Below are positions 1-59,892 of a stretch of 59,892 bases of DNA, piece after piece. The DNA is from an uncultured Pelagibacteraceae bacterium. GTDB lineage: Bacteria; Pseudomonadota; Alphaproteobacteria; Pelagibacterales; Pelagibacteraceae. A model generated the notes under the pieces. It was not told where the DNA came from and made no database searches. It saw only the letters and a program-made list of their open reading frames with translations. Position 1 is the stretch's first letter, and each line of letters begins with the position of its first letter. The stretch lies in assembly GCA_902528375.1 (NCBI GenBank), contig CABZSS010000005.1, forward strand, positions 1-59,892. The letters run 5' to 3'. The position numbers and the translations under genes are program-made.

Positions 1-783
1 TAAAAATGAAGTATTGTTTAAACTTGGGAAAACAAGTTCAAGAATTTCTTTTGAAAAATCGTCCTTTTTTAGATTTATGAACCCCTTTGAAAAAATGATC
101 TTTTTTAATTCATCTATTAATCTTTCTTTAGAGATTTTAAGCAAGCCATCTAAATTTTGTTTGATAACTTTTTTTATTTTTGGCTCGTGGTCTTTTTTTG
201 AATAATTTAAGAAAAATCTTATATATCTGAGTATTCTAAGGTAATCTTCTTGAATGCGTTTTGACGGATCTCCAATAAATGTGACACAACCACTTTCCAG
301 ATCTTTTCTTCCATTAAAGGGATCAAACACTTCACCATAAATATTCGAGTAAATTGAGTTAAAAGTAAAGTCTCTTCTTTCCGCATCCTCTCTCCAATCT
401 TTTGAAAATAATACCTTTGCATGTCTTCCATCAGTTGATATGTCCTTTCTTAAAGATGTAATTTCAAATTTCTTATCATCAATAATTGCAGTTATTGTTC
501 CATGATTTTTTCCGGTTTCATAAAAAGAAATATTATTTTTCTTTAACGATAGTATAACTTCGTCAGGATTTATGTTTGTTGCCAAATCAATATCATCTAC
601 AATCTCATGGCAAAAAATTTTCCTAACACATCCTCCTACATAATAAATATCACTTTCATCTGAAAAAGACTTAATTGCGTCAAATATTTTTTTTACTGGA
701 AAATTTTTCTGAATATCCAATGTATTATTTCTAAATAAATCGTTTTTTTTGTGATTAAAAAAGTTATTAATTAGTTTAAACAT
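1..783 (-). CDS. cca: CCA-adding enzyme (tRNA nucleotidyltransferase), 3' end cut by window
   Basis: The frame is open from an ATG at 783 to the window edge (261 codons, no stop), so the C-terminus is missing. It would add or repair the 3' CCA of tRNAs. Visible class II nucleotidyltransferase motifs are GGCVR near residue 50, the catalytic DIDLAT (DxD) soon after, the RRDFTFN motif near residue 140, DPFNG, and the IQEDYLRILRYIRF segment that starts the neck domain. The ATG lies only three bases beyond the encoded CCA of the tRNA-Gln gene, leaving no room for a Shine-Dalgarno. A TTG about 21 codons in is an alternative start. Family call is firm; start is less sure. Confidence 0.93.
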   Translation of the reverse strand, partial: MFKLINNFFNHKKNDLFRNNTLDIQKNFPVKKIFDAIKSFSDESDIYYVGGCVRKIFCHEIVDDIDLATNINPDEVILSLKKNNISFYETGKNHGTITAIIDDKKFEITSLRKDISTDGRHAKVLFSKDWREDAERRDFTFNSIYSNIYGEVFDPFNGRKDLESGCVTFIGDPSKRIQEDYLRILRYIRFFLNYSKKDHEPKIKKVIKQNLDGLLKISKERLIDELKKIIFSKGFINLKKDDFSKEILELVFPSLNNTSFL

Positions 784-786
784 AAC

Positions 787-861
787 TGGCTGGGGCGCTA
801 GGATTCGAACCTAGGAATGGCGGTACCAAAAACCGCTGCCTTACCACTTGGCTACGCCCCA
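787..861 (-). tRNA. tRNA-Gln (anticodon UUG)
   Basis: Read on the minus strand this 75-base sequence folds as a cloverleaf. The acceptor stem TGGGGCG pairs with CGCCCCA. The anticodon stem GCGGT/ACCGC encloses loop TTTTGGT with TTG at positions 34-36. The T arm is CTAGG/CCTAG with loop TTCGAAT. The 3' CCA is encoded, preceded by discriminator G. It lies between ispE (33 bases upstream) and the CCA-adding enzyme gene (3 bases downstream), so it is probably co-transcribed with one or both. A weak TATAAG (872-877) could be a -10 box. Confidence 0.95.
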
Positions 862-894
862 AAATTAAATTCTTATAACACAACTAATCTAAAA

Positions 895-1725
895 TTATAT
901 AGTTTTAGACATTACAGACCAATATTTTTTGTATTTATTGGTGAATAATTTAGACGCATTTAGTAAGTTTTTTTTAGACTTAAAATAGGCAACAAAACAA
1001 GAACCAGACCCTGTCATTCTTACAAATTCTATCCCTTTTAAGCTTTTCAGAAAAAATACTGGTTTGCTAATATTTCTAAATTTTTTTAATACAATTGGTT
1101 CCAAATCATTCTTTTTATTATTTAATTTAAGCAAATTTTTTTTATTTGATGGTATTTTCTTTGAAAAATTTTTAAATTTTGAAAAAATATATTTTGTAGA
1201 ACATCCAATTTTTGGTTTAAATATAAGCAAATGATAATTCAATCCTTTTTTTAATGATTGAATTGAATTGTTTGAGTTCAAAAAAAATGGACCCTTGTAT
1301 AACCCTATCTTTACATCGTTACCTACCATTTCACAAACCTCTAAAATTCTTTTTTTATTTAAAATTATAATTTTCCTTTTTAAAAAAAAATTTAGAATTG
1401 AGGCAGCATTCATAGAACCCCCTCCCATACCTGACTTTTGAGGAATATTTTTTGTAACTTTTATATAGTATTTTTTTTTAATTAGTCTTTTTTGGTCTAA
1501 AATTTTAAGTAAAGTAGAAACAGAATTTTTTTTACTTATTCCTTTAGAGAATTTTCCATCAAATTTTATAAAGTGTTTTTTACGATTAATTGTCGATATT
1601 TCTATCCTATCATGTAAATCAATAAAACTAAAAAGAGACTGTATTCTATGAAATCTTTTTTTTTTTGAAACTACGTTTAAAAAAAGATTAATTTTTGCAA
1701 AAGACTTTATTACTTTTCTGTGCAT
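895..1725 (-). CDS. ispE: 4-diphosphocytidyl-2-C-methyl-D-erythritol kinase
   Basis: Cytosolic GHMP-family kinase of the MEP isoprenoid pathway; phosphorylates CDP-ME at the 2-hydroxyl. At 276 aa it has normal length. The N-terminus carries the family start AKINLFLNV. The ATP-binding glycine loop PQKSGMGGGSMNAAS lies at about residues 95-109. The C-terminal GHMP motif MTGSGSCFVAYF lies near residue 240. It follows the TPR gene by 7 bases on the same strand and is followed by tRNA-Gln. Together with ispH at 18 kb it provides precursors for the carotenoid and quinone genes in this window. Confidence 0.95.
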   Translation of the reverse strand: MHRKVIKSFAKINLFLNVVSKKKRFHRIQSLFSFIDLHDRIEISTINRKKHFIKFDGKFSKGISKKNSVSTLLKILDQKRLIKKKYYIKVTKNIPQKSGMGGGSMNAASILNFFLKRKIIILNKKRILEVCEMVGNDVKIGLYKGPFFLNSNNSIQSLKKGLNYHLLIFKPKIGCSTKYIFSKFKNFSKKIPSNKKNLLKLNNKKNDLEPIVLKKFRNISKPVFFLKSLKGIEFVRMTGSGSCFVAYFKSKKNLLNASKLFTNKYKKYWSVMSKTI

Positions 1726-1732
1726 GTGAAAT

Positions 1733-3406
1733 TTAGGTTTTTTCTATACCATAAATAATCTTTTTTTTAACATCAATTTTCATTTCATCGTCTGTTTCAT
1801 CTAAATTTAATACATTATTCCAAAAATATCTTGCTTGTATTTTTCTATTTAGCATCCAAAGTATGTCCCCGTAATGATCATTCACTATCGGATCATATGG
1901 CATTAATTCTACAGCTTTCTTCAAATATTTTTCTGCATTTTCAAAATCGTTTATTAAATAATATCCCCATCCCAAAGAGTCGGTTATGTAAGGGTCATTC
2001 TTTCTTAAATCATATGCTTCTTTTAACATTTCCATTGAATGTTCAATTTTATAGTTTCTCTCCAACCAACTATATGCAAGGTAATTTAATACGTAAGGAT
2101 TTTCTCGAGTAATATTTAAAGACTCTAATAAATCTTTGTCAGCAGTTTCGTAATCTCCAATCCTTTCAAAGCTGCCTCCCCGCCTGTATAAAATATCAGC
2201 ATAAGCTTTTGATCTGTTGTCTAACAAGTCTAATAATTTAGAGTAAATTTTTATCGCATCGTCATATTTTTCAAAGCTTTTGTAAATTCCACCCATATCA
2301 TACAAAATTTTTATATTATTAGTTTTTAATCCATCAAATTTTTTTTCTAAAAAATCGATTGCTGCTGTTTCATTTTCCTGTTTTTTGACAATTGAAGATT
2401 TTTTTTTATTTTTATACCAACTAAAAATAAGATCTTCCTCTGAAATAAAATTTAAAGATTTTAAAGCTAAATCGAATTTTTTATTACTTATATAATTTTC
2501 AGCTAATAAACTATTATTAAAATTAAATTCAGGATTTAGATAATTTGATAAATGAATATAGAAATTTGACTTTTTATAAAGTTCTTGTGAAGAATATAAG
2601 TTAGAAATCAAAAACAAAAATTCAGATACAATATGACGTTCATTTTTACATGAGAACGCAGAAGTAATTTTGTCGTATCTTTTATTTTCAATCCACTGTT
2701 TTGCTTGAGCAATTAAAATGCTGCTATTCGTATAATCAATCTTATTTTGTAACTCGTTTATTTTATTAAAATCTTTGGTTTGAGCTAAATAATTAATGTA
2801 AAAAAAAATATACCTTGAAAAATCCTCAGTATCTTTAATTACAAGCTCTTCAAATAAAAGATCTGTGTTCTCTTTGCCTAAGTAACAAGACTGAAAAATC
2901 TTTTTTATTTTATCTATTTCACCGAACTGGACATCCTCGTTTTTGTCCATTTTTTTAAATATAATTGTATCTAGATAATCTTTTAATGTCTCTTTGATGA
3001 TAAGCTCAAGGGTATCAAGTGGAACTTCGCCCATTTGCTCCAAGGTTAACATCGCGTTTGAGAAATCTTTTTTATTTATCGAATTTAGAGCTAACAGTAC
3101 TTTTGCTTCAAAAAAATTTGTTTCGTTGACCTTTAATTGAATAGCTTTATTAAAAGCGATATCAATCTTATTGTTTAGAACTAATGAGATAAGATAATTT
3201 TCCAAGTAACTCTCATGAGTTTTAACAAGACTCTTTGTCTTATTTAAATATTTTAACGAATCTTTATCGTCTTGATTATTAATGGATATTATTGCTGAAA
3301 AATAATTTGATAAATACTTGTGGTTGAATTCAATATTTTCAGTTGTTTTAGCGTAGGAAAAAGTTTGATATAAAAAAATTATTAAAAAAAAACAAATTTT
3401 TTTCAT
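1733..3406 (-). CDS. Exported TPR-repeat protein
   Basis: 557 aa. Residues 1-19 look like a Sec signal peptide (Lys-Lys, hydrophobic core, cleavage near SYA), so the protein is probably periplasmic or surface-associated. The rest is helical. The C-terminal ~200 residues contain clear tetratricopeptide repeats, for example YDDAIKIYSKLL and FENAEKYLKKAVELMPYDP, ending with the D-P signature typical of TPR. The arrangement of a TPR exporter or assembly-like protein ahead of ispE is seen in alphaproteobacteria. No enzymatic motif is visible, and the specific partner cannot be inferred. It starts 42 bases from the divergent glycosylase gene, so the two share a very short promoter region. Confidence 0.85.
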   Translation of the reverse strand: MKKICFFLIIFLYQTFSYAKTTENIEFNHKYLSNYFSAIISINNQDDKDSLKYLNKTKSLVKTHESYLENYLISLVLNNKIDIAFNKAIQLKVNETNFFEAKVLLALNSINKKDFSNAMLTLEQMGEVPLDTLELIIKETLKDYLDTIIFKKMDKNEDVQFGEIDKIKKIFQSCYLGKENTDLLFEELVIKDTEDFSRYIFFYINYLAQTKDFNKINELQNKIDYTNSSILIAQAKQWIENKRYDKITSAFSCKNERHIVSEFLFLISNLYSSQELYKKSNFYIHLSNYLNPEFNFNNSLLAENYISNKKFDLALKSLNFISEEDLIFSWYKNKKKSSIVKKQENETAAIDFLEKKFDGLKTNNIKILYDMGGIYKSFEKYDDAIKIYSKLLDLLDNRSKAYADILYRRGGSFERIGDYETADKDLLESLNITRENPYVLNYLAYSWLERNYKIEHSMEMLKEAYDLRKNDPYITDSLGWGYYLINDFENAEKYLKKAVELMPYDPIVNDHYGDILWMLNRKIQARYFWNNVLNLDETDDEMKIDVKKKIIYGIEKT

Positions 3407-3448
3407 ACTTAAAGAATATGATTTTTTTTTTTAAATAAAAGAAATAAA

Positions 3449-4105
3449 ATGCAAAAATACAACTTTATCAAATCTACTTTTACCTTCTCAAATGCTCCTA
3501 TTAAAAGATTTGTTAAAATCGAAAAAAAGGAGGATTTGCTTAAAAAACTTAAGGACGAAATCTCCAATATTGAAAATTGCTCTCTTAAAAATAATTCAAA
3601 CAATCTGGTTTTTGCTGATGGTGATCCTAACAGTAGCATTATGCTGATAGGTGAAGGTCCTGGTCAAAAAGAAGATGAGCAGGGAAAACCATTTGTAGGT
3701 GACGCAGGCTTACTTTTAAATAAAATGTTGGCAGCGATAAATATTAATCGAAATAAAGTTTATGTTACAAATATAGTAAATTACAGACCACCTGAAAATA
3801 GAAAACCTAATGAAGTTGAGATCAATACTTACGTTCCATTTATAAAAAAACATATCTCAATTATAAATCCTAAGTTAATCGTATTATTAGGAGGCACTGC
3901 TATGGAGGCTTTTTTTGGAAATAAAGAAAAAATTTCTAAATCAAGAGGAGTTTGGAAAGAATTAATTGTTAATAACAAAACTTATTTAACTATGGTTACT
4001 TTCCACCCTGCTTATTTGTTAAGACAACCTGATCAAAAAAAATTTTCTTGGGCAGATTTAAAAGAAATAAAAAATAAAATTGAAGAATTGAAAATTGGAA
4101 TATAA
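3449..4105 (+). CDS. Uracil-DNA glycosylase, family 4/5 type
   Basis: 218 aa; removes uracil from DNA. The conserved core is present: motif GEGPGQKEDEQGKPFVGDAG near residues 73-92, the loop VTNIVNYRPPENRKP, and the late motif TFHPAYLLRQP with the conserved His. Family-4 enzymes normally bind a 4Fe-4S cluster through four cysteines. Here only one Cys is present (ENC, about residue 44), and the expected Cys before RPP is Tyr. It is therefore a cluster-less variant, as I recall also occurring in other alphaproteobacteria. It overlaps the RNase HII gene by 11 bases and starts a short DNA-maintenance run with ccrM. Confidence 0.9.
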   Translation: MQKYNFIKSTFTFSNAPIKRFVKIEKKEDLLKKLKDEISNIENCSLKNNSNNLVFADGDPNSSIMLIGEGPGQKEDEQGKPFVGDAGLLLNKMLAAININRNKVYVTNIVNYRPPENRKPNEVEINTYVPFIKKHISIINPKLIVLLGGTAMEAFFGNKEKISKSRGVWKELIVNNKTYLTMVTFHPAYLLRQPDQKKFSWADLKEIKNKIEELKIGI

Positions 4106-4679
4106 ATCTCAAAAAAATGTAGCTGGAGTAGATGAGGTTGGTAGAGGTAGTCTTATCGGGCCCGTATATGCGGCAGCAGTCATTTTTAAAAAAGGTTTTG
4201 ATAAAAAGAAAGTAAAAGACTCAAAAAAATTATCTCCAAGGAAAAGAGAATTTTTAGAGAACTATATTAAAAAAAATTCTTATTGGGCTATTGGGACTGC
4301 TTCAAAGAAAGAAATTGAAAAAATTAATATTTTAAACGCATCTCTTTTGGCGATGAAAAGATCAATTTTAAAATTAAAATTCAAACCTCAATTAATAAAA
4401 GTTGATGGAAATAAAAAACCTTATATTAATAACCTCAATATAAAATCAGTTGTTAGAGGTGACCAGAAAATTCCAGAAATTTCTGCAGCATCTATTTTAG
4501 CTAAAGTCTCAAGAGACCGATTGATTAAAAAAATGTCAAAAAAATTTAAAGGTTATTTGTGGGATAAAAATGTTGGTTATGGAACTAGAGATCATCTTTC
4601 AGCAATTAAAAAATTTGGAATTACAAAACATCATAGAAAAACATTCAAACCAATACACAATATATTGAGTCCCAAATAA
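4095..4679 (+). CDS. rnhB: Ribonuclease HII
   Basis: 194 aa; cleaves the RNA strand of RNA-DNA hybrids, including single ribonucleotides in DNA. Catalytic acidic residues are visible in GVDEVGRG (residues ~11-18), in VDGNKKPY and in ASILAKVSRDR. The C-terminal GYGTRDHLSAIKKFG and HRKTFKP motifs are typical. The best start is a TTG at 4095, inside the end of the preceding glycosylase gene; there is no suitable ATG before the conserved VAGVDEVGRG. A second RNase H (rnhA, 19945) is also in the window. The rnhB-ccrM adjacency is common in alphaproteobacteria. Confidence 0.94.
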   Translation: MEYKSQKNVAGVDEVGRGSLIGPVYAAAVIFKKGFDKKKVKDSKKLSPRKREFLENYIKKNSYWAIGTASKKEIEKINILNASLLAMKRSILKLKFKPQLIKVDGNKKPYINNLNIKSVVRGDQKIPEISAASILAKVSRDRLIKKMSKKFKGYLWDKNVGYGTRDHLSAIKKFGITKHHRKTFKPIHNILSPK

Positions 4680-4719
4680 TCGAAGGCACAATTAATCAAA
4701 ATTAATTCAATCATGAGTT

Positions 4720-4742
4720 GACCTGGACTCCGACCTGGAGTC
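4720..4742 (+). promoter_or_regulatory. Paired GANTC sites in a GC-rich direct and inverted repeat upstream of ccrM
   Basis: Two 11-base near-identical direct repeats, GACCTGGACTC (4720-4730) and GACCTGGAGTC (4732-4742), sit 12 bases apart. Each ends in a GANTC site, the recognition sequence expected for CcrM. The two GANTC sites also form a perfect 6-bp inverted repeat (GACTCC/GGAGTC, loop GACCT). The block is strikingly GC-rich for this genome and lies 17-40 bases before the ccrM ATG. In Caulobacter the ccrM leader also carries GANTC sites that affect its expression. That it acts the same way here is inference. Confidence 0.6.
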
Positions 4743-4759
4743 TAATTGTTTCTTTTAAA

Positions 4760-5839
4760 ATGACAGGGTTAGACTTAAAGAACAAAATTATTAACGGGGA
4801 CAGTCTTAAAGAATTAAAAAAAATTCCAGATGAGACTTTCGATTTAGTTTTTGCAGATCCGCCTTACAACCTTCAACTTAAAAATAAACTAATTAGACCA
4901 GATAGATCGAAAGTTAATGCAGTAAATGATAAATGGGATCAATTTGAAAGTTTTAAGAAATATGATGATTTCACTTATACTTGGTTAAGCGAGTGTAAAA
5001 GAATTTTAAAAAAGAATGGAGCCATTTGGGTTATAGGAAGTTATCATAATATATTCAGAGTTGGTGCAGCTATTCAAAATTTAGGTTTTTGGATTTTAAA
5101 CGATGTAATTTGGAACAAAAAAAATCCAATGCCGAATTTTAGAGGAACAAGGTTTACTAATGCTCATGAAACTTTAATTTGGGCTTCAAAATCAGAGAAA
5201 TCAAAATATACCTTTAATTATCAGTCATTAAAATGCTTGAATGATGATTTGCAAATGAGATCCAATTGGGATTTGCCTATTTGCAATGGAACAGAACGTT
5301 TAAAAAAAGATGGAAAGAAAGTTCATTCGACACAAAAACCAGAAGCTTTACTTCATAGAATTTTATTAGCAACTTCAAATAAAAATGATTTAATTCTTGA
5401 TCCATTTTTAGGATCAGGAACGACTGCAACAGTTGCAAAAAAATTGAGTAGAAATTATTACGGTATAGAAAAAGAAAAATACTATTTTAAAGCTGCCGAA
5501 CAAAGATTGAAGAATACAAAACCAATAGAAGATCATTATTTAGATACGCTTAAAAACAATAAATCAAAACCAAGAGTACCTTTTGGTTCATTGGTTGAAT
5601 TGGGAATAATCAAGCCTGGTACTATTATTTTTGATGACAAAAAGAAAATCAGTGCGAAAATTATGGTTGATGGGAGTATCAAACATGCTCAAACCGAAGG
5701 TTCAATTCATAAGGTTGCAGCTACAATTTTAGGAGCTGAAAGCTGTAATGGGTGGACATATTGGCATTGTGAATTAGGAAATACTTTTGTACCAATAGAT
5801 AATTTAAGACAAAAATTCTTGTCAAAAAATTATTTATAA
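4760..5839 (+). CDS. ccrM: Cell-cycle adenine DNA methyltransferase CcrM (GANTC)
   Basis: 359 aa from the ATG at 4760, very close to Caulobacter CcrM; an upstream in-frame ATG at 4718 would put the GANTC repeat inside the coding region and is unlikely. Methylates adenine in GANTC. It shows the beta-class order: catalytic DPPY at residues ~33-36, then the AdoMet motif DPFLGSGTT near residue 217. The C-terminal ~80 residues contain the CcrM-specific domain (GSIHKVAATILGAESCNGWTYW), absent from restriction-type relatives. It overlaps the convergent monooxygenase gene by 10 bases. Probably self-regulated through the GANTC repeat just upstream. Confidence 0.95.
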   Translation: MTGLDLKNKIINGDSLKELKKIPDETFDLVFADPPYNLQLKNKLIRPDRSKVNAVNDKWDQFESFKKYDDFTYTWLSECKRILKKNGAIWVIGSYHNIFRVGAAIQNLGFWILNDVIWNKKNPMPNFRGTRFTNAHETLIWASKSEKSKYTFNYQSLKCLNDDLQMRSNWDLPICNGTERLKKDGKKVHSTQKPEALLHRILLATSNKNDLILDPFLGSGTTATVAKKLSRNYYGIEKEKYYFKAAEQRLKNTKPIEDHYLDTLKNNKSKPRVPFGSLVELGIIKPGTIIFDDKKKISAKIMVDGSIKHAQTEGSIHKVAATILGAESCNGWTYWHCELGNTFVPIDNLRQKFLSKNYL

Positions 5840-6972
5840 ATTTTTCCTAAATAACTCTCTAAAAATTTTTTATTTCTTACTAATTTTTTCAAAAAAATAT
5901 TTCTAAAATATACAGTTAAGGGATTTGATAAATGAAAAGCAAACTGATTTAATTTTGATCTATTATTTACCATTTTTGTTTTATTAATTCTTCTTGTAAA
6001 AAAATCGGTTCTGGAATCGCTTTCTATACTTTCAAATAATTCGTACGCACTTTCTATCGATTGAGATGCGCCCTGGGCAAATGATGGTGGAAAAGCAAAA
6101 AAAGCGTCTCCTATTAGATAAATGTTCTTTTTTTTTAACTCAGAAAAATTATCACTGACAAAAACAGGAAATATTTTTAATTCTTTAATATTATTAAAAA
6201 ATTCTTTGTTTTCATGTGGAATATTATTCAGAATTTTTTGTATAAATAATTTATCATCAAACAATGAGTAATTATTTTGTTCGTCTGCTGAAAGTTTATA
6301 TTTCATTATAGCTATTAAGTTTAAATCTCCATCTGGAGAAACAGGATAAATTACATGATGAAAATCAGAGCCCAAAAATAACAAAATATTCTTTTTATCA
6401 ATTATATTGAAATTTGTGGGTATCATTCCCCTTATAGCTAAAGTATCGTTATATTTTGGTTGAATTTGTTTATTTGAAACGAGATTTCTACTTTTTGAAA
6501 AAACCCCGTCAGAAATAATTAAATAATCACATTCGTGAGTTTCTTTATTTTCAAAAATAAGTTTTATTTTCTCTTGCTCTTGATCAATTTTCGAGACGCT
6601 ATAATTTGTTTTGATCAAATCTTCTAAATCTTTTTTTAGAAAGTTGATTAAAACCGATCTTTTCAAAGTAGTATACTTACAATCATTTGAATTAAATTTA
6701 GATATATCTAGTTCACATATTTTTACTTGATCTTTTTTTGAATAAAAATTTATTTTTTCTGGATTAAATTTTTTGTTTTTTTCCAATTTATTAAATCCAA
6801 TTTCATTTAAAAATTTGACACTGTTTGTAGATAATTGCACACCATACCCTTCCCTTAAATTGAGAGATTTTTTTTTATCAAAAATCGATACTTGATATTT
6901 AGGATTTTTTTTAAAAAGATTGGCTATGAATAATCCTGATATTCCTGCTCCGATAATTCCAATTTTTTTCAT
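5830..6972 (-). CDS. FAD-dependent aromatic-ring monooxygenase-like protein
   Basis: 380 aa, PHBH/UbiH-type flavoprotein fold. N-terminal Rossmann motif GIIGAGISGL binds the ADP part of FAD. The middle DGVFSKSRNLV corresponds to the family DG motif. The C-terminal YLIGDAFFAFPPSFAQGAS is the GD motif contacting the ribityl chain. The substrate cannot be told; ubiquinone-ring hydroxylases, kynurenine monooxygenase-like and salicylate hydroxylase-like enzymes share this pattern. It follows mutY with a 4-base ATGA overlap, so it is translationally coupled to it. The C-terminal ~40 residues after the GD helix are basic and might touch membrane. Confidence 0.8.
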   Translation of the reverse strand: MKKIGIIGAGISGLFIANLFKKNPKYQVSIFDKKKSLNLREGYGVQLSTNSVKFLNEIGFNKLEKNKKFNPEKINFYSKKDQVKICELDISKFNSNDCKYTTLKRSVLINFLKKDLEDLIKTNYSVSKIDQEQEKIKLIFENKETHECDYLIISDGVFSKSRNLVSNKQIQPKYNDTLAIRGMIPTNFNIIDKKNILLFLGSDFHHVIYPVSPDGDLNLIAIMKYKLSADEQNNYSLFDDKLFIQKILNNIPHENKEFFNNIKELKIFPVFVSDNFSELKKKNIYLIGDAFFAFPPSFAQGASQSIESAYELFESIESDSRTDFFTRRINKTKMVNNRSKLNQFAFHLSNPLTVYFRNIFLKKLVRNKKFLESYLGKIYK

Positions 6973-7958
6973 ACATTGCTTGAAGCTACTCTAAATAATT
7001 TTTTTGTAAAAGATGGTATTACTTCACTTGCTATATTCTTTGGGTTTAAAATTACACCTTTATTTGTTGATTTAATCTTATTTTTGTTAATTACAATATT
7101 CATATCAATATTTGATATCTTAATTTTTGTTTTTATGTTCAGCGAAGAATAAAATTTTGACTTATTTATTTCATTCATTGGAAAGATTAATAGATTCTTA
7201 AGAAAGTTAAATTTATTATTTCTAACTAATAACATTTTATTTTCATTCATATAAATATTTGCCTCAAAATATTTGGTCTTGTTTCTTTTTATTTTTTTTA
7301 TTAAGGAAAAATCTTTTCGCTTATATGAAATACAATTTATACTTATTGGACACTTCTCACATAATGGGGAGGTAGGTCTGCATACTAAAGCACCTAATTC
7401 CATAATGGCTTGCGCATAATCACTTGCTCTTTCTGATAATCCAAAAAAATTTTTTGAAATTTGCATATTTTCTTTTGATATATCTTTATCGCTTCTAAGG
7501 TATAGAACTCTTTTAAGAATTCTTTCAACATTTCCATCCAAAGGAATAAATTTTTGATTGAAAGCAATAGCCATTATTGCGGTAGACGTATAATCACCAA
7601 CTCCAGGCAAAGATTTTAAATCTTCAAAATTAGATGGTAAAATTCCACCGAATTTGCCAACAATCATTATCGCAGATTTTTTTAGATTTCTAGCTCTGGA
7701 GTAGTAACCCAGTCCTTCCCATAACTTCATTAGTGTTTGATCATTTGTTTTAGACAATTTTTTAAAGTTTGGAATTTTTTGTATAAATCTATTGAAATAA
7801 GGAATGACGGTTGAAACTTGAGTTTGTTGCAACATAAACTCACTAAGTAACGTAAAATAAAGTTTTTGTTCCTTAGAAGTATTTTTTCTCCATGGTAAAA
7901 TTCTCTTATTATTATCGTACCAAAACAAAATTTTTTTTGATATAGTTGACTTATTCAT
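6969..7958 (-). CDS. mutY: A/G-specific adenine glycosylase
   Basis: 329 aa; removes adenine mispaired with 8-oxoguanine. Visible are the MLQQTQV motif with the catalytic-domain Gln, the helix-hairpin-helix LPGVGDYT near residue 119, the catalytic Asp in PLDGNVERIL, and the iron-sulfur loop with C-x6-C-x2-C-x5-C spacing (CRPTSPLCEKCPISINC). The C-terminal NUDIX-like domain is short and degenerate. Its ATG (7956-7958 read backwards) overlaps the ATG of the divergent DUF721 gene by two bases. The homologous N-terminus of other MutY proteins supports this start. Confidence 0.95.
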   Translation of the reverse strand: MNKSTISKKILFWYDNNKRILPWRKNTSKEQKLYFTLLSEFMLQQTQVSTVIPYFNRFIQKIPNFKKLSKTNDQTLMKLWEGLGYYSRARNLKKSAIMIVGKFGGILPSNFEDLKSLPGVGDYTSTAIMAIAFNQKFIPLDGNVERILKRVLYLRSDKDISKENMQISKNFFGLSERASDYAQAIMELGALVCRPTSPLCEKCPISINCISYKRKDFSLIKKIKRNKTKYFEANIYMNENKMLLVRNNKFNFLKNLLIFPMNEINKSKFYSSLNIKTKIKISNIDMNIVINKNKIKSTNKGVILNPKNIASEVIPSFTKKLFRVASSNV

Positions 7959-8424
7959 GAATTTTAATTCTAATCAGAGATCTAAAGTCATTCAAGGGTT
8001 AAGATCCTTTAAAGACACTTTACCCACAAAAGTAAAAAAATTGTTAAAGCAAAAAGGAGAGGTTTATTCTGAACTTATAGAAAATTGGAGAATTTTTGTG
8101 GGTGATGAGCTGTTTTCTCTAAGTTATCCAAAAAAATATTTGAGTTCTAACAAGTTTAGAAAATCGGTATTGGAAGTTATGGTTAAAAGAGGTCACGAGG
8201 TAGAATTAGAGTATTCAAAAAAAAAAATAATAGAGAAGATTAATTCTTTTTTTGGATATGATTTAATTTCAACATTAAAAGTGTATACCTTTGACAGTAA
8301 AGATGAAAAACTAAAAAACGTTAAAAAAGGTAATTCCAAAATTAATTTAGGGGAAATTAAAAATAAAAAAATTGAAAATTCTTTAAAAGAATTCGCTAAA
8401 GTGTATAGAGAAAAAAATGATTAA
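7957..8424 (+). CDS. DUF721 / DciA-like protein
   Basis: 155 aa, basic. The conserved DUF721 core is visible: SELIENWRIFVGDELFSLSYPKKY followed by the hydrophobic VLEVMVKRGHEVELEY strand-helix. DUF721 includes DciA, a loader or partner of the DnaB helicase in bacteria lacking DnaC, and a replication role is possible. The C-terminal ~45 residues are Lys-rich and look disordered. Gene order mutY-DUF721-dsbA-smc is shared widely by alphaproteobacteria, which supports the call. It overlaps the DsbA gene by 8 bases. The start codon shares two bases with divergent mutY, so each promoter must lie in the other's coding region. Confidence 0.8.
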   Translation: MNFNSNQRSKVIQGLRSFKDTLPTKVKKLLKQKGEVYSELIENWRIFVGDELFSLSYPKKYLSSNKFRKSVLEVMVKRGHEVELEYSKKKIIEKINSFFGYDLISTLKVYTFDSKDEKLKNVKKGNSKINLGEIKNKKIENSLKEFAKVYREKND

Positions 8425-8995
8425 GAAAATTTTTGTACTAATAATTTTTGTCCTATTCCAAACAAATATTAACGCATCTTCCTTCAAACCAATAATTGAG
8501 GGAAGAGAAGACGCAAAAATTAAACTAATAATTTACGAGTCTCTTACTTGTTCATTCTGTGCAGATTTTCATAATAAAGTTTACCCTGAATTAAAAAAAG
8601 AATTTATTGATACTGGTGTTATTAATATTGAATTTAGAAATTTCCCATTAGACATGGCAGCATTAAATGCATCTAAACTGGCTCATTGTAATAATGATGG
8701 CAAATCAGACTTACTACATTTTTTATATTCTAACCAAAAAACGTGGGCCAGAGGATCAACGATTGAAGAACTTAATTCAAACTTGTCATCAGTTATAAAA
8801 TTATTTGGAAAACCACTAGATGAAGAAAAGTGTTTTTCTAACACTGAGTTAGAGGCCTTTATTTTGAAAGAACGAATCGAGGGTGTAAAAGAATTTGATA
8901 TAAATTCAACCCCTACACTTATTTTAAACGATCAAAAGTTTGAAAAAACGCTATCGTTTAAAAATTTAAAAAAAGCCATAGAAAAACTGTTATAA
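8417..8995 (+). CDS. DsbA-family thiol:disulfide interchange protein
   Basis: 192 aa. Residues 1-20 form a signal peptide (cleavage near INA), so it acts in the periplasm. The thioredoxin-fold redox motif CSFC is at residues 45-48, preceded by the strand KLIIYESLT. The cis-proline loop is NSTPTLIL near residue 168. The helical insertion between is the right size for DsbA/BdbD-like proteins. It belongs to the conserved alphaproteobacterial cluster between DUF721 and smc. Whether it acts mainly as an oxidase or isomerase cannot be decided from sequence. Confidence 0.88.
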   Translation: MIKKIFVLIIFVLFQTNINASSFKPIIEGREDAKIKLIIYESLTCSFCADFHNKVYPELKKEFIDTGVINIEFRNFPLDMAALNASKLAHCNNDGKSDLLHFLYSNQKTWARGSTIEELNSNLSSVIKLFGKPLDEEKCFSNTELEAFILKERIEGVKEFDINSTPTLILNDQKFEKTLSFKNLKKAIEKLL

Positions 8996-9002
8996 TTCCT
9001 TG

Positions 9003-11399
9003 ATGGAATTTAAAAAAATTCAGTTAAATGGTTTTAAATCTTTCGCAGATAAAACAAGTTTACTTATTGAGGATGGTCTAACTGGAATAGTTGGTCCAAA
9101 CGGATGTGGTAAATCAAATATCGTTGAGTCTTTAAGATGGTGTATGGGTGAAACATCAGCAAAAAGTATGAGAGGCTCAGGTATGGAAGATGTAATTTTC
9201 TCTGGCACTTCAAACAAACCTTCCAAAAATATAGCTGAAGTAATTGTAAACCTATCAAACGATGGAAGTCTAGGGTCACACAATTATAAACATATTCCCG
9301 AAATAGAAATTAGAAGAAAGATTGAAAAAGATAAAGGATCAAAGTTTCATATAAATGGAAAAGAAGTAAGGGCAAAAGATGCTCAAATGTTTTTTGCTGA
9401 CCTTTCAACTGGGGCTCACTCTCCATCATTAATAAGCCAAGGTAGAATTGGATCGTTAGTTACAGCAAAACCTAGTGATAGACGGGCAATACTTGAGGAG
9501 GCAGCGGGAATTTCTGGTTTACATGCTAGAAGACATGAAGCTGAAGTAAGATTAAATGCTGCAGAAAATAATTTAAAAAGAGCAGACGAGTTAAGAAGAC
9601 AACAAGAGAAACAATTAATAAATTTACAAAAACAAGCAGAAGAGGCTGGAAAATATAAGATGATCTCAGAAGAAATTAAAAAAATCGAGGCTGGATTATA
9701 TTTTCTAAAATTACAGGAGATAGATAATGAAATTACCTTAGAAAAAGAAATTAATAAAGACTCTGATCAGGAATTTGAAAATATTTCAAACAAAATTAAT
9801 GAAGTTGAAAAAAATATAGAAAGTGAAAGTGCAACAAACACCCCAATTAAAGAAAAAAATTTTGAAATACTTTCTAAAATCCAAAGATTAAACTTGGAAC
9901 TCAAAAGTTTGGATGAGGAAAATGATAGAATAAAAAGAGAGATTGAAAATTTTAAAAATAGTCTTGTTGAAATAGATAATGATTTGGATAGAGAAAAAGG
10001 TATTACGATTGATGCTAATTCAAATGAAAAAAGATTAAAGCAGGAAAAAAATGATTTAATCGATATTGATACAAAATATTACGATACTGAAAAAAAATCT
10101 AATGATGATCTTTTTTCTGTAAAAGATAAACTTAAAAACAATCTTGAAAACGTAAAAAATTTAATCGGTCAAAACCAAAGTGATGATGCCATAAAAGCTA
10201 TTGAGGAATGCAAAAATATAATTGAAGAATATGCTGAAAGCTATAGCAAAAACCAAAACATAAAAAATGATTCAATTAAAAGAAAAGAAAGAATAAAAAT
10301 TATTGATACTGAAATTGAAAGTTGGAAAAATCTACTTGGAAATTCTGACAAATCAATAAAACAACTAAATGAAAGAAGACAAAAATCATCTAGTCAATTA
10401 AATCTTTTAGAAAATAAACCAAACACTCAAGCAGAAAAAAAAGGACAGCTTACTGAAAATTTAAGACTTTCTGAAATTGAGAAAGAAGAGAATGAAAAAT
10501 TAATTGAAATTTCAGATAAAAAATCAAACGCCCTTAATCTTGAACTTTCAGAGATTAGAGAAAATTCTATAGAAATAAGAGAAAGGAAAGCGAGTTCAGC
10601 AGCAACAATCGATGGTCTGTCAAAAAGAAGAATTGATTTGTTAGAAAGAATTGAAATTGAATTAAATCTTACAGAAAAAAATGTTTTTGAATTCTCAAAC
10701 TTTACAGATCAAAATGATCTCCCAGATGCACTTACGCAAGAGGAATTGCTTGATGAAAAGAAAAGAGAGAGAGACAAACTAGGATCAGTAAATCTAAGAG
10801 CAGATGAAGAAACAAGCAAATACGAGATTGAAATTAAAAAAATGGAAAAAGATCGATCAGATTTAGTTACAGCCATTGTTAAACTTAAGGAAAGTATTAA
10901 TGAACTAAATCAAAAAGGTCGGGAAAGACTCCTTGAGGCATTTGAAAAAGTTAATAGGAAGTTTAATGAAGTTTATACAAAATTATTTAATGGTGGAAGT
11001 GCGAAACTAGAATTAGTTGACTCTGACGATCCACTTGACGCAGGTTTAGAAATGTTGGTAAGTCCTCCAGGAAAAAGACTTCAGTCAATAACTCTTCTTT
11101 CAGGTGGAGAGCAAGCGCTGACTGCTTTATCTTTAATCTTTGCAGTTTTCTTAACCAACCCTTCACCAATATGTGTTCTTGATGAAGTAGATGCACCTTT
11201 AGATGACGCAAACGTTACTCGTTTTTGTAATCTTTTGGATGAACTCATAAAAATTACTAAAACAAAATTTATTATTGTTACCCATCACGCACTTACAATG
11301 TCAAAAATGAATAGACTTTACGGTGTAACCATGCCAGAGAAAGGCATAAGCCAGCTAGTTTCAGTGGACCTTGAAAAAGCTGAGAGCATGGTTGCCTAG
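9003..11399 (+). CDS. smc: Chromosome-segregation SMC protein, short form without recognisable hinge
   Basis: 798 aa from ATG 9003 (an earlier TTG at 9000 adds one residue). Condensin ATPase that organises the chromosome. The N-terminal head has Walker A GPNGCGKSN (residues ~31-40), the KSMRGSGMEDVIF motif and the ISQGRIG / RRAILEEAAG segment. The C-terminal head has signature LLSGGEQAL, Walker B ICVLDEVDAPLDD and the THH switch. Both arms are coiled coil. Canonical SMC is ~1150 aa with a ~150-200 aa globular hinge. Here the ~470 residues between the heads are almost all charged heptad sequence, with no glycine-rich hinge. It ends directly at the atpI ATG. Confidence 0.9.
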   Translation: MEFKKIQLNGFKSFADKTSLLIEDGLTGIVGPNGCGKSNIVESLRWCMGETSAKSMRGSGMEDVIFSGTSNKPSKNIAEVIVNLSNDGSLGSHNYKHIPEIEIRRKIEKDKGSKFHINGKEVRAKDAQMFFADLSTGAHSPSLISQGRIGSLVTAKPSDRRAILEEAAGISGLHARRHEAEVRLNAAENNLKRADELRRQQEKQLINLQKQAEEAGKYKMISEEIKKIEAGLYFLKLQEIDNEITLEKEINKDSDQEFENISNKINEVEKNIESESATNTPIKEKNFEILSKIQRLNLELKSLDEENDRIKREIENFKNSLVEIDNDLDREKGITIDANSNEKRLKQEKNDLIDIDTKYYDTEKKSNDDLFSVKDKLKNNLENVKNLIGQNQSDDAIKAIEECKNIIEEYAESYSKNQNIKNDSIKRKERIKIIDTEIESWKNLLGNSDKSIKQLNERRQKSSSQLNLLENKPNTQAEKKGQLTENLRLSEIEKEENEKLIEISDKKSNALNLELSEIRENSIEIRERKASSAATIDGLSKRRIDLLERIEIELNLTEKNVFEFSNFTDQNDLPDALTQEELLDEKKRERDKLGSVNLRADEETSKYEIEIKKMEKDRSDLVTAIVKLKESINELNQKGRERLLEAFEKVNRKFNEVYTKLFNGGSAKLELVDSDDPLDAGLEMLVSPPGKRLQSITLLSGGEQALTALSLIFAVFLTNPSPICVLDEVDAPLDDANVTRFCNLLDELIKITKTKFIIVTHHALTMSKMNRLYGVTMPEKGISQLVSVDLEKAESMVA

Positions 11400-11666
11400 A
11401 TGGGTAAAGAACAGTTAAAAGATCGTCTAAAAAATGCACGTAAAAAGTTAAAAGTAGAAAAAGAAAATCCCCAAACATCTAATATTGGACAAGCTTTCAA
11501 ATTGAGCACTGAGTTAGTAGCAGCTGTATTAGTAGGGACAATTATAGGGTTTATTTTAGACAATTGGTTTGATACTAAACCTTGGTTAATAATAATATTT
11601 TTTTTTGTTGGTGTAGTTGCGGGTATATTAAATGTAATTAGGTCAGCAAAAAAACTACAAAATTGA
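11400..11666 (+). CDS. atpI: ATP synthase protein I
   Basis: 88 aa membrane protein that helps assemble the c-ring. It has a basic, Lys-rich N-terminus of about 30 residues, then two transmembrane helices (around residues 37-55 and 60-80) with a short D-x-W-F-x-T turn typical of AtpI in alphaproteobacteria. Its ATG follows the smc stop with no intervening base, implying coupled translation. It begins the F0 operon atpI-atpB-atpE-b'-b. The F1 genes (atpHAGDC) are not in this window, matching the split ATP synthase operons of alphaproteobacteria. Confidence 0.88.
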   Translation: MGKEQLKDRLKNARKKLKVEKENPQTSNIGQAFKLSTELVAAVLVGTIIGFILDNWFDTKPWLIIIFFFVGVVAGILNVIRSAKKLQN

Positions 11667-11670
11667 TTTT

Positions 11671-12405
11671 ATGGCAGCAAATCCAATGTACCAATTTAAC
11701 GTTTATAGAATTGGTCCAGAAATTAAAATAGGTGAAATTGATTTATCCTTTACTAATGCAAGTTTATTCATGGTCATAAGCTCACTAGCAATATTAATAA
11801 TTTTTAATTTAGGTGCACAAAAGAGAAATATAATTCCTGATAAAATACAATTGCTCTCAGAACTTAGTTATACATTTGTGTCTAAAATGATAAGCGATAC
11901 AGCTGGTTCGAAAGCTAAACCATATTTTTCATTTATATTTTCCCTTTTTATGTTTGTTCTTTTTTGCAACATGTTCGGTATGATCCCCTACTCTTTTACA
12001 GTAACGAGCCACATAATTGTGACATTTGTTTTAGCAGCATTTATTTTCATTGGAGTGACTATTATTGGATTTATTAAACATGGATTTAGCTATTTAAAAC
12101 TTTTTGTACCAAGTGGAGTGCCAGCTGTTTTGTTACCACTAATAGTAGTTATAGAAATTATTTCGTATTTAAGTAGGCCCATCAGTTTATCTGTAAGATT
12201 GTTTGCAAATATGATGGCGGGACATACAATGATGAAAGTATTCGGAGGCTTTGTAGTAAGTCTTGGAATTGTCGGTGGATGGCTTCCACTGAGTTTTTCG
12301 GTTGCATTAACAGGTTTGGAGATATTAGTTGCTTTTCTTCAAGCTTATGTTTTTGCAATTTTAACATGCATTTATTTAAATGATGCATTAAATTTACACC
12401 ATTAA
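11671..12405 (+). CDS. atpB: ATP synthase F0 subunit a
   Basis: 244 aa, multi-pass membrane protein forming the proton half-channels next to the c-ring. The essential arginine is in SLSVRLFANMMAGH (near residue 175), and the C-terminal helix carries the AYVFAILTCIYLNDA motif. The N-terminus PMYQFNVYRIG is typical for alphaproteobacterial and mitochondrial-type subunit a. It is 4 bases after atpI and 16 bases before atpE. Confidence 0.97.
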   Translation: MAANPMYQFNVYRIGPEIKIGEIDLSFTNASLFMVISSLAILIIFNLGAQKRNIIPDKIQLLSELSYTFVSKMISDTAGSKAKPYFSFIFSLFMFVLFCNMFGMIPYSFTVTSHIIVTFVLAAFIFIGVTIIGFIKHGFSYLKLFVPSGVPAVLLPLIVVIEIISYLSRPISLSVRLFANMMAGHTMMKVFGGFVVSLGIVGGWLPLSFSVALTGLEILVAFLQAYVFAILTCIYLNDALNLHH

Positions 12406-12409
12406 TCAT

Positions 12410-12416
12410 AAGGAGG
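12410..12416 (+). promoter_or_regulatory. Strong Shine-Dalgarno for atpE
   Basis: AAGGAGG ends 5 bases before the atpE ATG at 12422, a near-perfect anti-16S match. Most genes in this window have weak or no such site. Subunit c is needed in many copies per ATP synthase, so a strong site here makes sense as a way to raise its translation within a shared mRNA. Confidence 0.8.
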
Positions 12417-12421
12417 ATAAT

Positions 12422-12649
12422 ATGGAGTTAGAAGCAGCAAAAATGATTGGAGCAGGATTAGCGGCAATTGCTCTAGCAGGAGCAGGAGTAGGAATAGGTA
12501 TTATTTTTGGTAACTATCTATCTGGCGCTATGAGAAATCCATCTGCAGCTCAGAAACAATTTCCAAATTTACTTTTAGGTTTCGCATTAGCAGAGGCCAC
12601 TGGGTTGTTTGGACTTGTTGTAGCTTTAATAATTTTATTTGCTTTTTAA
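12422..12649 (+). CDS. atpE: ATP synthase F0 subunit c
   Basis: 75 aa proteolipid made of two transmembrane helices joined by the polar loop RNPSAAQK (residues ~38-45). The N-terminal helix has the packed glycine motif GAGVGIGIIFG that lines the ring. The proton-carrying carboxylate is Glu58 in GFALAEATGLFG. The sequence next to this Glu lacks the extra polar ligands of sodium-binding rings, so proton coupling is expected. It has the strongest ribosome binding site in the operon. Confidence 0.97.
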   Translation: MELEAAKMIGAGLAAIALAGAGVGIGIIFGNYLSGAMRNPSAAQKQFPNLLLGFALAEATGLFGLVVALIILFAF

Positions 12650-12655
12650 ATAATT

Positions 12656-13249
12656 GTGAAAAAAATTATTTTACTTAATATTTATTATTTCTCATTCTGC
12701 ACTCTGTCAGTGAAAGGTGCAGAAGCAGAAAAAGGAGGAATGCCTCAATTAGATCCTGAATTTTGGGTATCGCAAATTTTTTGGTTAACCATAACTTTCG
12801 GTACCCTTTTTTTAGTCCTTTCTAAGTTTATATTGCCTAGGATAAGTAAAAACTTAGAACAAAGAAGATTACAAATTTTAGAAAATATTGAGACAGCTGA
12901 AAAGCAAAGAGAACAAAGTGAAAAAAATCTCAAAGAATTTGATGAGATAATTTTGAAAAGTAAAAATAAAGCTAAAGAAGTAATGTTAGCTGCGAGAGAA
13001 AAGGTTGTCTCTGAAATAACCAAAAAAAAAATGAAACTTGATGAAGACTTAACTTCAGAAATTCAAAATGTTGAAAAAGAAATAATTGAATTAAAATTAT
13101 CTTCACCAAAAAAGATAAACTCAATAGCTTCTAATATAACCAATGAAGTCATAAAAAGGTTAATCGGAACTGATGTAAATGAAAGCAGTATTTCTGCTTT
13201 AGTTGAAGAAGAACTTAAAAAATTGAGCAGGAGTGTAAATGGAATTTGA
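12656..13249 (+). CDS. atpF': ATP synthase F0 subunit b'
   Basis: 197 aa peripheral-stalk subunit. A hydrophobic N-terminal stretch (about residues 3-20) is followed by the main anchor near DPEFWVSQIFWLTITFGTLFLVLSKF. Then comes the PRISKNLEQRRLQI motif and a long charged amphipathic helix that dimerises with subunit b. The start is a GTG at 12656, 6 bases after atpE; no ATG precedes the conserved part. Having both b' and b, rather than one b gene, is usual for alphaproteobacteria and phototrophs. It overlaps the next gene by 11 bases. Confidence 0.92.
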   Translation: MKKIILLNIYYFSFCTLSVKGAEAEKGGMPQLDPEFWVSQIFWLTITFGTLFLVLSKFILPRISKNLEQRRLQILENIETAEKQREQSEKNLKEFDEIILKSKNKAKEVMLAAREKVVSEITKKKMKLDEDLTSEIQNVEKEIIELKLSSPKKINSIASNITNEVIKRLIGTDVNESSISALVEEELKKLSRSVNGI

Positions 13250-13739
13250 CTCAACTTTTTGGGTAGCTGTATCTTTTGTTATTTTTTTTGGAGTTCTAAT
13301 TTATTTTAAGATCCCGAAAAAAATAAATGAGGCTTTAGACACAAAGATCTCTGAGATAAAAAATGAATTAGATGAAAGTGAAAAGTTAAGAATAGAAACA
13401 AAAAAAATATTAGAAGACTCTCAATCAAAATTAAGCTCAGCCGTGAAGGAAAGTAAAAAAATTATAGATCAAGCAAAAAGTGACTCTGAAAAAATGGTGA
13501 GTGAATTAGAGCTTAAGTTTGAGAACTCGGCTAAAATTAAAAAAGAACTATCTTTAAGCAAAATTAAACAAATGAAGGATGAAGCTGTTAGAGAAATTAA
13601 GAATACTTCAGTTGATGTTGCATTCTCTGCTTCAGAAAATTTAATTAAAAATTCAATTGAAAAATCAAAGCTCGACAATTTATTTCAAAAAAATTTAGAA
13701 GATGCTAAAGATGCTTTGAAAAAAGCTGGCTCAAATTAA
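13239..13739 (+). CDS. atpF: ATP synthase F0 subunit b
   Basis: 166 aa. The N-terminal transmembrane helix (FWVAVSFVIFFGVLIYF, residues ~5-22) is followed by KIPKKINEALD and a long charged helix forming half of the peripheral stalk with b'. The start ATG lies within the end of the b' gene. It ends the F0 operon; 43 AT-rich bases separate it from the carotenoid genes, with no hairpin terminator, so read-through into crtI is possible. Confidence 0.93.
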   Translation: MEFDSTFWVAVSFVIFFGVLIYFKIPKKINEALDTKISEIKNELDESEKLRIETKKILEDSQSKLSSAVKESKKIIDQAKSDSEKMVSELELKFENSAKIKKELSLSKIKQMKDEAVREIKNTSVDVAFSASENLIKNSIEKSKLDNLFQKNLEDAKDALKKAGSN

Positions 13740-13782
13740 AATAAATTCTTACATTTTTAGAAAAAAAATATAAATTATTGTT

Positions 13783-15240
13783 ATGAAATCCATAGTCATA
13801 GGTTCAGGTTTTGGTGGTATATCTGCAGCTCTTAGGCTGAGAGCAAAAGGCCACGAGGTAACCTTAATTGAAAAACAAAATGATTTAGGTGGAAGAGCAA
13901 GAATTTTTAGAAAGAATGGGTTTTCATTTGATGCTGGACCTACAGTAATTACTGCACCTTATCTGATATATGAGTTGTTCGAACTATTTGGTAAAGATCC
14001 AAAAAACTATCTAAACATTAAACCTTTGGATATTTGGTATCAATTCGTTTTTGAAGATGGCACAAAATTCAATTACTCCGGAAATGATGAAGAAATGGAA
14101 AAACAAATATCTGCAATTTCTCCAGATGATTTGAAAGGTTATATCAAATTAGTAAATTTCACTAAAAAAATTTTTGAAAAAGGGTATTTAGAACTTTCAG
14201 ATGTCCCCTTTACGAAACCACTTTTCATGATGAAACAAATTCCATCATTATTAAAGTTAAAAAGTTATAAATCTGTTTATTCTCTTGTGTCCTCATATGT
14301 TAAAAACGAAAAACTTAGAAGAATTCTAAGCATGCATCCTCTTCTTGTGGGTGGTAACCCTTTCACAACAACTTCGATTTATGGCTTAATACTATATTTA
14401 GAAAAGAAATGGGGAATTCATTACTCGATGGGGGGAACTGGAAATATAATTAAGGGTCTTGAAACATTAATGAATGAGGAAAATATAAAAATAAAAAAAG
14501 GCTTTGAGGTAAACAAAATTATTTCAAATGGAAAAACAATTAAAGGTATTCGATTAGAAAACGGTGATGAAATTTCTGCAAATAATGTGGTTTGTAATGC
14601 TGATCCGCCCGATGTCTATGAGAGATTATTAAATAAAAAAGACCTGAATTTTTTTTTCAACTTTAAGAGAAAAAGAATGGATTATTCAATGGGTTTATTT
14701 GTTTATTACTTTGGAACTAAAAAAGTTTATAAGGATGTTGCTCACCATACAATTAAATTTGGTAACAAATATAAAGAACATTTAGATGATATTTTTGATA
14801 AAAAAAAACTTAATGATGATATTAGCTATTATCTGCATCGACCTACAGCAACAGATAATTCAATGGCACCAGATGGATGTGATTGTTTTTATGTTCTAGT
14901 CCCAGTTCCTAATAATCAATCAAATATAAATTGGTCGGTAAGTGGTGAAAAAATTAAAAATTTAGTAATTGATAAAATGGAAAAGGATTTACTTCCAAAC
15001 TTAAGAGAAAACATAATAGAGGATTTCTACTTAACACCCGACTATTTTGAAAAAGATCTTAACACAAAATTTGGATCAGGCTTTTCAATTCAACCAAAAT
15101 TTACACAATCTGCTTATTTTAGATTTCACAACAAGTCTGAAATTTATGATGGATTATATTTTGTTGGTGCTGGAACACATCCTGGTGCTGGTGTGCCTGG
15201 AGTTTTATCATCAGCAAAAGTTTTAGATAAAATTCTTTAA
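13783..15240 (+). CDS. crtI: Phytoene desaturase
   Basis: 485 aa FAD-dependent enzyme that converts phytoene to lycopene. The N-terminal dinucleotide motif IVIGSGFGGISAALRL is followed by EKQNDLGGRARIF and FDAGPTVIT, characteristic of bacterial CrtI. The C-terminal FVGAGTHPGAGVPGVLSSAK is the family signature. It begins the set crtI-crtB-crtY-blh, the pathway from geranylgeranyl diphosphate to retinal. The next gene starts at the last base of its TAA. No crtE is present nearby, so geranylgeranyl diphosphate must come from a gene elsewhere. Confidence 0.95.
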   Translation: MKSIVIGSGFGGISAALRLRAKGHEVTLIEKQNDLGGRARIFRKNGFSFDAGPTVITAPYLIYELFELFGKDPKNYLNIKPLDIWYQFVFEDGTKFNYSGNDEEMEKQISAISPDDLKGYIKLVNFTKKIFEKGYLELSDVPFTKPLFMMKQIPSLLKLKSYKSVYSLVSSYVKNEKLRRILSMHPLLVGGNPFTTTSIYGLILYLEKKWGIHYSMGGTGNIIKGLETLMNEENIKIKKGFEVNKIISNGKTIKGIRLENGDEISANNVVCNADPPDVYERLLNKKDLNFFFNFKRKRMDYSMGLFVYYFGTKKVYKDVAHHTIKFGNKYKEHLDDIFDKKKLNDDISYYLHRPTATDNSMAPDGCDCFYVLVPVPNNQSNINWSVSGEKIKNLVIDKMEKDLLPNLRENIIEDFYLTPDYFEKDLNTKFGSGFSIQPKFTQSAYFRFHNKSEIYDGLYFVGAGTHPGAGVPGVLSSAKVLDKIL

Positions 15241-16088
15241 TGGCGAATAATCTTTTATCAATTCACGCAAAGTCTTTTAGCTGGGCTGGATTTTTCTTGC
15301 CTAGTGATGTTTATAAAAATGGATCTAACCTATATGATTTTTGTAGAATATTAGATGATATTGCTGATGAAGAAATATCTTTAGAGATTAAAAAGAAAAA
15401 ATTTCTTGATTACAAAAATGACTTTATTAACCAAAACTTCGAAAACGATAGTATCAAAAAGATACATAATATTATTAAAAACTTCGGTGTATCAGAACAA
15501 ATTGTTCTCGATCTTTTTGATGGCATTGAGTCTGATTTAAAAGAAAAAATAGAATTTAAATCTAGAAGAGAGCTGCTAGTATATTCTTATAGAGTGGCTG
15601 GAACAGTAGGTTTGATGATGGCAAAAATTCTTAAAGTAAAATCTAAAACAGCTCTGAAATCTGCAATTGATCTAGGGATAGCGATGCAGCTTACAAATAT
15701 TTCTAGAGATGTAATAGAAGATAGAAATAAAAATAGAGAATACATCAGGCATGACCTTTCAAATATAAAAAATACAATTAATACTGCAGATTTGTTTTAT
15801 AATAGTTGTTTTAATTCAATCAGAGAAATTCCAATTAGGTGCCGTTTCGCTATATTAGTCGCTCGCAGAGTTTATAGAGAGATTGGTTATAAAATCATCA
15901 AAAAAGGAGACATTGAGGAATATAATCGATCTGGAAAAATTTATGTTACTAAAACTGGCAAAATCATTCAAACAATTTTAAGTATTTTTGATTTTTTTAG
16001 ATTATTATTTATTCAATCAGATAATTATTACAGAAATGAAGAGCATAATGAAATTGATTTAGAAATTAATATAGATGAAAGAATTTGA
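15240..16088 (+). CDS. crtB: Phytoene synthase
   Basis: 282 aa; condenses two geranylgeranyl diphosphates into phytoene. It has the two Asp-rich Mg-diphosphate motifs: LDDIADE (residues ~38-44) and NISRDVIEDRNKNR (near residue 155). The YRVAGTVGLMMAKIL helix between them is conserved in squalene/phytoene synthases. Start and upstream stop share one base (TAATG), showing translational coupling to crtI. It overlaps crtY by 14 bases. Confidence 0.95.
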   Translation: MANNLLSIHAKSFSWAGFFLPSDVYKNGSNLYDFCRILDDIADEEISLEIKKKKFLDYKNDFINQNFENDSIKKIHNIIKNFGVSEQIVLDLFDGIESDLKEKIEFKSRRELLVYSYRVAGTVGLMMAKILKVKSKTALKSAIDLGIAMQLTNISRDVIEDRNKNREYIRHDLSNIKNTINTADLFYNSCFNSIREIPIRCRFAILVARRVYREIGYKIIKKGDIEEYNRSGKIYVTKTGKIIQTILSIFDFFRLLFIQSDNYYRNEEHNEIDLEINIDERI

Positions 16089-17133
16089 TTATACAATAAT
16101 TGGTGGCGGTTGCGCTGGCCTCTCCTTAGCTTACGAACTTGAGATTAATAACAAGTTAAGTGATAAAACCTTAGCTATTATTGAGCCAAGAACTGAATAC
16201 CACAGAGATAAAACATGGTCTTTTTGGAAAACATTTCCACATAATTTTGAAGATTGTGTAATTAAAAGTTGGGATTCTTTTTCAATTAATATTCCAAATA
16301 AATCAAAACAGATTGAATGTGAAAGTCTACCTTACCAATCTATTGATAGTGGTCTATTTTACAAAAAAACTTTGAACAAACTTAAAGCAAATAAAAATAT
16401 TCACTTCTTCAGAAACAAGGAAGATGTAAATACAGAGAATTCATACGTATTCAATAGTGTTCCTAAAATAAATTCAAATGAAAATGATCTTTGGCAACAT
16501 TTTGGAGGTTATGAAATTGAAACAGACAAGAATATATTTGACGACTCTATAATCAATTTGATGGATTTTGATTGTGACCAAAAAAAAAGCGTTCATTTTT
16601 TTTACACTCTCCCATTCTCAAAAAATAAAGCTTTAATTGAAACAACGTGGTTATCAAATATGAAAGATCCTTCAGAAAAAGACTATGATTTTCAGATTAA
16701 GGAATATATTGAAAATATTCTTAAGATTAAAAATTATAAGATTATTTATAAAGAAAAAGGACAGATTCCATTGTTTTATCCCACAAATTTAAACGGTAAA
16801 AAAAAAATTAATATTGGAACAGCAGGTAAAATGACAAGGTTAAGTACTGGATATACTTTTTTAAATATTCAAGAACATTGTAAATTTATTGTTAAAAATT
16901 TAGATAGTTTAAAAACTTTCAACATCGGAAAAAAATACGAAATTCTTGATAAAATATTTTTAAAAGTCTTAAAAAAGAATGCTCAAAGAATGCCAAATAT
17001 TTTTTTTGAAATATTTAATTCTAATTCGGAAACAAGTATAAAATTTCTCTCAAATAAAAGTAATATTTTTCAAGACTTATCAATAATATCAAAAATGCCA
17101 AAGTGGCCTTTTATAAAGGCTTTATTCAATTAA
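16075..17133 (+). CDS. crtY: Lycopene beta-cyclase
   Basis: 352 aa flavoprotein cyclase making beta-carotene from lycopene. The N-terminal dinucleotide motif IIGGGCAGLSLAYEL, then KTWSFW (the family R/K-T-W-x-F-W signature near residue 45) and LPYQSIDSGLFY support CrtY. The C-terminal IGTAGKMTRLSTGYTFLNIQ matches the conserved G-x-x-G-x-x-x-P/R-S-T-G-Y motif. The order between crtB and a Brp/Blh gene fits. It is somewhat shorter than the ~380 aa typical of proteobacterial CrtY. Confidence 0.93.
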   Translation: MKEFDYTIIGGGCAGLSLAYELEINNKLSDKTLAIIEPRTEYHRDKTWSFWKTFPHNFEDCVIKSWDSFSINIPNKSKQIECESLPYQSIDSGLFYKKTLNKLKANKNIHFFRNKEDVNTENSYVFNSVPKINSNENDLWQHFGGYEIETDKNIFDDSIINLMDFDCDQKKSVHFFYTLPFSKNKALIETTWLSNMKDPSEKDYDFQIKEYIENILKIKNYKIIYKEKGQIPLFYPTNLNGKKKINIGTAGKMTRLSTGYTFLNIQEHCKFIVKNLDSLKTFNIGKKYEILDKIFLKVLKKNAQRMPNIFFEIFNSNSETSIKFLSNKSNIFQDLSIISKMPKWPFIKALFN

Positions 17134-18047
17134 TGGATTTATATAAAATAAATAAAAAATATTCGTTTTTTTTACTTCTATTCAATATTATTTTTTTAAT
17201 TTCAATTTCAAAATATTTTGAAAATGAACAAATAGAATTTCAATATCAAACTATCATCTGCTTCTTTTTAATATCTATCATAGGTGTTTCTCATGGAGCT
17301 CTTGATCACCTAAAGGGTTATAAATTAATGAAAATCTATAAAGTGGAAAATAAGTCATACTTTTACTTAGCCTATATAGCTGTCTCGTTGATAGTAATTT
17401 TTACTTGGATGATAGTTCCAGAAATCGTTTTAATAATATTCTTAATTGTTGCGTCATATCATTTTGGTAAAGAGGATAGTTGCGTAGATCAAAACACAAA
17501 AAATTTGTTTTACGATTTTCTATATTTATTTAAAGGAAGTGTAATCATTATTGCACCCCTTTTATTTCATAATGAGAGGACCAATGAAATTTTTCAAATC
17601 TTAAACTTAGACTTGAGTTTTTTGAGCAGTAAATTTTTAATACTTCTGATATTTTTAAGTTTTATCGCAAATATTATTATAACAGTCCAATCGAACAATG
17701 GTGGATTCTTAATTGCAGATTGGACAAATATTATATTGCTTAATGTTTTTCTTTCTCCATTAATTGCTTTCACAATTTATTTTTGTTTTTTACACTCTGT
17801 AAGACATTCTCTTTCTTTAATATATGAAATTGATAGTAATGATTTTAAAGTTGGTTTTAATAAGTTTTTAAGAAGAGCATTGCCACTTACTTTAATGACT
17901 TTATTACTGTTTATAATAAGTCTTTACTTTTTAGCTAATTATTATGCTTTTGATGATGCAATTTTAAAAGTAATATTTATAGGTTTGGCGTCTTTAACTT
18001 TTCCTCATATATTATTAGAGTATCTTATTGAAAAAAATGAAAAATAA
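17133..18047 (+). CDS. blh: Beta-carotene 15,15'-dioxygenase, Brp/Blh family
   Basis: 304 aa integral membrane enzyme that cleaves beta-carotene to two retinals. Conserved iron-binding histidines are visible in GVSHGALDH, ASYHFGKED and FLHSVRHS, in the order known for Blh. About eight transmembrane helices are predicted by eye. I chose the ATG at 17133 because it shares a base with the crtY stop (TAATG); a GTG at 17103 would add ten residues. With crtI, crtB and crtY this completes retinal synthesis, the chromophore of proteorhodopsin. No opsin gene is in this window. Confidence 0.92.
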   Translation: MDLYKINKKYSFFLLLFNIIFLISISKYFENEQIEFQYQTIICFFLISIIGVSHGALDHLKGYKLMKIYKVENKSYFYLAYIAVSLIVIFTWMIVPEIVLIIFLIVASYHFGKEDSCVDQNTKNLFYDFLYLFKGSVIIIAPLLFHNERTNEIFQILNLDLSFLSSKFLILLIFLSFIANIIITVQSNNGGFLIADWTNIILLNVFLSPLIAFTIYFCFLHSVRHSLSLIYEIDSNDFKVGFNKFLRRALPLTLMTLLLFIISLYFLANYYAFDDAILKVIFIGLASLTFPHILLEYLIEKNEK

Positions 18048-18981
18048 AGATTTAAAAATATATTTAGCTGCTCCAAGAGGGTTTTGTGCTGGAGTTGATC
18101 GAGCAATAGAAATTGTAAAAAAAAGTATAAATAAATTTGGGTCACCAGTTTATGTGCGACATGAGATAGTTCACAATAAGCATGTAGTTGAAAATTTAAA
18201 AAAAATTGGTGCAATATTTGTAGAAGAACTTAGTGAAATTAAAGACAAAACTAGGCCAGTAATTTTTTCAGCTCATGGAGTGCCAAAAAAAGTTCCAAAA
18301 GAAGCTCAAGACTTAAAAATAGAATATATAGATGCTACTTGTCCTTTAGTTTCTAAAGTACATAGAGAGGCTGAAAATTTAAATAAAGCAGGTTTCCATA
18401 TTTTTTTAATTGGTCACGAAAATCATCCTGAAGTAGTTGGTACTATGGGTCAAATACCAGAGGGGTCAATAGAATTAGTTGAAACGATTAATGATGTTAA
18501 AAATCTAAATATTCCATCAAGCAAAAAATTAGCTTTTGTCACTCAAACAACTCTTTCTGTTGATGATACAAAAGATATTATTGATGCTTTAAAAAAAAAA
18601 TTTCCACAAATTAAAGAACCAAACAAAGAAGATATCTGCTATGCCACAACTAATAGACAAGCGGCTGTTAAAAAGATTGCCTCAAAATGTGATATGTTCT
18701 TTGTTATTGGAAGTAGGAATTCTTCCAATTCAAAAAGGCTCGTTGAGGTAGCTGTTAAAGCAGGTTGTAATTATTCAGAGCTTATACATTCTGAAAGTTC
18801 AGTTCCTTTAGAAAAAATTTCTAAATGTAATAGTATAGGTATTTCATCAGGTGCATCCGCACCTGAAATTTTAGTTCAGAATTTTATAAAAAAAATTAAA
18901 GAAAAATTTAGCGTCAAAATTCAAGAAGTCGAAATAGTAAAGGAAAACGTAACTTTTAAAGTTCCAGGAAAACTAAATTAA
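18037..18981 (+). CDS. ispH: 4-hydroxy-3-methylbut-2-enyl diphosphate reductase
   Basis: 314 aa iron-sulfur enzyme making IPP and DMAPP, the last MEP step. The three cluster cysteines are seen in GFCAGV, DATCPLV and ICYATTNRQ. The substrate-binding histidines are in FSAHGVP and IGHENHPE. The start ATG at 18037 overlaps blh by 11 bases; a TTG at 18028 is also in frame. Following the retinal genes it may be co-transcribed with them, linking isoprenoid supply to carotenoid demand. The ispH-thrB-rnhA order is found in other alphaproteobacteria. Confidence 0.96.
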   Translation: MKNKDLKIYLAAPRGFCAGVDRAIEIVKKSINKFGSPVYVRHEIVHNKHVVENLKKIGAIFVEELSEIKDKTRPVIFSAHGVPKKVPKEAQDLKIEYIDATCPLVSKVHREAENLNKAGFHIFLIGHENHPEVVGTMGQIPEGSIELVETINDVKNLNIPSSKKLAFVTQTTLSVDDTKDIIDALKKKFPQIKEPNKEDICYATTNRQAAVKKIASKCDMFFVIGSRNSSNSKRLVEVAVKAGCNYSELIHSESSVPLEKISKCNSIGISSGASAPEILVQNFIKKIKEKFSVKIQEVEIVKENVTFKVPGKLN

Positions 18982-19952
18982 TGGCTGTATTTACAAAGTT
19001 AAATAAAGCTGACATTTCTAATGTCAAAAATATTTTTGGATTTAAAAAAATCAAAAGTTTTACGGGTGTTAAAAAAGGAATAGAAAATACAAATTATATT
19101 GTTAATACGAAAGATAAAAAATACGTCTTAACGATTTTTGAAAATAGAGTTAATAATAAGGATTTACCCTACTTTATGAAGTTAATGGATGCACTTTCAA
19201 AAAAAGGCATTAAATGCCCATCTCCAATTAAAAATAAATATGGAAAATATATATTTAATTTAAAAAGAAAAAAAGCCTGTCTAGTTTCCTTCTTAGAAGG
19301 TAACGATAAAAAAAAACTTTTGGAAAAAGATTTATTAGTCATTGGTAAAAAAATCGGGTTCATGCATAAAAAATTAACAAAAATAAAACTTAAAAGAAAA
19401 AACAGCTTTTCACCTCTCAAAATTTATAGTTTTATAAATAAAATTAACTTTAAAAATTCGAAGTTACCTAAAAATCTTAAAGATGAAATGAGGGAAAGTT
19501 TTCGTGATATAAACAAAAACTGGCCAAAAAAAATACCGAGTAGTGTAATTCATGGAGACTTGTTCATTGACAATATTTTCTTTTACAAAGGAAAATTTGG
19601 AGGGTTTATTGATTTTTATTTTTCAGCTTATGATTTTCAAGCTTATGAACTCGCAATTTGTATAAATTCACTTTGTTTTAATAAAACAAAAAATAAATTT
19701 ATATTTAATAAAAAAAAAGCCTCCAATCTTTTTAAAGGTTATGAGAGTATAAGAAAACTTAAACCAGAGGAAAAAAAGAGTATGAAAATTCTTTGCAAAG
19801 GATCTGCCTTAAGATATCTAGCTACAAGAGCTTATGATTTCATAAATACTCCTAAAAATATTTTAATAAAAAAAAAGGATCCATCGGAATATATACAAAA
19901 ACTTAGATTTCATAATTCCATAGAAAGATTCGAGGAATACTTTAATGATTAA
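18981..19952 (+). CDS. thrB: Homoserine kinase (ThrB2, aminoglycoside-phosphotransferase fold)
   Basis: 323 aa; phosphorylates homoserine for threonine synthesis. This is the APH/choline-kinase-type homoserine kinase used by alphaproteobacteria, not the GHMP type. The N-terminal GIENTNYIVNT nucleotide loop lies near residues 31-41. The catalytic motif is IHGDLFIDNIFF and the metal-binding Asp is in GFIDFYFSAYD. The start shares one base with the ispH stop (TAATG). thrC lies convergent just beyond rnhA, so both final threonine steps are within 3 kb but on opposite strands. Confidence 0.92.
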   Translation: MAVFTKLNKADISNVKNIFGFKKIKSFTGVKKGIENTNYIVNTKDKKYVLTIFENRVNNKDLPYFMKLMDALSKKGIKCPSPIKNKYGKYIFNLKRKKACLVSFLEGNDKKKLLEKDLLVIGKKIGFMHKKLTKIKLKRKNSFSPLKIYSFINKINFKNSKLPKNLKDEMRESFRDINKNWPKKIPSSVIHGDLFIDNIFFYKGKFGGFIDFYFSAYDFQAYELAICINSLCFNKTKNKFIFNKKKASNLFKGYESIRKLKPEEKKSMKILCKGSALRYLATRAYDFINTPKNILIKKKDPSEYIQKLRFHNSIERFEEYFND

Positions 19953-20367
19953 AATTTATACTGATGGGTCATGTTTAGAAAATCCCGGAAATGGTGGATG
20001 GGCAGCAATTATTATAAACAATGGACAAAAAACTAATATTAAAGGAAGTAAAAAGAATACTACAAATAATCAAATGGAATTACTCGCTCCTATTGAGGCA
20101 TTAAAAAAAATTCCCAAAGGAAGTAAAGTTCAAATTTTTACAGACTCTAAGTATGTTAAGTCAGGAATAACTGAGTGGATTTATAACTGGAAAAAAAATG
20201 GATGGAAAACCGTAAACAGGCAAGAAGTTAAAAATAAAGATCTTTGGACAGAGCTTGATATTTTAGCCAAAGATTTTGAAATAAGTTGGAATTGGGTTAA
20301 AGCGCACTCTACTGACGAGTTAAACAATGAAGTTGATTTAATTGCTAAAGAAGCTGCGAACTTATAA
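19945..20367 (+). CDS. rnhA: Ribonuclease HI
   Basis: 140 aa; degrades RNA in RNA-DNA hybrids. The four catalytic acids are visible: Asp in YTDGSCLENPG, Glu in NQMELLAPIEAL, Asp in IFTDSKYV, and Asp in NNEVDLIAKEA, with the flexible-loop His in VKAHSTDELNN. Length is normal. It overlaps thrB by 8 bases and ends 6 bases inside the convergent thrC gene. Confidence 0.96.
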   Translation: MIKIYTDGSCLENPGNGGWAAIIINNGQKTNIKGSKKNTTNNQMELLAPIEALKKIPKGSKVQIFTDSKYVKSGITEWIYNWKKNGWKTVNRQEVKNKDLWTELDILAKDFEISWNWVKAHSTDELNNEVDLIAKEAANL

Positions 20368-21732
20368 AATTTTACTTTTAATAAATTTTTTAACTTCATC
20401 CGTATTATTCTCTAGTACTTGAAAATTCTCATTTTTATTAAGTACGTGCTGAAGTTCTTCAGGCAATTTTTCGTGTTTATTAATCGCATTTTTTGTAGCA
20501 TCAGGAAATTTACACGGATGTGCAGTTGATAAAACTACACAATCATTCAAAGATAATTTTTCTGCAGCGCCTACTCCAATAGCTGTATGCGGATCTAAAA
20601 CCACACCATTTTCTTCATAATTTTTCTTAATAACTCCTAGAGTTTCTTTTTCATTACAGCTTTCTGATAAAAAATCCTCTTGGATTATATCTAAATTGTT
20701 CTTTTCAATTTGATAAGAATTCAGCTTAATTTTTTTCATAATTTCTGCTGTTTTTTCTGAATTAGAATTATTCACATAATAAATTAATCTTTCAAAGTTA
20801 CTTGCTAATTGGATATCCATACTCGGGGATAATGTTTCTCTAACTCCTTTAGAAATATAATCTCCTTTTGTAATGGCTCTATGTAAAATATCGTTTTCAT
20901 TTGTTGCAACTATTAATTTATCAATTGGTAATCCCATTTTTTTTGCAAGATATCCTGCAAAGACATCTCCAAAATTTCCTGTTGGAACTGAAAAAGAGAT
21001 ATTGTCTTTTTCTAATTTAAAATGTGCATAAAAATAATATACCGATTGAGCAATTATTCTCGCCCAATTTATTGAGTTTACTCCTGACATATTTATAGAT
21101 TTTGAGAACTCAAGATCAGAAAACATTTGTTTTACAATATTTTGACAATCATCAAAGTTTCCGTCAATTGCGACATTAAAAACATTTTTTTCTTTCACAG
21201 TAGTCATAATTTTTCTTTGAACAGAGGAAATTCTATTATTTGGATGTAAAACAAATATATTTAAATTCGATTTTCCTTTGATCGCATCAATAGCTGCTGC
21301 ACCAGTGTCCCCTGAAGTTGCAACAACTATATTTATTGTTTTGTTATTTGATTTTAAGAAATGCTCATACATATTTCCAATTAATTGCATCGCAATATCT
21401 TTAAAAGCTAGAGTGGGTCCATGAAATAATTCCATGATCTGAAATTGATTTAACTCAACTATTTTAACAACATCTTCTTCTCTAAAGTTAGAATATGATT
21501 TTTTAATAATTTCGTTTAATTCTTTTTTGCTTAAAAAATCACCAGTGTATAGATAAATAATTTCAGTAGCTAAATCTATGTAACTTAATTTTTTTAGAGA
21601 GTTCATTTTGCTCTCATCAAATTTTTTGATACTCAACGGTATAAAAAGGCCTCCATCATCAGCAAGTCCTTTTAGAAATACCTCACTGAAGGAAAATTTC
21701 TTATTATCGCTTCTTGTACTTATATATTCCAT
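20362..21732 (-). CDS. thrC: Threonine synthase
   Basis: 456 aa PLP enzyme turning O-phosphohomoserine into threonine. It starts with the conserved MEYISTRSDNKKFSFSEVFLKGLADDGGLF. The PLP lysine is in GPTLAFKDIAMQL (near residue 110), followed by VVATSGDTGAAAI and the VPTGNFGDVFAGY loop that binds the PLP phosphate. It is the last gene of the cytochrome oxidase cluster and overlaps the SURF1 gene by one base. The surf1-thrC junction is conserved in many alphaproteobacteria. Confidence 0.96.
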   Translation of the reverse strand: MEYISTRSDNKKFSFSEVFLKGLADDGGLFIPLSIKKFDESKMNSLKKLSYIDLATEIIYLYTGDFLSKKELNEIIKKSYSNFREEDVVKIVELNQFQIMELFHGPTLAFKDIAMQLIGNMYEHFLKSNNKTINIVVATSGDTGAAAIDAIKGKSNLNIFVLHPNNRISSVQRKIMTTVKEKNVFNVAIDGNFDDCQNIVKQMFSDLEFSKSINMSGVNSINWARIIAQSVYYFYAHFKLEKDNISFSVPTGNFGDVFAGYLAKKMGLPIDKLIVATNENDILHRAITKGDYISKGVRETLSPSMDIQLASNFERLIYYVNNSNSEKTAEIMKKIKLNSYQIEKNNLDIIQEDFLSESCNEKETLGVIKKNYEENGVVLDPHTAIGVGAAEKLSLNDCVVLSTAHPCKFPDATKNAINKHEKLPEELQHVLNKNENFQVLENNTDEVKKFIKSKIL

Positions 21733-22388
21733 TAATAATTCTTTTTTCTAAAATATAGATATATCAAAAGAATTGATATCGCTATTGAAAACCATGTTAA
21801 AGAGTATTTTAGGTGATTATTAGGCAGATCCGATGAAATTTTTTTTGGTACTGGAAAAGAGTTTTTTCGTTCTCCATTTTGAATAAAAATAATAAAAGGA
21901 GAAAATGTTTTTCCAGTATGGTTTTTTAGGTCTATGTCATCAAGTTTAAACCAATAGTTTTTTGATAAATCATTATTAGGTTTAAAGTAATTTTTTTTTG
22001 ATTTAAGTTTTGTAATACCAAAGTATTTTGATTGTTTAAGATCGAAGGACTCACCTTTCAAATCTCTTGGTATCCATCCTTGATTAATTAAAAAGTTTTC
22101 TCCCTTAATATCAATTTCTTTAATTATGTTAAAACCTGGTTCTCCATTATCACTGAGGCCATATAAATAAATTAAACTCTCATTATCAATTTTTCCCTTG
22201 AATTCAATTTTTTGAAAGTTTTTAATTTTTTGTGCTTCAAATTTTACTGGATCATTCATGAGAGAAGAATTTATTTCTTCAATAAGACTATTTTTCCAAT
22301 TAAGTCTGAATAACTGCCAAAACCCAAGGGCAAGAAAAATTGTAATAAAAAAAGAAACAAATATTGTGAAAAGAAACTTATATCTCAA
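21732..22388 (-). CDS. SURF1-family cytochrome oxidase assembly protein
   Basis: 218 aa. It has an N-terminal transmembrane helix (residues ~5-24, ending LGFWQLFRL, a SURF1 hallmark), a periplasmic domain with LINQGWIPRD near the centre, and a C-terminal transmembrane helix (YSLTWFSIAISILLIYLYF) followed by a short basic tail. The Y-x-x-T-W-F motif before the second helix is conserved. It helps insert heme a into subunit I. It lies 5 bases after coxIII on the same strand. Confidence 0.92.
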   Translation of the reverse strand: MRYKFLFTIFVSFFITIFLALGFWQLFRLNWKNSLIEEINSSLMNDPVKFEAQKIKNFQKIEFKGKIDNESLIYLYGLSDNGEPGFNIIKEIDIKGENFLINQGWIPRDLKGESFDLKQSKYFGITKLKSKKNYFKPNNDLSKNYWFKLDDIDLKNHTGKTFSPFIIFIQNGERKNSFPVPKKISSDLPNNHLKYSLTWFSIAISILLIYLYFRKKNY

Positions 22389-22393
22389 TTAAA

Positions 22394-23185
22394 TTAGCTT
22401 CCCCAAACGTAGATTGCTGCAAATAAAAATAACCAAACTACATCGACAAAATGCCAATACCATGCTGCAGCTTCAAATCCAAAATGATGATCCTTATTAA
22501 AATGACCAAGTTTTCCTCTCCACAAACAGACGGCCAAGAAGATGGTTCCAACTACTACATGGAAGCCATGAAAGCCTGTAGCCATATAAAATGTTGCACC
22601 GTAAATATGTCCTGAAAAATCAAAACTCGCATGTTGATACTCATATATTTGAAGAAGGGTAAAAAAGAAACCAAGTAGAACTGTTGCCCAAAGACCTTGT
22701 ATAAAACCTTTTCTATCATCCTCTAATAAAGAGTGATGAGCCCATGTAACAGTTGTTCCAGATAATAATAAAACCAGTGTGTTAATCAATGGAATATCCC
22801 ATGGATTAAAAACTTCAATATCTTTAGGCGGCCAAACTCCACCAACAAAAGCACTTGGGTACAAACTAGCATCAAAGTAGGCCCAAAACCAAGCAACAAA
22901 GAACATCACTTCAGATGCAATAAACAATGTCATTCCATAACGGTGGTGTATCTGAACAACCGGAGTATGGTGACCTTGATGTTCGGCTTCATTAACAACA
23001 TCTCTGAACCACATGTAAGCTCCGTAAATTAAAAGAGCAAAACCAAGTAACATAGCCCACATAACTTTTGAGTGAAAATAATAAACTGATCCTACAGCAG
23101 TAATTAAGGTAGCAAATGATGTATAGATTGGCCACGGACTTGGATCAACTAAGTGGTAATCATGTTTTTGATCTTTGGAGCTCAT
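22394..23185 (-). CDS. ctaE: Cytochrome c oxidase subunit III
   Basis: 263 aa, seven transmembrane helices. Characteristic segments are YHLVDPSPWPIYTS at the N-terminus, MWFRDVVNEAEHQGHHT, the helix SEVMFFVAWFWAYFDASLYPS, and the C-terminal HHFGFEAAAWYWHFVDVVWLFLF. These match mitochondrial-type aa3 oxidase. It follows ctaG by 2 bases. It belongs to a cluster of subunits II-I-heme O synthase-small protein-CtaG-III-SURF1. Confidence 0.97.
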   Translation of the reverse strand: MSSKDQKHDYHLVDPSPWPIYTSFATLITAVGSVYYFHSKVMWAMLLGFALLIYGAYMWFRDVVNEAEHQGHHTPVVQIHHRYGMTLFIASEVMFFVAWFWAYFDASLYPSAFVGGVWPPKDIEVFNPWDIPLINTLVLLLSGTTVTWAHHSLLEDDRKGFIQGLWATVLLGFFFTLLQIYEYQHASFDFSGHIYGATFYMATGFHGFHVVVGTIFLAVCLWRGKLGHFNKDHHFGFEAAAWYWHFVDVVWLFLFAAIYVWGS

Positions 23186-23187
23186 AA

Positions 23188-23733
23188 TTAATTAACCTTT
23201 GATTGTTTATAGTAGTCAGAAGAAAAAAATGTATAAGACATTGTAATATCATCTATGTTTTTAGTTTTAGGATCATTTACCATTTCAGGATCTAAATAAA
23301 AAGTTAAAATATAACTCATCTTTTCACCGCTTTTTAAAGTTTGTTTTTCAAAACAAAAACATCCCAGTTTATTGAAATATTGGCCAAAAGTTGATGGGGA
23401 CACATTGTAACTTGCAACTCCACTTGATGGTTCTTTTCCAAAGTTTTCTACTTCAAACTCAACTTTATAAACTTTGCCTGGTTTAATATCATATAAAGAT
23501 TTACTCGCTTTGAAATTCCAAGCCAAGTCTGTTTGAACATTTGTGTCAAATCTTACTCTAATAGGTTTGTTAATTACTATTTTTGGAGCTTCTTTTGAGA
23601 TTTGAGTAGTGCCCCCGAATCCTGTAACACGGCAGAATAAATCATACAGTGGAACAGCAGCAAATGATAATCCTAGCATTAGAAAGAATATTAAAGATAA
23701 AATTAATGGCGTTAGGTTTTTTTTACTAATCAT
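23188..23733 (-). CDS. ctaG: Cytochrome oxidase copper-assembly protein CtaG/Cox11
   Basis: 181 aa. It has one N-terminal transmembrane helix (residues ~8-30) and then a periplasmic immunoglobulin-like domain. It delivers copper to the CuB site of subunit I. The copper-binding CFCFEKQ motif lies near residue 128, and the preceding PLYDLFCRVTGFGGTT is a family signature. Its ATG overlaps the stop of the upstream 40-residue gene (ATGA). Confidence 0.95.
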   Translation of the reverse strand: MISKKNLTPLILSLIFFLMLGLSFAAVPLYDLFCRVTGFGGTTQISKEAPKIVINKPIRVRFDTNVQTDLAWNFKASKSLYDIKPGKVYKVEFEVENFGKEPSSGVASYNVSPSTFGQYFNKLGCFCFEKQTLKSGEKMSYILTFYLDPEMVNDPKTKNIDDITMSYTFFSSDYYKQSKVN

Positions 23734-23852
23734 ATGGCTCTTTCAAAAACTCCAACATTGTAAAGTGTAAAAACAAAAAGCAATAGGATAAATACTATAA
23801 GTCCAATAGCAGTAAATATATTTTTCTTTTTAATTTTTTTGTCAACTTCCAT
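23730..23852 (-). CDS. Small single-helix membrane protein, CoxF-like
   Basis: A 40-residue frame fills the gap between ctaB and ctaG. The ATG shares a base with the ctaB stop (TAATG), and its TGA overlaps the ctaG ATG (ATGA). That perfect coupling on both sides is strong support for a real gene. The protein has a basic N-terminus (MEVDKKIKKKN), one transmembrane helix (about residues 13-32) and a short tail YNVGVFERAI. Small proteins at this position in alphaproteobacterial oxidase operons are called CoxF. The exact role in oxidase assembly is unknown to me. Confidence 0.8.
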   Translation of the reverse strand: MEVDKKIKKKNIFTAIGLIVFILLLFVFTLYNVGVFERAI

Positions 23853-24763
23853 TAGAATAATTTATCAATTAAAAATAATACAAATATAAAAAACAAGTAA
23901 AAGATTGAATACCCAAAAACTCTTTTTGCTTTTTGTAAATCAAAAGAATCTTTTTTTGTCTTTAATAAATCAAAACACAATAAAATATAATAAATTGTAA
24001 GACCAAAGGTGCTAACCAGAAATAATTCTCCAACAAAACCTATTATGTAAGGTAGCGCCAATGTCGGAAGCATTAAAAGTGAGTATACAAAAATATTTTT
24101 TTTTGTATTTTCGATACCATTGGTCACTGGTAACATTGGAATTTTGGCTTTTTTGTAGTCACCTACTTTATACAAACTTAAAGCCCAAAAATGTGATGGT
24201 GTCCAAAAAAATATTATCAAGAAAAATGATAGCGCTTCCAAACTTAAAGAATTAGTAACAATTGTCCATCCGATTACAGGGGGCAAAGCACCAGATGCTC
24301 CACCAATTACTATATTTTGCGGCGTTCTTCTTTTAAGCCAAATTGTATAAACAAATAAATAAAAACTTATTGTGAAAAGCAAAACTAAAGCAGATAACAG
24401 GTTTGAAAAATAGTAAAGTCCCAAAACTGATACTGCTGATAAGACTATTCCAAAAATAAGTGCATGTTTTTTTTTTAGTTTTCCTGTTGGAAGTGGCCTT
24501 AAACATGTTCTGCTCATTAGTTTATCTAAATCTGCCTCATACCACATATTAAGAGCCCCAGCTGCTCCAGCACCAAGTGTCACAAAAAAAATATTTGTTA
24601 TTGATTTAATAAAACTGATTTCACCCGGAGCAGTTAACAAACCAACCGCACAGGTAAATATCACCAAAGACATTACTCTAGGTTTCATCAGTCTTAGCAA
24701 TTCTAAGAAAATGGATGTATCAAATAGTGAAATACTTTTTGCTCTAGAATTATACGTTGTCAT
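23852..24763 (-). CDS. ctaB: Heme O synthase (protoheme IX farnesyltransferase)
   Basis: 303 aa, UbiA-superfamily polytopic membrane prenyltransferase that farnesylates heme b to heme O for the aa3 oxidase. The first Asp-rich motif NMWYEADLDKLMSRT lies near residue 90, and the LRPLPTGKL loop follows. The second conserved area is PSHFWALSLYKVGDYKKAKIPMLP. About nine hydrophobic helices. It sits 13 bases after subunit I and is coupled to the small CoxF-like gene. Confidence 0.96.
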   Translation of the reverse strand: MTTYNSRAKSISLFDTSIFLELLRLMKPRVMSLVIFTCAVGLLTAPGEISFIKSITNIFFVTLGAGAAGALNMWYEADLDKLMSRTCLRPLPTGKLKKKHALIFGIVLSAVSVLGLYYFSNLLSALVLLFTISFYLFVYTIWLKRRTPQNIVIGGASGALPPVIGWTIVTNSLSLEALSFFLIIFFWTPSHFWALSLYKVGDYKKAKIPMLPVTNGIENTKKNIFVYSLLMLPTLALPYIIGFVGELFLVSTFGLTIYYILLCFDLLKTKKDSFDLQKAKRVFGYSIFYLFFIFVLFLIDKLF

Positions 24764-24776
24764 TTAATGCCAATAA

Positions 24777-27228
<2,452 letters not shown>

Positions 27229-27286
27229 TTTTATTTCGTTTTTATACAGTTTTTAATTCAATTAACAAATTCAATTAATGCGACAA

Positions 27287-27997
27287 TTATGAATTGAAAT
27301 AGACGAAATTCACTAATGAAATAGCGGTTATAACGGCAGTATCTGACCTTAAAATATTCTTAGATATAGTAAAAGATTTCACATTAGGAACTTTCAAAAT
27401 AGACTCGCGTTCAGCTGGTGAAAAATCACCTTCGGGTCCTATCAAAACACTTAAAGCTTCTCCTTTTTTAATATTATCATTTTTTAAAATATTTTGAGAA
27501 TTCACATCGGCAAATAATAGTTTAGTAAAGCTATCTAATTTTTTTAGATAGTCTCTAAGTTTTATTACTTCTGAAATTTTTGGGGGATTTAATTGGTTGG
27601 ATTGTTCTGTAGCTTCAATAACTATTTTTCTTGCTCTTTCATAATTTAACTCTTTAACTTCTGTTCTCTCCGAAACAATTGGAATTATTTTACTTACACC
27701 TAGTTCAGTAGATTTTTGTAAGATATTTTCCATTGGGGTTTTTTTGACTAAACAAATTGCAAGTTCAATTTTAGATAAGTTGCTTCCTTGTATTATTTTT
27801 TTTGTAAATTTTACTTCAACCCTATCTTTTTGAATAAAAGTTATTTCACTTTCCCACTCTCCATCTTTATTAAAAAAATTTATACGAGAACCTAATTTAA
27901 GTCTCATTACGTTTGCTACATAATGACCATGTTCCTTTGAAAGCGACTTAGTGGTATTTTCGACTATACTGTTTGGGTGATATAATCTAATATTCAT
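27287..27997 (-). CDS. rsmE: 16S rRNA m3U1498 methyltransferase
   Basis: 236 aa SPOUT-class methyltransferase. The N-terminal PUA-like half begins with MNIRLYHPNS. The C-terminal knot has the conserved LLFADVNSQ, SVLIGPEGDFSPAERESI and ILRSDTAVITAISLVN motifs that form the AdoMet pocket. It lies divergently 35 bases from the dehalogenase gene and ahead of the oxidase cluster on the same strand. Confidence 0.95.
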   Translation of the reverse strand: MNIRLYHPNSIVENTTKSLSKEHGHYVANVMRLKLGSRINFFNKDGEWESEITFIQKDRVEVKFTKKIIQGSNLSKIELAICLVKKTPMENILQKSTELGVSKIIPIVSERTEVKELNYERARKIVIEATEQSNQLNPPKISEVIKLRDYLKKLDSFTKLLFADVNSQNILKNDNIKKGEALSVLIGPEGDFSPAERESILKVPNVKSFTISKNILRSDTAVITAISLVNFVYFNS

Positions 27998-28032
27998 AAA
28001 ATATAGTATAATATAAAAATTTAAATTTAAGT

Positions 28033-28689
28033 ATGGATTTTAAAGCAATAGTATTTGATGCTTATGGAACATTATTTGACGTAAATTCAGCGGCAGAGAA
28101 ATGTAAACGTAAAATAGGAGATAAGTGGGAGCACTTTGCAAATTTTTGGCGAACTACACAACTTGAATATACCTGGCTGAGAAGTTTAATGAAAAGACAT
28201 AAAGACTTTTGGCAAATAACTGAAGATAGTTTGGATAAATCTATGAAAGTTTTTAACATAGATACAAGTATGAGAAGTGAATTATTGAGTCTTTATAAAA
28301 TTTTATCCCCTTATCCAGAGGTAAAAGAAGTTTTAAAAGATTTAAAAAAGAAAAATCTTAAGCTCGCGATACTTTCAAACGGTACTCCAAATTTAATAAA
28401 AGAATTAGTAAGTACTAACAATTTAGATGCCTTTGATGATCTTTTTTCAATTGAGGAGGTGAAAATTTACAAGCCTGACTCAAAGGTCTACAATCTCCCA
28501 ATTAATAAATATAAAATTCAACCCAAAGAAGTTGTTTTTTTGAGTGCTAACACTTGGGATGTGTCAGGCGGCGGTAATTTTGGTTACAATGCTGTCTGGG
28601 TCAACCGTAACAACTCTCATTTTGATATCCTTGATTATAAACCAAAAAAAGAAATCAAAAATTTAAAAGGACTACTTGAAATAGTTTGA
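28033..28689 (+). CDS. Haloacid dehalogenase type II
   Basis: 218 aa HAD-superfamily enzyme. The nucleophile Asp is in VFDAYGTLFDV (residues ~7-17), motif 2 is ILSNGTPNLI, the Lys is in KIYKPDSKVY, and the last motif is LSANTWDVSGGGNFGYNAVWVNR, all as in L-2-haloacid dehalogenases. It could release halide from 2-chloro or 2-bromo acids, although other short-chain substrates are possible. It leads a three-gene run with pirin and a quinone reductase, suggesting a small detoxification unit; that link is inference. Confidence 0.88.
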   Translation: MDFKAIVFDAYGTLFDVNSAAEKCKRKIGDKWEHFANFWRTTQLEYTWLRSLMKRHKDFWQITEDSLDKSMKVFNIDTSMRSELLSLYKILSPYPEVKEVLKDLKKKNLKLAILSNGTPNLIKELVSTNNLDAFDDLFSIEEVKIYKPDSKVYNLPINKYKIQPKEVVFLSANTWDVSGGGNFGYNAVWVNRNNSHFDILDYKPKKEIKNLKGLLEIV

Positions 28690-28709
28690 AACATAATTAA
28701 ACTAAAACC

Positions 28710-29552
28710 ATGTCAAATATTGAAATCAAAAAAATTGTTAAATCTATTGAGACATCTGACGGAGCGGGAGTAAAACTCAAAAGAAGCATAGGAACACCAG
28801 AGGCGGATTATATTGATCCATTTTTAATGTTAGATGAATTTGGTTCAGAAAATAAAGATGATTATGTTGCAGGTTTTCCACCTCATCCTCACAGAGGTAT
28901 TGAAACAGTTACTTATATGCTTAAAGGAAAATTTGAACATGAGGATAGTACTGGTGCTAATGGAATAATGTCATCAGGAGATGTGCAGTGGATGAAAACT
29001 GGAAGAGGAATAATACATTCTGAAATGCCTGCAATGTCTGATGGTCAATTACTTGGATTTCAACTGTGGATTAATATGCCTGCAAAATTAAAAAAAAATA
29101 AACCTGAATATATTTATATTAAAAATGAGGAGCTTGGAACTTACAGTGATGATGAAAAAGTAATTAAAGTAATTGCTGGAAAGTTCAAAGATGTTGAGGG
29201 TCCAGAAAGAAATCACAACGTTGAACCAATTTATTTTCATATAATTTTAAAGAATGAAAAAGAATTTTCTTGTGATGTTCCAGAGGGACATAATTCATTT
29301 ATTTATTTGCTAAAGGGACAAATTAAAGTTGGTAAAGCTAATCATGAAAAAACAACAGATTCAAATTTGATACTGTTGAAACAAGGTAAAAGTCTTCAAA
29401 TCAAAGCCGAAAAAAAGAGCGAATTTTTGTTTATCGCAGGCAAACCTATCGGAGAGCCAATAGCTAGAGGTGGTCCATTTGTGATGAACACGAAAGCTGA
29501 AATTGTTGAGGCAATAAATGATTACCAAAATGGTACTTTTGCAAAATATTAA
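28710..29552 (+). CDS. Pirin-family bicupin protein
   Basis: 280 aa with two cupin domains. The N-terminal metal site is visible in FPPHPHRGIETVTYMLKG and HSEMPAMSDG, which supply the three His and one Glu seen in pirins. Some bacterial pirins act as quercetinases and others bind regulators, so the function here is open. It is 20 bases after the dehalogenase and directly abuts the quinone reductase. Confidence 0.88.
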   Translation: MSNIEIKKIVKSIETSDGAGVKLKRSIGTPEADYIDPFLMLDEFGSENKDDYVAGFPPHPHRGIETVTYMLKGKFEHEDSTGANGIMSSGDVQWMKTGRGIIHSEMPAMSDGQLLGFQLWINMPAKLKKNKPEYIYIKNEELGTYSDDEKVIKVIAGKFKDVEGPERNHNVEPIYFHIILKNEKEFSCDVPEGHNSFIYLLKGQIKVGKANHEKTTDSNLILLKQGKSLQIKAEKKSEFLFIAGKPIGEPIARGGPFVMNTKAEIVEAINDYQNGTFAKY

Positions 29553-30524
29553 ATGTATTCTATAAACTTTTCAAAAACTGGTGGTCCTGAGGTTTTAAAA
29601 TACGAAAAATTATCTATCTCTGACCCTAAAGATAATGAAGTATTAATAAAGCATTCGGCTATAGGTTTAAACTTTATTGATACATATCATAGATCAGGTC
29701 TATATCCTGTTCCACTTCCATCAGGAATTGGACTTGAAGGTGCAGGGATTATAGAAAAAGTTGGGCCGGGTGTTAAAAATTTTAAAGAGGGTGATAAAGT
29801 TGCCTACGCAGCTGCACCGCTTGGATCATATTCAACACATAGAATTTATCCAACAAAAAATTTAGTAAAAGTACCAGATGGAATAGATCTTGAAACTGTA
29901 GCTTGTTTAATGACTAAGGGTTTAACAACTTTTTATCTTCTACACAAAACTTACCCTGTAAAAAAAGGTCAAACAGTTTTGTTCCACGCCGCTGCAGGTG
30001 GAGTTGGTCAAATTTTTTGTCAATGGGCTAAAAGTTTGGGTTGCAAAGTAATAGGAACAGTTGGATCAGATGAAAAAATCAAACTGGCAAAAAAATTTGG
30101 ATGCGATGAGGTAATTAATTACAATAAAGAAAACTTTAAAGATAAAGTTCTTGAGCTTACTCATAATGTTGGTTTACCCGTAGTCTACGATGGGGTGGGT
30201 AAAAGTACTTTAGAGGACTCATTGGGGTGTTTAAAGATGCGGGGGACAATGGTTTCATTTGGAAATGCATCTGGAAAGTTAGATCCTGTCGATGTTGGGA
30301 AACTTATAGCTCCAAAAGGATTGTATCTTACAAGACCTAGTATCGCACATTACACGTCTACAAGAGAAGAGCTAGACGAAGCATCAAATAAACTTTTTGA
30401 AATTGTTAAATCAGGTTCAGTTAAAGTTGAAATATTTAAAAAATATTCTTTGAAAGATGTATCGATCGCTCATCAGGATTTAGAAGGAAGAAAAATTTTA
30501 GGACCTGCAATATTTACTCCTTAA
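29553..30524 (+). CDS. Zinc-independent NAD(P)H:quinone oxidoreductase (MDR family)
   Basis: 323 aa medium-chain dehydrogenase/reductase without the zinc-binding Cys residues. The NADPH loop HAAAGGVGQIFCQWAK lies near residue 148, preceded by the N-terminal GroES-like domain (GIGLEGAGIIEKVG). The pattern NFIDTYHRSGLYPVPLP is characteristic of QOR-type quinone reductases. It starts at the base after the pirin stop, and its end overlaps the convergent DUF2721 gene by 11 bases. Confidence 0.92.
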   Translation: MYSINFSKTGGPEVLKYEKLSISDPKDNEVLIKHSAIGLNFIDTYHRSGLYPVPLPSGIGLEGAGIIEKVGPGVKNFKEGDKVAYAAAPLGSYSTHRIYPTKNLVKVPDGIDLETVACLMTKGLTTFYLLHKTYPVKKGQTVLFHAAAGGVGQIFCQWAKSLGCKVIGTVGSDEKIKLAKKFGCDEVINYNKENFKDKVLELTHNVGLPVVYDGVGKSTLEDSLGCLKMRGTMVSFGNASGKLDPVDVGKLIAPKGLYLTRPSIAHYTSTREELDEASNKLFEIVKSGSVKVEIFKKYSLKDVSIAHQDLEGRKILGPAIFTP

Positions 30525-30921
30525 ACTGTACATCCATATCTGAAATATGCAATTTAAGAGCTTTTGTAGAAATTTGAATTTCTCTTATAAAAAAAACTAT
30601 AGACACCATCATTGAAAGACAACAAGAACCAAAAATAATTCTTGCTACTAATATTTTATCCAAATAAAGAGCAAAAACAGTAAGCATATTGAATAAAAAA
30701 CCAAAAGCTGAAAACATAATTGTAAGCTTTAAAACACTTATTCTATCATTTAAATTTATTAATTGATTTTTCCATTCAGGTGGAGTGTGCTTTTCAAATA
30801 CATGCTCGTCATGTATTTTTCTTATCAGGTTACTTAATGTATGAAATCTATTACTGTAAACGCCCATTATAAGTGGTATTGCGGGAAACATTAGCGCCGT
30901 GACTGTGTAATCAATATCCAT
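30514..30921 (-). CDS. DUF2721-family membrane protein
   Basis: 135 aa with three hydrophobic helices (around residues 8-20, 63-85 and 90-113). The ALMFPAIPLIMGVYSNRFHTLSNLIR start matches the DUF2721 pattern of an initial helix and a basic amphipathic segment. Function unknown. It faces away from ubiA, with two short palindromes between them. Confidence 0.75.
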   Translation of the reverse strand: MDIDYTVTALMFPAIPLIMGVYSNRFHTLSNLIRKIHDEHVFEKHTPPEWKNQLINLNDRISVLKLTIMFSAFGFLFNMLTVFALYLDKILVARIIFGSCCLSMMVSIVFFIREIQISTKALKLHISDMDVQFKE

Positions 30922-30954
30922 AACGAATCAATTTGATTATGAAACGATGCTTTG

Positions 30955-30972
30955 TTATTTACAAGTAAATAA
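30955..30972. repeat. 18-bp palindrome immediately before ubiA
   Basis: TTATTTAC and GTAAATAA form a perfect 8-bp inverted repeat around a 2-base centre, ending 2 bases before the ubiA ATG at 30975. It occupies the position where a Shine-Dalgarno would be. A second, smaller palindrome AATCAA-T-TTGATT (30926-30938) lies just before the divergent DUF2721 start. They could be operators or, in RNA, a hairpin hiding the ubiA start. AT-rich sequence makes chance palindromes fairly common. Confidence 0.4.
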
Positions 30973-30974
30973 TC

Positions 30975-31841
30975 ATGAAAAATTTTGAGATATTTTTAAG
31001 TCTTACACGATTAAATAAACCAATTGGTTTTATGTTATTATTTTGGCCATGCCTATGGGGTTTAACAATAGCTCACGATTTCTCAGAAAACAATTCAATA
31101 TTCTTTAAATTCTCTTTTTTATTTTTTTTAGGAGCAATATTAATGAGATCAGCTGGTTGTGTAGTGAATGACGTCTTAGACAGAAAAATTGATTTAATGG
31201 TTGAAAGGACAAAAAATAGACCTGTTGCCTCTGGGCAAATATCTGTAAAAAAGGCTTTAATGTTGAGTATGATACTTTGTTTATCTGCTTTTTTTATTTT
31301 AATACAATTCAATCAAAAAACTATAATCTTAGGTTTGGCATCAATGCCCTTTGCTTTTTCTTATCCATTAATGAAAAGGTTTACATATTGGCCTCAATTA
31401 TTTCTCGGATTTACATTTAATTATGGATTGATTATGGCCTGGGTTTCACTAAATGATAATTTGAGCTTCTATCCAATTGTTTTCTATCTAGGGGCCATAT
31501 TTTGGACACTAGGTTACGACACAATCTATGGGTTTCAAGATATTAAAGACGATGAGATTATAGGAGTAAAATCAACATCTATTAAATTTAAAAAAAACCC
31601 AAAAATTTTTATATTTTCATGTTACTTTTTTTTCTACCTATCTCTTATATTTGTTGGATTGTTAATGGCATTTAATAAATTCTATTTTATTTTCTCGCTG
31701 ATACTATTTTTGCAGTTATTTTTTTTTCAAGTTTACTCCTTGAATGTTGATAAACCCGAAGACTGTATTAAAAAGTTTAAAAGTAATAACATTTTAGGCT
31801 TTTTAATTTTTATAAATATCTTAATAGGAAAAATTTTATAG
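30975..31841 (+). CDS. ubiA: 4-hydroxybenzoate polyprenyltransferase
   Basis: 288 aa polytopic membrane enzyme attaching the polyprenyl tail to 4-hydroxybenzoate in ubiquinone synthesis. The first Asp-rich motif is VNDVLDRKIDLMVERT (near residue 65), followed by KNRPVASGQI. The second motif is DTIYGFQDIKDDEIIGVKSTS. N-terminal RLNKPIGFMLLFWPCLWGL is typical of UbiA. It is followed without a gap by an MsbA-like transporter, the start of the lipid A run. Confidence 0.94.
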   Translation: MKNFEIFLSLTRLNKPIGFMLLFWPCLWGLTIAHDFSENNSIFFKFSFLFFLGAILMRSAGCVVNDVLDRKIDLMVERTKNRPVASGQISVKKALMLSMILCLSAFFILIQFNQKTIILGLASMPFAFSYPLMKRFTYWPQLFLGFTFNYGLIMAWVSLNDNLSFYPIVFYLGAIFWTLGYDTIYGFQDIKDDEIIGVKSTSIKFKKNPKIFIFSCYFFFYLSLIFVGLLMAFNKFYFIFSLILFLQLFFFQVYSLNVDKPEDCIKKFKSNNILGFLIFINILIGKIL

Positions 31842-33584
31842 ATGGCAAACATTGAAATATTAAAGAGGTTATATAAAGACTATACAAAAAAGTTCCTACC
31901 TAAAATTTTAATAGCTTTTTTGTTTTCCTTGGTTTTGGCTGGCAGCACATCATCTATTGCTTACTTATTAGATCCAGCAATAGAAAAAATTTTTATTAAT
32001 AAAGATCAAACCTTAATTATAATAATTCCAGTTGTAATAATTATTGCATTTGCAGCAAAGGGAATATCGCTCTATGGGGCAAAAGTAATCATGATAGGTA
32101 TATCTGAAGAAATTCGTAAGACTTTACAAATGGATATGATGAAATCACTAATTAAAGCAGATACAGATTTCATTGAAAAAAAACATACTGGAAAAATCAT
32201 AGTAAATCTTCTTAATGATGTAAATTTTATGACGGGCCTTGTCAGTGTTGCAATTTTAAATTTATTTAAAGACACTTTGACTTTAATTGGTCTTATGTCG
32301 GTTATGTTTTATCAGAATTGGAAATTGTCTATTGTAGCTATTATTATGATACCTCTAGCTAGTTTTTTTGCAAGACTATTAGGTAAAAGAATTTCAAAAG
32401 TAACTACGCAAACGATGGATAAAGCTTCAGAAATTTTTACATATCTAATTGAGATTTTTAAAAATCATAAATTAATAAAAATTTTTCAAAAAGAAACATA
32501 TGAAACTTCAAGAGCGGATAAGGCATTAGAAGGTCATAAGGATAGAGCAAAAAAACTTCAAGAAATTTATGCGAGATCGTCCCCTATAATGGAGGTTTTA
32601 ACAGGTATCATGATCGCAATACTAATATATTACTCTGGAAATTTAATTATAAAAGATGAGCTGGGTATTAACAATTTTTTTTCATTTTTAGCAGCTATGA
32701 TGCTTGCTTACCAGCCAGTAAGATCTCTTGCTACTTTAAATATTACTATCAATCAAGGCTTAGCAGGTGCTAGAAGAATATTGCCAGTTATTGATTTAAA
32801 AGAGAAAATTTTTGAGGATAAAAAATCAGATAATATAAATTTAAAGGATGCAAACATTGAATTTTCAAATGTTAGCTTCAATTATGGTGGGGAAACAAAG
32901 GTAGTTCTCAAAAATATAAATTTAAATATTTCTGGCGGTAAGATGACATCGTTAGTTGGATTAAGCGGTGCAGGAAAATCAACAATTTTAAATTTAATTC
33001 CAAGATTCTATGATCCTACAGATGGTGATATAAAAATTGACAATCAATCAATTTATACAAAAAAACTTTCTTCATTAAGAAAAAACATTTCACTTGTAAG
33101 TCAAGAAACAACTCTCTTCGATGATACTGTGCTTAATAACATTAAATATGCAAATTTAGATGCTACAAATGAGGAAATTACCGAAGCTGCTAAATTATCA
33201 TACTCCTCAGAATTTATAGACAATTTACCAAAAAAAATTAACACTTTTATTGGTGAAAATGGTGTCAGGCTGTCAGGTGGAGAGAAACAAAGAATTTCTA
33301 TCGCTCGAGCAATTTTAAAGAAGAGTAAAATTATTTTGCTTGATGAGGCAACATCTTCTTTAGATGCTGAAACAGAGAACAAAATTCAAGATGCTATAAA
33401 TTTTTTGACCAAAGGAAGAACTACACTTGTGATAGCTCATAGGCTTTCAACAATATTAAATTCTGACAAAATATACGTAATAGATAGCGGTAAAGTCATT
33501 GGTGAAGGAAAACATGAATATCTTTTAAAGAATTCTGAAACTTATAAAAATTTCTACGAAAAACAAATCCAAAAAAATACATGA
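31842..33584 (+). CDS. msbA: MsbA-type lipid exporter, ABC transporter (fused TM-ATPase)
   Basis: 580 aa half-transporter: about six transmembrane helices (residues ~1-320), then an ATPase with Walker A GLSGAGKST (near residue 375), Q-loop SLVSQETTLFDD, signature RLSGGEKQRISIARA, Walker B IILLDEATSSLD and H-loop VIAHRLS. The location ahead of waaA-lpxK and an acyltransferase supports lipid A-core flipping rather than drug efflux. The waaA start overlaps its stop by 4 bases. Confidence 0.88.
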   Translation: MANIEILKRLYKDYTKKFLPKILIAFLFSLVLAGSTSSIAYLLDPAIEKIFINKDQTLIIIIPVVIIIAFAAKGISLYGAKVIMIGISEEIRKTLQMDMMKSLIKADTDFIEKKHTGKIIVNLLNDVNFMTGLVSVAILNLFKDTLTLIGLMSVMFYQNWKLSIVAIIMIPLASFFARLLGKRISKVTTQTMDKASEIFTYLIEIFKNHKLIKIFQKETYETSRADKALEGHKDRAKKLQEIYARSSPIMEVLTGIMIAILIYYSGNLIIKDELGINNFFSFLAAMMLAYQPVRSLATLNITINQGLAGARRILPVIDLKEKIFEDKKSDNINLKDANIEFSNVSFNYGGETKVVLKNINLNISGGKMTSLVGLSGAGKSTILNLIPRFYDPTDGDIKIDNQSIYTKKLSSLRKNISLVSQETTLFDDTVLNNIKYANLDATNEEITEAAKLSYSSEFIDNLPKKINTFIGENGVRLSGGEKQRISIARAILKKSKIILLDEATSSLDAETENKIQDAINFLTKGRTTLVIAHRLSTILNSDKIYVIDSGKVIGEGKHEYLLKNSETYKNFYEKQIQKNT

Positions 33585-34819
33585 GAGTAATCTATAATTT
33601 TTTAGTATATATTGTTTTAATCATCTCTCCATTAATAATCATCTATAGGATATTTAAAAAGAAAGAAAATCCTAAAAGATTTTTAGAGAAGTTTTCTCTA
33701 CAAAAAGAAAAAAGAAAGACGGGTAAATTAATTTGGTTCCATTGCTCAAGTGTTGGTGAACTTTTAAGCATTATTCCATTGATCCAAGAGTTAGAAAAAA
33801 CAAAAAATTTAAAACAAATTTTAGTTACAACCTCGACATTAAGTTCATCAAAAATATTTGAAAAATTTAAATTTAAAAACACTTTGCATCAGTTTTATCC
33901 TTTAGATAATATTTATATAATTAATAATTTCCTGAATTATTGGAAACCATCTTCTGTCGTTTTTGTAGAGTCTGAAATTTGGCCTGCAATGATCTATGAA
34001 TTAAAAAAAAGAAAAATTAAACTTGTATTAATTAATGCGAGAATGAGTAAAAAATCTTTTAAAAGATGGTCATATATAAAATATTTTGGCAAAAATATTC
34101 TTGAAAAATTTGATTTTATATTTCCTCAAAATAAAGAAACATTTTTATATTTTAAAAAATTAGGATTAAAAAAGATTAAGTTTCTTGGGAATCTTAAATT
34201 CATCGATACACACAATGATAAATTTAAGGAGATAAATAAAAAATACTTTAAAAATAAAACAATTTTATGCACAGCTAGTACTCACCACAATGAGGAGGAA
34301 ATTTTTGCTAACCTACATATTAAATATAAAAAAAAGATTCCTAATTTAATAACAATTATTATTCCGAGACATATTGAGAGGACTAGCGAGATTGCGCAAA
34401 TGTTAGATAAGAAAAAATTGATATTTAATAAACATAGTGAAAATAAAAAAAACTTAAAAGATTGTGATGTTTATATAGTTGATAGTTATGGAGAAAATAA
34501 ATCATTTTACAAAATAAGTAATGTTGTCTTTTTGGGTGGCTCTTTAGTTTCAAAAGGAGGGCAAAATCCGTTAGAGGCCTTAAGGTTTGGTTGTAATATT
34601 TTGCATGGAAATTATACTTTTAATTTTAAGGATGTGTACAAAATGCTAGAAAAAGAAAAACTATCCTTAAAAGTTTACAATAGTAAAGATTTAGAAAAAA
34701 AAATACTAATCTTATTTAATAATAAAAAAAATAATTATAATAAAGTTAGAAAGCTAAAAAAAATTGGAAATGTAATCTTAAAGAAAAATTTAACTGAATT
34801 AGAAAAAATTATTTCATGA
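33581..34819 (+). CDS. waaA: 3-deoxy-D-manno-octulosonic acid (Kdo) transferase
   Basis: 412 aa GT30 glycosyltransferase that adds Kdo to lipid A precursor. It has an N-terminal membrane anchor (residues ~4-22). The acceptor-site motif WFHCSSVGEL carries the catalytic Glu, followed by FVESEIWPAMI and NARMSKKSFKRW. The C-terminal CMP-Kdo binding part has TASTHHNEEE and VFLGGSLVSKGGQNPLEA. It overlaps both neighbours by 4 bases (ATGA), showing coupling. Confidence 0.94.
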   Translation: MRVIYNFLVYIVLIISPLIIIYRIFKKKENPKRFLEKFSLQKEKRKTGKLIWFHCSSVGELLSIIPLIQELEKTKNLKQILVTTSTLSSSKIFEKFKFKNTLHQFYPLDNIYIINNFLNYWKPSSVVFVESEIWPAMIYELKKRKIKLVLINARMSKKSFKRWSYIKYFGKNILEKFDFIFPQNKETFLYFKKLGLKKIKFLGNLKFIDTHNDKFKEINKKYFKNKTILCTASTHHNEEEIFANLHIKYKKKIPNLITIIIPRHIERTSEIAQMLDKKKLIFNKHSENKKNLKDCDVYIVDSYGENKSFYKISNVVFLGGSLVSKGGQNPLEALRFGCNILHGNYTFNFKDVYKMLEKEKLSLKVYNSKDLEKKILILFNNKKNNYNKVRKLKKIGNVILKKNLTELEKIIS

Positions 34820-35754
34820 AACTTCATAAACCAAAGTTTTGGGACAATAAAGGAAATATTTCTATACTTTCAATATTATTATTGCCAATATCATTGATAA
34901 CTATAATCAAAAACTATTACGAGGAAAGTAAAATAAAAAAAAACTATTATGATTTTAGAACAATTTGTGTAGGAAACATTTATATTGGTGGAACTGGTAA
35001 AACACCACTTGTAAATAATTTAGCAAGTTATTTTAAAAAAAAATTTAAGACAGTTATTATTAAGAAAAATTATACGTCACATATAGATGAGAAAAAACTT
35101 TTGGAGTCAAAGCATAAAGTAATTTTCGAAAAAACTAGAGAACTATCTTTAGCAAAAGCTGCACAAGAAAAAGCAAAAATTGTGATATTTGATGATGGTT
35201 TACAGGAAAAAACGATTAATTATGACTTAAAAATAGTTTGTTTTAACTCTAATAATTTAGATGGAAATGGACTTGTTATTCCAGCTGGGCCTTTGCGAGA
35301 AAGTTTAAAGAGTATTAAAAGTTACGACATTGTTTTAATTAATGGAAATATTAACAAAGAATCAAAAAATTTTATAAATAAGATTAAAAATATAAATCCG
35401 GATATAAAAATTTTTATGGGTAAGTACACTCCAAAAAATTATTCTAAGTTAAAGAAAAAAAAGTTTCTTGTATTCAGTGGTATAGGTAATCCACACACCT
35501 TTTCTGACACTCTTAAAAGTTTAAAAATAAAATTTTATGAGTATGTAAAATATCCTGATCATTACGAGTATAAAGAATCAGATTTACTGAAATTGAAAGA
35601 ATTAGCTAAACTCAAAAATTGTGAATTGTTAACAACTGAAAAAGATTATTTAAGAATAAAAAAATTATTGAGGAAAAATATTAATTTTTTAAAGGTTGAA
35701 TTATCAATTGATAATGAAAAACAATTTTATAAATATTTAAATCAGAAATTATGA
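34816..35754 (+). CDS. lpxK: Tetraacyldisaccharide 4'-kinase
   Basis: 312 aa inner-membrane kinase that adds the 4' phosphate to lipid A. The N-terminal membrane helix is near residues 18-31. The P-loop is GNIYIGGTGKTPLV (residues ~53-66), with the later IFDDGLQEK motif. In E. coli LpxK the last motif is DDGLQH; here the His is Glu, a small deviation. The following GPLRESL segment is conserved. It sits in the same coupled gene chain as waaA. Confidence 0.92.
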   Translation: MKLHKPKFWDNKGNISILSILLLPISLITIIKNYYEESKIKKNYYDFRTICVGNIYIGGTGKTPLVNNLASYFKKKFKTVIIKKNYTSHIDEKKLLESKHKVIFEKTRELSLAKAAQEKAKIVIFDDGLQEKTINYDLKIVCFNSNNLDGNGLVIPAGPLRESLKSIKSYDIVLINGNINKESKNFINKIKNINPDIKIFMGKYTPKNYSKLKKKKFLVFSGIGNPHTFSDTLKSLKIKFYEYVKYPDHYEYKESDLLKLKELAKLKNCELLTTEKDYLRIKKLLRKNINFLKVELSIDNEKQFYKYLNQKL

Positions 35755-36608
35755 GAATTATAAGATATTTTTTTGAATATATTGCAATTATAATTCTTTT
35801 CAGTTTATTTAAATTACTGGGATATAGAATTGCATCAGAGCTTGGATATTTTCTTGGAAAGACATTTGGACCATTATTTAGATCAAAAAAAATAATTACA
35901 AATAATTTAAATAAATTTGATTCTTCTTTGAGCTCTGAAAAAATAAAAATAATATCCCAGGAAATGTGGGGTAACTATGGAAGGATTTTGTCTGAGTATC
36001 CTTATATTTCAAATTTTAGAAAAGGTGATTTAGATAAATATGTTAAAATTGAAAATGTAGAAAGATTAGAGGAGGTTAAAAAAGGTCAGCCGGTAGTTTT
36101 TGTTTCAGCTCACTTTAGTAACTTTGAGCTTATGGCAATGATAATAGAAAAGGCAGGCATCAACTTATCGGCAATTTATAGGCCTTTAAATAATAAGATG
36201 GTGAATTCAATAATGGAACCCCTTCGTAGAAAATATATTTGTAAAAAACAAATAAAAAAAGGCCTTAACGGAGTCAGGGAAGCTTTAAAATATTTTAAGC
36301 AAGGAATCAGTATTGCAATTATGATAGACCAAAGAGTGAGTGAGGGTCAAAGAATAAATTTTTTTAATTATCCAGCACACACAACAACTATACCAGCACA
36401 ATTTGTAAAGAAATTTGGATGTAAAATTCAACCAGTTCACATAGAAAGGTATGATAAAATTAACTTTAAAATTTCTTTCGATGAGCAAATTACTGTGGAT
36501 GATAATGTAGATGATGCTTTTATTAGTCTTAGACTAAACCAATGGTTAGAAGAAAAAATAAGAAAAAATCCTTCTCAATGGATATGGTCTCACGATAGGT
36601 GGAAATAA
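35751..36608 (+). CDS. Lipid A late acyltransferase (LpxL/HtrB family)
   Basis: 285 aa with an N-terminal membrane helix (residues ~8-24). The acyltransferase H-x4-E motif is at H121-E126 (HFSNFE), preceded by PVVFVSA. The IAIMIDQRV block near residue 185 and the C-terminal NPSQWIWSHDRWK are family signatures. It would add a secondary fatty acid to lipid A. The last gene of the plus-strand lipid A chain; it abuts the convergent DUF2093 gene with no gap. Confidence 0.9.
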   Translation: MRIIRYFFEYIAIIILFSLFKLLGYRIASELGYFLGKTFGPLFRSKKIITNNLNKFDSSLSSEKIKIISQEMWGNYGRILSEYPYISNFRKGDLDKYVKIENVERLEEVKKGQPVVFVSAHFSNFELMAMIIEKAGINLSAIYRPLNNKMVNSIMEPLRRKYICKKQIKKGLNGVREALKYFKQGISIAIMIDQRVSEGQRINFFNYPAHTTTIPAQFVKKFGCKIQPVHIERYDKINFKISFDEQITVDDNVDDAFISLRLNQWLEEKIRKNPSQWIWSHDRWK

Positions 36609-36806
36609 TTAGTCACTTTTTTTCTCTTCTCTTTTTAATTGAGCCTCTTTATAAGAGAAATATGCTTCTTGAAGTCCAACATTCCAATAATTGAGATTTT
36701 GAAGATAAATTTTCTGCTTAGATACCGCACAAATAACATGATCCCCTGGCTCAATTATTTCAAATTTATTTGGTAAGTACTTTAATTTAGCTAATTTATT
36801 TTTCAT
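36609..36806 (-). CDS. DUF2093-family small protein
   Basis: 65 aa, soluble. The conserved pattern KLKYLPNKFEIIEPGDHVICAV, then I-x-L-x-x-L-N-Y-W and a QEAYFSYKEA end, matches the DUF2093 domain, which is largely limited to alphaproteobacteria and typically lies beside lpxK. Function unknown. The compact beta pattern with conserved GD-H/F-V-x-C suggests a small binding domain. Confidence 0.8.
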   Translation of the reverse strand: MKNKLAKLKYLPNKFEIIEPGDHVICAVSKQKIYLQNLNYWNVGLQEAYFSYKEAQLKREEKKSD

Positions 36807-36831
36807 TTTTTAAGTTATAAGATTATTATAG

Positions 36832-38094
36832 ATGAATGTAGGAATTATTGGAAGTGGTGGTAGAGAGCATGCTATTTGCTATATGTTGATTAAATCAAAA
36901 AAAGTTTCCAAAGTTTTTTGTTTTCCTGGTAATGCAGGCACTAGTTCAATTGCTCAGAATGTAAATTTGGATCCTGATAATTTTTCAGAGCTGGAAAAAA
37001 TTTGCATAGAGAGAGAGATAAAACTATTGGTTGTTGGGCCAGAAAAACCTTTAGTAAATGGGATTGTTGATTATTTTAAAGGAAAATCAATTAAAGTATT
37101 TGGTCCAGATAAAATATCTTCAAAACTTGAGGGTTCAAAAATTTTTACTAAGAAAATTTGTCAAAAAAATAACATTCCTACATCAAAGTTCAAAATTTGT
37201 GAAAATTTAAAAGAAACAATAAAATATCTGAAATACAGTCATTATCCCCTTGTTATTAAGGCTGATGGTTTAGCTTCAGGAAAAGGGGTTTATATCTGTA
37301 GAAATTTTGATGATGCAAAAATAGCATCTGAAGAAATTTTTAATGGAAAATTCGGACATGCTGATCAGATTTTAGTTGAAGAATTTTTAAATGGTGAAGA
37401 AATGAGTTATTTTATAGTAACTGATGGAAAAAATTTTAAATTTTTCGGTTCAGCTCAAGACCACAAAAGAGTTGGCGAAGGTGATACAGGTAAAAATACA
37501 GGGGGTATGGGCTGTTACTCTCCATCAAGACTTCTCACTAAAGATTTAGAATTAAAGATTAAAACAAAAATAATCGAACCTACTTTAAATGCAATAAATG
37601 AGAGAGGGGGTGTCTATAAAGGTTTTTTATATGTGGGTTTAATGATTAAAAATAATGATCCCTTTTTAATAGAATTTAACGTAAGAATGGGTGACCCAGA
37701 GTGTCAAACAATCTTGCCAACTCTTAATACCGATTTATTTGATGTGTTAATTTCATGTTGTGACGGTACACTAAATCAAACAAATATCAATTTCTCTAAA
37801 TCAAAAAGTATTTGCGTTGTTTTGTGTTCAAAAGGTTATCCAGAAAAATTTGAAAATAATATTAAAATAAAAAATTTACAGCAAATAAATCTACTTAAAA
37901 ACCAAAATATTTTCCATGCTGGTACATTAAAAACAAAAACTGGTATAATTTCAAATGGTGGAAGAGTATTAAACTTTGTTTCAACCTCAGATAATTTTTC
38001 AAAATGTAGAGACGAGGCAATTAATTTGATAAAAAGATTAAATTGGGGGAACGGCTACTTTAGAAGAGATATTGGTCATAAGGTAATTAAGTAA
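36832..38094 (+). CDS. purD: Phosphoribosylamine-glycine ligase (GAR synthetase)
   Basis: 420 aa ATP-grasp enzyme of purine synthesis. It begins with GIIGSGGREHAI, has LVVGPEKPLVNGI, the ATP-grasp KADGLASGKGVYIC region near residue 144, and the metal-binding FNVRMGDPECQTILP. Length is normal. Its stop shares one base with the rsmD start (TAATG). Confidence 0.97.
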   Translation: MNVGIIGSGGREHAICYMLIKSKKVSKVFCFPGNAGTSSIAQNVNLDPDNFSELEKICIEREIKLLVVGPEKPLVNGIVDYFKGKSIKVFGPDKISSKLEGSKIFTKKICQKNNIPTSKFKICENLKETIKYLKYSHYPLVIKADGLASGKGVYICRNFDDAKIASEEIFNGKFGHADQILVEEFLNGEEMSYFIVTDGKNFKFFGSAQDHKRVGEGDTGKNTGGMGCYSPSRLLTKDLELKIKTKIIEPTLNAINERGGVYKGFLYVGLMIKNNDPFLIEFNVRMGDPECQTILPTLNTDLFDVLISCCDGTLNQTNINFSKSKSICVVLCSKGYPEKFENNIKIKNLQQINLLKNQNIFHAGTLKTKTGIISNGGRVLNFVSTSDNFSKCRDEAINLIKRLNWGNGYFRRDIGHKVIK

Positions 38095-38663
38095 TGAGAA
38101 TAATTTCAGGCTCAAATAAAGGTAAAAAACTAATTATGCCCAATGATAAAACGACGAGGCCTTTAAAAGATATAGCCAAAGAATCAATTTTCAATATATT
38201 GACTCACGCCAAATATATAAATTTCCATATCAAAGATAGCAGAGTTTTGGATTTATTTTCTGGAATTGGATCGTTTGGATTAGAGTGTATCTCTAGAGGC
38301 TCAAAATTTGTTTTTTTTCTTGAAAATTATCCTCCAGTTTTGGAAATTTTAAAAATTAATATTTCAAATCTTAATTACGAAAATAAATCAAAAGTAATAG
38401 ATATTGATGCATTTAGAATAAATAATAGTATATTTAAGGATGATGAAAAATTTCAGATAATTTTTTGTGATCCGCCTTATAAAGAAAAAAAAATAGCATT
38501 ATTAATAGAAAATATTATTGAAATGAATATTTTAAAAAAAAATGGAATAATTATTATTCATAGAAAAAAAGGTGATTTAGATACTTATCCAAATAAGTTT
38601 AAAATAATTGATAAAAAGAATTATGGTTTATCAACTTTCGTTTTTGGGAGAAAATCTAACTAA
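38094..38663 (+). CDS. rsmD: 16S rRNA m2G966 methyltransferase
   Basis: 189 aa. It has the family start MRIISGSNKGKKL, the TRPLKDIAKESIFNIL motif, the AdoMet-binding DLFSGIGSFGLECISRGS and the catalytic FCDPPYK. Normal length. Coupled to purD; its 3' end overlaps the convergent pgi gene by 8 bases. Confidence 0.94.
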   Translation: MRIISGSNKGKKLIMPNDKTTRPLKDIAKESIFNILTHAKYINFHIKDSRVLDLFSGIGSFGLECISRGSKFVFFLENYPPVLEILKINISNLNYENKSKVIDIDAFRINNSIFKDDEKFQIIFCDPPYKEKKIALLIENIIEMNILKKNGIIIIHRKKGDLDTYPNKFKIIDKKNYGLSTFVFGRKSN

Positions 38664-39816
38664 GTACTTTTTTTGTCTCTCTTTTAATCGACTCGACTGC
38701 TGGCTGATCGAATGGATTTAATTTCATTAATTTTCCTAATAAAATTGTTTCTAGCATAAAATACGTGAAAATTATTCCCAAACTTTCTTCATCTTTATTA
38801 AATATTTCAAAATTTCTAAATTTCAGGCCTTGCTTTTGAAACACTTTTTTAACTGACTCCCTCTGTGCAATCATTACTGATTTTATACTTTTATTTTTTA
38901 AAAAGTTATAACCCCTTAATAAATTTTCATTCTTAATTTTTGGAGTATTGTTATCAACAATATCAAAGATTGTATAAAAATTATTTTTGTTTCCATCTAA
39001 GTATAGCTGCATTAAGCTATGATTATCTTTAGGTAAATTCGAAATAATTGGAAAAAAACCTTTCCCTTTTTTACCTAAACTCTCTGATAATAATTGTTGA
39101 TACCATTCAAGTAAACTAGTTAGGCTCCTATCAAAGTTAAGTATTACAGAATTAGTTTTTCCCAAGGAATGCAATTTATGCATCATAGCAACGTTGTTTA
39201 TCAAAGTGCTCATAAAATTTTTATTTTTAATAAGATTGTCAAATTTTTTAAATTTTGTTGTTTTTAAACCTAAAAGTTCAGCTGGCAACATACCAACTTC
39301 GGATAAAGCTGAATATCTCCCTCCAACAAAATTTCGATGCTCAATAATTTCTGATTTTAATTTTATTGCTAAATCATTTAAGTAACTTTTTTTATTTTCT
39401 GTTATAAACAATTTTTTGCTCTTAGAGAAAATATTCTGATTTACAATTGTCTCAAGAGTTGAACCTGATTTTGAAATCACGATATCTAAATTTTTATTTT
39501 TATCTATTTTTGGAACTGCTACATTAAGGTTGTCATAAAAATAGACTTTTTTCCTAATCTTAAATCTTAAAAATTTATAAATAGCTTTTATACACAAAGA
39601 TGAGCCACCTAATCCAAAAACACTTATTGTTTTATATTTTTTAAATCTGGTAATATTTTTTTTACTATAAGAATATTGATATTTATTTGAAAAAGTATCA
39701 ATTACTCTAAAGCTTGAATTTTTTTTTTGTAAAATTTCTGAAAATAGCTTTTTTATTTTTTGGTTATTTCTTTTTTTAAAATTAAAACAAGTAATCTTTA
39801 TTTTTTTAGAAAACAT
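38656..39816 (-). CDS. pgi: Glucose-6-phosphate isomerase, compact form
   Basis: 386 aa, against roughly 450 aa in Bacillus-type and 550 aa in E. coli-type enzymes. The phosphosugar-binding core is intact: GLGGSSL, SKSGSTLET, GGRYSALSEVGMLPAEL, the SESLGKKG Glu region, the catalytic KDNHSLMQL His, and the C-terminal NPFDQPAVESIKR. It interconverts glucose-6-phosphate and fructose-6-phosphate. The missing length is in N-terminal and inter-domain segments. It is the last gene of the ileS-lspA run; its start abuts the lipoprotein stop. Confidence 0.9.
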   Translation of the reverse strand: MFSKKIKITCFNFKKRNNQKIKKLFSEILQKKNSSFRVIDTFSNKYQYSYSKKNITRFKKYKTISVFGLGGSSLCIKAIYKFLRFKIRKKVYFYDNLNVAVPKIDKNKNLDIVISKSGSTLETIVNQNIFSKSKKLFITENKKSYLNDLAIKLKSEIIEHRNFVGGRYSALSEVGMLPAELLGLKTTKFKKFDNLIKNKNFMSTLINNVAMMHKLHSLGKTNSVILNFDRSLTSLLEWYQQLLSESLGKKGKGFFPIISNLPKDNHSLMQLYLDGNKNNFYTIFDIVDNNTPKIKNENLLRGYNFLKNKSIKSVMIAQRESVKKVFQKQGLKFRNFEIFNKDEESLGIIFTYFMLETILLGKLMKLNPFDQPAVESIKRETKKVLS

Positions 39817-40124
39817 TAATCTTTAATTTTTTCCAAAACAAAACTTTCTGTATCACTAGAGGATGATTCTATGACCTCATCACTGTCTTTGATTGAGCTT
39901 ATAAGGTCTTCAATTTCATTTTCTATATTTTCGATTTGGGTTGTATCAGCTACGTCTTTTGGAGTTGGTAGGTCATTAAAATTTGGCGGTAAAACCAACG
40001 GATTTTTTTTGATAACAAGGAACTCATCGCTGTTTTCATATTTCTTACCGCTCAAAGCATCTTTAACATTTTGGCATGAACTTAGAAAAAGTAATATAAT
40101 TAAAAAGTAATAATTTTTATTCAT
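39816..40124 (-). CDS. DUF3035-like lipoprotein
   Basis: 102 aa. A lipoprotein signal peptide (hydrophobic core, lipobox LSSC with Cys near residue 17) indicates membrane anchoring. The conserved DEFLVIKKNPLVLPPNFNDLPTP segment follows, as in DUF3035 proteins of alphaproteobacteria. The acidic C-terminal part is low complexity. It overlaps the lspA stop by 8 bases; fittingly, its neighbour is the peptidase that processes lipoproteins. Confidence 0.8.
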   Translation of the reverse strand: MNKNYYFLIILLFLSSCQNVKDALSGKKYENSDEFLVIKKNPLVLPPNFNDLPTPKDVADTTQIENIENEIEDLISSIKDSDEVIESSSSDTESFVLEKIKD

Positions 40125-40593
40125 TTGTATCTTTTTTATATAATACTTCAGCTAAAATAAGGCAAATAACACCCGCAGTTATAAAGATATCAGCTATATT
40201 AAATATAAACCAGTGAAAATTACCTATGTGAAAATCAATAAAATCTGGCACTGATCCATAATAGAGTCTGTCGAAAAGGTTTCCGAAGGATCCACCCAAA
40301 ATCATTAGGAAAAAATATTTTCTGAAATCTTTAGTAATAATGACTAGATAAATAATTATTGCATTTATTAATACGATAAGTGTTGTAAATAAATTGTATA
40401 TAAACTCATTTGAAAATGAAAACAGTCCGAAGGCAATTCCTGTATTCCAAACTAAATATAAGTTTAAAAATGAAGTTAAATATATTTCTGAAACATCAGT
40501 TTTCTCTGCAAGTTCAGTAACGTAAATTTTTGAAATTCTGTCTACACAAAAAATAATTAAAACAAGTGTGAAGTTTAGTAAAGATTTATACAC
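40117..40593 (-). CDS. lspA: Lipoprotein signal peptidase II
   Basis: 158 aa from a GTG at 40593, one base past the ileS stop and about 5 bases after an AAGGG Shine-Dalgarno. An ATG at 40626 would add 11 residues and overlap ileS by 32 bases. Four transmembrane helices. The catalytic aspartates are in GNLFDRLYYGSVPDFIDF and FNIADIFITAG; the N-x-G-x-A-F motif appears as WNTGIAFGLF. It cleaves lipoprotein signal peptides such as that of the next gene. Confidence 0.94.
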   Translation of the reverse strand: MYKSLLNFTLVLIIFCVDRISKIYVTELAEKTDVSEIYLTSFLNLYLVWNTGIAFGLFSFSNEFIYNLFTTLIVLINAIIIYLVIITKDFRKYFFLMILGGSFGNLFDRLYYGSVPDFIDFHIGNFHWFIFNIADIFITAGVICLILAEVLYKKDTNE

Positions 40594-40594
40594 T

Positions 40595-43336
40595 TTAACC
40601 CTTATTAGGACATGAATGCCTTTCACATCCGTTTCTATTTATTTTCCAACAAACTGGACATTTTTGCCCTTCTGCTTTAATAGTATTTACTTTAATTGAG
40701 TTTTGTTTTTCGTTTGTTTTAGTTATTTTTGCTGACGAAGTAATACATATTTCTGAAAAATCATAATTTTTTCCTAAGTTATAATTTTCTTCATCCAGCT
40801 CTATTTCTATATTTGCCTCTAAACTAGATCCTATAAATTTTTCAGCTCTCATAGCTTCAATACTTGAGTTTGCCTCATTTCTTATATCAATTATCTTTTT
40901 CCAATCTTGTTCTAGATCAAAATTATTCCATGTCTCTGGGAATACATTTAATTTTTTTAAATGAATACTTTTTTCACCATTATCTTTGTTTACTAACTTA
41001 AATATTTCCTCTGTAGTGAAAGAAAGTATCGGGGCAAACCACCTTAGCAAACTATCCAAGATTACATTAAGTAACAATTGGCAGTCTTTTCTTTTCTTCG
41101 AATTTTTTTCATCGCAATACAAAGTATCTTTTCTAATATCAAAATAAAATGATGAAAGATCCACAGTACAAAAGTTAAGCAACTCCTTGTAGATTAAATG
41201 AATATTGTAAGAATTAAAATGTTTCATAAAGTTTTTGTTCAAATTATATAATTTATGAAGCATTAATTGTTCAAGTTCTGGCAACGCACCAACTTTAATT
41301 TTTGCTAAATCAATTTCTATCAATTCATCATTTAAATTACCTAACAAATATCTAAATGTATTTCTTAGTTTTCTATAAGCATCAGCATGTTGCTCTAAAA
41401 TTTTATGGTCTATTCTGAGATCTTCAGCATAATTTGATGCAGCAACCCAAATCCTTAAAATATCGGCTCCATATTTTTTCAATATTTCCTCTGGCGAAAT
41501 GACGTTACCTAAGGACTTTGACATTTTTAAACCTTTTCCATCTACAACGAAACCATGTGATAAAATGGCCTCGAAAGGTGCCTCCCCTCTTGTACCGCAA
41601 GATTCTAAAAGAGAAGAATGAAACCAGCCTCTGTGCTGATCGGAACCTTCGAGATAAAGAGACGCTGGCCATTTTAAATCATCTCTTTGTTCTAAAACAA
41701 AAGAATGAGTAGAACCACTATCAAACCATACTTCTACAATATCAGTGGTCTGATAAAAATCATTTTCGTTATATTTCTTTCCAAGAAACTTTTGTTTATT
41801 GTTTTCAAACCAACAATCTGAACCTTCTTTCTCAAAAATATTAGCAATATTATTAAAGACTTCCTCGTCAACTAAAACTTTTTCATCTTTTTTAGAAATA
41901 AATATAGGTAATGGAACTCCCCAAACTCGCTGTCTAGAAACACACCAATCCGGTCTAGTTTCTATCATCGATTTAAGTCTCTCCTTACCTTTAAAGGGAT
42001 AAAATTCAGTTTTATCAATTGCAACTAAAGCTTTTTTTCTAAGTCCGTGGCTTTCCATAGATATAAACCACTGCGGGGTTGCCCTGTGAATTAATGGCGC
42101 CTTTGACCTCCAAGAATGAGGGTAAGTATGGTTTAATTTTCCATTAGAAAGTAATCTTTTATTTTTTTTTAAACTTTCAATAACGATAGGATTTGCTTTG
42201 AAAACATGTATTCCCTCAAAATTTAAAATATTTTTAGTATATTTTCCGTCATCGTCTACTGTTTCAATTGCTTGAATTCCGTTATTAATACACAAGTTGA
42301 AATCGTCAGGTCCATGACTTGGTGCACAATGAACTATTCCAGAACCCTGATCTGTAGTAACAAAATTCGCCTCTAGCATTGGAATATCGTAAGTGTAACC
42401 CTCTTTTTCCATTGGGTGGCTACAGATTATATCTTTAAATTCTTTACCTGATAACTTATTAAGTCTTTCAAATTTTTTAATCTCACATTCTTTTAAAACT
42501 GACTCTAATAAATCATAAGCTATTACAATTTTCTTATTTTTGAAATCACCATCATCTCCAATCTTAATTATTTGATAGTTAATACTTTTGTTATAGGCTA
42601 GTGCCTTATTGGCTGGTATAGTCCATGGAGTAGTAGTCCAAATAATTATTTCACAATCCTCGAGGCTTTTGTTTGTTGTTTTTTTAATTGGAAATGAAGT
42701 GTATATAGTATCAGAAATATGATCCATGTATTCTACTTCAGCATCTGCTAGAGCTGTTTTTTCCACAGTAGACCATAAGACAGGTTTATAACCTTTGTAC
42801 AAGCTGCCCTCTTTGAGAAATTTCGCCAGCTCCCTAACTATTTGAGCTTCAGCTTTGAAGCTCATAGTCGAATAATAATCCTTCCAATCTCCTATTACAC
42901 CTAATCTTTGAAATTGTTTTTTATGAATATCGATCCATTTATTTGCAAAATCTCTACATTCTTTTCTAAATTCAACTATTGGCACATCATTCTTATTTTT
43001 TTTATTCTTTTTATATTGTTCTTCAATTTTCCATTCGATTGGTAGACCATGACAATCCCATCCTGGAACATATACAGAGTCTTTTCCATTCATTTGATGA
43101 AACTTTGTAACAATATCTTTTAAAATTTTATTTAAAGCAGTCCCCATGTGTATATTTCCATTTGCATAAGGTGGACCATCATGTAAGACAAATTTTTCAT
43201 TTCCTTTGCTATTTGCTCGAAGCTTTTCATAAAGTGATATTTTGTTCCAATAATCAATTAGGTCAGGCTCCTTTAAGGGGAGATTTGCTCTCATTGAAAA
43301 TGATGTTTTTGGAAGATTTACAGAACTTTTACTCAT
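40595..43336 (-). CDS. ileS: Isoleucyl-tRNA synthetase
   Basis: 913 aa class I synthetase. The HIGH motif appears as PYANGNIHMGTAL near residues 56-68 and KMSKS as GLKMSKSLGNV near residue 600. A CP1 editing domain lies between, with WTTTPWTIPANKA and GTGIVHCAP-like TDQGSGIVHCAPSHG. The C-terminal zinc-finger shows CPVCWK and CERHSCP. Complete and normal in length. It overlaps ribF by 8 bases. Confidence 0.97.
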   Translation of the reverse strand: MSKSSVNLPKTSFSMRANLPLKEPDLIDYWNKISLYEKLRANSKGNEKFVLHDGPPYANGNIHMGTALNKILKDIVTKFHQMNGKDSVYVPGWDCHGLPIEWKIEEQYKKNKKNKNDVPIVEFRKECRDFANKWIDIHKKQFQRLGVIGDWKDYYSTMSFKAEAQIVRELAKFLKEGSLYKGYKPVLWSTVEKTALADAEVEYMDHISDTIYTSFPIKKTTNKSLEDCEIIIWTTTPWTIPANKALAYNKSINYQIIKIGDDGDFKNKKIVIAYDLLESVLKECEIKKFERLNKLSGKEFKDIICSHPMEKEGYTYDIPMLEANFVTTDQGSGIVHCAPSHGPDDFNLCINNGIQAIETVDDDGKYTKNILNFEGIHVFKANPIVIESLKKNKRLLSNGKLNHTYPHSWRSKAPLIHRATPQWFISMESHGLRKKALVAIDKTEFYPFKGKERLKSMIETRPDWCVSRQRVWGVPLPIFISKKDEKVLVDEEVFNNIANIFEKEGSDCWFENNKQKFLGKKYNENDFYQTTDIVEVWFDSGSTHSFVLEQRDDLKWPASLYLEGSDQHRGWFHSSLLESCGTRGEAPFEAILSHGFVVDGKGLKMSKSLGNVISPEEILKKYGADILRIWVAASNYAEDLRIDHKILEQHADAYRKLRNTFRYLLGNLNDELIEIDLAKIKVGALPELEQLMLHKLYNLNKNFMKHFNSYNIHLIYKELLNFCTVDLSSFYFDIRKDTLYCDEKNSKKRKDCQLLLNVILDSLLRWFAPILSFTTEEIFKLVNKDNGEKSIHLKKLNVFPETWNNFDLEQDWKKIIDIRNEANSSIEAMRAEKFIGSSLEANIEIELDEENYNLGKNYDFSEICITSSAKITKTNEKQNSIKVNTIKAEGQKCPVCWKINRNGCERHSCPNKG

Positions 43337-44264
43337 TCGATAATATTGCCTTTGCCTTTTTACAATCTATTTTAATTTGTTTTTTCAAGTTTAGTACTCC
43401 ATTAAATTTTTTTTCACCTCTTATAAATTCTATAAATTCTATTGATAAATTTTTATTATAAAGATTTCCAGAAAAATTAAATATATTTACTTCTAAAACT
43501 AATTTTTTTTGATTAAATGTTGGTCTATATCCGATATTTGCAATACCTTTTAATTTCATTTTGTTTTTGAAAGATACTTTTACTGCATAAACACCAATTT
43601 TCGGAATTTTATAATTCTTTATATCAATGTTACATGTAGGGAATCCAATTTTTTTACCAAGCTGTCTTCCTTTCTCAACTCTGCCCTCTATACACCAATT
43701 TCTGCCTAAAAATTTTTTTACTTTTTTCAAGTTTCCAATTTCAAGATTTTTTCTTATCAAAGTCGATGAGATTATAAATTTTTTACTCTTAAGAGGAGAT
43801 GGATTAATAATTTTGTATTCATAATCTTTTTCTAATGACTTAAGAAGTTTTATATCTCCAGCGCGTTTATAGCCAAATCTAAAATTGTCTGAAACAAAAA
43901 TATATTTTGGCTTAATTTTATTAAATAAAATTTTTTTTATAAAATCGAAACAACTAATTTTTGAAAATTTTATACTAAATTTTTGATTTACAATAAAATT
44001 TACAGAATTTTTTTTTAAAAGTTGAATTTTTTGGCTAAAGTTTGAAAGCCTGTAATTATGAAGTCTTTTAAAAAACATCTTTGGTATTGGGTCAAAAGTA
44101 ATTACTCCTATTTTTAACTTAAATTTTTTTTTGAAACTTTTTGCTTTATTAAAAAGTTTTTGATGGCCTCTATGAAGACCATCAAAATTTCCAATTAGAA
44201 TAATTGCTCCCTTATCCTTTTTGGATAAATTAAAGTTTTTATAAATTTTAAAATCATTTACCAT
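43329..44264 (-). CDS. ribF: Riboflavin kinase / FAD synthetase
   Basis: 311 aa bifunctional enzyme making FMN and FAD. The N-terminal adenylyltransferase has GNFDGLHRGHQKL and the later ISSTLIRKNLEIGN. The C-terminal flavokinase has GRQLGKKIGFPTCNID and GVYAVKVSFKN. It sits between the HAD-IIA gene (7-base overlap) and ileS. The ribF-ileS-lspA order is widespread in proteobacteria. Confidence 0.95.
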   Translation of the reverse strand: MVNDFKIYKNFNLSKKDKGAIILIGNFDGLHRGHQKLFNKAKSFKKKFKLKIGVITFDPIPKMFFKRLHNYRLSNFSQKIQLLKKNSVNFIVNQKFSIKFSKISCFDFIKKILFNKIKPKYIFVSDNFRFGYKRAGDIKLLKSLEKDYEYKIINPSPLKSKKFIISSTLIRKNLEIGNLKKVKKFLGRNWCIEGRVEKGRQLGKKIGFPTCNIDIKNYKIPKIGVYAVKVSFKNKMKLKGIANIGYRPTFNQKKLVLEVNIFNFSGNLYNKNLSIEFIEFIRGEKKFNGVLNLKKQIKIDCKKAKAILSNE

Positions 44265-45073
44265 TTAAGTTCTGTTTGAATATAGTTTAAGTTAACATTG
44301 TACTTTTTTATTAATTCTTTAATACCATTATTTATTTCATTTTTATGAATTCCATTATTTATCAAAAGAGAGTCAAAATTTTGTATATTCGCACCTTTGA
44401 TATCAGTATTTAAATTATCACCTATACAAATCACTTTTTTACCTTTTAAATTATTAAATGCTTTTTCATAAACTTCTGGATATGGTTTGCCAAAATACTT
44501 AACCTCACCTCCTAAATTTTCAAAAATTTTTGCTATTGTACCCGCGCAAAATTCTGTAACATTTCCTCGATCAACGATAAGATCTGGATTCGTGCAAATC
44601 ATCTTTTTTTTAGTGTGATCTAAAAGAAATTTTTCATAAAATTTTAGATCTGTTTGATTGTCATCAAATAATCCTGTGCATAATAAAAAATCGCAACTCT
44701 CTATTTTTTCAGTTTTTTGATTTTCAAAAGTTTTGAATAAATCAAAATCTCTTGGTGGTCCTATATGAAAAAAACTTTTGAGGTTCATATTTTTGAGTTT
44801 ATCTAAAGCAGCTTGACCAGATGTATAAACATTTTGAGCTTTTTTTTCATCTAAACCCATTTTTTTTAAGTATTCAATTACAGTATAGTTTGGTCTTGGC
44901 GCATTAGTTAACAAAACATATTTTTTTTTATTTTTTTCTAACTCTTCAAGGACTGCAACAGAATTTTCAAATAGAGTGTGTCCATTGTGTAACACTCCCC
45001 AGATATCTATAAAAAATAAATCGTATTTGTAAAAGATTGATCTAAGTCCTTTTTCATCTAAGTTTGAAGTCAT
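44258..45073 (-). CDS. HAD-superfamily subfamily IIA phosphatase-like hydrolase
   Basis: 271 aa. It has the nucleophile motif DIWGVLHNGHTL near residues 22-33, the cap-entry VLLTNAPRP, and the C-terminal FGKPYPEVY and CIGDNLNTDIKGAN that bind Mg. This matches the NagD-like IIA group common next to ribF in alphaproteobacteria. The substrate is likely a sugar- or nucleotide-type phosphate but cannot be fixed from sequence. Confidence 0.88.
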   Translation of the reverse strand: MTSNLDEKGLRSIFYKYDLFFIDIWGVLHNGHTLFENSVAVLEELEKNKKKYVLLTNAPRPNYTVIEYLKKMGLDEKKAQNVYTSGQAALDKLKNMNLKSFFHIGPPRDFDLFKTFENQKTEKIESCDFLLCTGLFDDNQTDLKFYEKFLLDHTKKKMICTNPDLIVDRGNVTEFCAGTIAKIFENLGGEVKYFGKPYPEVYEKAFNNLKGKKVICIGDNLNTDIKGANIQNFDSLLINNGIHKNEINNGIKELIKKYNVNLNYIQTELKW

Positions 45074-45143
45074 TTTTCATGATATAACTCAAAAATATGC
45101 ATATTTCTTGGTTTTTTTTAAAATATATATTTCATACTTTGTC

Positions 45144-45172
45144 TTGAAAAATTATCTTTAGATCTTTATATG
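45144..45172 (+). promoter_or_regulatory. Probable groESL promoter
   Basis: TTGAAA (45144-45149), a 17-base spacer and TATATG (45167-45172) form a housekeeping-type promoter 25 bases before the groES ATG. The preceding C gives CTTGAAA, and CCCCATAT follows at 45175-45182; both resemble RpoH (sigma-32) boxes, but their 25-base spacing is too long and a start from them would clip the ribosome site. No CIRCE repeat is seen. Confidence 0.5.
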
Positions 45173-45196
45173 AACCCCATATTTAAAGGAGTTTTT

Positions 45197-45490
45197 ATGA
45201 AGTTTAAACCGTTACACGACAGAGTTCTAATAGAAGTTTTGGATAGCAGTGAAAAAACAGCTGGTGGAATTATAATACCAGATACGGCTCAAGAAAAACC
45301 TCAAGAGGGAAAAGTCGTTGCAGTTGGTGGTGGAGCTAAAACTGAAGATGGAAAAATCATTCCAATGGATGTCAAAGTTGGAGACAAAGTATTATTCGGT
45401 AAATGGTCAGGCACCGAAGTTAAAATTGGTGGGAAAGAATACAGCATTATGAAAGAATCTGACATCATGGGAATATCAACAGGAAAATAA
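45197..45490 (+). CDS. groS: Co-chaperonin GroES
   Basis: 97 aa. The start at 45197 is chosen because AAAGGAG lies 6 bases upstream and the protein then begins [15 protein letters not shown] like other GroES; an ATG at 45170 adds nine unrelated residues. The mobile loop region is [22 protein letters not shown]. It caps the GroEL ring. Followed 22 bases later by groEL. Confidence 0.97.
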
Positions 45491-45509
45491 TTTTTAAAAA
45501 AAGGAGTGA

Positions 45510-47165
<1,656 letters not shown>

Positions 47166-47191
47166 TCCCCATTAATCCTAAACAAAAATTC

Positions 47192-47222
47192 AAAAAGGGC
47201 AGTTTTTACTGCCCTTTTTTTT
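47192..47222 (+). terminator. Rho-independent terminator after groEL
   Basis: AAAAAGGGCAGT (47192-47203) pairs perfectly with ACTGCCCTTTTT (47208-47219) around a TTTT loop, and three more T residues follow. A 12-bp stem with a GC core plus the T run makes a textbook intrinsic terminator 27 bases after the groEL stop. It is the only clear one I found in the window. Confidence 0.93.
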
Positions 47223-47254
47223 ATCCAAACGAAAATCATTAGTGATGAAGAGTG

Positions 47255-47410
47255 ATGAAGGAATTTTCAAAATATCAAGTAAATCAAGTATTATTAGAAA
47301 CCAGTATCAAATTATTTAACTATAAAGAGGCTCTTATTACTCAACAAGCAGTCCTAAAAAAAAATAAAATAAGAATTTTAAACTCATTATTTAAAGAGAT
47401 AGTTACTTAA
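47255..47410 (+). CDS. Hypothetical 51-residue protein downstream of groEL
   Basis: An open frame from ATG 47255 to TAA 47410 fills most of the gap after the groEL terminator. The product is hydrophilic and probably helical (starts MKEFSKYQVNQVLLETSIK, later NYKEALITQQAVLKKNK). A weak GAAGAG-like site precedes it. Its end overlaps the convergent methyltransferase gene by 8 bases, as real genes here do. No family recognised. The frame is longer than expected by chance in such AT-rich DNA but not decisively so. Confidence 0.45.
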   Translation: MKEFSKYQVNQVLLETSIKLFNYKEALITQQAVLKKNKIRILNSLFKEIVT

Positions 47411-48290
47411 AAATTGTTAATTTATTTTTTAATAAAATATCATTTCTACTTATTATCTCATCGTTAGAATATTTTATTGGAGTTCTAAAACTTTGTAAAT
47501 TGTCAATTATTTCAAATTTATCTTTAAGATCTGATCTCACAAAAAAAGCATTAACACAATTAGATTCAAGGGCAATCAAATGGTATCCTTTTTTTTTTGC
47601 AAGAGAACATAAAGAGTTTAGCGATGCACCTGAATAAATTGATCCATCCCATAAAAAATTCTTGTTGTAAGGTATTGAGCATTTTATTTTTGAACCAAAC
47701 CAAAAATTATATTCTATACAAATAATTTTTGGTTTTAAATCTAAATTTTCGAAAAGATAATAATCATTACCGTCTATATCTATTGAGAGAAAATCAATTT
47801 CTTGATCTTTTTTAAAATAATTTTTAATAATCGAGTTTAAGTTATCTTTGTCAACAAATTCTGATATTATATCTATGTCCTTTAAGGGATAAATTAATTT
47901 TAAAATTGATTTTAATTTTAAGACTTTATCTGATGAACTATCTATAAACAAACCTTTGTTGGCTTTGCTCAAAAAATTTAATGAATTATTCTCGTAATAA
48001 TCAAAACCTAATTCGATAAAATTTACTTTTTTTAAATTAATTTTATTGAATATATGCTGAATTATTCCGTCTTCATTATTTTGAGATGTTTTTTTAAACT
48101 CGAAGTTATTAATATTATCTAGATTCTCAGAATACTTTTTGTATGTCTTTTTTTTTGATTTTTTGTATAAAAATTTTAAAAACGCAAAAGGTATGATTAT
48201 AATATTGTGAAGAAATAATGATTTTTCTTTGATGAATAGTAAAAAGATATTTCTTAAATTTCGTATTTTTCTGCTTAGTTTAAGTCCCAT
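47403..48290 (-). CDS. FkbM/Methyltransf_21-like protein
   Basis: 295 aa. Residues ~1-50 are basic and hydrophobic and may attach to membrane. The core has the SQNNEDGIIQHIF start, FIELGFDYYENNSLNF (AdoMet-type glycine region in altered form), GLFIDSSSDK, DFLSIDIDGNDYYLFE and ICIEYNFWFG. These resemble a family of FkbM-like putative methyltransferases often found in sugar or surface-polymer loci. The target is unknown. It stands alone here, separated by 129 bases from the psiE-like gene. Confidence 0.6.
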   Translation of the reverse strand: MGLKLSRKIRNLRNIFLLFIKEKSLFLHNIIIIPFAFLKFLYKKSKKKTYKKYSENLDNINNFEFKKTSQNNEDGIIQHIFNKINLKKVNFIELGFDYYENNSLNFLSKANKGLFIDSSSDKVLKLKSILKLIYPLKDIDIISEFVDKDNLNSIIKNYFKKDQEIDFLSIDIDGNDYYLFENLDLKPKIICIEYNFWFGSKIKCSIPYNKNFLWDGSIYSGASLNSLCSLAKKKGYHLIALESNCVNAFFVRSDLKDKFEIIDNLQSFRTPIKYSNDEIISRNDILLKNKLTIFK

Positions 48291-48419
48291 ACAAAAAATT
48301 TTTTTTTAGAATTGGTAAATTCACGGTGGGTGAAAAGTTAATCTTACAAATTTATGTAGCCTGATTCTAGTAAACCACATAAGAAAATTATAACAATTGA
48401 TTAGGTTGTATTAAATAAT

Positions 48420-48803
48420 TTATTTTCTTTTTTTCTTTTTAGATAAGCCTAATTTATCACTGTGCCTTAGTCTCAATACTACTATAGCGAGTGCAATTAA
48501 AACAATTGCGATTGACTCATAAAGAAGTTGTGAAGCATCCATTTGTTTACCTTGTAAAATAATAAATCTACTTAAAGCAGTAATCGCAATCAACAAAGGT
48601 AAAGAAATGCTTATAGATTGTTCTTCCCAAAAAACTCTTACCATTGCCATAACTTCTAAATACAGAAACATTAATAATAAATCAGCTAATGTGACTGTTT
48701 GATTTAAGAACATGGTTCTTATCTCAAGAATTACTGCAATAATTGTGCTAAGTAGAATTATTCCTAATAAAAGAAGCTGCAAGTTTTTGACAAGATTTTT
48801 CAT
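48420..48803 (-). CDS. PsiE-family (phosphate-starvation-inducible) membrane protein
   Basis: 127 aa with four transmembrane helices and a Lys/Arg-rich tail. The central motif LLLMFLYLEVMAMVRVFWEEQSI and AITALSRFIIL match the PsiE family, whose molecular role is unknown. No PHO-box-like site is evident upstream by eye. The 48291-48419 gap beyond its stop holds no gene that I can see. Confidence 0.8.
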   Translation of the reverse strand: MKNLVKNLQLLLLGIILLSTIIAVILEIRTMFLNQTVTLADLLLMFLYLEVMAMVRVFWEEQSISISLPLLIAITALSRFIILQGKQMDASQLLYESIAIVLIALAIVVLRLRHSDKLGLSKKKKRK

Positions 48804-48842
48804 TGATTAAAATATAACTGATTCTGAATTTTAAATATATGT

Positions 48843-49301
48843 TTATTCCTCTGATTTTTTTTGAGTAAATGGTAACCATTTTTCTATGGCAGACTTATCT
48901 GGTCCTCCATAAGGTATTTTGTATGAGTTAGTGTTTGTTAGTACCTCAATACCCTTTGAAAAAACAAATATAAAAACTATTACAAAAACTATTGCCATAA
49001 TTTTAAAAGGGTTGAAATTTTTGGTTTCAAAAACACTTGCTGACTTTTCCTCAGCTTTGTGAAACTGCTTAAAGGTATGATAAACTGCAAAAATTAGTCC
49101 TAGATGAGCAAGAAATACTCCCGCCCAGCCGAAAATAAATGTTGTATATGTAAAAATATATAAACTAAAGACGACAGACCAAATAAAGCTTAAGACTAAT
49201 AAAATCTGAAGTCTTACAGTTTTTGGTAGAGCTCGTAAATCGTTTTTACTATCATCAAACAAAATATTTGCCGATTCGACCATAAAATTTTTTAATGACA
49301 T
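48843..49301 (-). CDS. Hypothetical membrane protein (3 TM)
   Basis: 152 aa; no family recognised. The N-terminal ~28 residues are soluble (ILFDDSKNDLRALPKTVRLQ), then two close helices (~residues 32-72), a Lys-rich loop, a third helix (~99-117) and a tail with KIPYGGPDKSAIEKWLPF. It lies between a psiE-like and a YczE-like gene on the same strand with gaps of 31-39 bases, so the three may form an operon. Confidence 0.6.
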   Translation of the reverse strand: MSLKNFMVESANILFDDSKNDLRALPKTVRLQILLVLSFIWSVVFSLYIFTYTTFIFGWAGVFLAHLGLIFAVYHTFKQFHKAEEKSASVFETKNFNPFKIMAIVFVIVFIFVFSKGIEVLTNTNSYKIPYGGPDKSAIEKWLPFTQKKSEE

Positions 49302-49332
49302 AGAAAAATTAATAGTTTTTTTTTCAGAAAAA

Positions 49333-49992
49333 TCAATTAAAGAATTTCCCTACTAAATATAGACCAAGTGATACGGCAGGGCCAATTCCAAAAGCAAATA
49401 ATAAAGTTCCTACTCCGACTGTGCCTCCCAAGTACCAGCCAATTGATACAACTGTTATCTCGATTCCCGCTCTAACTGCAGCTATTGGAAAATTTGTTAT
49501 TCTCTGAATTCCTGTCATTAATCCATCTCTTGGTCCAGGACCTAAATTTGCAATTAAATAAAAACCACTCCCCAATCCTACTAATAAAACTGCAAACACT
49601 GCCATTAGCAATTTTCCAAAGTATGTATCTGGTGTTGCAAAAACAAAAATAGTTAAATCAATCATAACAGCTATAATAATGATGTTAAAAACGGTTCCGA
49701 TGCCTGGTTTTTGTTTCAGAAAAAACCATAGGCTTAGAGTGCAGACACTAACAATAAAAGTTACGACACCAATAGATAAGTCGACATTTAACGAGATTCC
49801 TTGAGCGAGAACACTCCAAGGTGATGCACCAGAATAAGATACAATTAATAACCCCTCACCTAAACCAAAAATTGTTAATCCTAAAGTAAGATAAAAAATT
49901 GTTAGTAGCTTAGGTTTTAGATTTAGGGGTTTTTTTGAACTCCAATAGTTTTTAGGGATTTTTTTAATTGTTAAAAACATATATTTTGACAA
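49333..49992 (-). CDS. YczE/YitT-like membrane protein
   Basis: 219 aa, about five transmembrane helices. The pattern GLGEGLLIVSYSGASPWSVLAQGI and LGSGFYLIANLGPGPRDGLMTGI is characteristic of the YczE/YyaS/YitT group of integral membrane proteins with two related halves. The function is unestablished; transport is often presumed. It is divergent from the glycosyltransferase gene with 49 bases between. Confidence 0.8.
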   Translation of the reverse strand: MSKYMFLTIKKIPKNYWSSKKPLNLKPKLLTIFYLTLGLTIFGLGEGLLIVSYSGASPWSVLAQGISLNVDLSIGVVTFIVSVCTLSLWFFLKQKPGIGTVFNIIIIAVMIDLTIFVFATPDTYFGKLLMAVFAVLLVGLGSGFYLIANLGPGPRDGLMTGIQRITNFPIAAVRAGIEITVVSIGWYLGGTVGVGTLLFAFGIGPAVSLGLYLVGKFFN

Positions 49993-50041
49993 AGTGATAT
50001 TATTTTAAATTTTAGAAATTAATAAAATATATATTTTTGAT

Positions 50042-51481
50042 ATGTTCAAACAATTAAAGTTTCAAGAAAATAATTTACTTATTTGCTCTGTAATTTTCTT
50101 AATAATATTGCTGGGTTTTGTCTTTAGATTTTATAATATGAATTATGAGAATCTTTGGTTAGATGAAATTTACTCTTTTTGGGTTACAGATCCTTATGTA
50201 AGTTTTGCCGAAACATATTTTAGGGTACAAACTACTGAGTCTAGTCCTTTCTTATATTTCTTTTTAGTAAAAATATGCAACAAAATTTTTGGTTATGATC
50301 CAATAGTTGGAAGATGTTTTTCTGCTTTTTTCGGATTTTTAAGTATTTTTTCTGTTGGCATATTGTGTAAAAAATTTACTAGAAATAAAAGTTATCTACT
50401 CGCTACTTGTTTAATAAGTTTAAACATTTTTTTAATTGTTAATTCACAAGAGATGCGAGTCTATATTTTTACTTTTTTTTTGATTTCACTAAGTTTAATC
50501 TTTTTTTTAGATCTTTATAAAGAAAATAAAAATAAAATATTTACAAAAAATTTTATTCTGTTTCCTTTTTTTATTTTTACAGCTATTTTAAGTCACCCAT
50601 TTGCTATAATTGTTTTAGCATCAATAATATTTTTTTTAATTTTGGACTATTTCCTTTTTTCAAGTAACCATATCAAAGTAAATATTTCGTTAATTTTAGT
50701 AACTATTCTGACGATTGGTTTTTTATATCATTATGTGAATTATGTTTCTCTCAATAAAATCGGATGGATAGAACAGCCAGGTATTAAATTTTTTACAAAT
50801 TTTTATTTTTCAAAATTTTTTGGTTCAAGATTATTAGGGATAATTCATTTATTAACTTTAGTTATCTTATTGATTTGTTTAAGAAAAAAAATTGAAAGAA
50901 ATAAAGAAATTATTTTTTTGATTATTTTATTGGTATTTTCGTACTTTATTCCTTTAGTTTATGGATTTTTTATTAAACCAATTATTTTTCCAAAATATAT
51001 AATATTTGTTTTAATACCAATAATCCTAATTATCTCTATTCTTGTTTTTCTTATAGAAAGAGAAACTATAAAAAAACTATTGATCTCATTCTTGATTTTA
51101 ATTAATTTCGCCAATCATTTTACTGAGAGTACTCTAAAACAGTTTTTTTCAGAGAGACAAAGATTCAATCCTAATTTTGAGGAAGCATTTTCAGTTATTG
51201 AAGAATCTAAGATTAAAAAATTAAGTTTTTACACAAACAAAGTTAATGATGAAAATGAAAACTTAATTAATACTGTCATATCAAACTATTCACAGTTAAT
51301 GTTAAACAAAAAAGGTTATAAAATCGAAATTTTAAAAGATGGCCCAAAAAACATTGAAGGTAAAATCTGGAATATCTGTTTAACCATAATCTCCTGTGAT
51401 AAGCCGCCAGATAAATCTAACGTTTTAGAAGAAACTCTTTTGGAGGGCGGGCTTAAGTTGAGTCTGTGGGAAGTCAGATGA
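50042..51481 (+). CDS. PMT/ArnT-like membrane glycosyltransferase (GT39/GT83)
   Basis: 479 aa with ten or more transmembrane helices. The catalytic Asp-Glu motif of this fold is NLWLDEIYSFW (residues ~31-41), in the first periplasmic loop. A second conserved area is VGRCFSAFFGFLSI, then NSQEMRVYIFTFF. The C-terminal ~110 residues form a periplasmic domain. It would move a sugar from a polyprenyl phosphate to lipid or protein. It is coupled to the next gene (ATGA). Confidence 0.8.
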   Translation: MFKQLKFQENNLLICSVIFLIILLGFVFRFYNMNYENLWLDEIYSFWVTDPYVSFAETYFRVQTTESSPFLYFFLVKICNKIFGYDPIVGRCFSAFFGFLSIFSVGILCKKFTRNKSYLLATCLISLNIFLIVNSQEMRVYIFTFFLISLSLIFFLDLYKENKNKIFTKNFILFPFFIFTAILSHPFAIIVLASIIFFLILDYFLFSSNHIKVNISLILVTILTIGFLYHYVNYVSLNKIGWIEQPGIKFFTNFYFSKFFGSRLLGIIHLLTLVILLICLRKKIERNKEIIFLIILLVFSYFIPLVYGFFIKPIIFPKYIIFVLIPIILIISILVFLIERETIKKLLISFLILINFANHFTESTLKQFFSERQRFNPNFEEAFSVIEESKIKKLSFYTNKVNDENENLINTVISNYSQLMLNKKGYKIEILKDGPKNIEGKIWNICLTIISCDKPPDKSNVLEETLLEGGLKLSLWEVR

Positions 51482-52170
51482 AAAAAACTAAAATAATTCT
51501 TTTTTTAATTTTTTTGATTTACCCCTTTTTCTCCTATTCGCACGTAAATCATTATGACAAATTGAAGATGATTGAAATGGATGTTTTAAGAAATGGAAAA
51601 AAAATAGGGTATAATAAATATTCATTTATAAAACAAAATAATTTACTGATAGTTAACAACGAAATAAATTTTGCTGCAAAATTAATAGGTATTAATTTAT
51701 TAGCTGTAAATGGTTCGTCCACTGAAACTTATAAGAGTGGAAAATTGATTAAATTTAATTCTGATACAATTCAGAATAAGGAAAAAAAATTTAATAAATT
51801 AATTTTAGACAAGAACAAAAAAACCTTTAAAATAAATGGCTCTTCCTTTAAGGGTGATCTGCCATCAACTGCATTGGTTGGAAATTGGTGGAATCATAGT
51901 ATTCTTCAGTCAGAAATGATTATAAGCCCACTTTCTGGAAGTTTGAAATTTCAAGAAGTTTATTTTTTATCTAAAGAAAAACTTAAAATTAAAAATAACA
52001 ACTACATTACAAGTAAGTTTAAAATTATAATGAAGAAAAGTATCGATGATAAAAAAAAAGAAGAATTTAATATTTGGTTAGATGATAAATCGAAGATTAT
52101 CTTGAAAGTATCTTTTTCTAAATTTGGAGATTGGGAATATATTGTTACAAATGTAGAAAAATTTTACTAA
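51478..52170 (+). CDS. Exported DUF6134-like protein
   Basis: 230 aa from ATG 51478, which overlaps the preceding stop (ATGA); a GTG at 51466 is less likely. A signal peptide covers residues ~1-21 (ending YSH). The rest is beta-rich, with MDVLRNGKKIGYNKYSFI and the central ALVGNWWNHSIL, a pattern I associate with DUF6134. Function unknown; the coupling with a membrane glycosyltransferase suggests an envelope job. Its last 4 bases overlap the convergent 97-residue gene. Confidence 0.65.
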   Translation: MKKTKIILFLIFLIYPFFSYSHVNHYDKLKMIEMDVLRNGKKIGYNKYSFIKQNNLLIVNNEINFAAKLIGINLLAVNGSSTETYKSGKLIKFNSDTIQNKEKKFNKLILDKNKKTFKINGSSFKGDLPSTALVGNWWNHSILQSEMIISPLSGSLKFQEVYFLSKEKLKIKNNNYITSKFKIIMKKSIDDKKKEEFNIWLDDKSKIILKVSFSKFGDWEYIVTNVEKFY

Positions 52171-52460
52171 ACAAAAATTTTTAATAATACTTGGCTAATA
52201 AAATTCATTAGTACAAAAAAACCTAAAAAGAAAATCCAATACATGCAAGTTACAGCGGTATTTCTTCTTCTTCTTAACGCAACGAATTCTGGATCATCTA
52301 TATTTGAAATATCTTGTTTTCCTTTTACAGGATAATCATAAGACCATCTCCATAAAGAATTTCCAAATCTTTCATCTATTTTATTAAAATATTTAATACA
52401 TTCAAAAGCGTACATTAGCAAAAAATATAAACCGATTAAAATTAATCCGCTTGTAATCAT
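52167..52460 (-). CDS. Hypothetical membrane protein adjoining aceA
   Basis: 97 aa. It has an N-terminal transmembrane helix (residues ~4-21), a soluble section with FGNSLWRWSYDYPVKGKQDISNI (quoted partly by key residues W-R-W-S-Y-D-Y-P), an Arg cluster ALRRRRN, and a C-terminal helix (~71-92). No family recognised. Its ATG directly follows the aceA stop, so it should be translated from the aceA mRNA and share its control. Confidence 0.65.
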   Translation of the reverse strand: MITSGLILIGLYFLLMYAFECIKYFNKIDERFGNSLWRWSYDYPVKGKQDISNIDDPEFVALRRRRNTAVTCMYWIFFLGFFVLMNFISQVLLKIFV

Positions 52461-53738
52461 CTAAAACTGCTCAGACTCAGTTGACCCTTCCATTGCTGTT
52501 GTTGAGCTTTTTCCAGAACTAATTGTATTTGAAACTGCATCGAAATAGGATGTTCCTACTTCTCTTTGATGTTTAACGCTAGTGTATCCATCCTTTTCTC
52601 TTGCAAATTCACGTTCTTGAATTTTTGAATAAGCTGTCATACCTTCAGCTTTGTATTTTTCAGCTAATTCAAATATTGCTATGTTTTGAGTATGGAAACC
52701 TGCCAAAGTGATAAATTGAAATTTATAACCCATCTCACTAATTTTTTTCTGGAATGATGCAATTTCATTATCAGATAAATGTTTTTTCCAATTAAAAGAT
52801 GGCGAGCAATTATACGCTAATAATTTTCCAGGATATTTTTTGTGGATAGCATCAGCAAATTTTTTTGCCTCCTCTAAATTCGGTGTTGCGGTTTCACACC
52901 ATATAAGATCTGAATATGGTGCATACGCTAGTCCTCTCGAAATTGCTTGATCAATTCCAGATTTAACATAATAAAATCCCTCAGGGGATCTTTCGCCCGT
53001 CAGGAAAGGCTTATCATTTTCATCATGATCGTTTGTAATTAGTTTTGCTGCGTTTGCATCGGTTCTAGCAAGAATAATCAATGGAACATCGGCTATATCA
53101 GCTGCTAACCTTGCGGCTTTCAAATTTTTTACTGCTTGGCTTGTTGGTATCAAAACTTTACCACCCATGTGACCACATTTTTTTTCACTTGCTAACTGAT
53201 CTTCGAAGTGAACCCCGGCTGCCCCTGCTTTGATGAATTTTTTAGTCAATTCAAATACATTTAAAGGTCCCCCAAATCCAGCTTCACCATCAGCAATTAT
53301 TGGAAGCATATAATCAATTCTTTTTTCTTTTTTCTGATCACCGTCTTTAATTTCCATATGCTGAATTTGGTCAGCTCTTAATAAAGCATTATTCATTGCC
53401 TCAACTAATTTTGGTGCACTGTCATATGGATAAAGAGATTGATCAGGATACATTTCTCCGGCGCTGTTAGCATCTGCTGCAACTTGCCATCCACTTAAGT
53501 AAATTGCCTTTAAACCTGCTTTTGCATGTTGCACTGCATGATTACCTGATAAAGAGCCAAGTGTATTAACGTATGGCTCAGAATTTAATAGATTCCACAA
53601 TTTTGTAGATTGTTGCTTGCAAATTGAATATTCAATTTTTATTGAACCTCTTAATTTTTCAACGTCTTCTTGATTGTAATCTCTTTTAATACCCGCAAAT
53701 CTTTTTAAATCGTAAGAAACCTTTTTTTCAGCACCCAT
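52461..53738 (-). CDS. aceA: Isocitrate lyase
   Basis: 425 aa. Splits isocitrate into glyoxylate and succinate in the glyoxylate shunt. The catalytic KKCGHMGGK loop lies near residue 187. Other family parts are [25 protein letters not shown]-like [22 protein letters not shown] and [15 protein letters not shown]. An AAAGGG site lies 10 bases before the ATG. Upstream on the same strand is a 53-residue ORF, then repeats that probably bind the divergent RamB-like regulator. Confidence 0.97.
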
Positions 53739-53777
53739 TAAATTGCCCTTTGTTGATGTTGTCAGATTTAAGCGAAA

Positions 53778-53939
53778 TTAGTTATTTTCAACAAATTCTT
53801 GAGTGAACTCGTTCATCCCGCTAGAACCCCAATCACAGTGATCATCTCTTAAATAAATACCTGAGCTGCTGTTAGAGGCCATATTCTCTGATGTATTTTC
53901 TTGGCTTTTTAAATAGTTTTTTTTGTTTTTGTTATCCAT
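53778..53939 (-). CDS. Candidate 53-residue protein upstream of aceA
   Basis: An open frame from ATG 53939 to TAA 53778, 39 bases ahead of aceA. The N-terminal half is Asn/Ser/Lys-rich (MDNKNKKNYLKSQENTSEN). The C-terminal half looks structured and unusual: GIYLRDDHCDWGSSGMNEF, with Asp-His-Cys-Asp in a row. Local base composition is richer in GC than the surrounding intergenic DNA, as for coding sequence. No family recognised. It would be the first gene of the aceA transcript; a leader-peptide role is also possible. Confidence 0.55.
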   Translation of the reverse strand: MDNKNKKNYLKSQENTSENMASNSSSGIYLRDDHCDWGSSGMNEFTQEFVENN

Positions 53940-53952
53940 ATAAAACTTATAA

Positions 53953-53969
53953 TTTACAAAATTTACAAA
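53953..53969. promoter_or_regulatory. Tandem TTTACAAA repeat before the aceA unit
   Basis: TTTACAAA occurs at 53953-53960 and again at 53962-53969, nine bases apart, 14 bases upstream of the small ORF's ATG. The same arrangement appears in front of the divergent regulator. RamB of Corynebacterium binds A/T-rich sites with a TTTGC core near aceA. That these are binding sites of the local regulator is inference. Confidence 0.55.
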
Positions 53970-54012
53970 ATCAATTAAATTAAATAAAAGGCTTGTAAAA
54001 TATAGAAATTTG

Positions 54013-54039
54013 TTGTAAATAATAATTTACAAAGTTTAC
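54013..54039. promoter_or_regulatory. Palindrome and tandem TTTACAAA/TTTAC repeat before the regulator gene
   Basis: TTGTAAAT-AATA-ATTTACAA is a perfect 8-bp inverted repeat (54013-54032). It is extended by a second direct half-site, so TTTACAAA at 54026 is followed nine bases later by TTTACT at 54035. A further TTGTAAA is at 53993-53999. The block ends 11 bases before the regulator ATG, where binding would block its own expression. Confidence 0.55.
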
Positions 54040-54050
54040 TAATAGAAAAC

Positions 54051-55475
54051 ATGAGTCAAGTTGATCTTAAAATTGGACCAAAAATTAAGTCTTTTAGACG
54101 TCAATTAGGTCTTCAAGCGAATAGATTGGCAGAACAATTGGGAATTTCTGCGAGCTATCTTAATTTAATTGAGAGTGGAAAACGAAAAATTGATGGGGAT
54201 TTATTACTTAAAGTTTGTGAAGAGTTAAAAATTGATCTTTCAGATTTAACCAATAAATCTGACTTAAACCTCGTTAACGACATATCAGAATTGCTGGACG
54301 ATAAGTTATTTGAAGATTTAGATATTGTGGGACCAGAGGTTAAAGATCTTGTAAATACAAACCCTAAAATTGCAAAAGCTTTAATAAAGTTAGGAGATAA
54401 TTTTAAGCAAAAAGATCACGAAATAATTAACAAAGTAGAAAACTTATCGGGAAAAATTATTGATAGCAGAAAAACTGCTTTTCCAGGTGAAGTAATTTCC
54501 GATTTTTTACAAGAAAAGAAAAATTATTTTCCAAAATTAGAGGAATTTGCTAATGATGTTTTTGAAAAAGTTCAAAAGAATAATCGTACAAGATATGTTG
54601 CGTTATGTGAGTTTTTAAAAACAGAATATTCAATTACAGTTAAAGATGTAATTCCTGATGAGGGCAAACCTTTTTCAAAAATTTTTGATAAAAATAAAAA
54701 AGAACTTTTGTTAAGCGATTATAATTCGTTAGAAACTAAGAAACTACATGCGGCAGCCCAAATAGCTCAAGAAGGAGCAATGGAAGAAATAAATAGTTAT
54801 TTGTCTGAATTTAAATTCCCTACAGAAGAGTCCAAAAGACTTACCCAAATCGCGTTATTAAACTATTGTGGTGCAGCAATTTTAATGCCTTACAAATTAT
54901 TTCACTCTGAATGTAAAAAATTGAAATACGACTTAGAACTGCTACAAAATACTTTTGCGACTTCGTTTGAACAGGTTGCGCACAGAGTAACGAGCTTGCA
55001 GGATCCTAAATTGCCAGGTATTCCCTTTCATTTTTTAAGGGTAGATGTTGCTGGAAATATCTCAAAAAGGTTTTCTTTGTCTGGTATAGAAATTCCAAGA
55101 TATGGCGGAGCTTGCCCAAGATGGAACGTTTATTCAGCATTTTCAAGACCTGGTGTAATACAAGCTGCTGTGAGTAAAATGACAAACGGAGAGAAATATG
55201 TATGTATTGCAAGAACTGTTGAAAAAGGTGTTGGAAGATACGGGCAAAAAAAAAGTATGCTTTCAATAGGTCTAGGTTGTGAAGCCAAGTATGCCAAAGA
55301 TTTCGTTTACACTGAAAATTTAAGTTTAAGTGACAAGAAAACAGAAATTCCAATTGGTGTATCCTGCAGAACTTGTGACAGACTTGATTGTTCACAAAGA
55401 GCTTTCCCTCCTCTTCACAAAAAATTTGACGTTGATGTAAATGCTAGAGGCGTGTCTGTTTACGTAAGCGATTGA
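54051..55475 (+). CDS. XRE-type regulator of the RamB/ScfR family
   Basis: 474 aa. An N-terminal Cro/CI helix-turn-helix (residues ~8-65: QLGLQANRLAEQLGISASYLN, split here by its key residues L-A-E-Q and S-A-S-Y-L) is followed by an IrrE-like middle and a DUF2083-type C-terminus with GIEIPRYGGACPRWN and the conserved CRTCDRLDCSQRAFPP. The IrrE zinc HExxH is degenerate (LHAAAQIA). RamB controls acetate and glyoxylate-shunt genes in Corynebacterium; the divergent aceA makes the same job likely here. It overlaps the convergent gene by 16 bases. Confidence 0.88.
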   Translation: MSQVDLKIGPKIKSFRRQLGLQANRLAEQLGISASYLNLIESGKRKIDGDLLLKVCEELKIDLSDLTNKSDLNLVNDISELLDDKLFEDLDIVGPEVKDLVNTNPKIAKALIKLGDNFKQKDHEIINKVENLSGKIIDSRKTAFPGEVISDFLQEKKNYFPKLEEFANDVFEKVQKNNRTRYVALCEFLKTEYSITVKDVIPDEGKPFSKIFDKNKKELLLSDYNSLETKKLHAAAQIAQEGAMEEINSYLSEFKFPTEESKRLTQIALLNYCGAAILMPYKLFHSECKKLKYDLELLQNTFATSFEQVAHRVTSLQDPKLPGIPFHFLRVDVAGNISKRFSLSGIEIPRYGGACPRWNVYSAFSRPGVIQAAVSKMTNGEKYVCIARTVEKGVGRYGQKKSMLSIGLGCEAKYAKDFVYTENLSLSDKKTEIPIGVSCRTCDRLDCSQRAFPPLHKKFDVDVNARGVSVYVSD

Positions 55476-56614
55476 TTAACATTCTTACTTCGCTCACGAT
55501 ATAAAAGTTGTGTCAGTGAGTCTACCATTTTATCCGATGCCTTAAATATTTCATTTGACTGATATTCATCTGAAAAATATTTTTCATGATTACATTTATC
55601 TTCAATAATTATTTTTCCATTCGGTGAATTATCTTTAATATAAATCAGTATAAGCCATTCATCATCATTGGACTCGTCCCACTTTATAAATATCTCACCT
55701 GTTTCAAACCTTCTATCAATACATCTGAATATGGACATGTCCCTTGTAAGGTGTCTTTTGTTTAATTGAAAAACTAAACTTGAGGCACTTCTATAAAAGC
55801 TCTCTAGAGATGTTTCTACTAGTTGTCTAGCAGCAATATAATTTTTTTCCTTTTTTAATAAAGTTTCTCTATCATCTTCATCTAAATTTTTTATTCCTAA
55901 CGCTTCTAATCGCTCACGAATTTTTTGATCTCTAATGAGCCTATATTTTTCTTTTAACTTATCTATTCTTTCCTGGATATCGCTATAATCATCTCTTTTT
56001 TCTTTTAAAGAAATTCGCTGTAAAGTCTCTAGCTCTTTTACCTCTCTTATTCTAAATTTTTCAATTTGTTTTTCTATCTTAATTTCTTCAAGAAACTTCC
56101 TTTGAACTTCTGCTTGTTCTTCTCTTAAAAGCGCCTGCTCTTGTCTTAAAAATTTCTTAAGGTCTCTTGCTCTCTCTAATTGTAACTTTTTTTCCTCTTT
56201 TAACTCGGTTTTTTTAAGCTCGACCTGTTTTTTTAATAAATCTATTTTAGCTTTTTCCTCCGCTCTTTTTTGTTGTCTTTCCCTCTCAACCTCTCGTATT
56301 TTAAACTTCTGCTTTTCTTCAATAATTAATTTTCTCGTATCAATAATTTTCTTTTCAATTAAATCAAAAAAACCCTGGATTTTTTTTTCAGGATTAAGGT
56401 TAATTTTGAAACGTAGTTTACTTTTTATACTTTCTTGTAAAAAAATGAATTTTGCTAAAAAAACCATCTGTTTTTTGGGCTTTTTTTTTGTGATCTTTTT
56501 TATTTTTTTTTTACTCTTTTTTCTTATTTTGGCTCGCTTAAAACTTCTTTTGGCTTTTTTCTGAGGTTTTTTTTTCTTAATGATCTTTTTTTTTCTTTTT
56601 TTATTTTTTTTCAT
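55460..56614 (-). CDS. Lys-rich-tail coiled-coil protein, unknown function
   Basis: 384 aa, three parts. Residues 1-50 are extremely basic: 32 of 50 are Lys or Arg, histone-H1-tail-like, ending KKKPKKQM. Residues ~80-255 are a continuous charged coiled coil (E/K/R/L/Q heptads). Residues ~260-384 form a globular domain with SLESFYRSASSLVFQL, IFIKWDESNDDEWLILIYI and a C-terminal helix. No family recognised. The ATG at Met50 (position 56467) is an alternative start that would remove the tail; neither start has a clear ribosome site. Nucleic-acid or polyanion binding by the tail is inference. Confidence 0.65.
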   Translation of the reverse strand: MKKNKKRKKKIIKKKKPQKKAKRSFKRAKIRKKSKKKIKKITKKKPKKQMVFLAKFIFLQESIKSKLRFKINLNPEKKIQGFFDLIEKKIIDTRKLIIEEKQKFKIREVERERQQKRAEEKAKIDLLKKQVELKKTELKEEKKLQLERARDLKKFLRQEQALLREEQAEVQRKFLEEIKIEKQIEKFRIREVKELETLQRISLKEKRDDYSDIQERIDKLKEKYRLIRDQKIRERLEALGIKNLDEDDRETLLKKEKNYIAARQLVETSLESFYRSASSLVFQLNKRHLTRDMSIFRCIDRRFETGEIFIKWDESNDDEWLILIYIKDNSPNGKIIIEDKCNHEKYFSDEYQSNEIFKASDKMVDSLTQLLYRERSKNVNQSLT

Positions 56615-56640
56615 CAGGAGATTTCGAAATTATCAGTAAT

Positions 56641-57831
56641 TTATTGATAAATATAGTCTCTTGTGATTGGTATTGTAGTTTTATCCTTACTTAATTGTAA
56701 TTGAAATACAACCTGGTCTCCCCATTTAAAAGCCATTTCACAACCAGCTAAATAAAATTCCCACATTCTTAAAAATCTTTCATCGAACATTTCCAATACT
56801 TTATCTTTTTTATTCAGAAACCTTTCTCTCCAGTTTCTTAAAGTATGAGCGTAATGCAATCTTAAAACCTCTAAATCATTTAATATTAAATTTGAGTCTT
56901 CAATAGGTCTTGCAATTTCGCTTAGGCTAGGCGTATAACCTCCTGGAAAAATGTATTTAGAAATCCAAGGTTGGGGAACTCTAGGCTTATCGGTAGAACC
57001 AATAGTATGAATTAATGCAGCCCCATTTTCATTTAAAAGATCATGTACGCATTTAAAGTATCTTTTATAAAATTTTTTTCCAACATGTTCGAACATGCCA
57101 ACACTTACAATTCTATCAAATTTTGATCTTAATTCTCTGTAGTCGATTAATTTAAAATCAACTTGGTTTTGAAGATTTAATTCTTTTGCTTTTCGTTTAC
57201 TATACTTAAGTTGATTTTCCGACAAAGTTATACCAAGAACTCTGGCTTTTGTTTTTTTGGCAATTTCAATTGCCATACCACCCCACCCTGAACCAATATC
57301 AAGAACTGTTTGATTATCCTTAATATTTAATTTTTTTATTATATGATTAATTTTGTTATTTTGTGCTTCTTCTAAAGAATCATTATCATTTTTAAAATAA
57401 GCACAAGAATATTGTCTTTTTTCATCTAAAAATAAGTCATAAAGTTTTTCAGATATATCGTAATGATGGGCTACATTTTTTTTTGATTGTTTTGCTAAAT
57501 TAAAGTTTGTCAAATATCTATATGAGCCTAATATTTTATTTATCACTTTGCTAAAAATATTTGGATGATGTTTTCCAAGATTTTTTAAAGTCATTCCTAA
57601 GAATTCTGTAATAGTACCATTGTGTATTTTAATTTTACCATCCATATAACCTTCTCCTAAATATAAGTCGGGAAGTAGCAAAAGTTTATAATGCATAGAC
57701 GAGTCTAACAGTTCTAATATCAAAGGACTTTTTTTCTCAGGTTTTCCAATTAAGTATTCTCTTTTGTTTGCATCAATTAATTTAAATCCGTCTTCTTTAA
57801 ATAGATCATTCAAAAAATTAACTAGTTTCAT
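56641..57831 (-). CDS. cfa: Cyclopropane-fatty-acyl-phospholipid synthase family methyltransferase
   Basis: 396 aa from ATG 57831, one base past the upstream stop; a TTG at 57840 is also possible. The AdoMet motif VLDIGSGWGGMAIEIA lies near residue 165, followed by GITLSENQLKYSKRKA and VGMFEHVGKKFYKRYF, all Cfa hallmarks. The PGGYTPSLSEI loop and the bicarbonate-area Glu/His residues are present. It would transfer a methylene or methyl group to unsaturated lipid chains. Which lipid is modified is not clear from sequence. Confidence 0.9.
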   Translation of the reverse strand: MKLVNFLNDLFKEDGFKLIDANKREYLIGKPEKKSPLILELLDSSMHYKLLLLPDLYLGEGYMDGKIKIHNGTITEFLGMTLKNLGKHHPNIFSKVINKILGSYRYLTNFNLAKQSKKNVAHHYDISEKLYDLFLDEKRQYSCAYFKNDNDSLEEAQNNKINHIIKKLNIKDNQTVLDIGSGWGGMAIEIAKKTKARVLGITLSENQLKYSKRKAKELNLQNQVDFKLIDYRELRSKFDRIVSVGMFEHVGKKFYKRYFKCVHDLLNENGAALIHTIGSTDKPRVPQPWISKYIFPGGYTPSLSEIARPIEDSNLILNDLEVLRLHYAHTLRNWRERFLNKKDKVLEMFDERFLRMWEFYLAGCEMAFKWGDQVVFQLQLSKDKTTIPITRDYIYQ

Positions 57832-57832
57832 C

Positions 57833-58720
57833 TTATGCAACCTTAAAATCCTTTCCTAAAAAGTCTAAATCTTTAAGTTTATCTATGAGTATTTTCTCAT
57901 CCTGATTATTAAGTAGGGAACATGTAGGTAATATATTTAAAAACTGCTTATCGGTTAAACTAAGAAATGAATGTAAACCTGATATTAAATTAAACTGATC
58001 AAAAGCTTTTCTAACATCACACAATTTATCATTTACAGTTTGCTCTTTGTTTTGTTCAAAGTCATCAAAAACTTTTCTCGCAAGTTTGGCGGTAACATTA
58101 CATGTGGCTGTTATTATACCAGAACAATCTCTCTTAAGCCCACTTAGTAGTTTCAATTCTGATCCAGGTAAAATAGAAAAACTTTTGATATTAAGGTTTC
58201 CCATAAGATTGTATGAGCTGTCTTTTACACCGATTATATTTTTAGGAAATCTAGCAGCTAAATTTTCAACACACTCAACAGAAAATTTATATCCACAAAG
58301 TTTTTCAAAGTTATAAAGAATTATTTTTGCATCAGGAACAGATTTAATTAATTTTGTATAATATTCTACTACCTCTTTATCACCATAATTATAGTAGGCT
58401 GGAGGCATAATCAAAAATTTATCAAGACCAATATTTAAAGATAATTTTAAAAAATTTATATTTTCTACTAGTGAATTTAGTCCAGTTCCAATAATTAACT
58501 TATCTTTAATTTTGTTGTTTTTTGAGACAAAATTTATCATCTCAATTTTTTCATTAAGAGGTATTAACTGTGACTGACCAGTGCTTCCAAATAAAACAAC
58601 ACCATGACAACCATCCTCTATAATATTTTCGCAGTGTTTTACTGTTTTGGTTACATCTAATGATAAATCATTATTTAATATAGAGACAGCCGCCGCATAA
58701 ATGCCTTTTATTTCTCCCAT
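57833..58720 (-). CDS. DapA/NAL-superfamily aldolase or lyase, not a typical DapA
   Basis: 295 aa TIM-barrel with the Schiff-base Lys in IIGVKDSS (near residue 165) and the N-terminal GSTGQ in place of the GTTGE of DapA. The Tyr motif is ILYNFEKLCGYKFS rather than the YNVPGRTG of dihydrodipicolinate synthase, so the Arg that binds the aspartate semialdehyde carboxylate is absent. It probably acts on another 2-oxo acid. Located ahead of cfa on the same strand; divergent from the GT9 gene by 47 bases. Confidence 0.8.
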   Translation of the reverse strand: MGEIKGIYAAAVSILNNDLSLDVTKTVKHCENIIEDGCHGVVLFGSTGQSQLIPLNEKIEMINFVSKNNKIKDKLIIGTGLNSLVENINFLKLSLNIGLDKFLIMPPAYYNYGDKEVVEYYTKLIKSVPDAKIILYNFEKLCGYKFSVECVENLAARFPKNIIGVKDSSYNLMGNLNIKSFSILPGSELKLLSGLKRDCSGIITATCNVTAKLARKVFDDFEQNKEQTVNDKLCDVRKAFDQFNLISGLHSFLSLTDKQFLNILPTCSLLNNQDEKILIDKLKDLDFLGKDFKVA

Positions 58721-58767
58721 AATTAAATTTAACTAATATTTTTTTTTAGTAAAGATACAAAGAATCT

Positions 58768-59736
58768 ATGAAAATACTTGTTATTCAAAATCGAATGGGA
58801 ATTGGGGATATGATTATGTTTCTACCTTTCGTTAAAGCAATTTCGAATTATTACGGAGAACAAATTTCTTTAATGGTTAAAAAAAACACTAAAGCTTCAG
58901 AATATTTAAATGAAGAAAGATATATTAAAGAAATTATTTATCTTGAAAGAAGTGAAGTTGAAAATAGACATGCAGGTGTAAAAGGATTCTTTAATCTTAT
59001 CAAAGATTTAAAAGATAAAAAATTTGATAAAGTTTTTATTTTTAATTCCTCGGTTAGATTTTATATGGCTGCTAAAATAGGTGGGATAAAAGATATAAAT
59101 TGTTACAAACTTCTTAAAAAAAAAAATCAGCATATTATAGAGACTGCTAAAAAATTTATAAGAGATACTTTAAAAGTTGATGTCAAAGAAAACCCTTCTA
59201 TAAACTTTAAGCCAGATTCTGTTGCTCAAGCAAAGAAAAATTATTCAATAAATAGTGATGAAGTTAATATTGTTCTTGGAACAGGTGGGTCAGGCGAAAC
59301 AAAAAGAGTGCCCTCGAAAATATTTATAGAAGTAATGAAAAACACAATAAAAAAAAGGAAATGTAAATTTTTTATTGCAACTGGAAATGCAAAGGAGGAA
59401 ATTGAAATTTTGGATCAAATTATTAAATCAGATTTAAAAGAATTTTGTATACCATTAAATAATTTAAATATTAGTAAAATAATTCCTATTATTAAAAATT
59501 GTAATGTTTCAATATGTAATGACTCGAGTTTCAGTCATTTATCTGCTGCTCTCAATATTCCGACAATTGTGCTTATGGCAGATACACCTTTAGTTTATGG
59601 AAGTTACAGCTCTCTAATGCACCCTATTCTTCCTGAAGGTGCGAACACAGTTAGCCATGATACTTTAGGCAAAGATAAAATAAGTCCCTTTGAGATTCAA
59701 AAAAAACTGGACGAAATTTTGTTAAATGTTTCTTAG
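58768..59736 (+). CDS. Glycosyltransferase family 9 (heptosyltransferase-like)
   Basis: 322 aa GT-B enzyme. N-terminal ILVIQNRMGIGDMIMFLPFVKAI is the G-x-G-D-x-x acceptor-side motif of GT9. C-terminal CNVSICNDSSFSHLSAALNIPTIVLM contains the D-S/T-x-x-x-H-L-A-like donor motif. It likely adds a sugar to LPS core or another surface glycan. It overlaps the convergent J-protein gene by 15 bases. Confidence 0.88.
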   Translation: MKILVIQNRMGIGDMIMFLPFVKAISNYYGEQISLMVKKNTKASEYLNEERYIKEIIYLERSEVENRHAGVKGFFNLIKDLKDKKFDKVFIFNSSVRFYMAAKIGGIKDINCYKLLKKKNQHIIETAKKFIRDTLKVDVKENPSINFKPDSVAQAKKNYSINSDEVNIVLGTGGSGETKRVPSKIFIEVMKNTIKKRKCKFFIATGNAKEEIEILDQIIKSDLKEFCIPLNNLNISKIIPIIKNCNVSICNDSSFSHLSAALNIPTIVLMADTPLVYGSYSSLMHPILPEGANTVSHDTLGKDKISPFEIQKKLDEILLNVS

Positions 59737-59892
59737 AACAACGTCCTTAGCCTCATTGACAATTGAGGCTAATCTAGTCAACTCAGGACTTATATCTGGA
59801 TGAATTTTCTTCATTATTTTTTTATAAGAATTTAAAATTTCATCTTTTGAATATTTTTTTTTAGGATCAAGATTAAGAATTTTGTACGCCTC
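59722..59892 (-). CDS. DnaJ-domain protein, 5' part cut by window
   Basis: The last 56 codons are inside the window (TAA at 59722-59724), and the frame is open to the edge. EAYKILNLDP, the KDEILNSYKKIMKK helix, the invariant HPD tripeptide (KIHPDISPE) and NEAKDVVL give a J domain. J domain at the extreme C-terminus fits the TIM14/Pam18-like membrane J proteins of alphaproteobacteria, but the membrane anchor would lie outside. It would stimulate DnaK ATPase. Confidence 0.85.
   Translation of the reverse strand, partial: EAYKILNLDPKKKYSKDEILNSYKKIMKKIHPDISPELTRLASIVNEAKDVVLRNI

Follow-up and report, generated by a model that had tools for sequence, protein, structure and literature searches.

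The hinge domain appears to have been lost from the SMC protein across SAR11 (Pelagibacterales), with the partner proteins of the complex retained. SMC proteins normally dimerise through the hinge, which lies at the tip of the arm, and in the DNA-entrapment and loop-extrusion models of SMC the hinge is the joint that closes the ring. The window analysed here, a stretch of 59,892 nucleotides from an uncultured Pelagibacteraceae bacterium, carries an smc gene for a protein that consists of two complete ATPase head halves and a shortened coiled-coil arm.

The smc gene of the window

The hinge-less smc gene (798 aa; positions 9003 to 11399, forward strand) was identified from its open reading frame, its match to TIGR02168 and the lengths of homologous loci. 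It runs in a single frame from the ATG at 9003 to the end of the stop codon at 11399; this start, already proposed in an earlier note on the same DNA, agrees with the homologues (the ORF finder had set it at a TTG at 9000, one codon upstream). The note had also described both heads as complete. Pfam SMC_N scored 153 bits, and Walker A (GPNGCGKSN, residues 31-39), the signature (LLSGGEQ, 698-704) and Walker B (ICVLDE, 723-728) were located by reading, their residues being invariant or nearly so among 53 aligned sequences. The N-terminal half of the head (residues 1-170; 9003 to 9512, forward strand) was delimited with SMC_N and the PDB Smc heads 3zgx, 5xg3 and 5h68, and its border with the arm at residue 170/171 was set where the arm helix is predicted to begin. 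The C-terminal half (residues 656-798; 10968 to 11396, forward strand) was delimited with SMC_N, TIGR02168 and the PDB Smc heads.

Between the head halves lie the N-terminal strand of the arm, a single predicted helix (residues 171-389; 9513 to 10169, forward strand), an apex turn placed from AlphaFold2 and position counts (residues 390-392; 10170 to 10178, forward strand), and the C-terminal strand, made up of predicted helices (residues 393-655, head-side limit approximate; 10179 to 10967, forward strand). The apex turn, flanked by a conserved turn motif recognised from position counts (residues 387-400), occupies the spot where a hinge of ~115 residues would be expected. The note's reading of the middle as charged coiled coil holds: D, E, K and R make up 40% of residues 230-600, which contain 7 glycines, and two long helices are predicted. 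The break it had noticed near residue ~385 is close to the predicted turn.

The whole window protein scored 662 bits with TIGR02168 (SMC_prok_B, an NCBIfam equivalog; cut-off 567.35). In the genome search, columns 2-382 and 774-1181 of this 1181-column model were matched and columns 383-773, the part holding the hinge, were skipped. What is absent from the window SMC is the hinge together with adjoining coil on both sides.

A protein of this shape might no longer be the chromosomal Smc and might instead serve as a repair ATPase like Rad50/SbcC or RecN, given a similar hinge-less arm architecture and weak matches to Rad50 models. This is very improbable, since the best Rad50 model reached 35.3 bits against 662 for SMC_prok_B, and the best solved relatives, among 53 distinct PDB sequences matched at E<=0.001, are Smc heads. 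Moreover, the heads nest among alphaproteobacterial Smc, ScpAB is retained in the order and a zinc hook is lacking, as detailed below. Judged by its sequence and that of its relatives, the window protein is the chromosomal Smc of a Smc-ScpAB complex.

Absence of the hinge across the order

At E<=10, Pfam SMC_hinge had no match in the window protein or in the 68.5%-complete genome that the window comes from; at E<=0.001 it had none across 148 Pelagibacterales genomes. The Caulobacter control was detected by Pfam SMC_hinge at E<=10 and missed at E<=0.001, so that the Pfam negative alone is weak, and a hinge profile of our own was therefore built from an alignment of 28 alphaproteobacterial hinges; L126, L140, L141, L143 and L147, which show no hinge anchor motif, were left out. 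This profile matched 72 of 104 class genomes (weakest match, 57.7 bits), a count that is partly by construction because the 28 rows derive from these genomes. The 104 include 28 genomes without Smc (best TIGR02168 E above 1e-20) and two Pelagibacterales (G000 and G001). By the same profile, the hinge was present in 72/74 non-Pelagibacterales Alphaproteobacteria genomes with an SMC; the two misses, G161 and G183, have their Smc in pieces on different contigs and cannot be judged.

None of the 148 Pelagibacterales genomes was matched by our profile at E<=0.1. A single match at E 0.106, in a frame of 294 aa and covering half of the profile, has the look of a chance hit. We considered whether the hinge had merely diverged too far for Pfam; this was rejected, the alphaproteobacterial profile being negative in all 148 genomes as well. 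The same result, along with the Pfam negative, makes it scarcely credible that a hinge is provided in trans by another gene. The earlier note had claimed a real SMC without a hinge, and the claim stands on the TIGR02168 score above cut-off, the absent columns and the 0/148 count. As for what it had set beforehand as refuters, no SMC_hinge profile match was seen (Pfam, E<=10; own profile, E<=0.1), and the close relatives, where full-hinge homologues might have turned up, are hinge-less too.

Length and spread of the hinge-less form

Homologous loci were the best 80 from GTDB 220 genomes, chosen with the window protein, so the sample favours close relatives. Their SMC was 798 aa long in 72/80 and 857 aa in 6/80, and was cut by a contig end in 2/80 (L016 and L018). 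The full set comprised 87 loci, nine of them without a complete SMC: the two just named and L001-L007, which are stretches of the window's own genome (2 around smc and 5 other ATPase matches).

TIGR02168 matched in 143/148 order genomes, though no better than E 1e-4 to 1e-5 in G053, G083, G089 and G124; Smc was present in 139/148, and none was seen in the other 9, not all of which are complete. In the per-genome search, which scored pieces separately, 85/148 scored above the cut-off; the pieces from the window did not. Among the matches listed, which span nine genera and two families, order Smc frames were 799 to 891 aa long, leaving aside frames cut by contig ends (G012, 746 aa; G047, 479; G074, 533; G029, 811; G033, 852). 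By contrast, Smc frames in the class outside Pelagibacterales were at least 1104 aa long, with G172 at 869 aa as the sole exception; genes in pieces (G161, G183, G212, G219, G220 and G225) were left out of this survey. In the phylum (150 genomes, 85 above the TIGR02168 cut-off), no other intact short Smc was found among the matches listed; the Smc of G312 is split between contigs, and G282 and G380 gave only fragments of 53-58 aa. The motif search for an Smc frame found none in L113, L119, L120 and L158, the last from an SMC-less genome.

An assembly deletion, a frameshift or a decaying gene was weighed as an explanation for the short protein, as the window's genome is a draft of 68.5% completeness and the smc of G080 carries an in-frame TAG after 391 residues, exactly at the apex. 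The probability of this is negligible: the length of 798 aa is shared by 72/80 loci from separate genomes, hinge-less Smc also occurs in single-contig genomes (e.g. G001, G003, G009 and G015), and dN/dS is 0.04. For the window's own gene, frameshift, assembly deletion and decay are refuted by the length of the homologues and by dN/dS, and the note had been right, from the single frame, to discount a frameshift artefact. The hinge-less SMC is real and order-wide in SAR11.

Descent and gene neighbourhood

A maximum-likelihood tree was built from the heads only, with 54 rows all from the class (L095 and L141 were dropped for want of a head-cutting motif). The 22 hinge-less proteins formed one clade with support of 100/100 among full-length alphaproteobacterial Smc, which suggests that there was probably one loss; most simply, the hinge would have been lost once, at the base of SAR11. 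Branching order outside the hinge-less clade was poorly supported. The coil lost with the hinge amounts to roughly 115-130 residues on each strand. Horizontal transfer from the hinge-less clade of Actinobacteria was considered and is spoken against by this tree of class rows.

Upstream of smc lie genes for a MutY-like HhH-GPD glycosylase (6969 to 7958, reverse strand; PF00730), which has the same place in locus L148 of G172, for DciA (DUF721; 7957 to 8424, forward strand; PF05258) and, directly upstream, for a thioredoxin-fold, DsbA-like protein (8417 to 8995, forward strand; PF13462). Directly downstream, the atp genes begin with one for a small ATP synthase-associated protein (11400 to 11666, forward strand; PF09527). 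The order DNA methylase, MutY-like, DciA, DsbA-like, smc and atp genes is common to the window, where it was read by Pfam, and to L148, where ORF order was compared by eye. Given that this neighbourhood is shared with a hinged Smc, the hinge-less smc of SAR11 is its orthologue.

G172 is a 1.41-Mb, single-contig alphaproteobacterial genome, probably HIMB59. Its Smc of 869 aa has a complete hinge (122.6 bits with our own hinge profile, of which G172 is itself one row), and the idea that it represents a half-eroded intermediate was rejected on that account. Its position in the tree is unsure owing to a long branch. By one rough yardstick, the arm measures ~222 residues per strand in G172, ~241 in SAR11 and ~364 in the full-length Smc of L121. 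Since G172 combines a small genome and short arms with an intact hinge, these features alone do not bring about hinge loss, and genome streamlining, which the earlier note had offered as a possible cause, is not sufficient by itself. Three major length modes of 238, 341 and 515 have been described for prokaryotic Smc arms (PMC5344682); the SAR11 arm lies near the 238 mode, a likeness that is only suggestive, as head boundaries were set differently there.

Retention of complex partners and purifying selection

ScpA was found in 89/98 Pelagibacterales genomes and ScpB likewise in 89/98, the same 9 lacking both. The search for scpA and scpB that the note had proposed was thus positive for the order; the window's own genome, at 68.5% completeness, yielded neither gene. 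ParB was present in 56/58 Pelagibacterales genomes, that of the window included. Class genomes without SMC also lacked ScpB in 26/28 cases, these 26 being 2.3 Mb or smaller, whereas ScpB was present in 12/12 hand-picked class genomes with SMC, which links the retention of ScpAB to a working Smc.

In comparison with three relatives of 97% identity, dN/dS of smc was ~0.04 overall, 0-0.02 in the heads, 0.04-0.06 in the arms and 0.08-0.12 at the apex; against two distant relatives it was 0.07 and 0.11, with dS saturated. These values show strong purifying selection on smc. Given this low dN/dS and the retention of ScpA, ScpB and ParB, the SAR11 complex is very likely in use, and its hinge-less SMC very likely functional.

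Predicted structure and conservation of the apex

The window SMC was modelled as a single chain with AlphaFold2 from 53 sequences. Helices were predicted at residues 171-389, 393-470, 472-553, 576-592 and 600-662, with the turn at 390-392. Around the apex, 10-residue blocks had pLDDT values of 82-87 and no strand was predicted; the model as a whole is of modest confidence, with pLDDT 74.8 and pTM 0.46, and falls below pLDDT 50 in parts of the head. From the secondary structure of this single-chain model, SAR11 Smc is predicted to consist of the head and a shortened arm (~220-260 residues per strand) that folds back as a tight helical hairpin. In the other Pelagibacterales family (f2; L090, 864 aa), the apex was predicted to be all helix, at lower confidence (mean pLDDT 68, apex blocks 50-55). 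An 'EGYDD..W' motif near the f2 apex was considered as a relic of the hinge; homology is not claimed, the predicted apex being all helix without strands. A Foldseek search of the PDB gave matches to SMC and Rad50 chains and no further information about the apex.

Once the hinge is gone, the sequence itself does not oblige the two strands to pair within one chain, and the N-terminal strand of one Smc could pair with the C-terminal strand of another, the coil itself being the dimer. We regard such an intermolecular coil as improbable. The single-chain model has a three-residue turn, predicted with block pLDDT 82-87 and bearing conserved residues, and a tight conserved turn would be of little use in a swapped dimer.

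Conservation at the apex is uneven. Among 798-aa proteins, Ala396 occurs in 81/81, Ile388 in 80/81 and Asn393 in 78/81, and Ala396 is found in all 22 of the 857-aa proteins examined; the window protein itself deviates at the turn, with Ser at 393 and Gln at 392. A cysteine occupies residue 403 in 57/81 proteins of 798 aa. In a set of 39 non-redundant proteins of 798 aa, residues 381-400 formed a block with a mean entropy of 1.17 bits, the fourth-highest of 40 blocks; most head blocks had 0.04-0.4 bits, but head block 81-100 reached 1.33 and is one of the three that exceed the apex block.

The 857-aa form carries ~30 extra residues per strand at the apex, a 59-residue segment in all. In a tree computed without the apex (45 of 60 rows kept after removal of near-copies), close relatives switched between 798 and 857 aa on no fewer than three occasions. 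The 103 extracted proteins of these two length classes were exactly 798 or exactly 857 aa long, as if the register of the hairpin must be kept. Between genera the apex sequence differs, and other lineages carry additional apex segments. No CXXC was found in any of 133 Pelagibacterales SMCs (some f2 proteins are cut at the end of the stretch), which indicates that there is no zinc hook. The earlier note had supposed that a hinge-less SMC would pair in another way; of the modes it named, a Rad50-like contact through a zinc hook is not supported.

How the complex may be held together

We propose, with a probability of about 0.6, that in the SAR11 Smc-ScpAB complex the kleisin and head engagement keep the head end together, while the tip is open. 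Two Smc molecules would be joined at the head end by an asymmetric ScpA-ScpB bridge, ATP-driven head engagement would provide a second contact there, and contacts between the aligned arms may assist pairing. Such a machine would not be a closed ring but a clamp or rod, kept together by the kleisin and open at the tip; it could still be loaded by ParB and powered by the ATPase cycle of the heads. In B. subtilis, ScpA links one Smc at its neck to the other at its cap, and ATP engages the heads (PMC4255302). Both are contacts at the head end, so the hinge is not needed for either. The repeated gain and loss of the 59-residue apex segment is hard to reconcile with an essential, fixed tip domain.

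The main rival is that the apices themselves pair: the conserved helical turn, or the longer helical tips of other genera, would make a small tip-tip contact and close the ring, similar to a Rad50 hook or a coil-end contact but without zinc. This reading owes its rank to a report (PMC5344682) that a Rad50 zinc hook can take the place of the B. subtilis hinge while growth on rich medium stays normal; the hinge fold was dispensable there, yet a dimerisation domain remained, so that some dimerisation may be important in that organism. Conservation of turn residues among close relatives, the extra apex segments of other lineages and Cys403 are in line with it. On the other hand, the apex block is among the most variable of the protein (1.17 bits, fourth of 40), dN/dS at the apex is 0.08-0.12 against 0.04 overall, apex sequence varies from genus to genus, the 59-residue segment comes and goes, and CXXC is absent from all 133 SMCs. 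Conservation of the turn among close relatives could mean a contact at the tip; it is equally well accounted for by packing within a hairpin turn. Taken together, tip-tip pairing is possible but distinctly less probable than the head-end arrangement.

Implications

SAR11 chromosomes are probably folded by a machine that is joined differently. We consider it an even call that chromosome organisation and segregation in an entire order, among the most abundant bacteria on Earth, rely on a Smc-ScpAB ring with no means of closure at its top. If this is true, a closed SMC ring is unnecessary for SMC motor function, the core machine is a clamp of head, kleisin and kite with short arms, and the hinge has been lost at least twice in marine bacterioplankton, in SAR11 and in Actinobacteria. 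A natural, order-wide complex with ATPase, ScpA, ScpB and ParB but no hinge is suited to testing which components of the machine matter; the G172 Smc, whose arms are similarly short and whose hinge is intact, would be a natural control, and cultured SAR11 strains exist. The border between SAR11 and HIMB59-type bacteria is disputed (PMC10308909), and loss of the hinge may act as a rare marker for it.

Comparison with known systems

A hinge-less SMC clade was described in marine Actinobacteria by Sussfeld et al. 2025 (PMC12153180). That clade and the SAR11 proteins share SMC heads and coil without hinge or CXXC, and both belong to abundant marine bacteria. A further likeness is that the actinobacterial protein, according to the same text, was not found together with a regular SMC in single-cell genomes. 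The actinobacterial clade, however, branches with actinobacterial SMC, whereas the SAR11 clade nests among alphaproteobacterial SMC in our class-only tree; the two losses are probably independent. Unlike that report, the SAR11 case covers a whole order, with ScpAB and ParB partners surveyed. The terms 'SAR11', 'Pelagibacter' and 'Alphaproteobacteri' are all absent from the text of PMC12153180, and no report of a hinge-less SMC in SAR11 was found in the open-access literature, outside which subscription papers and preprints mostly lie. As far as this literature goes, the hinge-less SMC of SAR11, documented in genomes together with its complex partners, is new; the actinobacterial case, probably independent, was already known.

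MukB, MksB and the archaeal ASRP are SMC-like ATPases with altered apical dimerisation. ASRP has only distant similarity to SAR11 Smc (45 bits with its model against a cut-off of 300 for the window protein). Rad50/SbcC resembles SAR11 Smc in having a head and an antiparallel coil without an SMC hinge, but SAR11 Smc has no zinc hook, and its sequence and partners are of the Smc type. With the canonical Smc-ScpAB of B. subtilis and other Alphaproteobacteria, SAR11 has in common the head domains, ScpA, ScpB and ParB; it differs in having no hinge and shorter arms (~241 against ~364 residues per strand in L121). The Smc of G172 shares the gene neighbourhood and short arms of SAR11 but has retained a complete hinge.

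Variation at the arm tip

Relative to window positions 10155-10214, the 857-aa homologues (L059, L150, L179, L181 and others) carry an apical arm extension of 59 residues. Closely related proteins have gained or lost this extension no fewer than three times, and the Smc lengths without and with it are exactly 798 and 857 aa, an alternation which suggests that arm length is quantised. In the other Pelagibacterales family with a hinge-less Smc (L088-L111), an EGYDD..W..F stretch is conserved at the arm tip. The stretch resembles the start of a hinge and may be what is left of one, or else a small tip element of new origin.

The hinge-less Smc of genome G080 (locus L209, 1117-3558; 814 residues) is intact except for an in-frame TAG. 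The TAG falls at residue 392, exactly at the apex of the arm, and divides the gene into halves that are 391 and 422 codons long. A sequencing error, a nonsense mutation and a naturally split Smc are the candidate readings.

Genomic context of smc

A few genes ahead of smc in the window lies a gene (4718-5839) whose product, an N6-adenine DNA methylase that carries a RAMA domain, resembles the cell-cycle methylase CcrM. Directly after the atp genes, an amine-oxidoreductase/phytoene-desaturase-like gene is followed by a phytoene-synthase-family gene (13783-16088), and this pair probably functions in carotenoid (retinal) synthesis.

Smc across Alphaproteobacteria

In the 1.4-Mb genome G172, smc (locus L148, 4699-7305) lies at the same locus as in SAR11; its product is 869 aa long, and in it the arms are very short and the hinge is complete. 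Hinge presence could bear on whether HIMB59-type bacteria are part of SAR11. Among 104 alphaproteobacterial genomes surveyed, Smc was not seen in 28 (best TIGR02168 match E above 1e-20). ScpB was also missing from 26 of these, all with genomes of ≤2.3 Mb. Loss of the entire Smc complex is common in small-genome Alphaproteobacteria, and it is against this frequent loss that the SAR11 complex, kept yet hinge-less, stands out.
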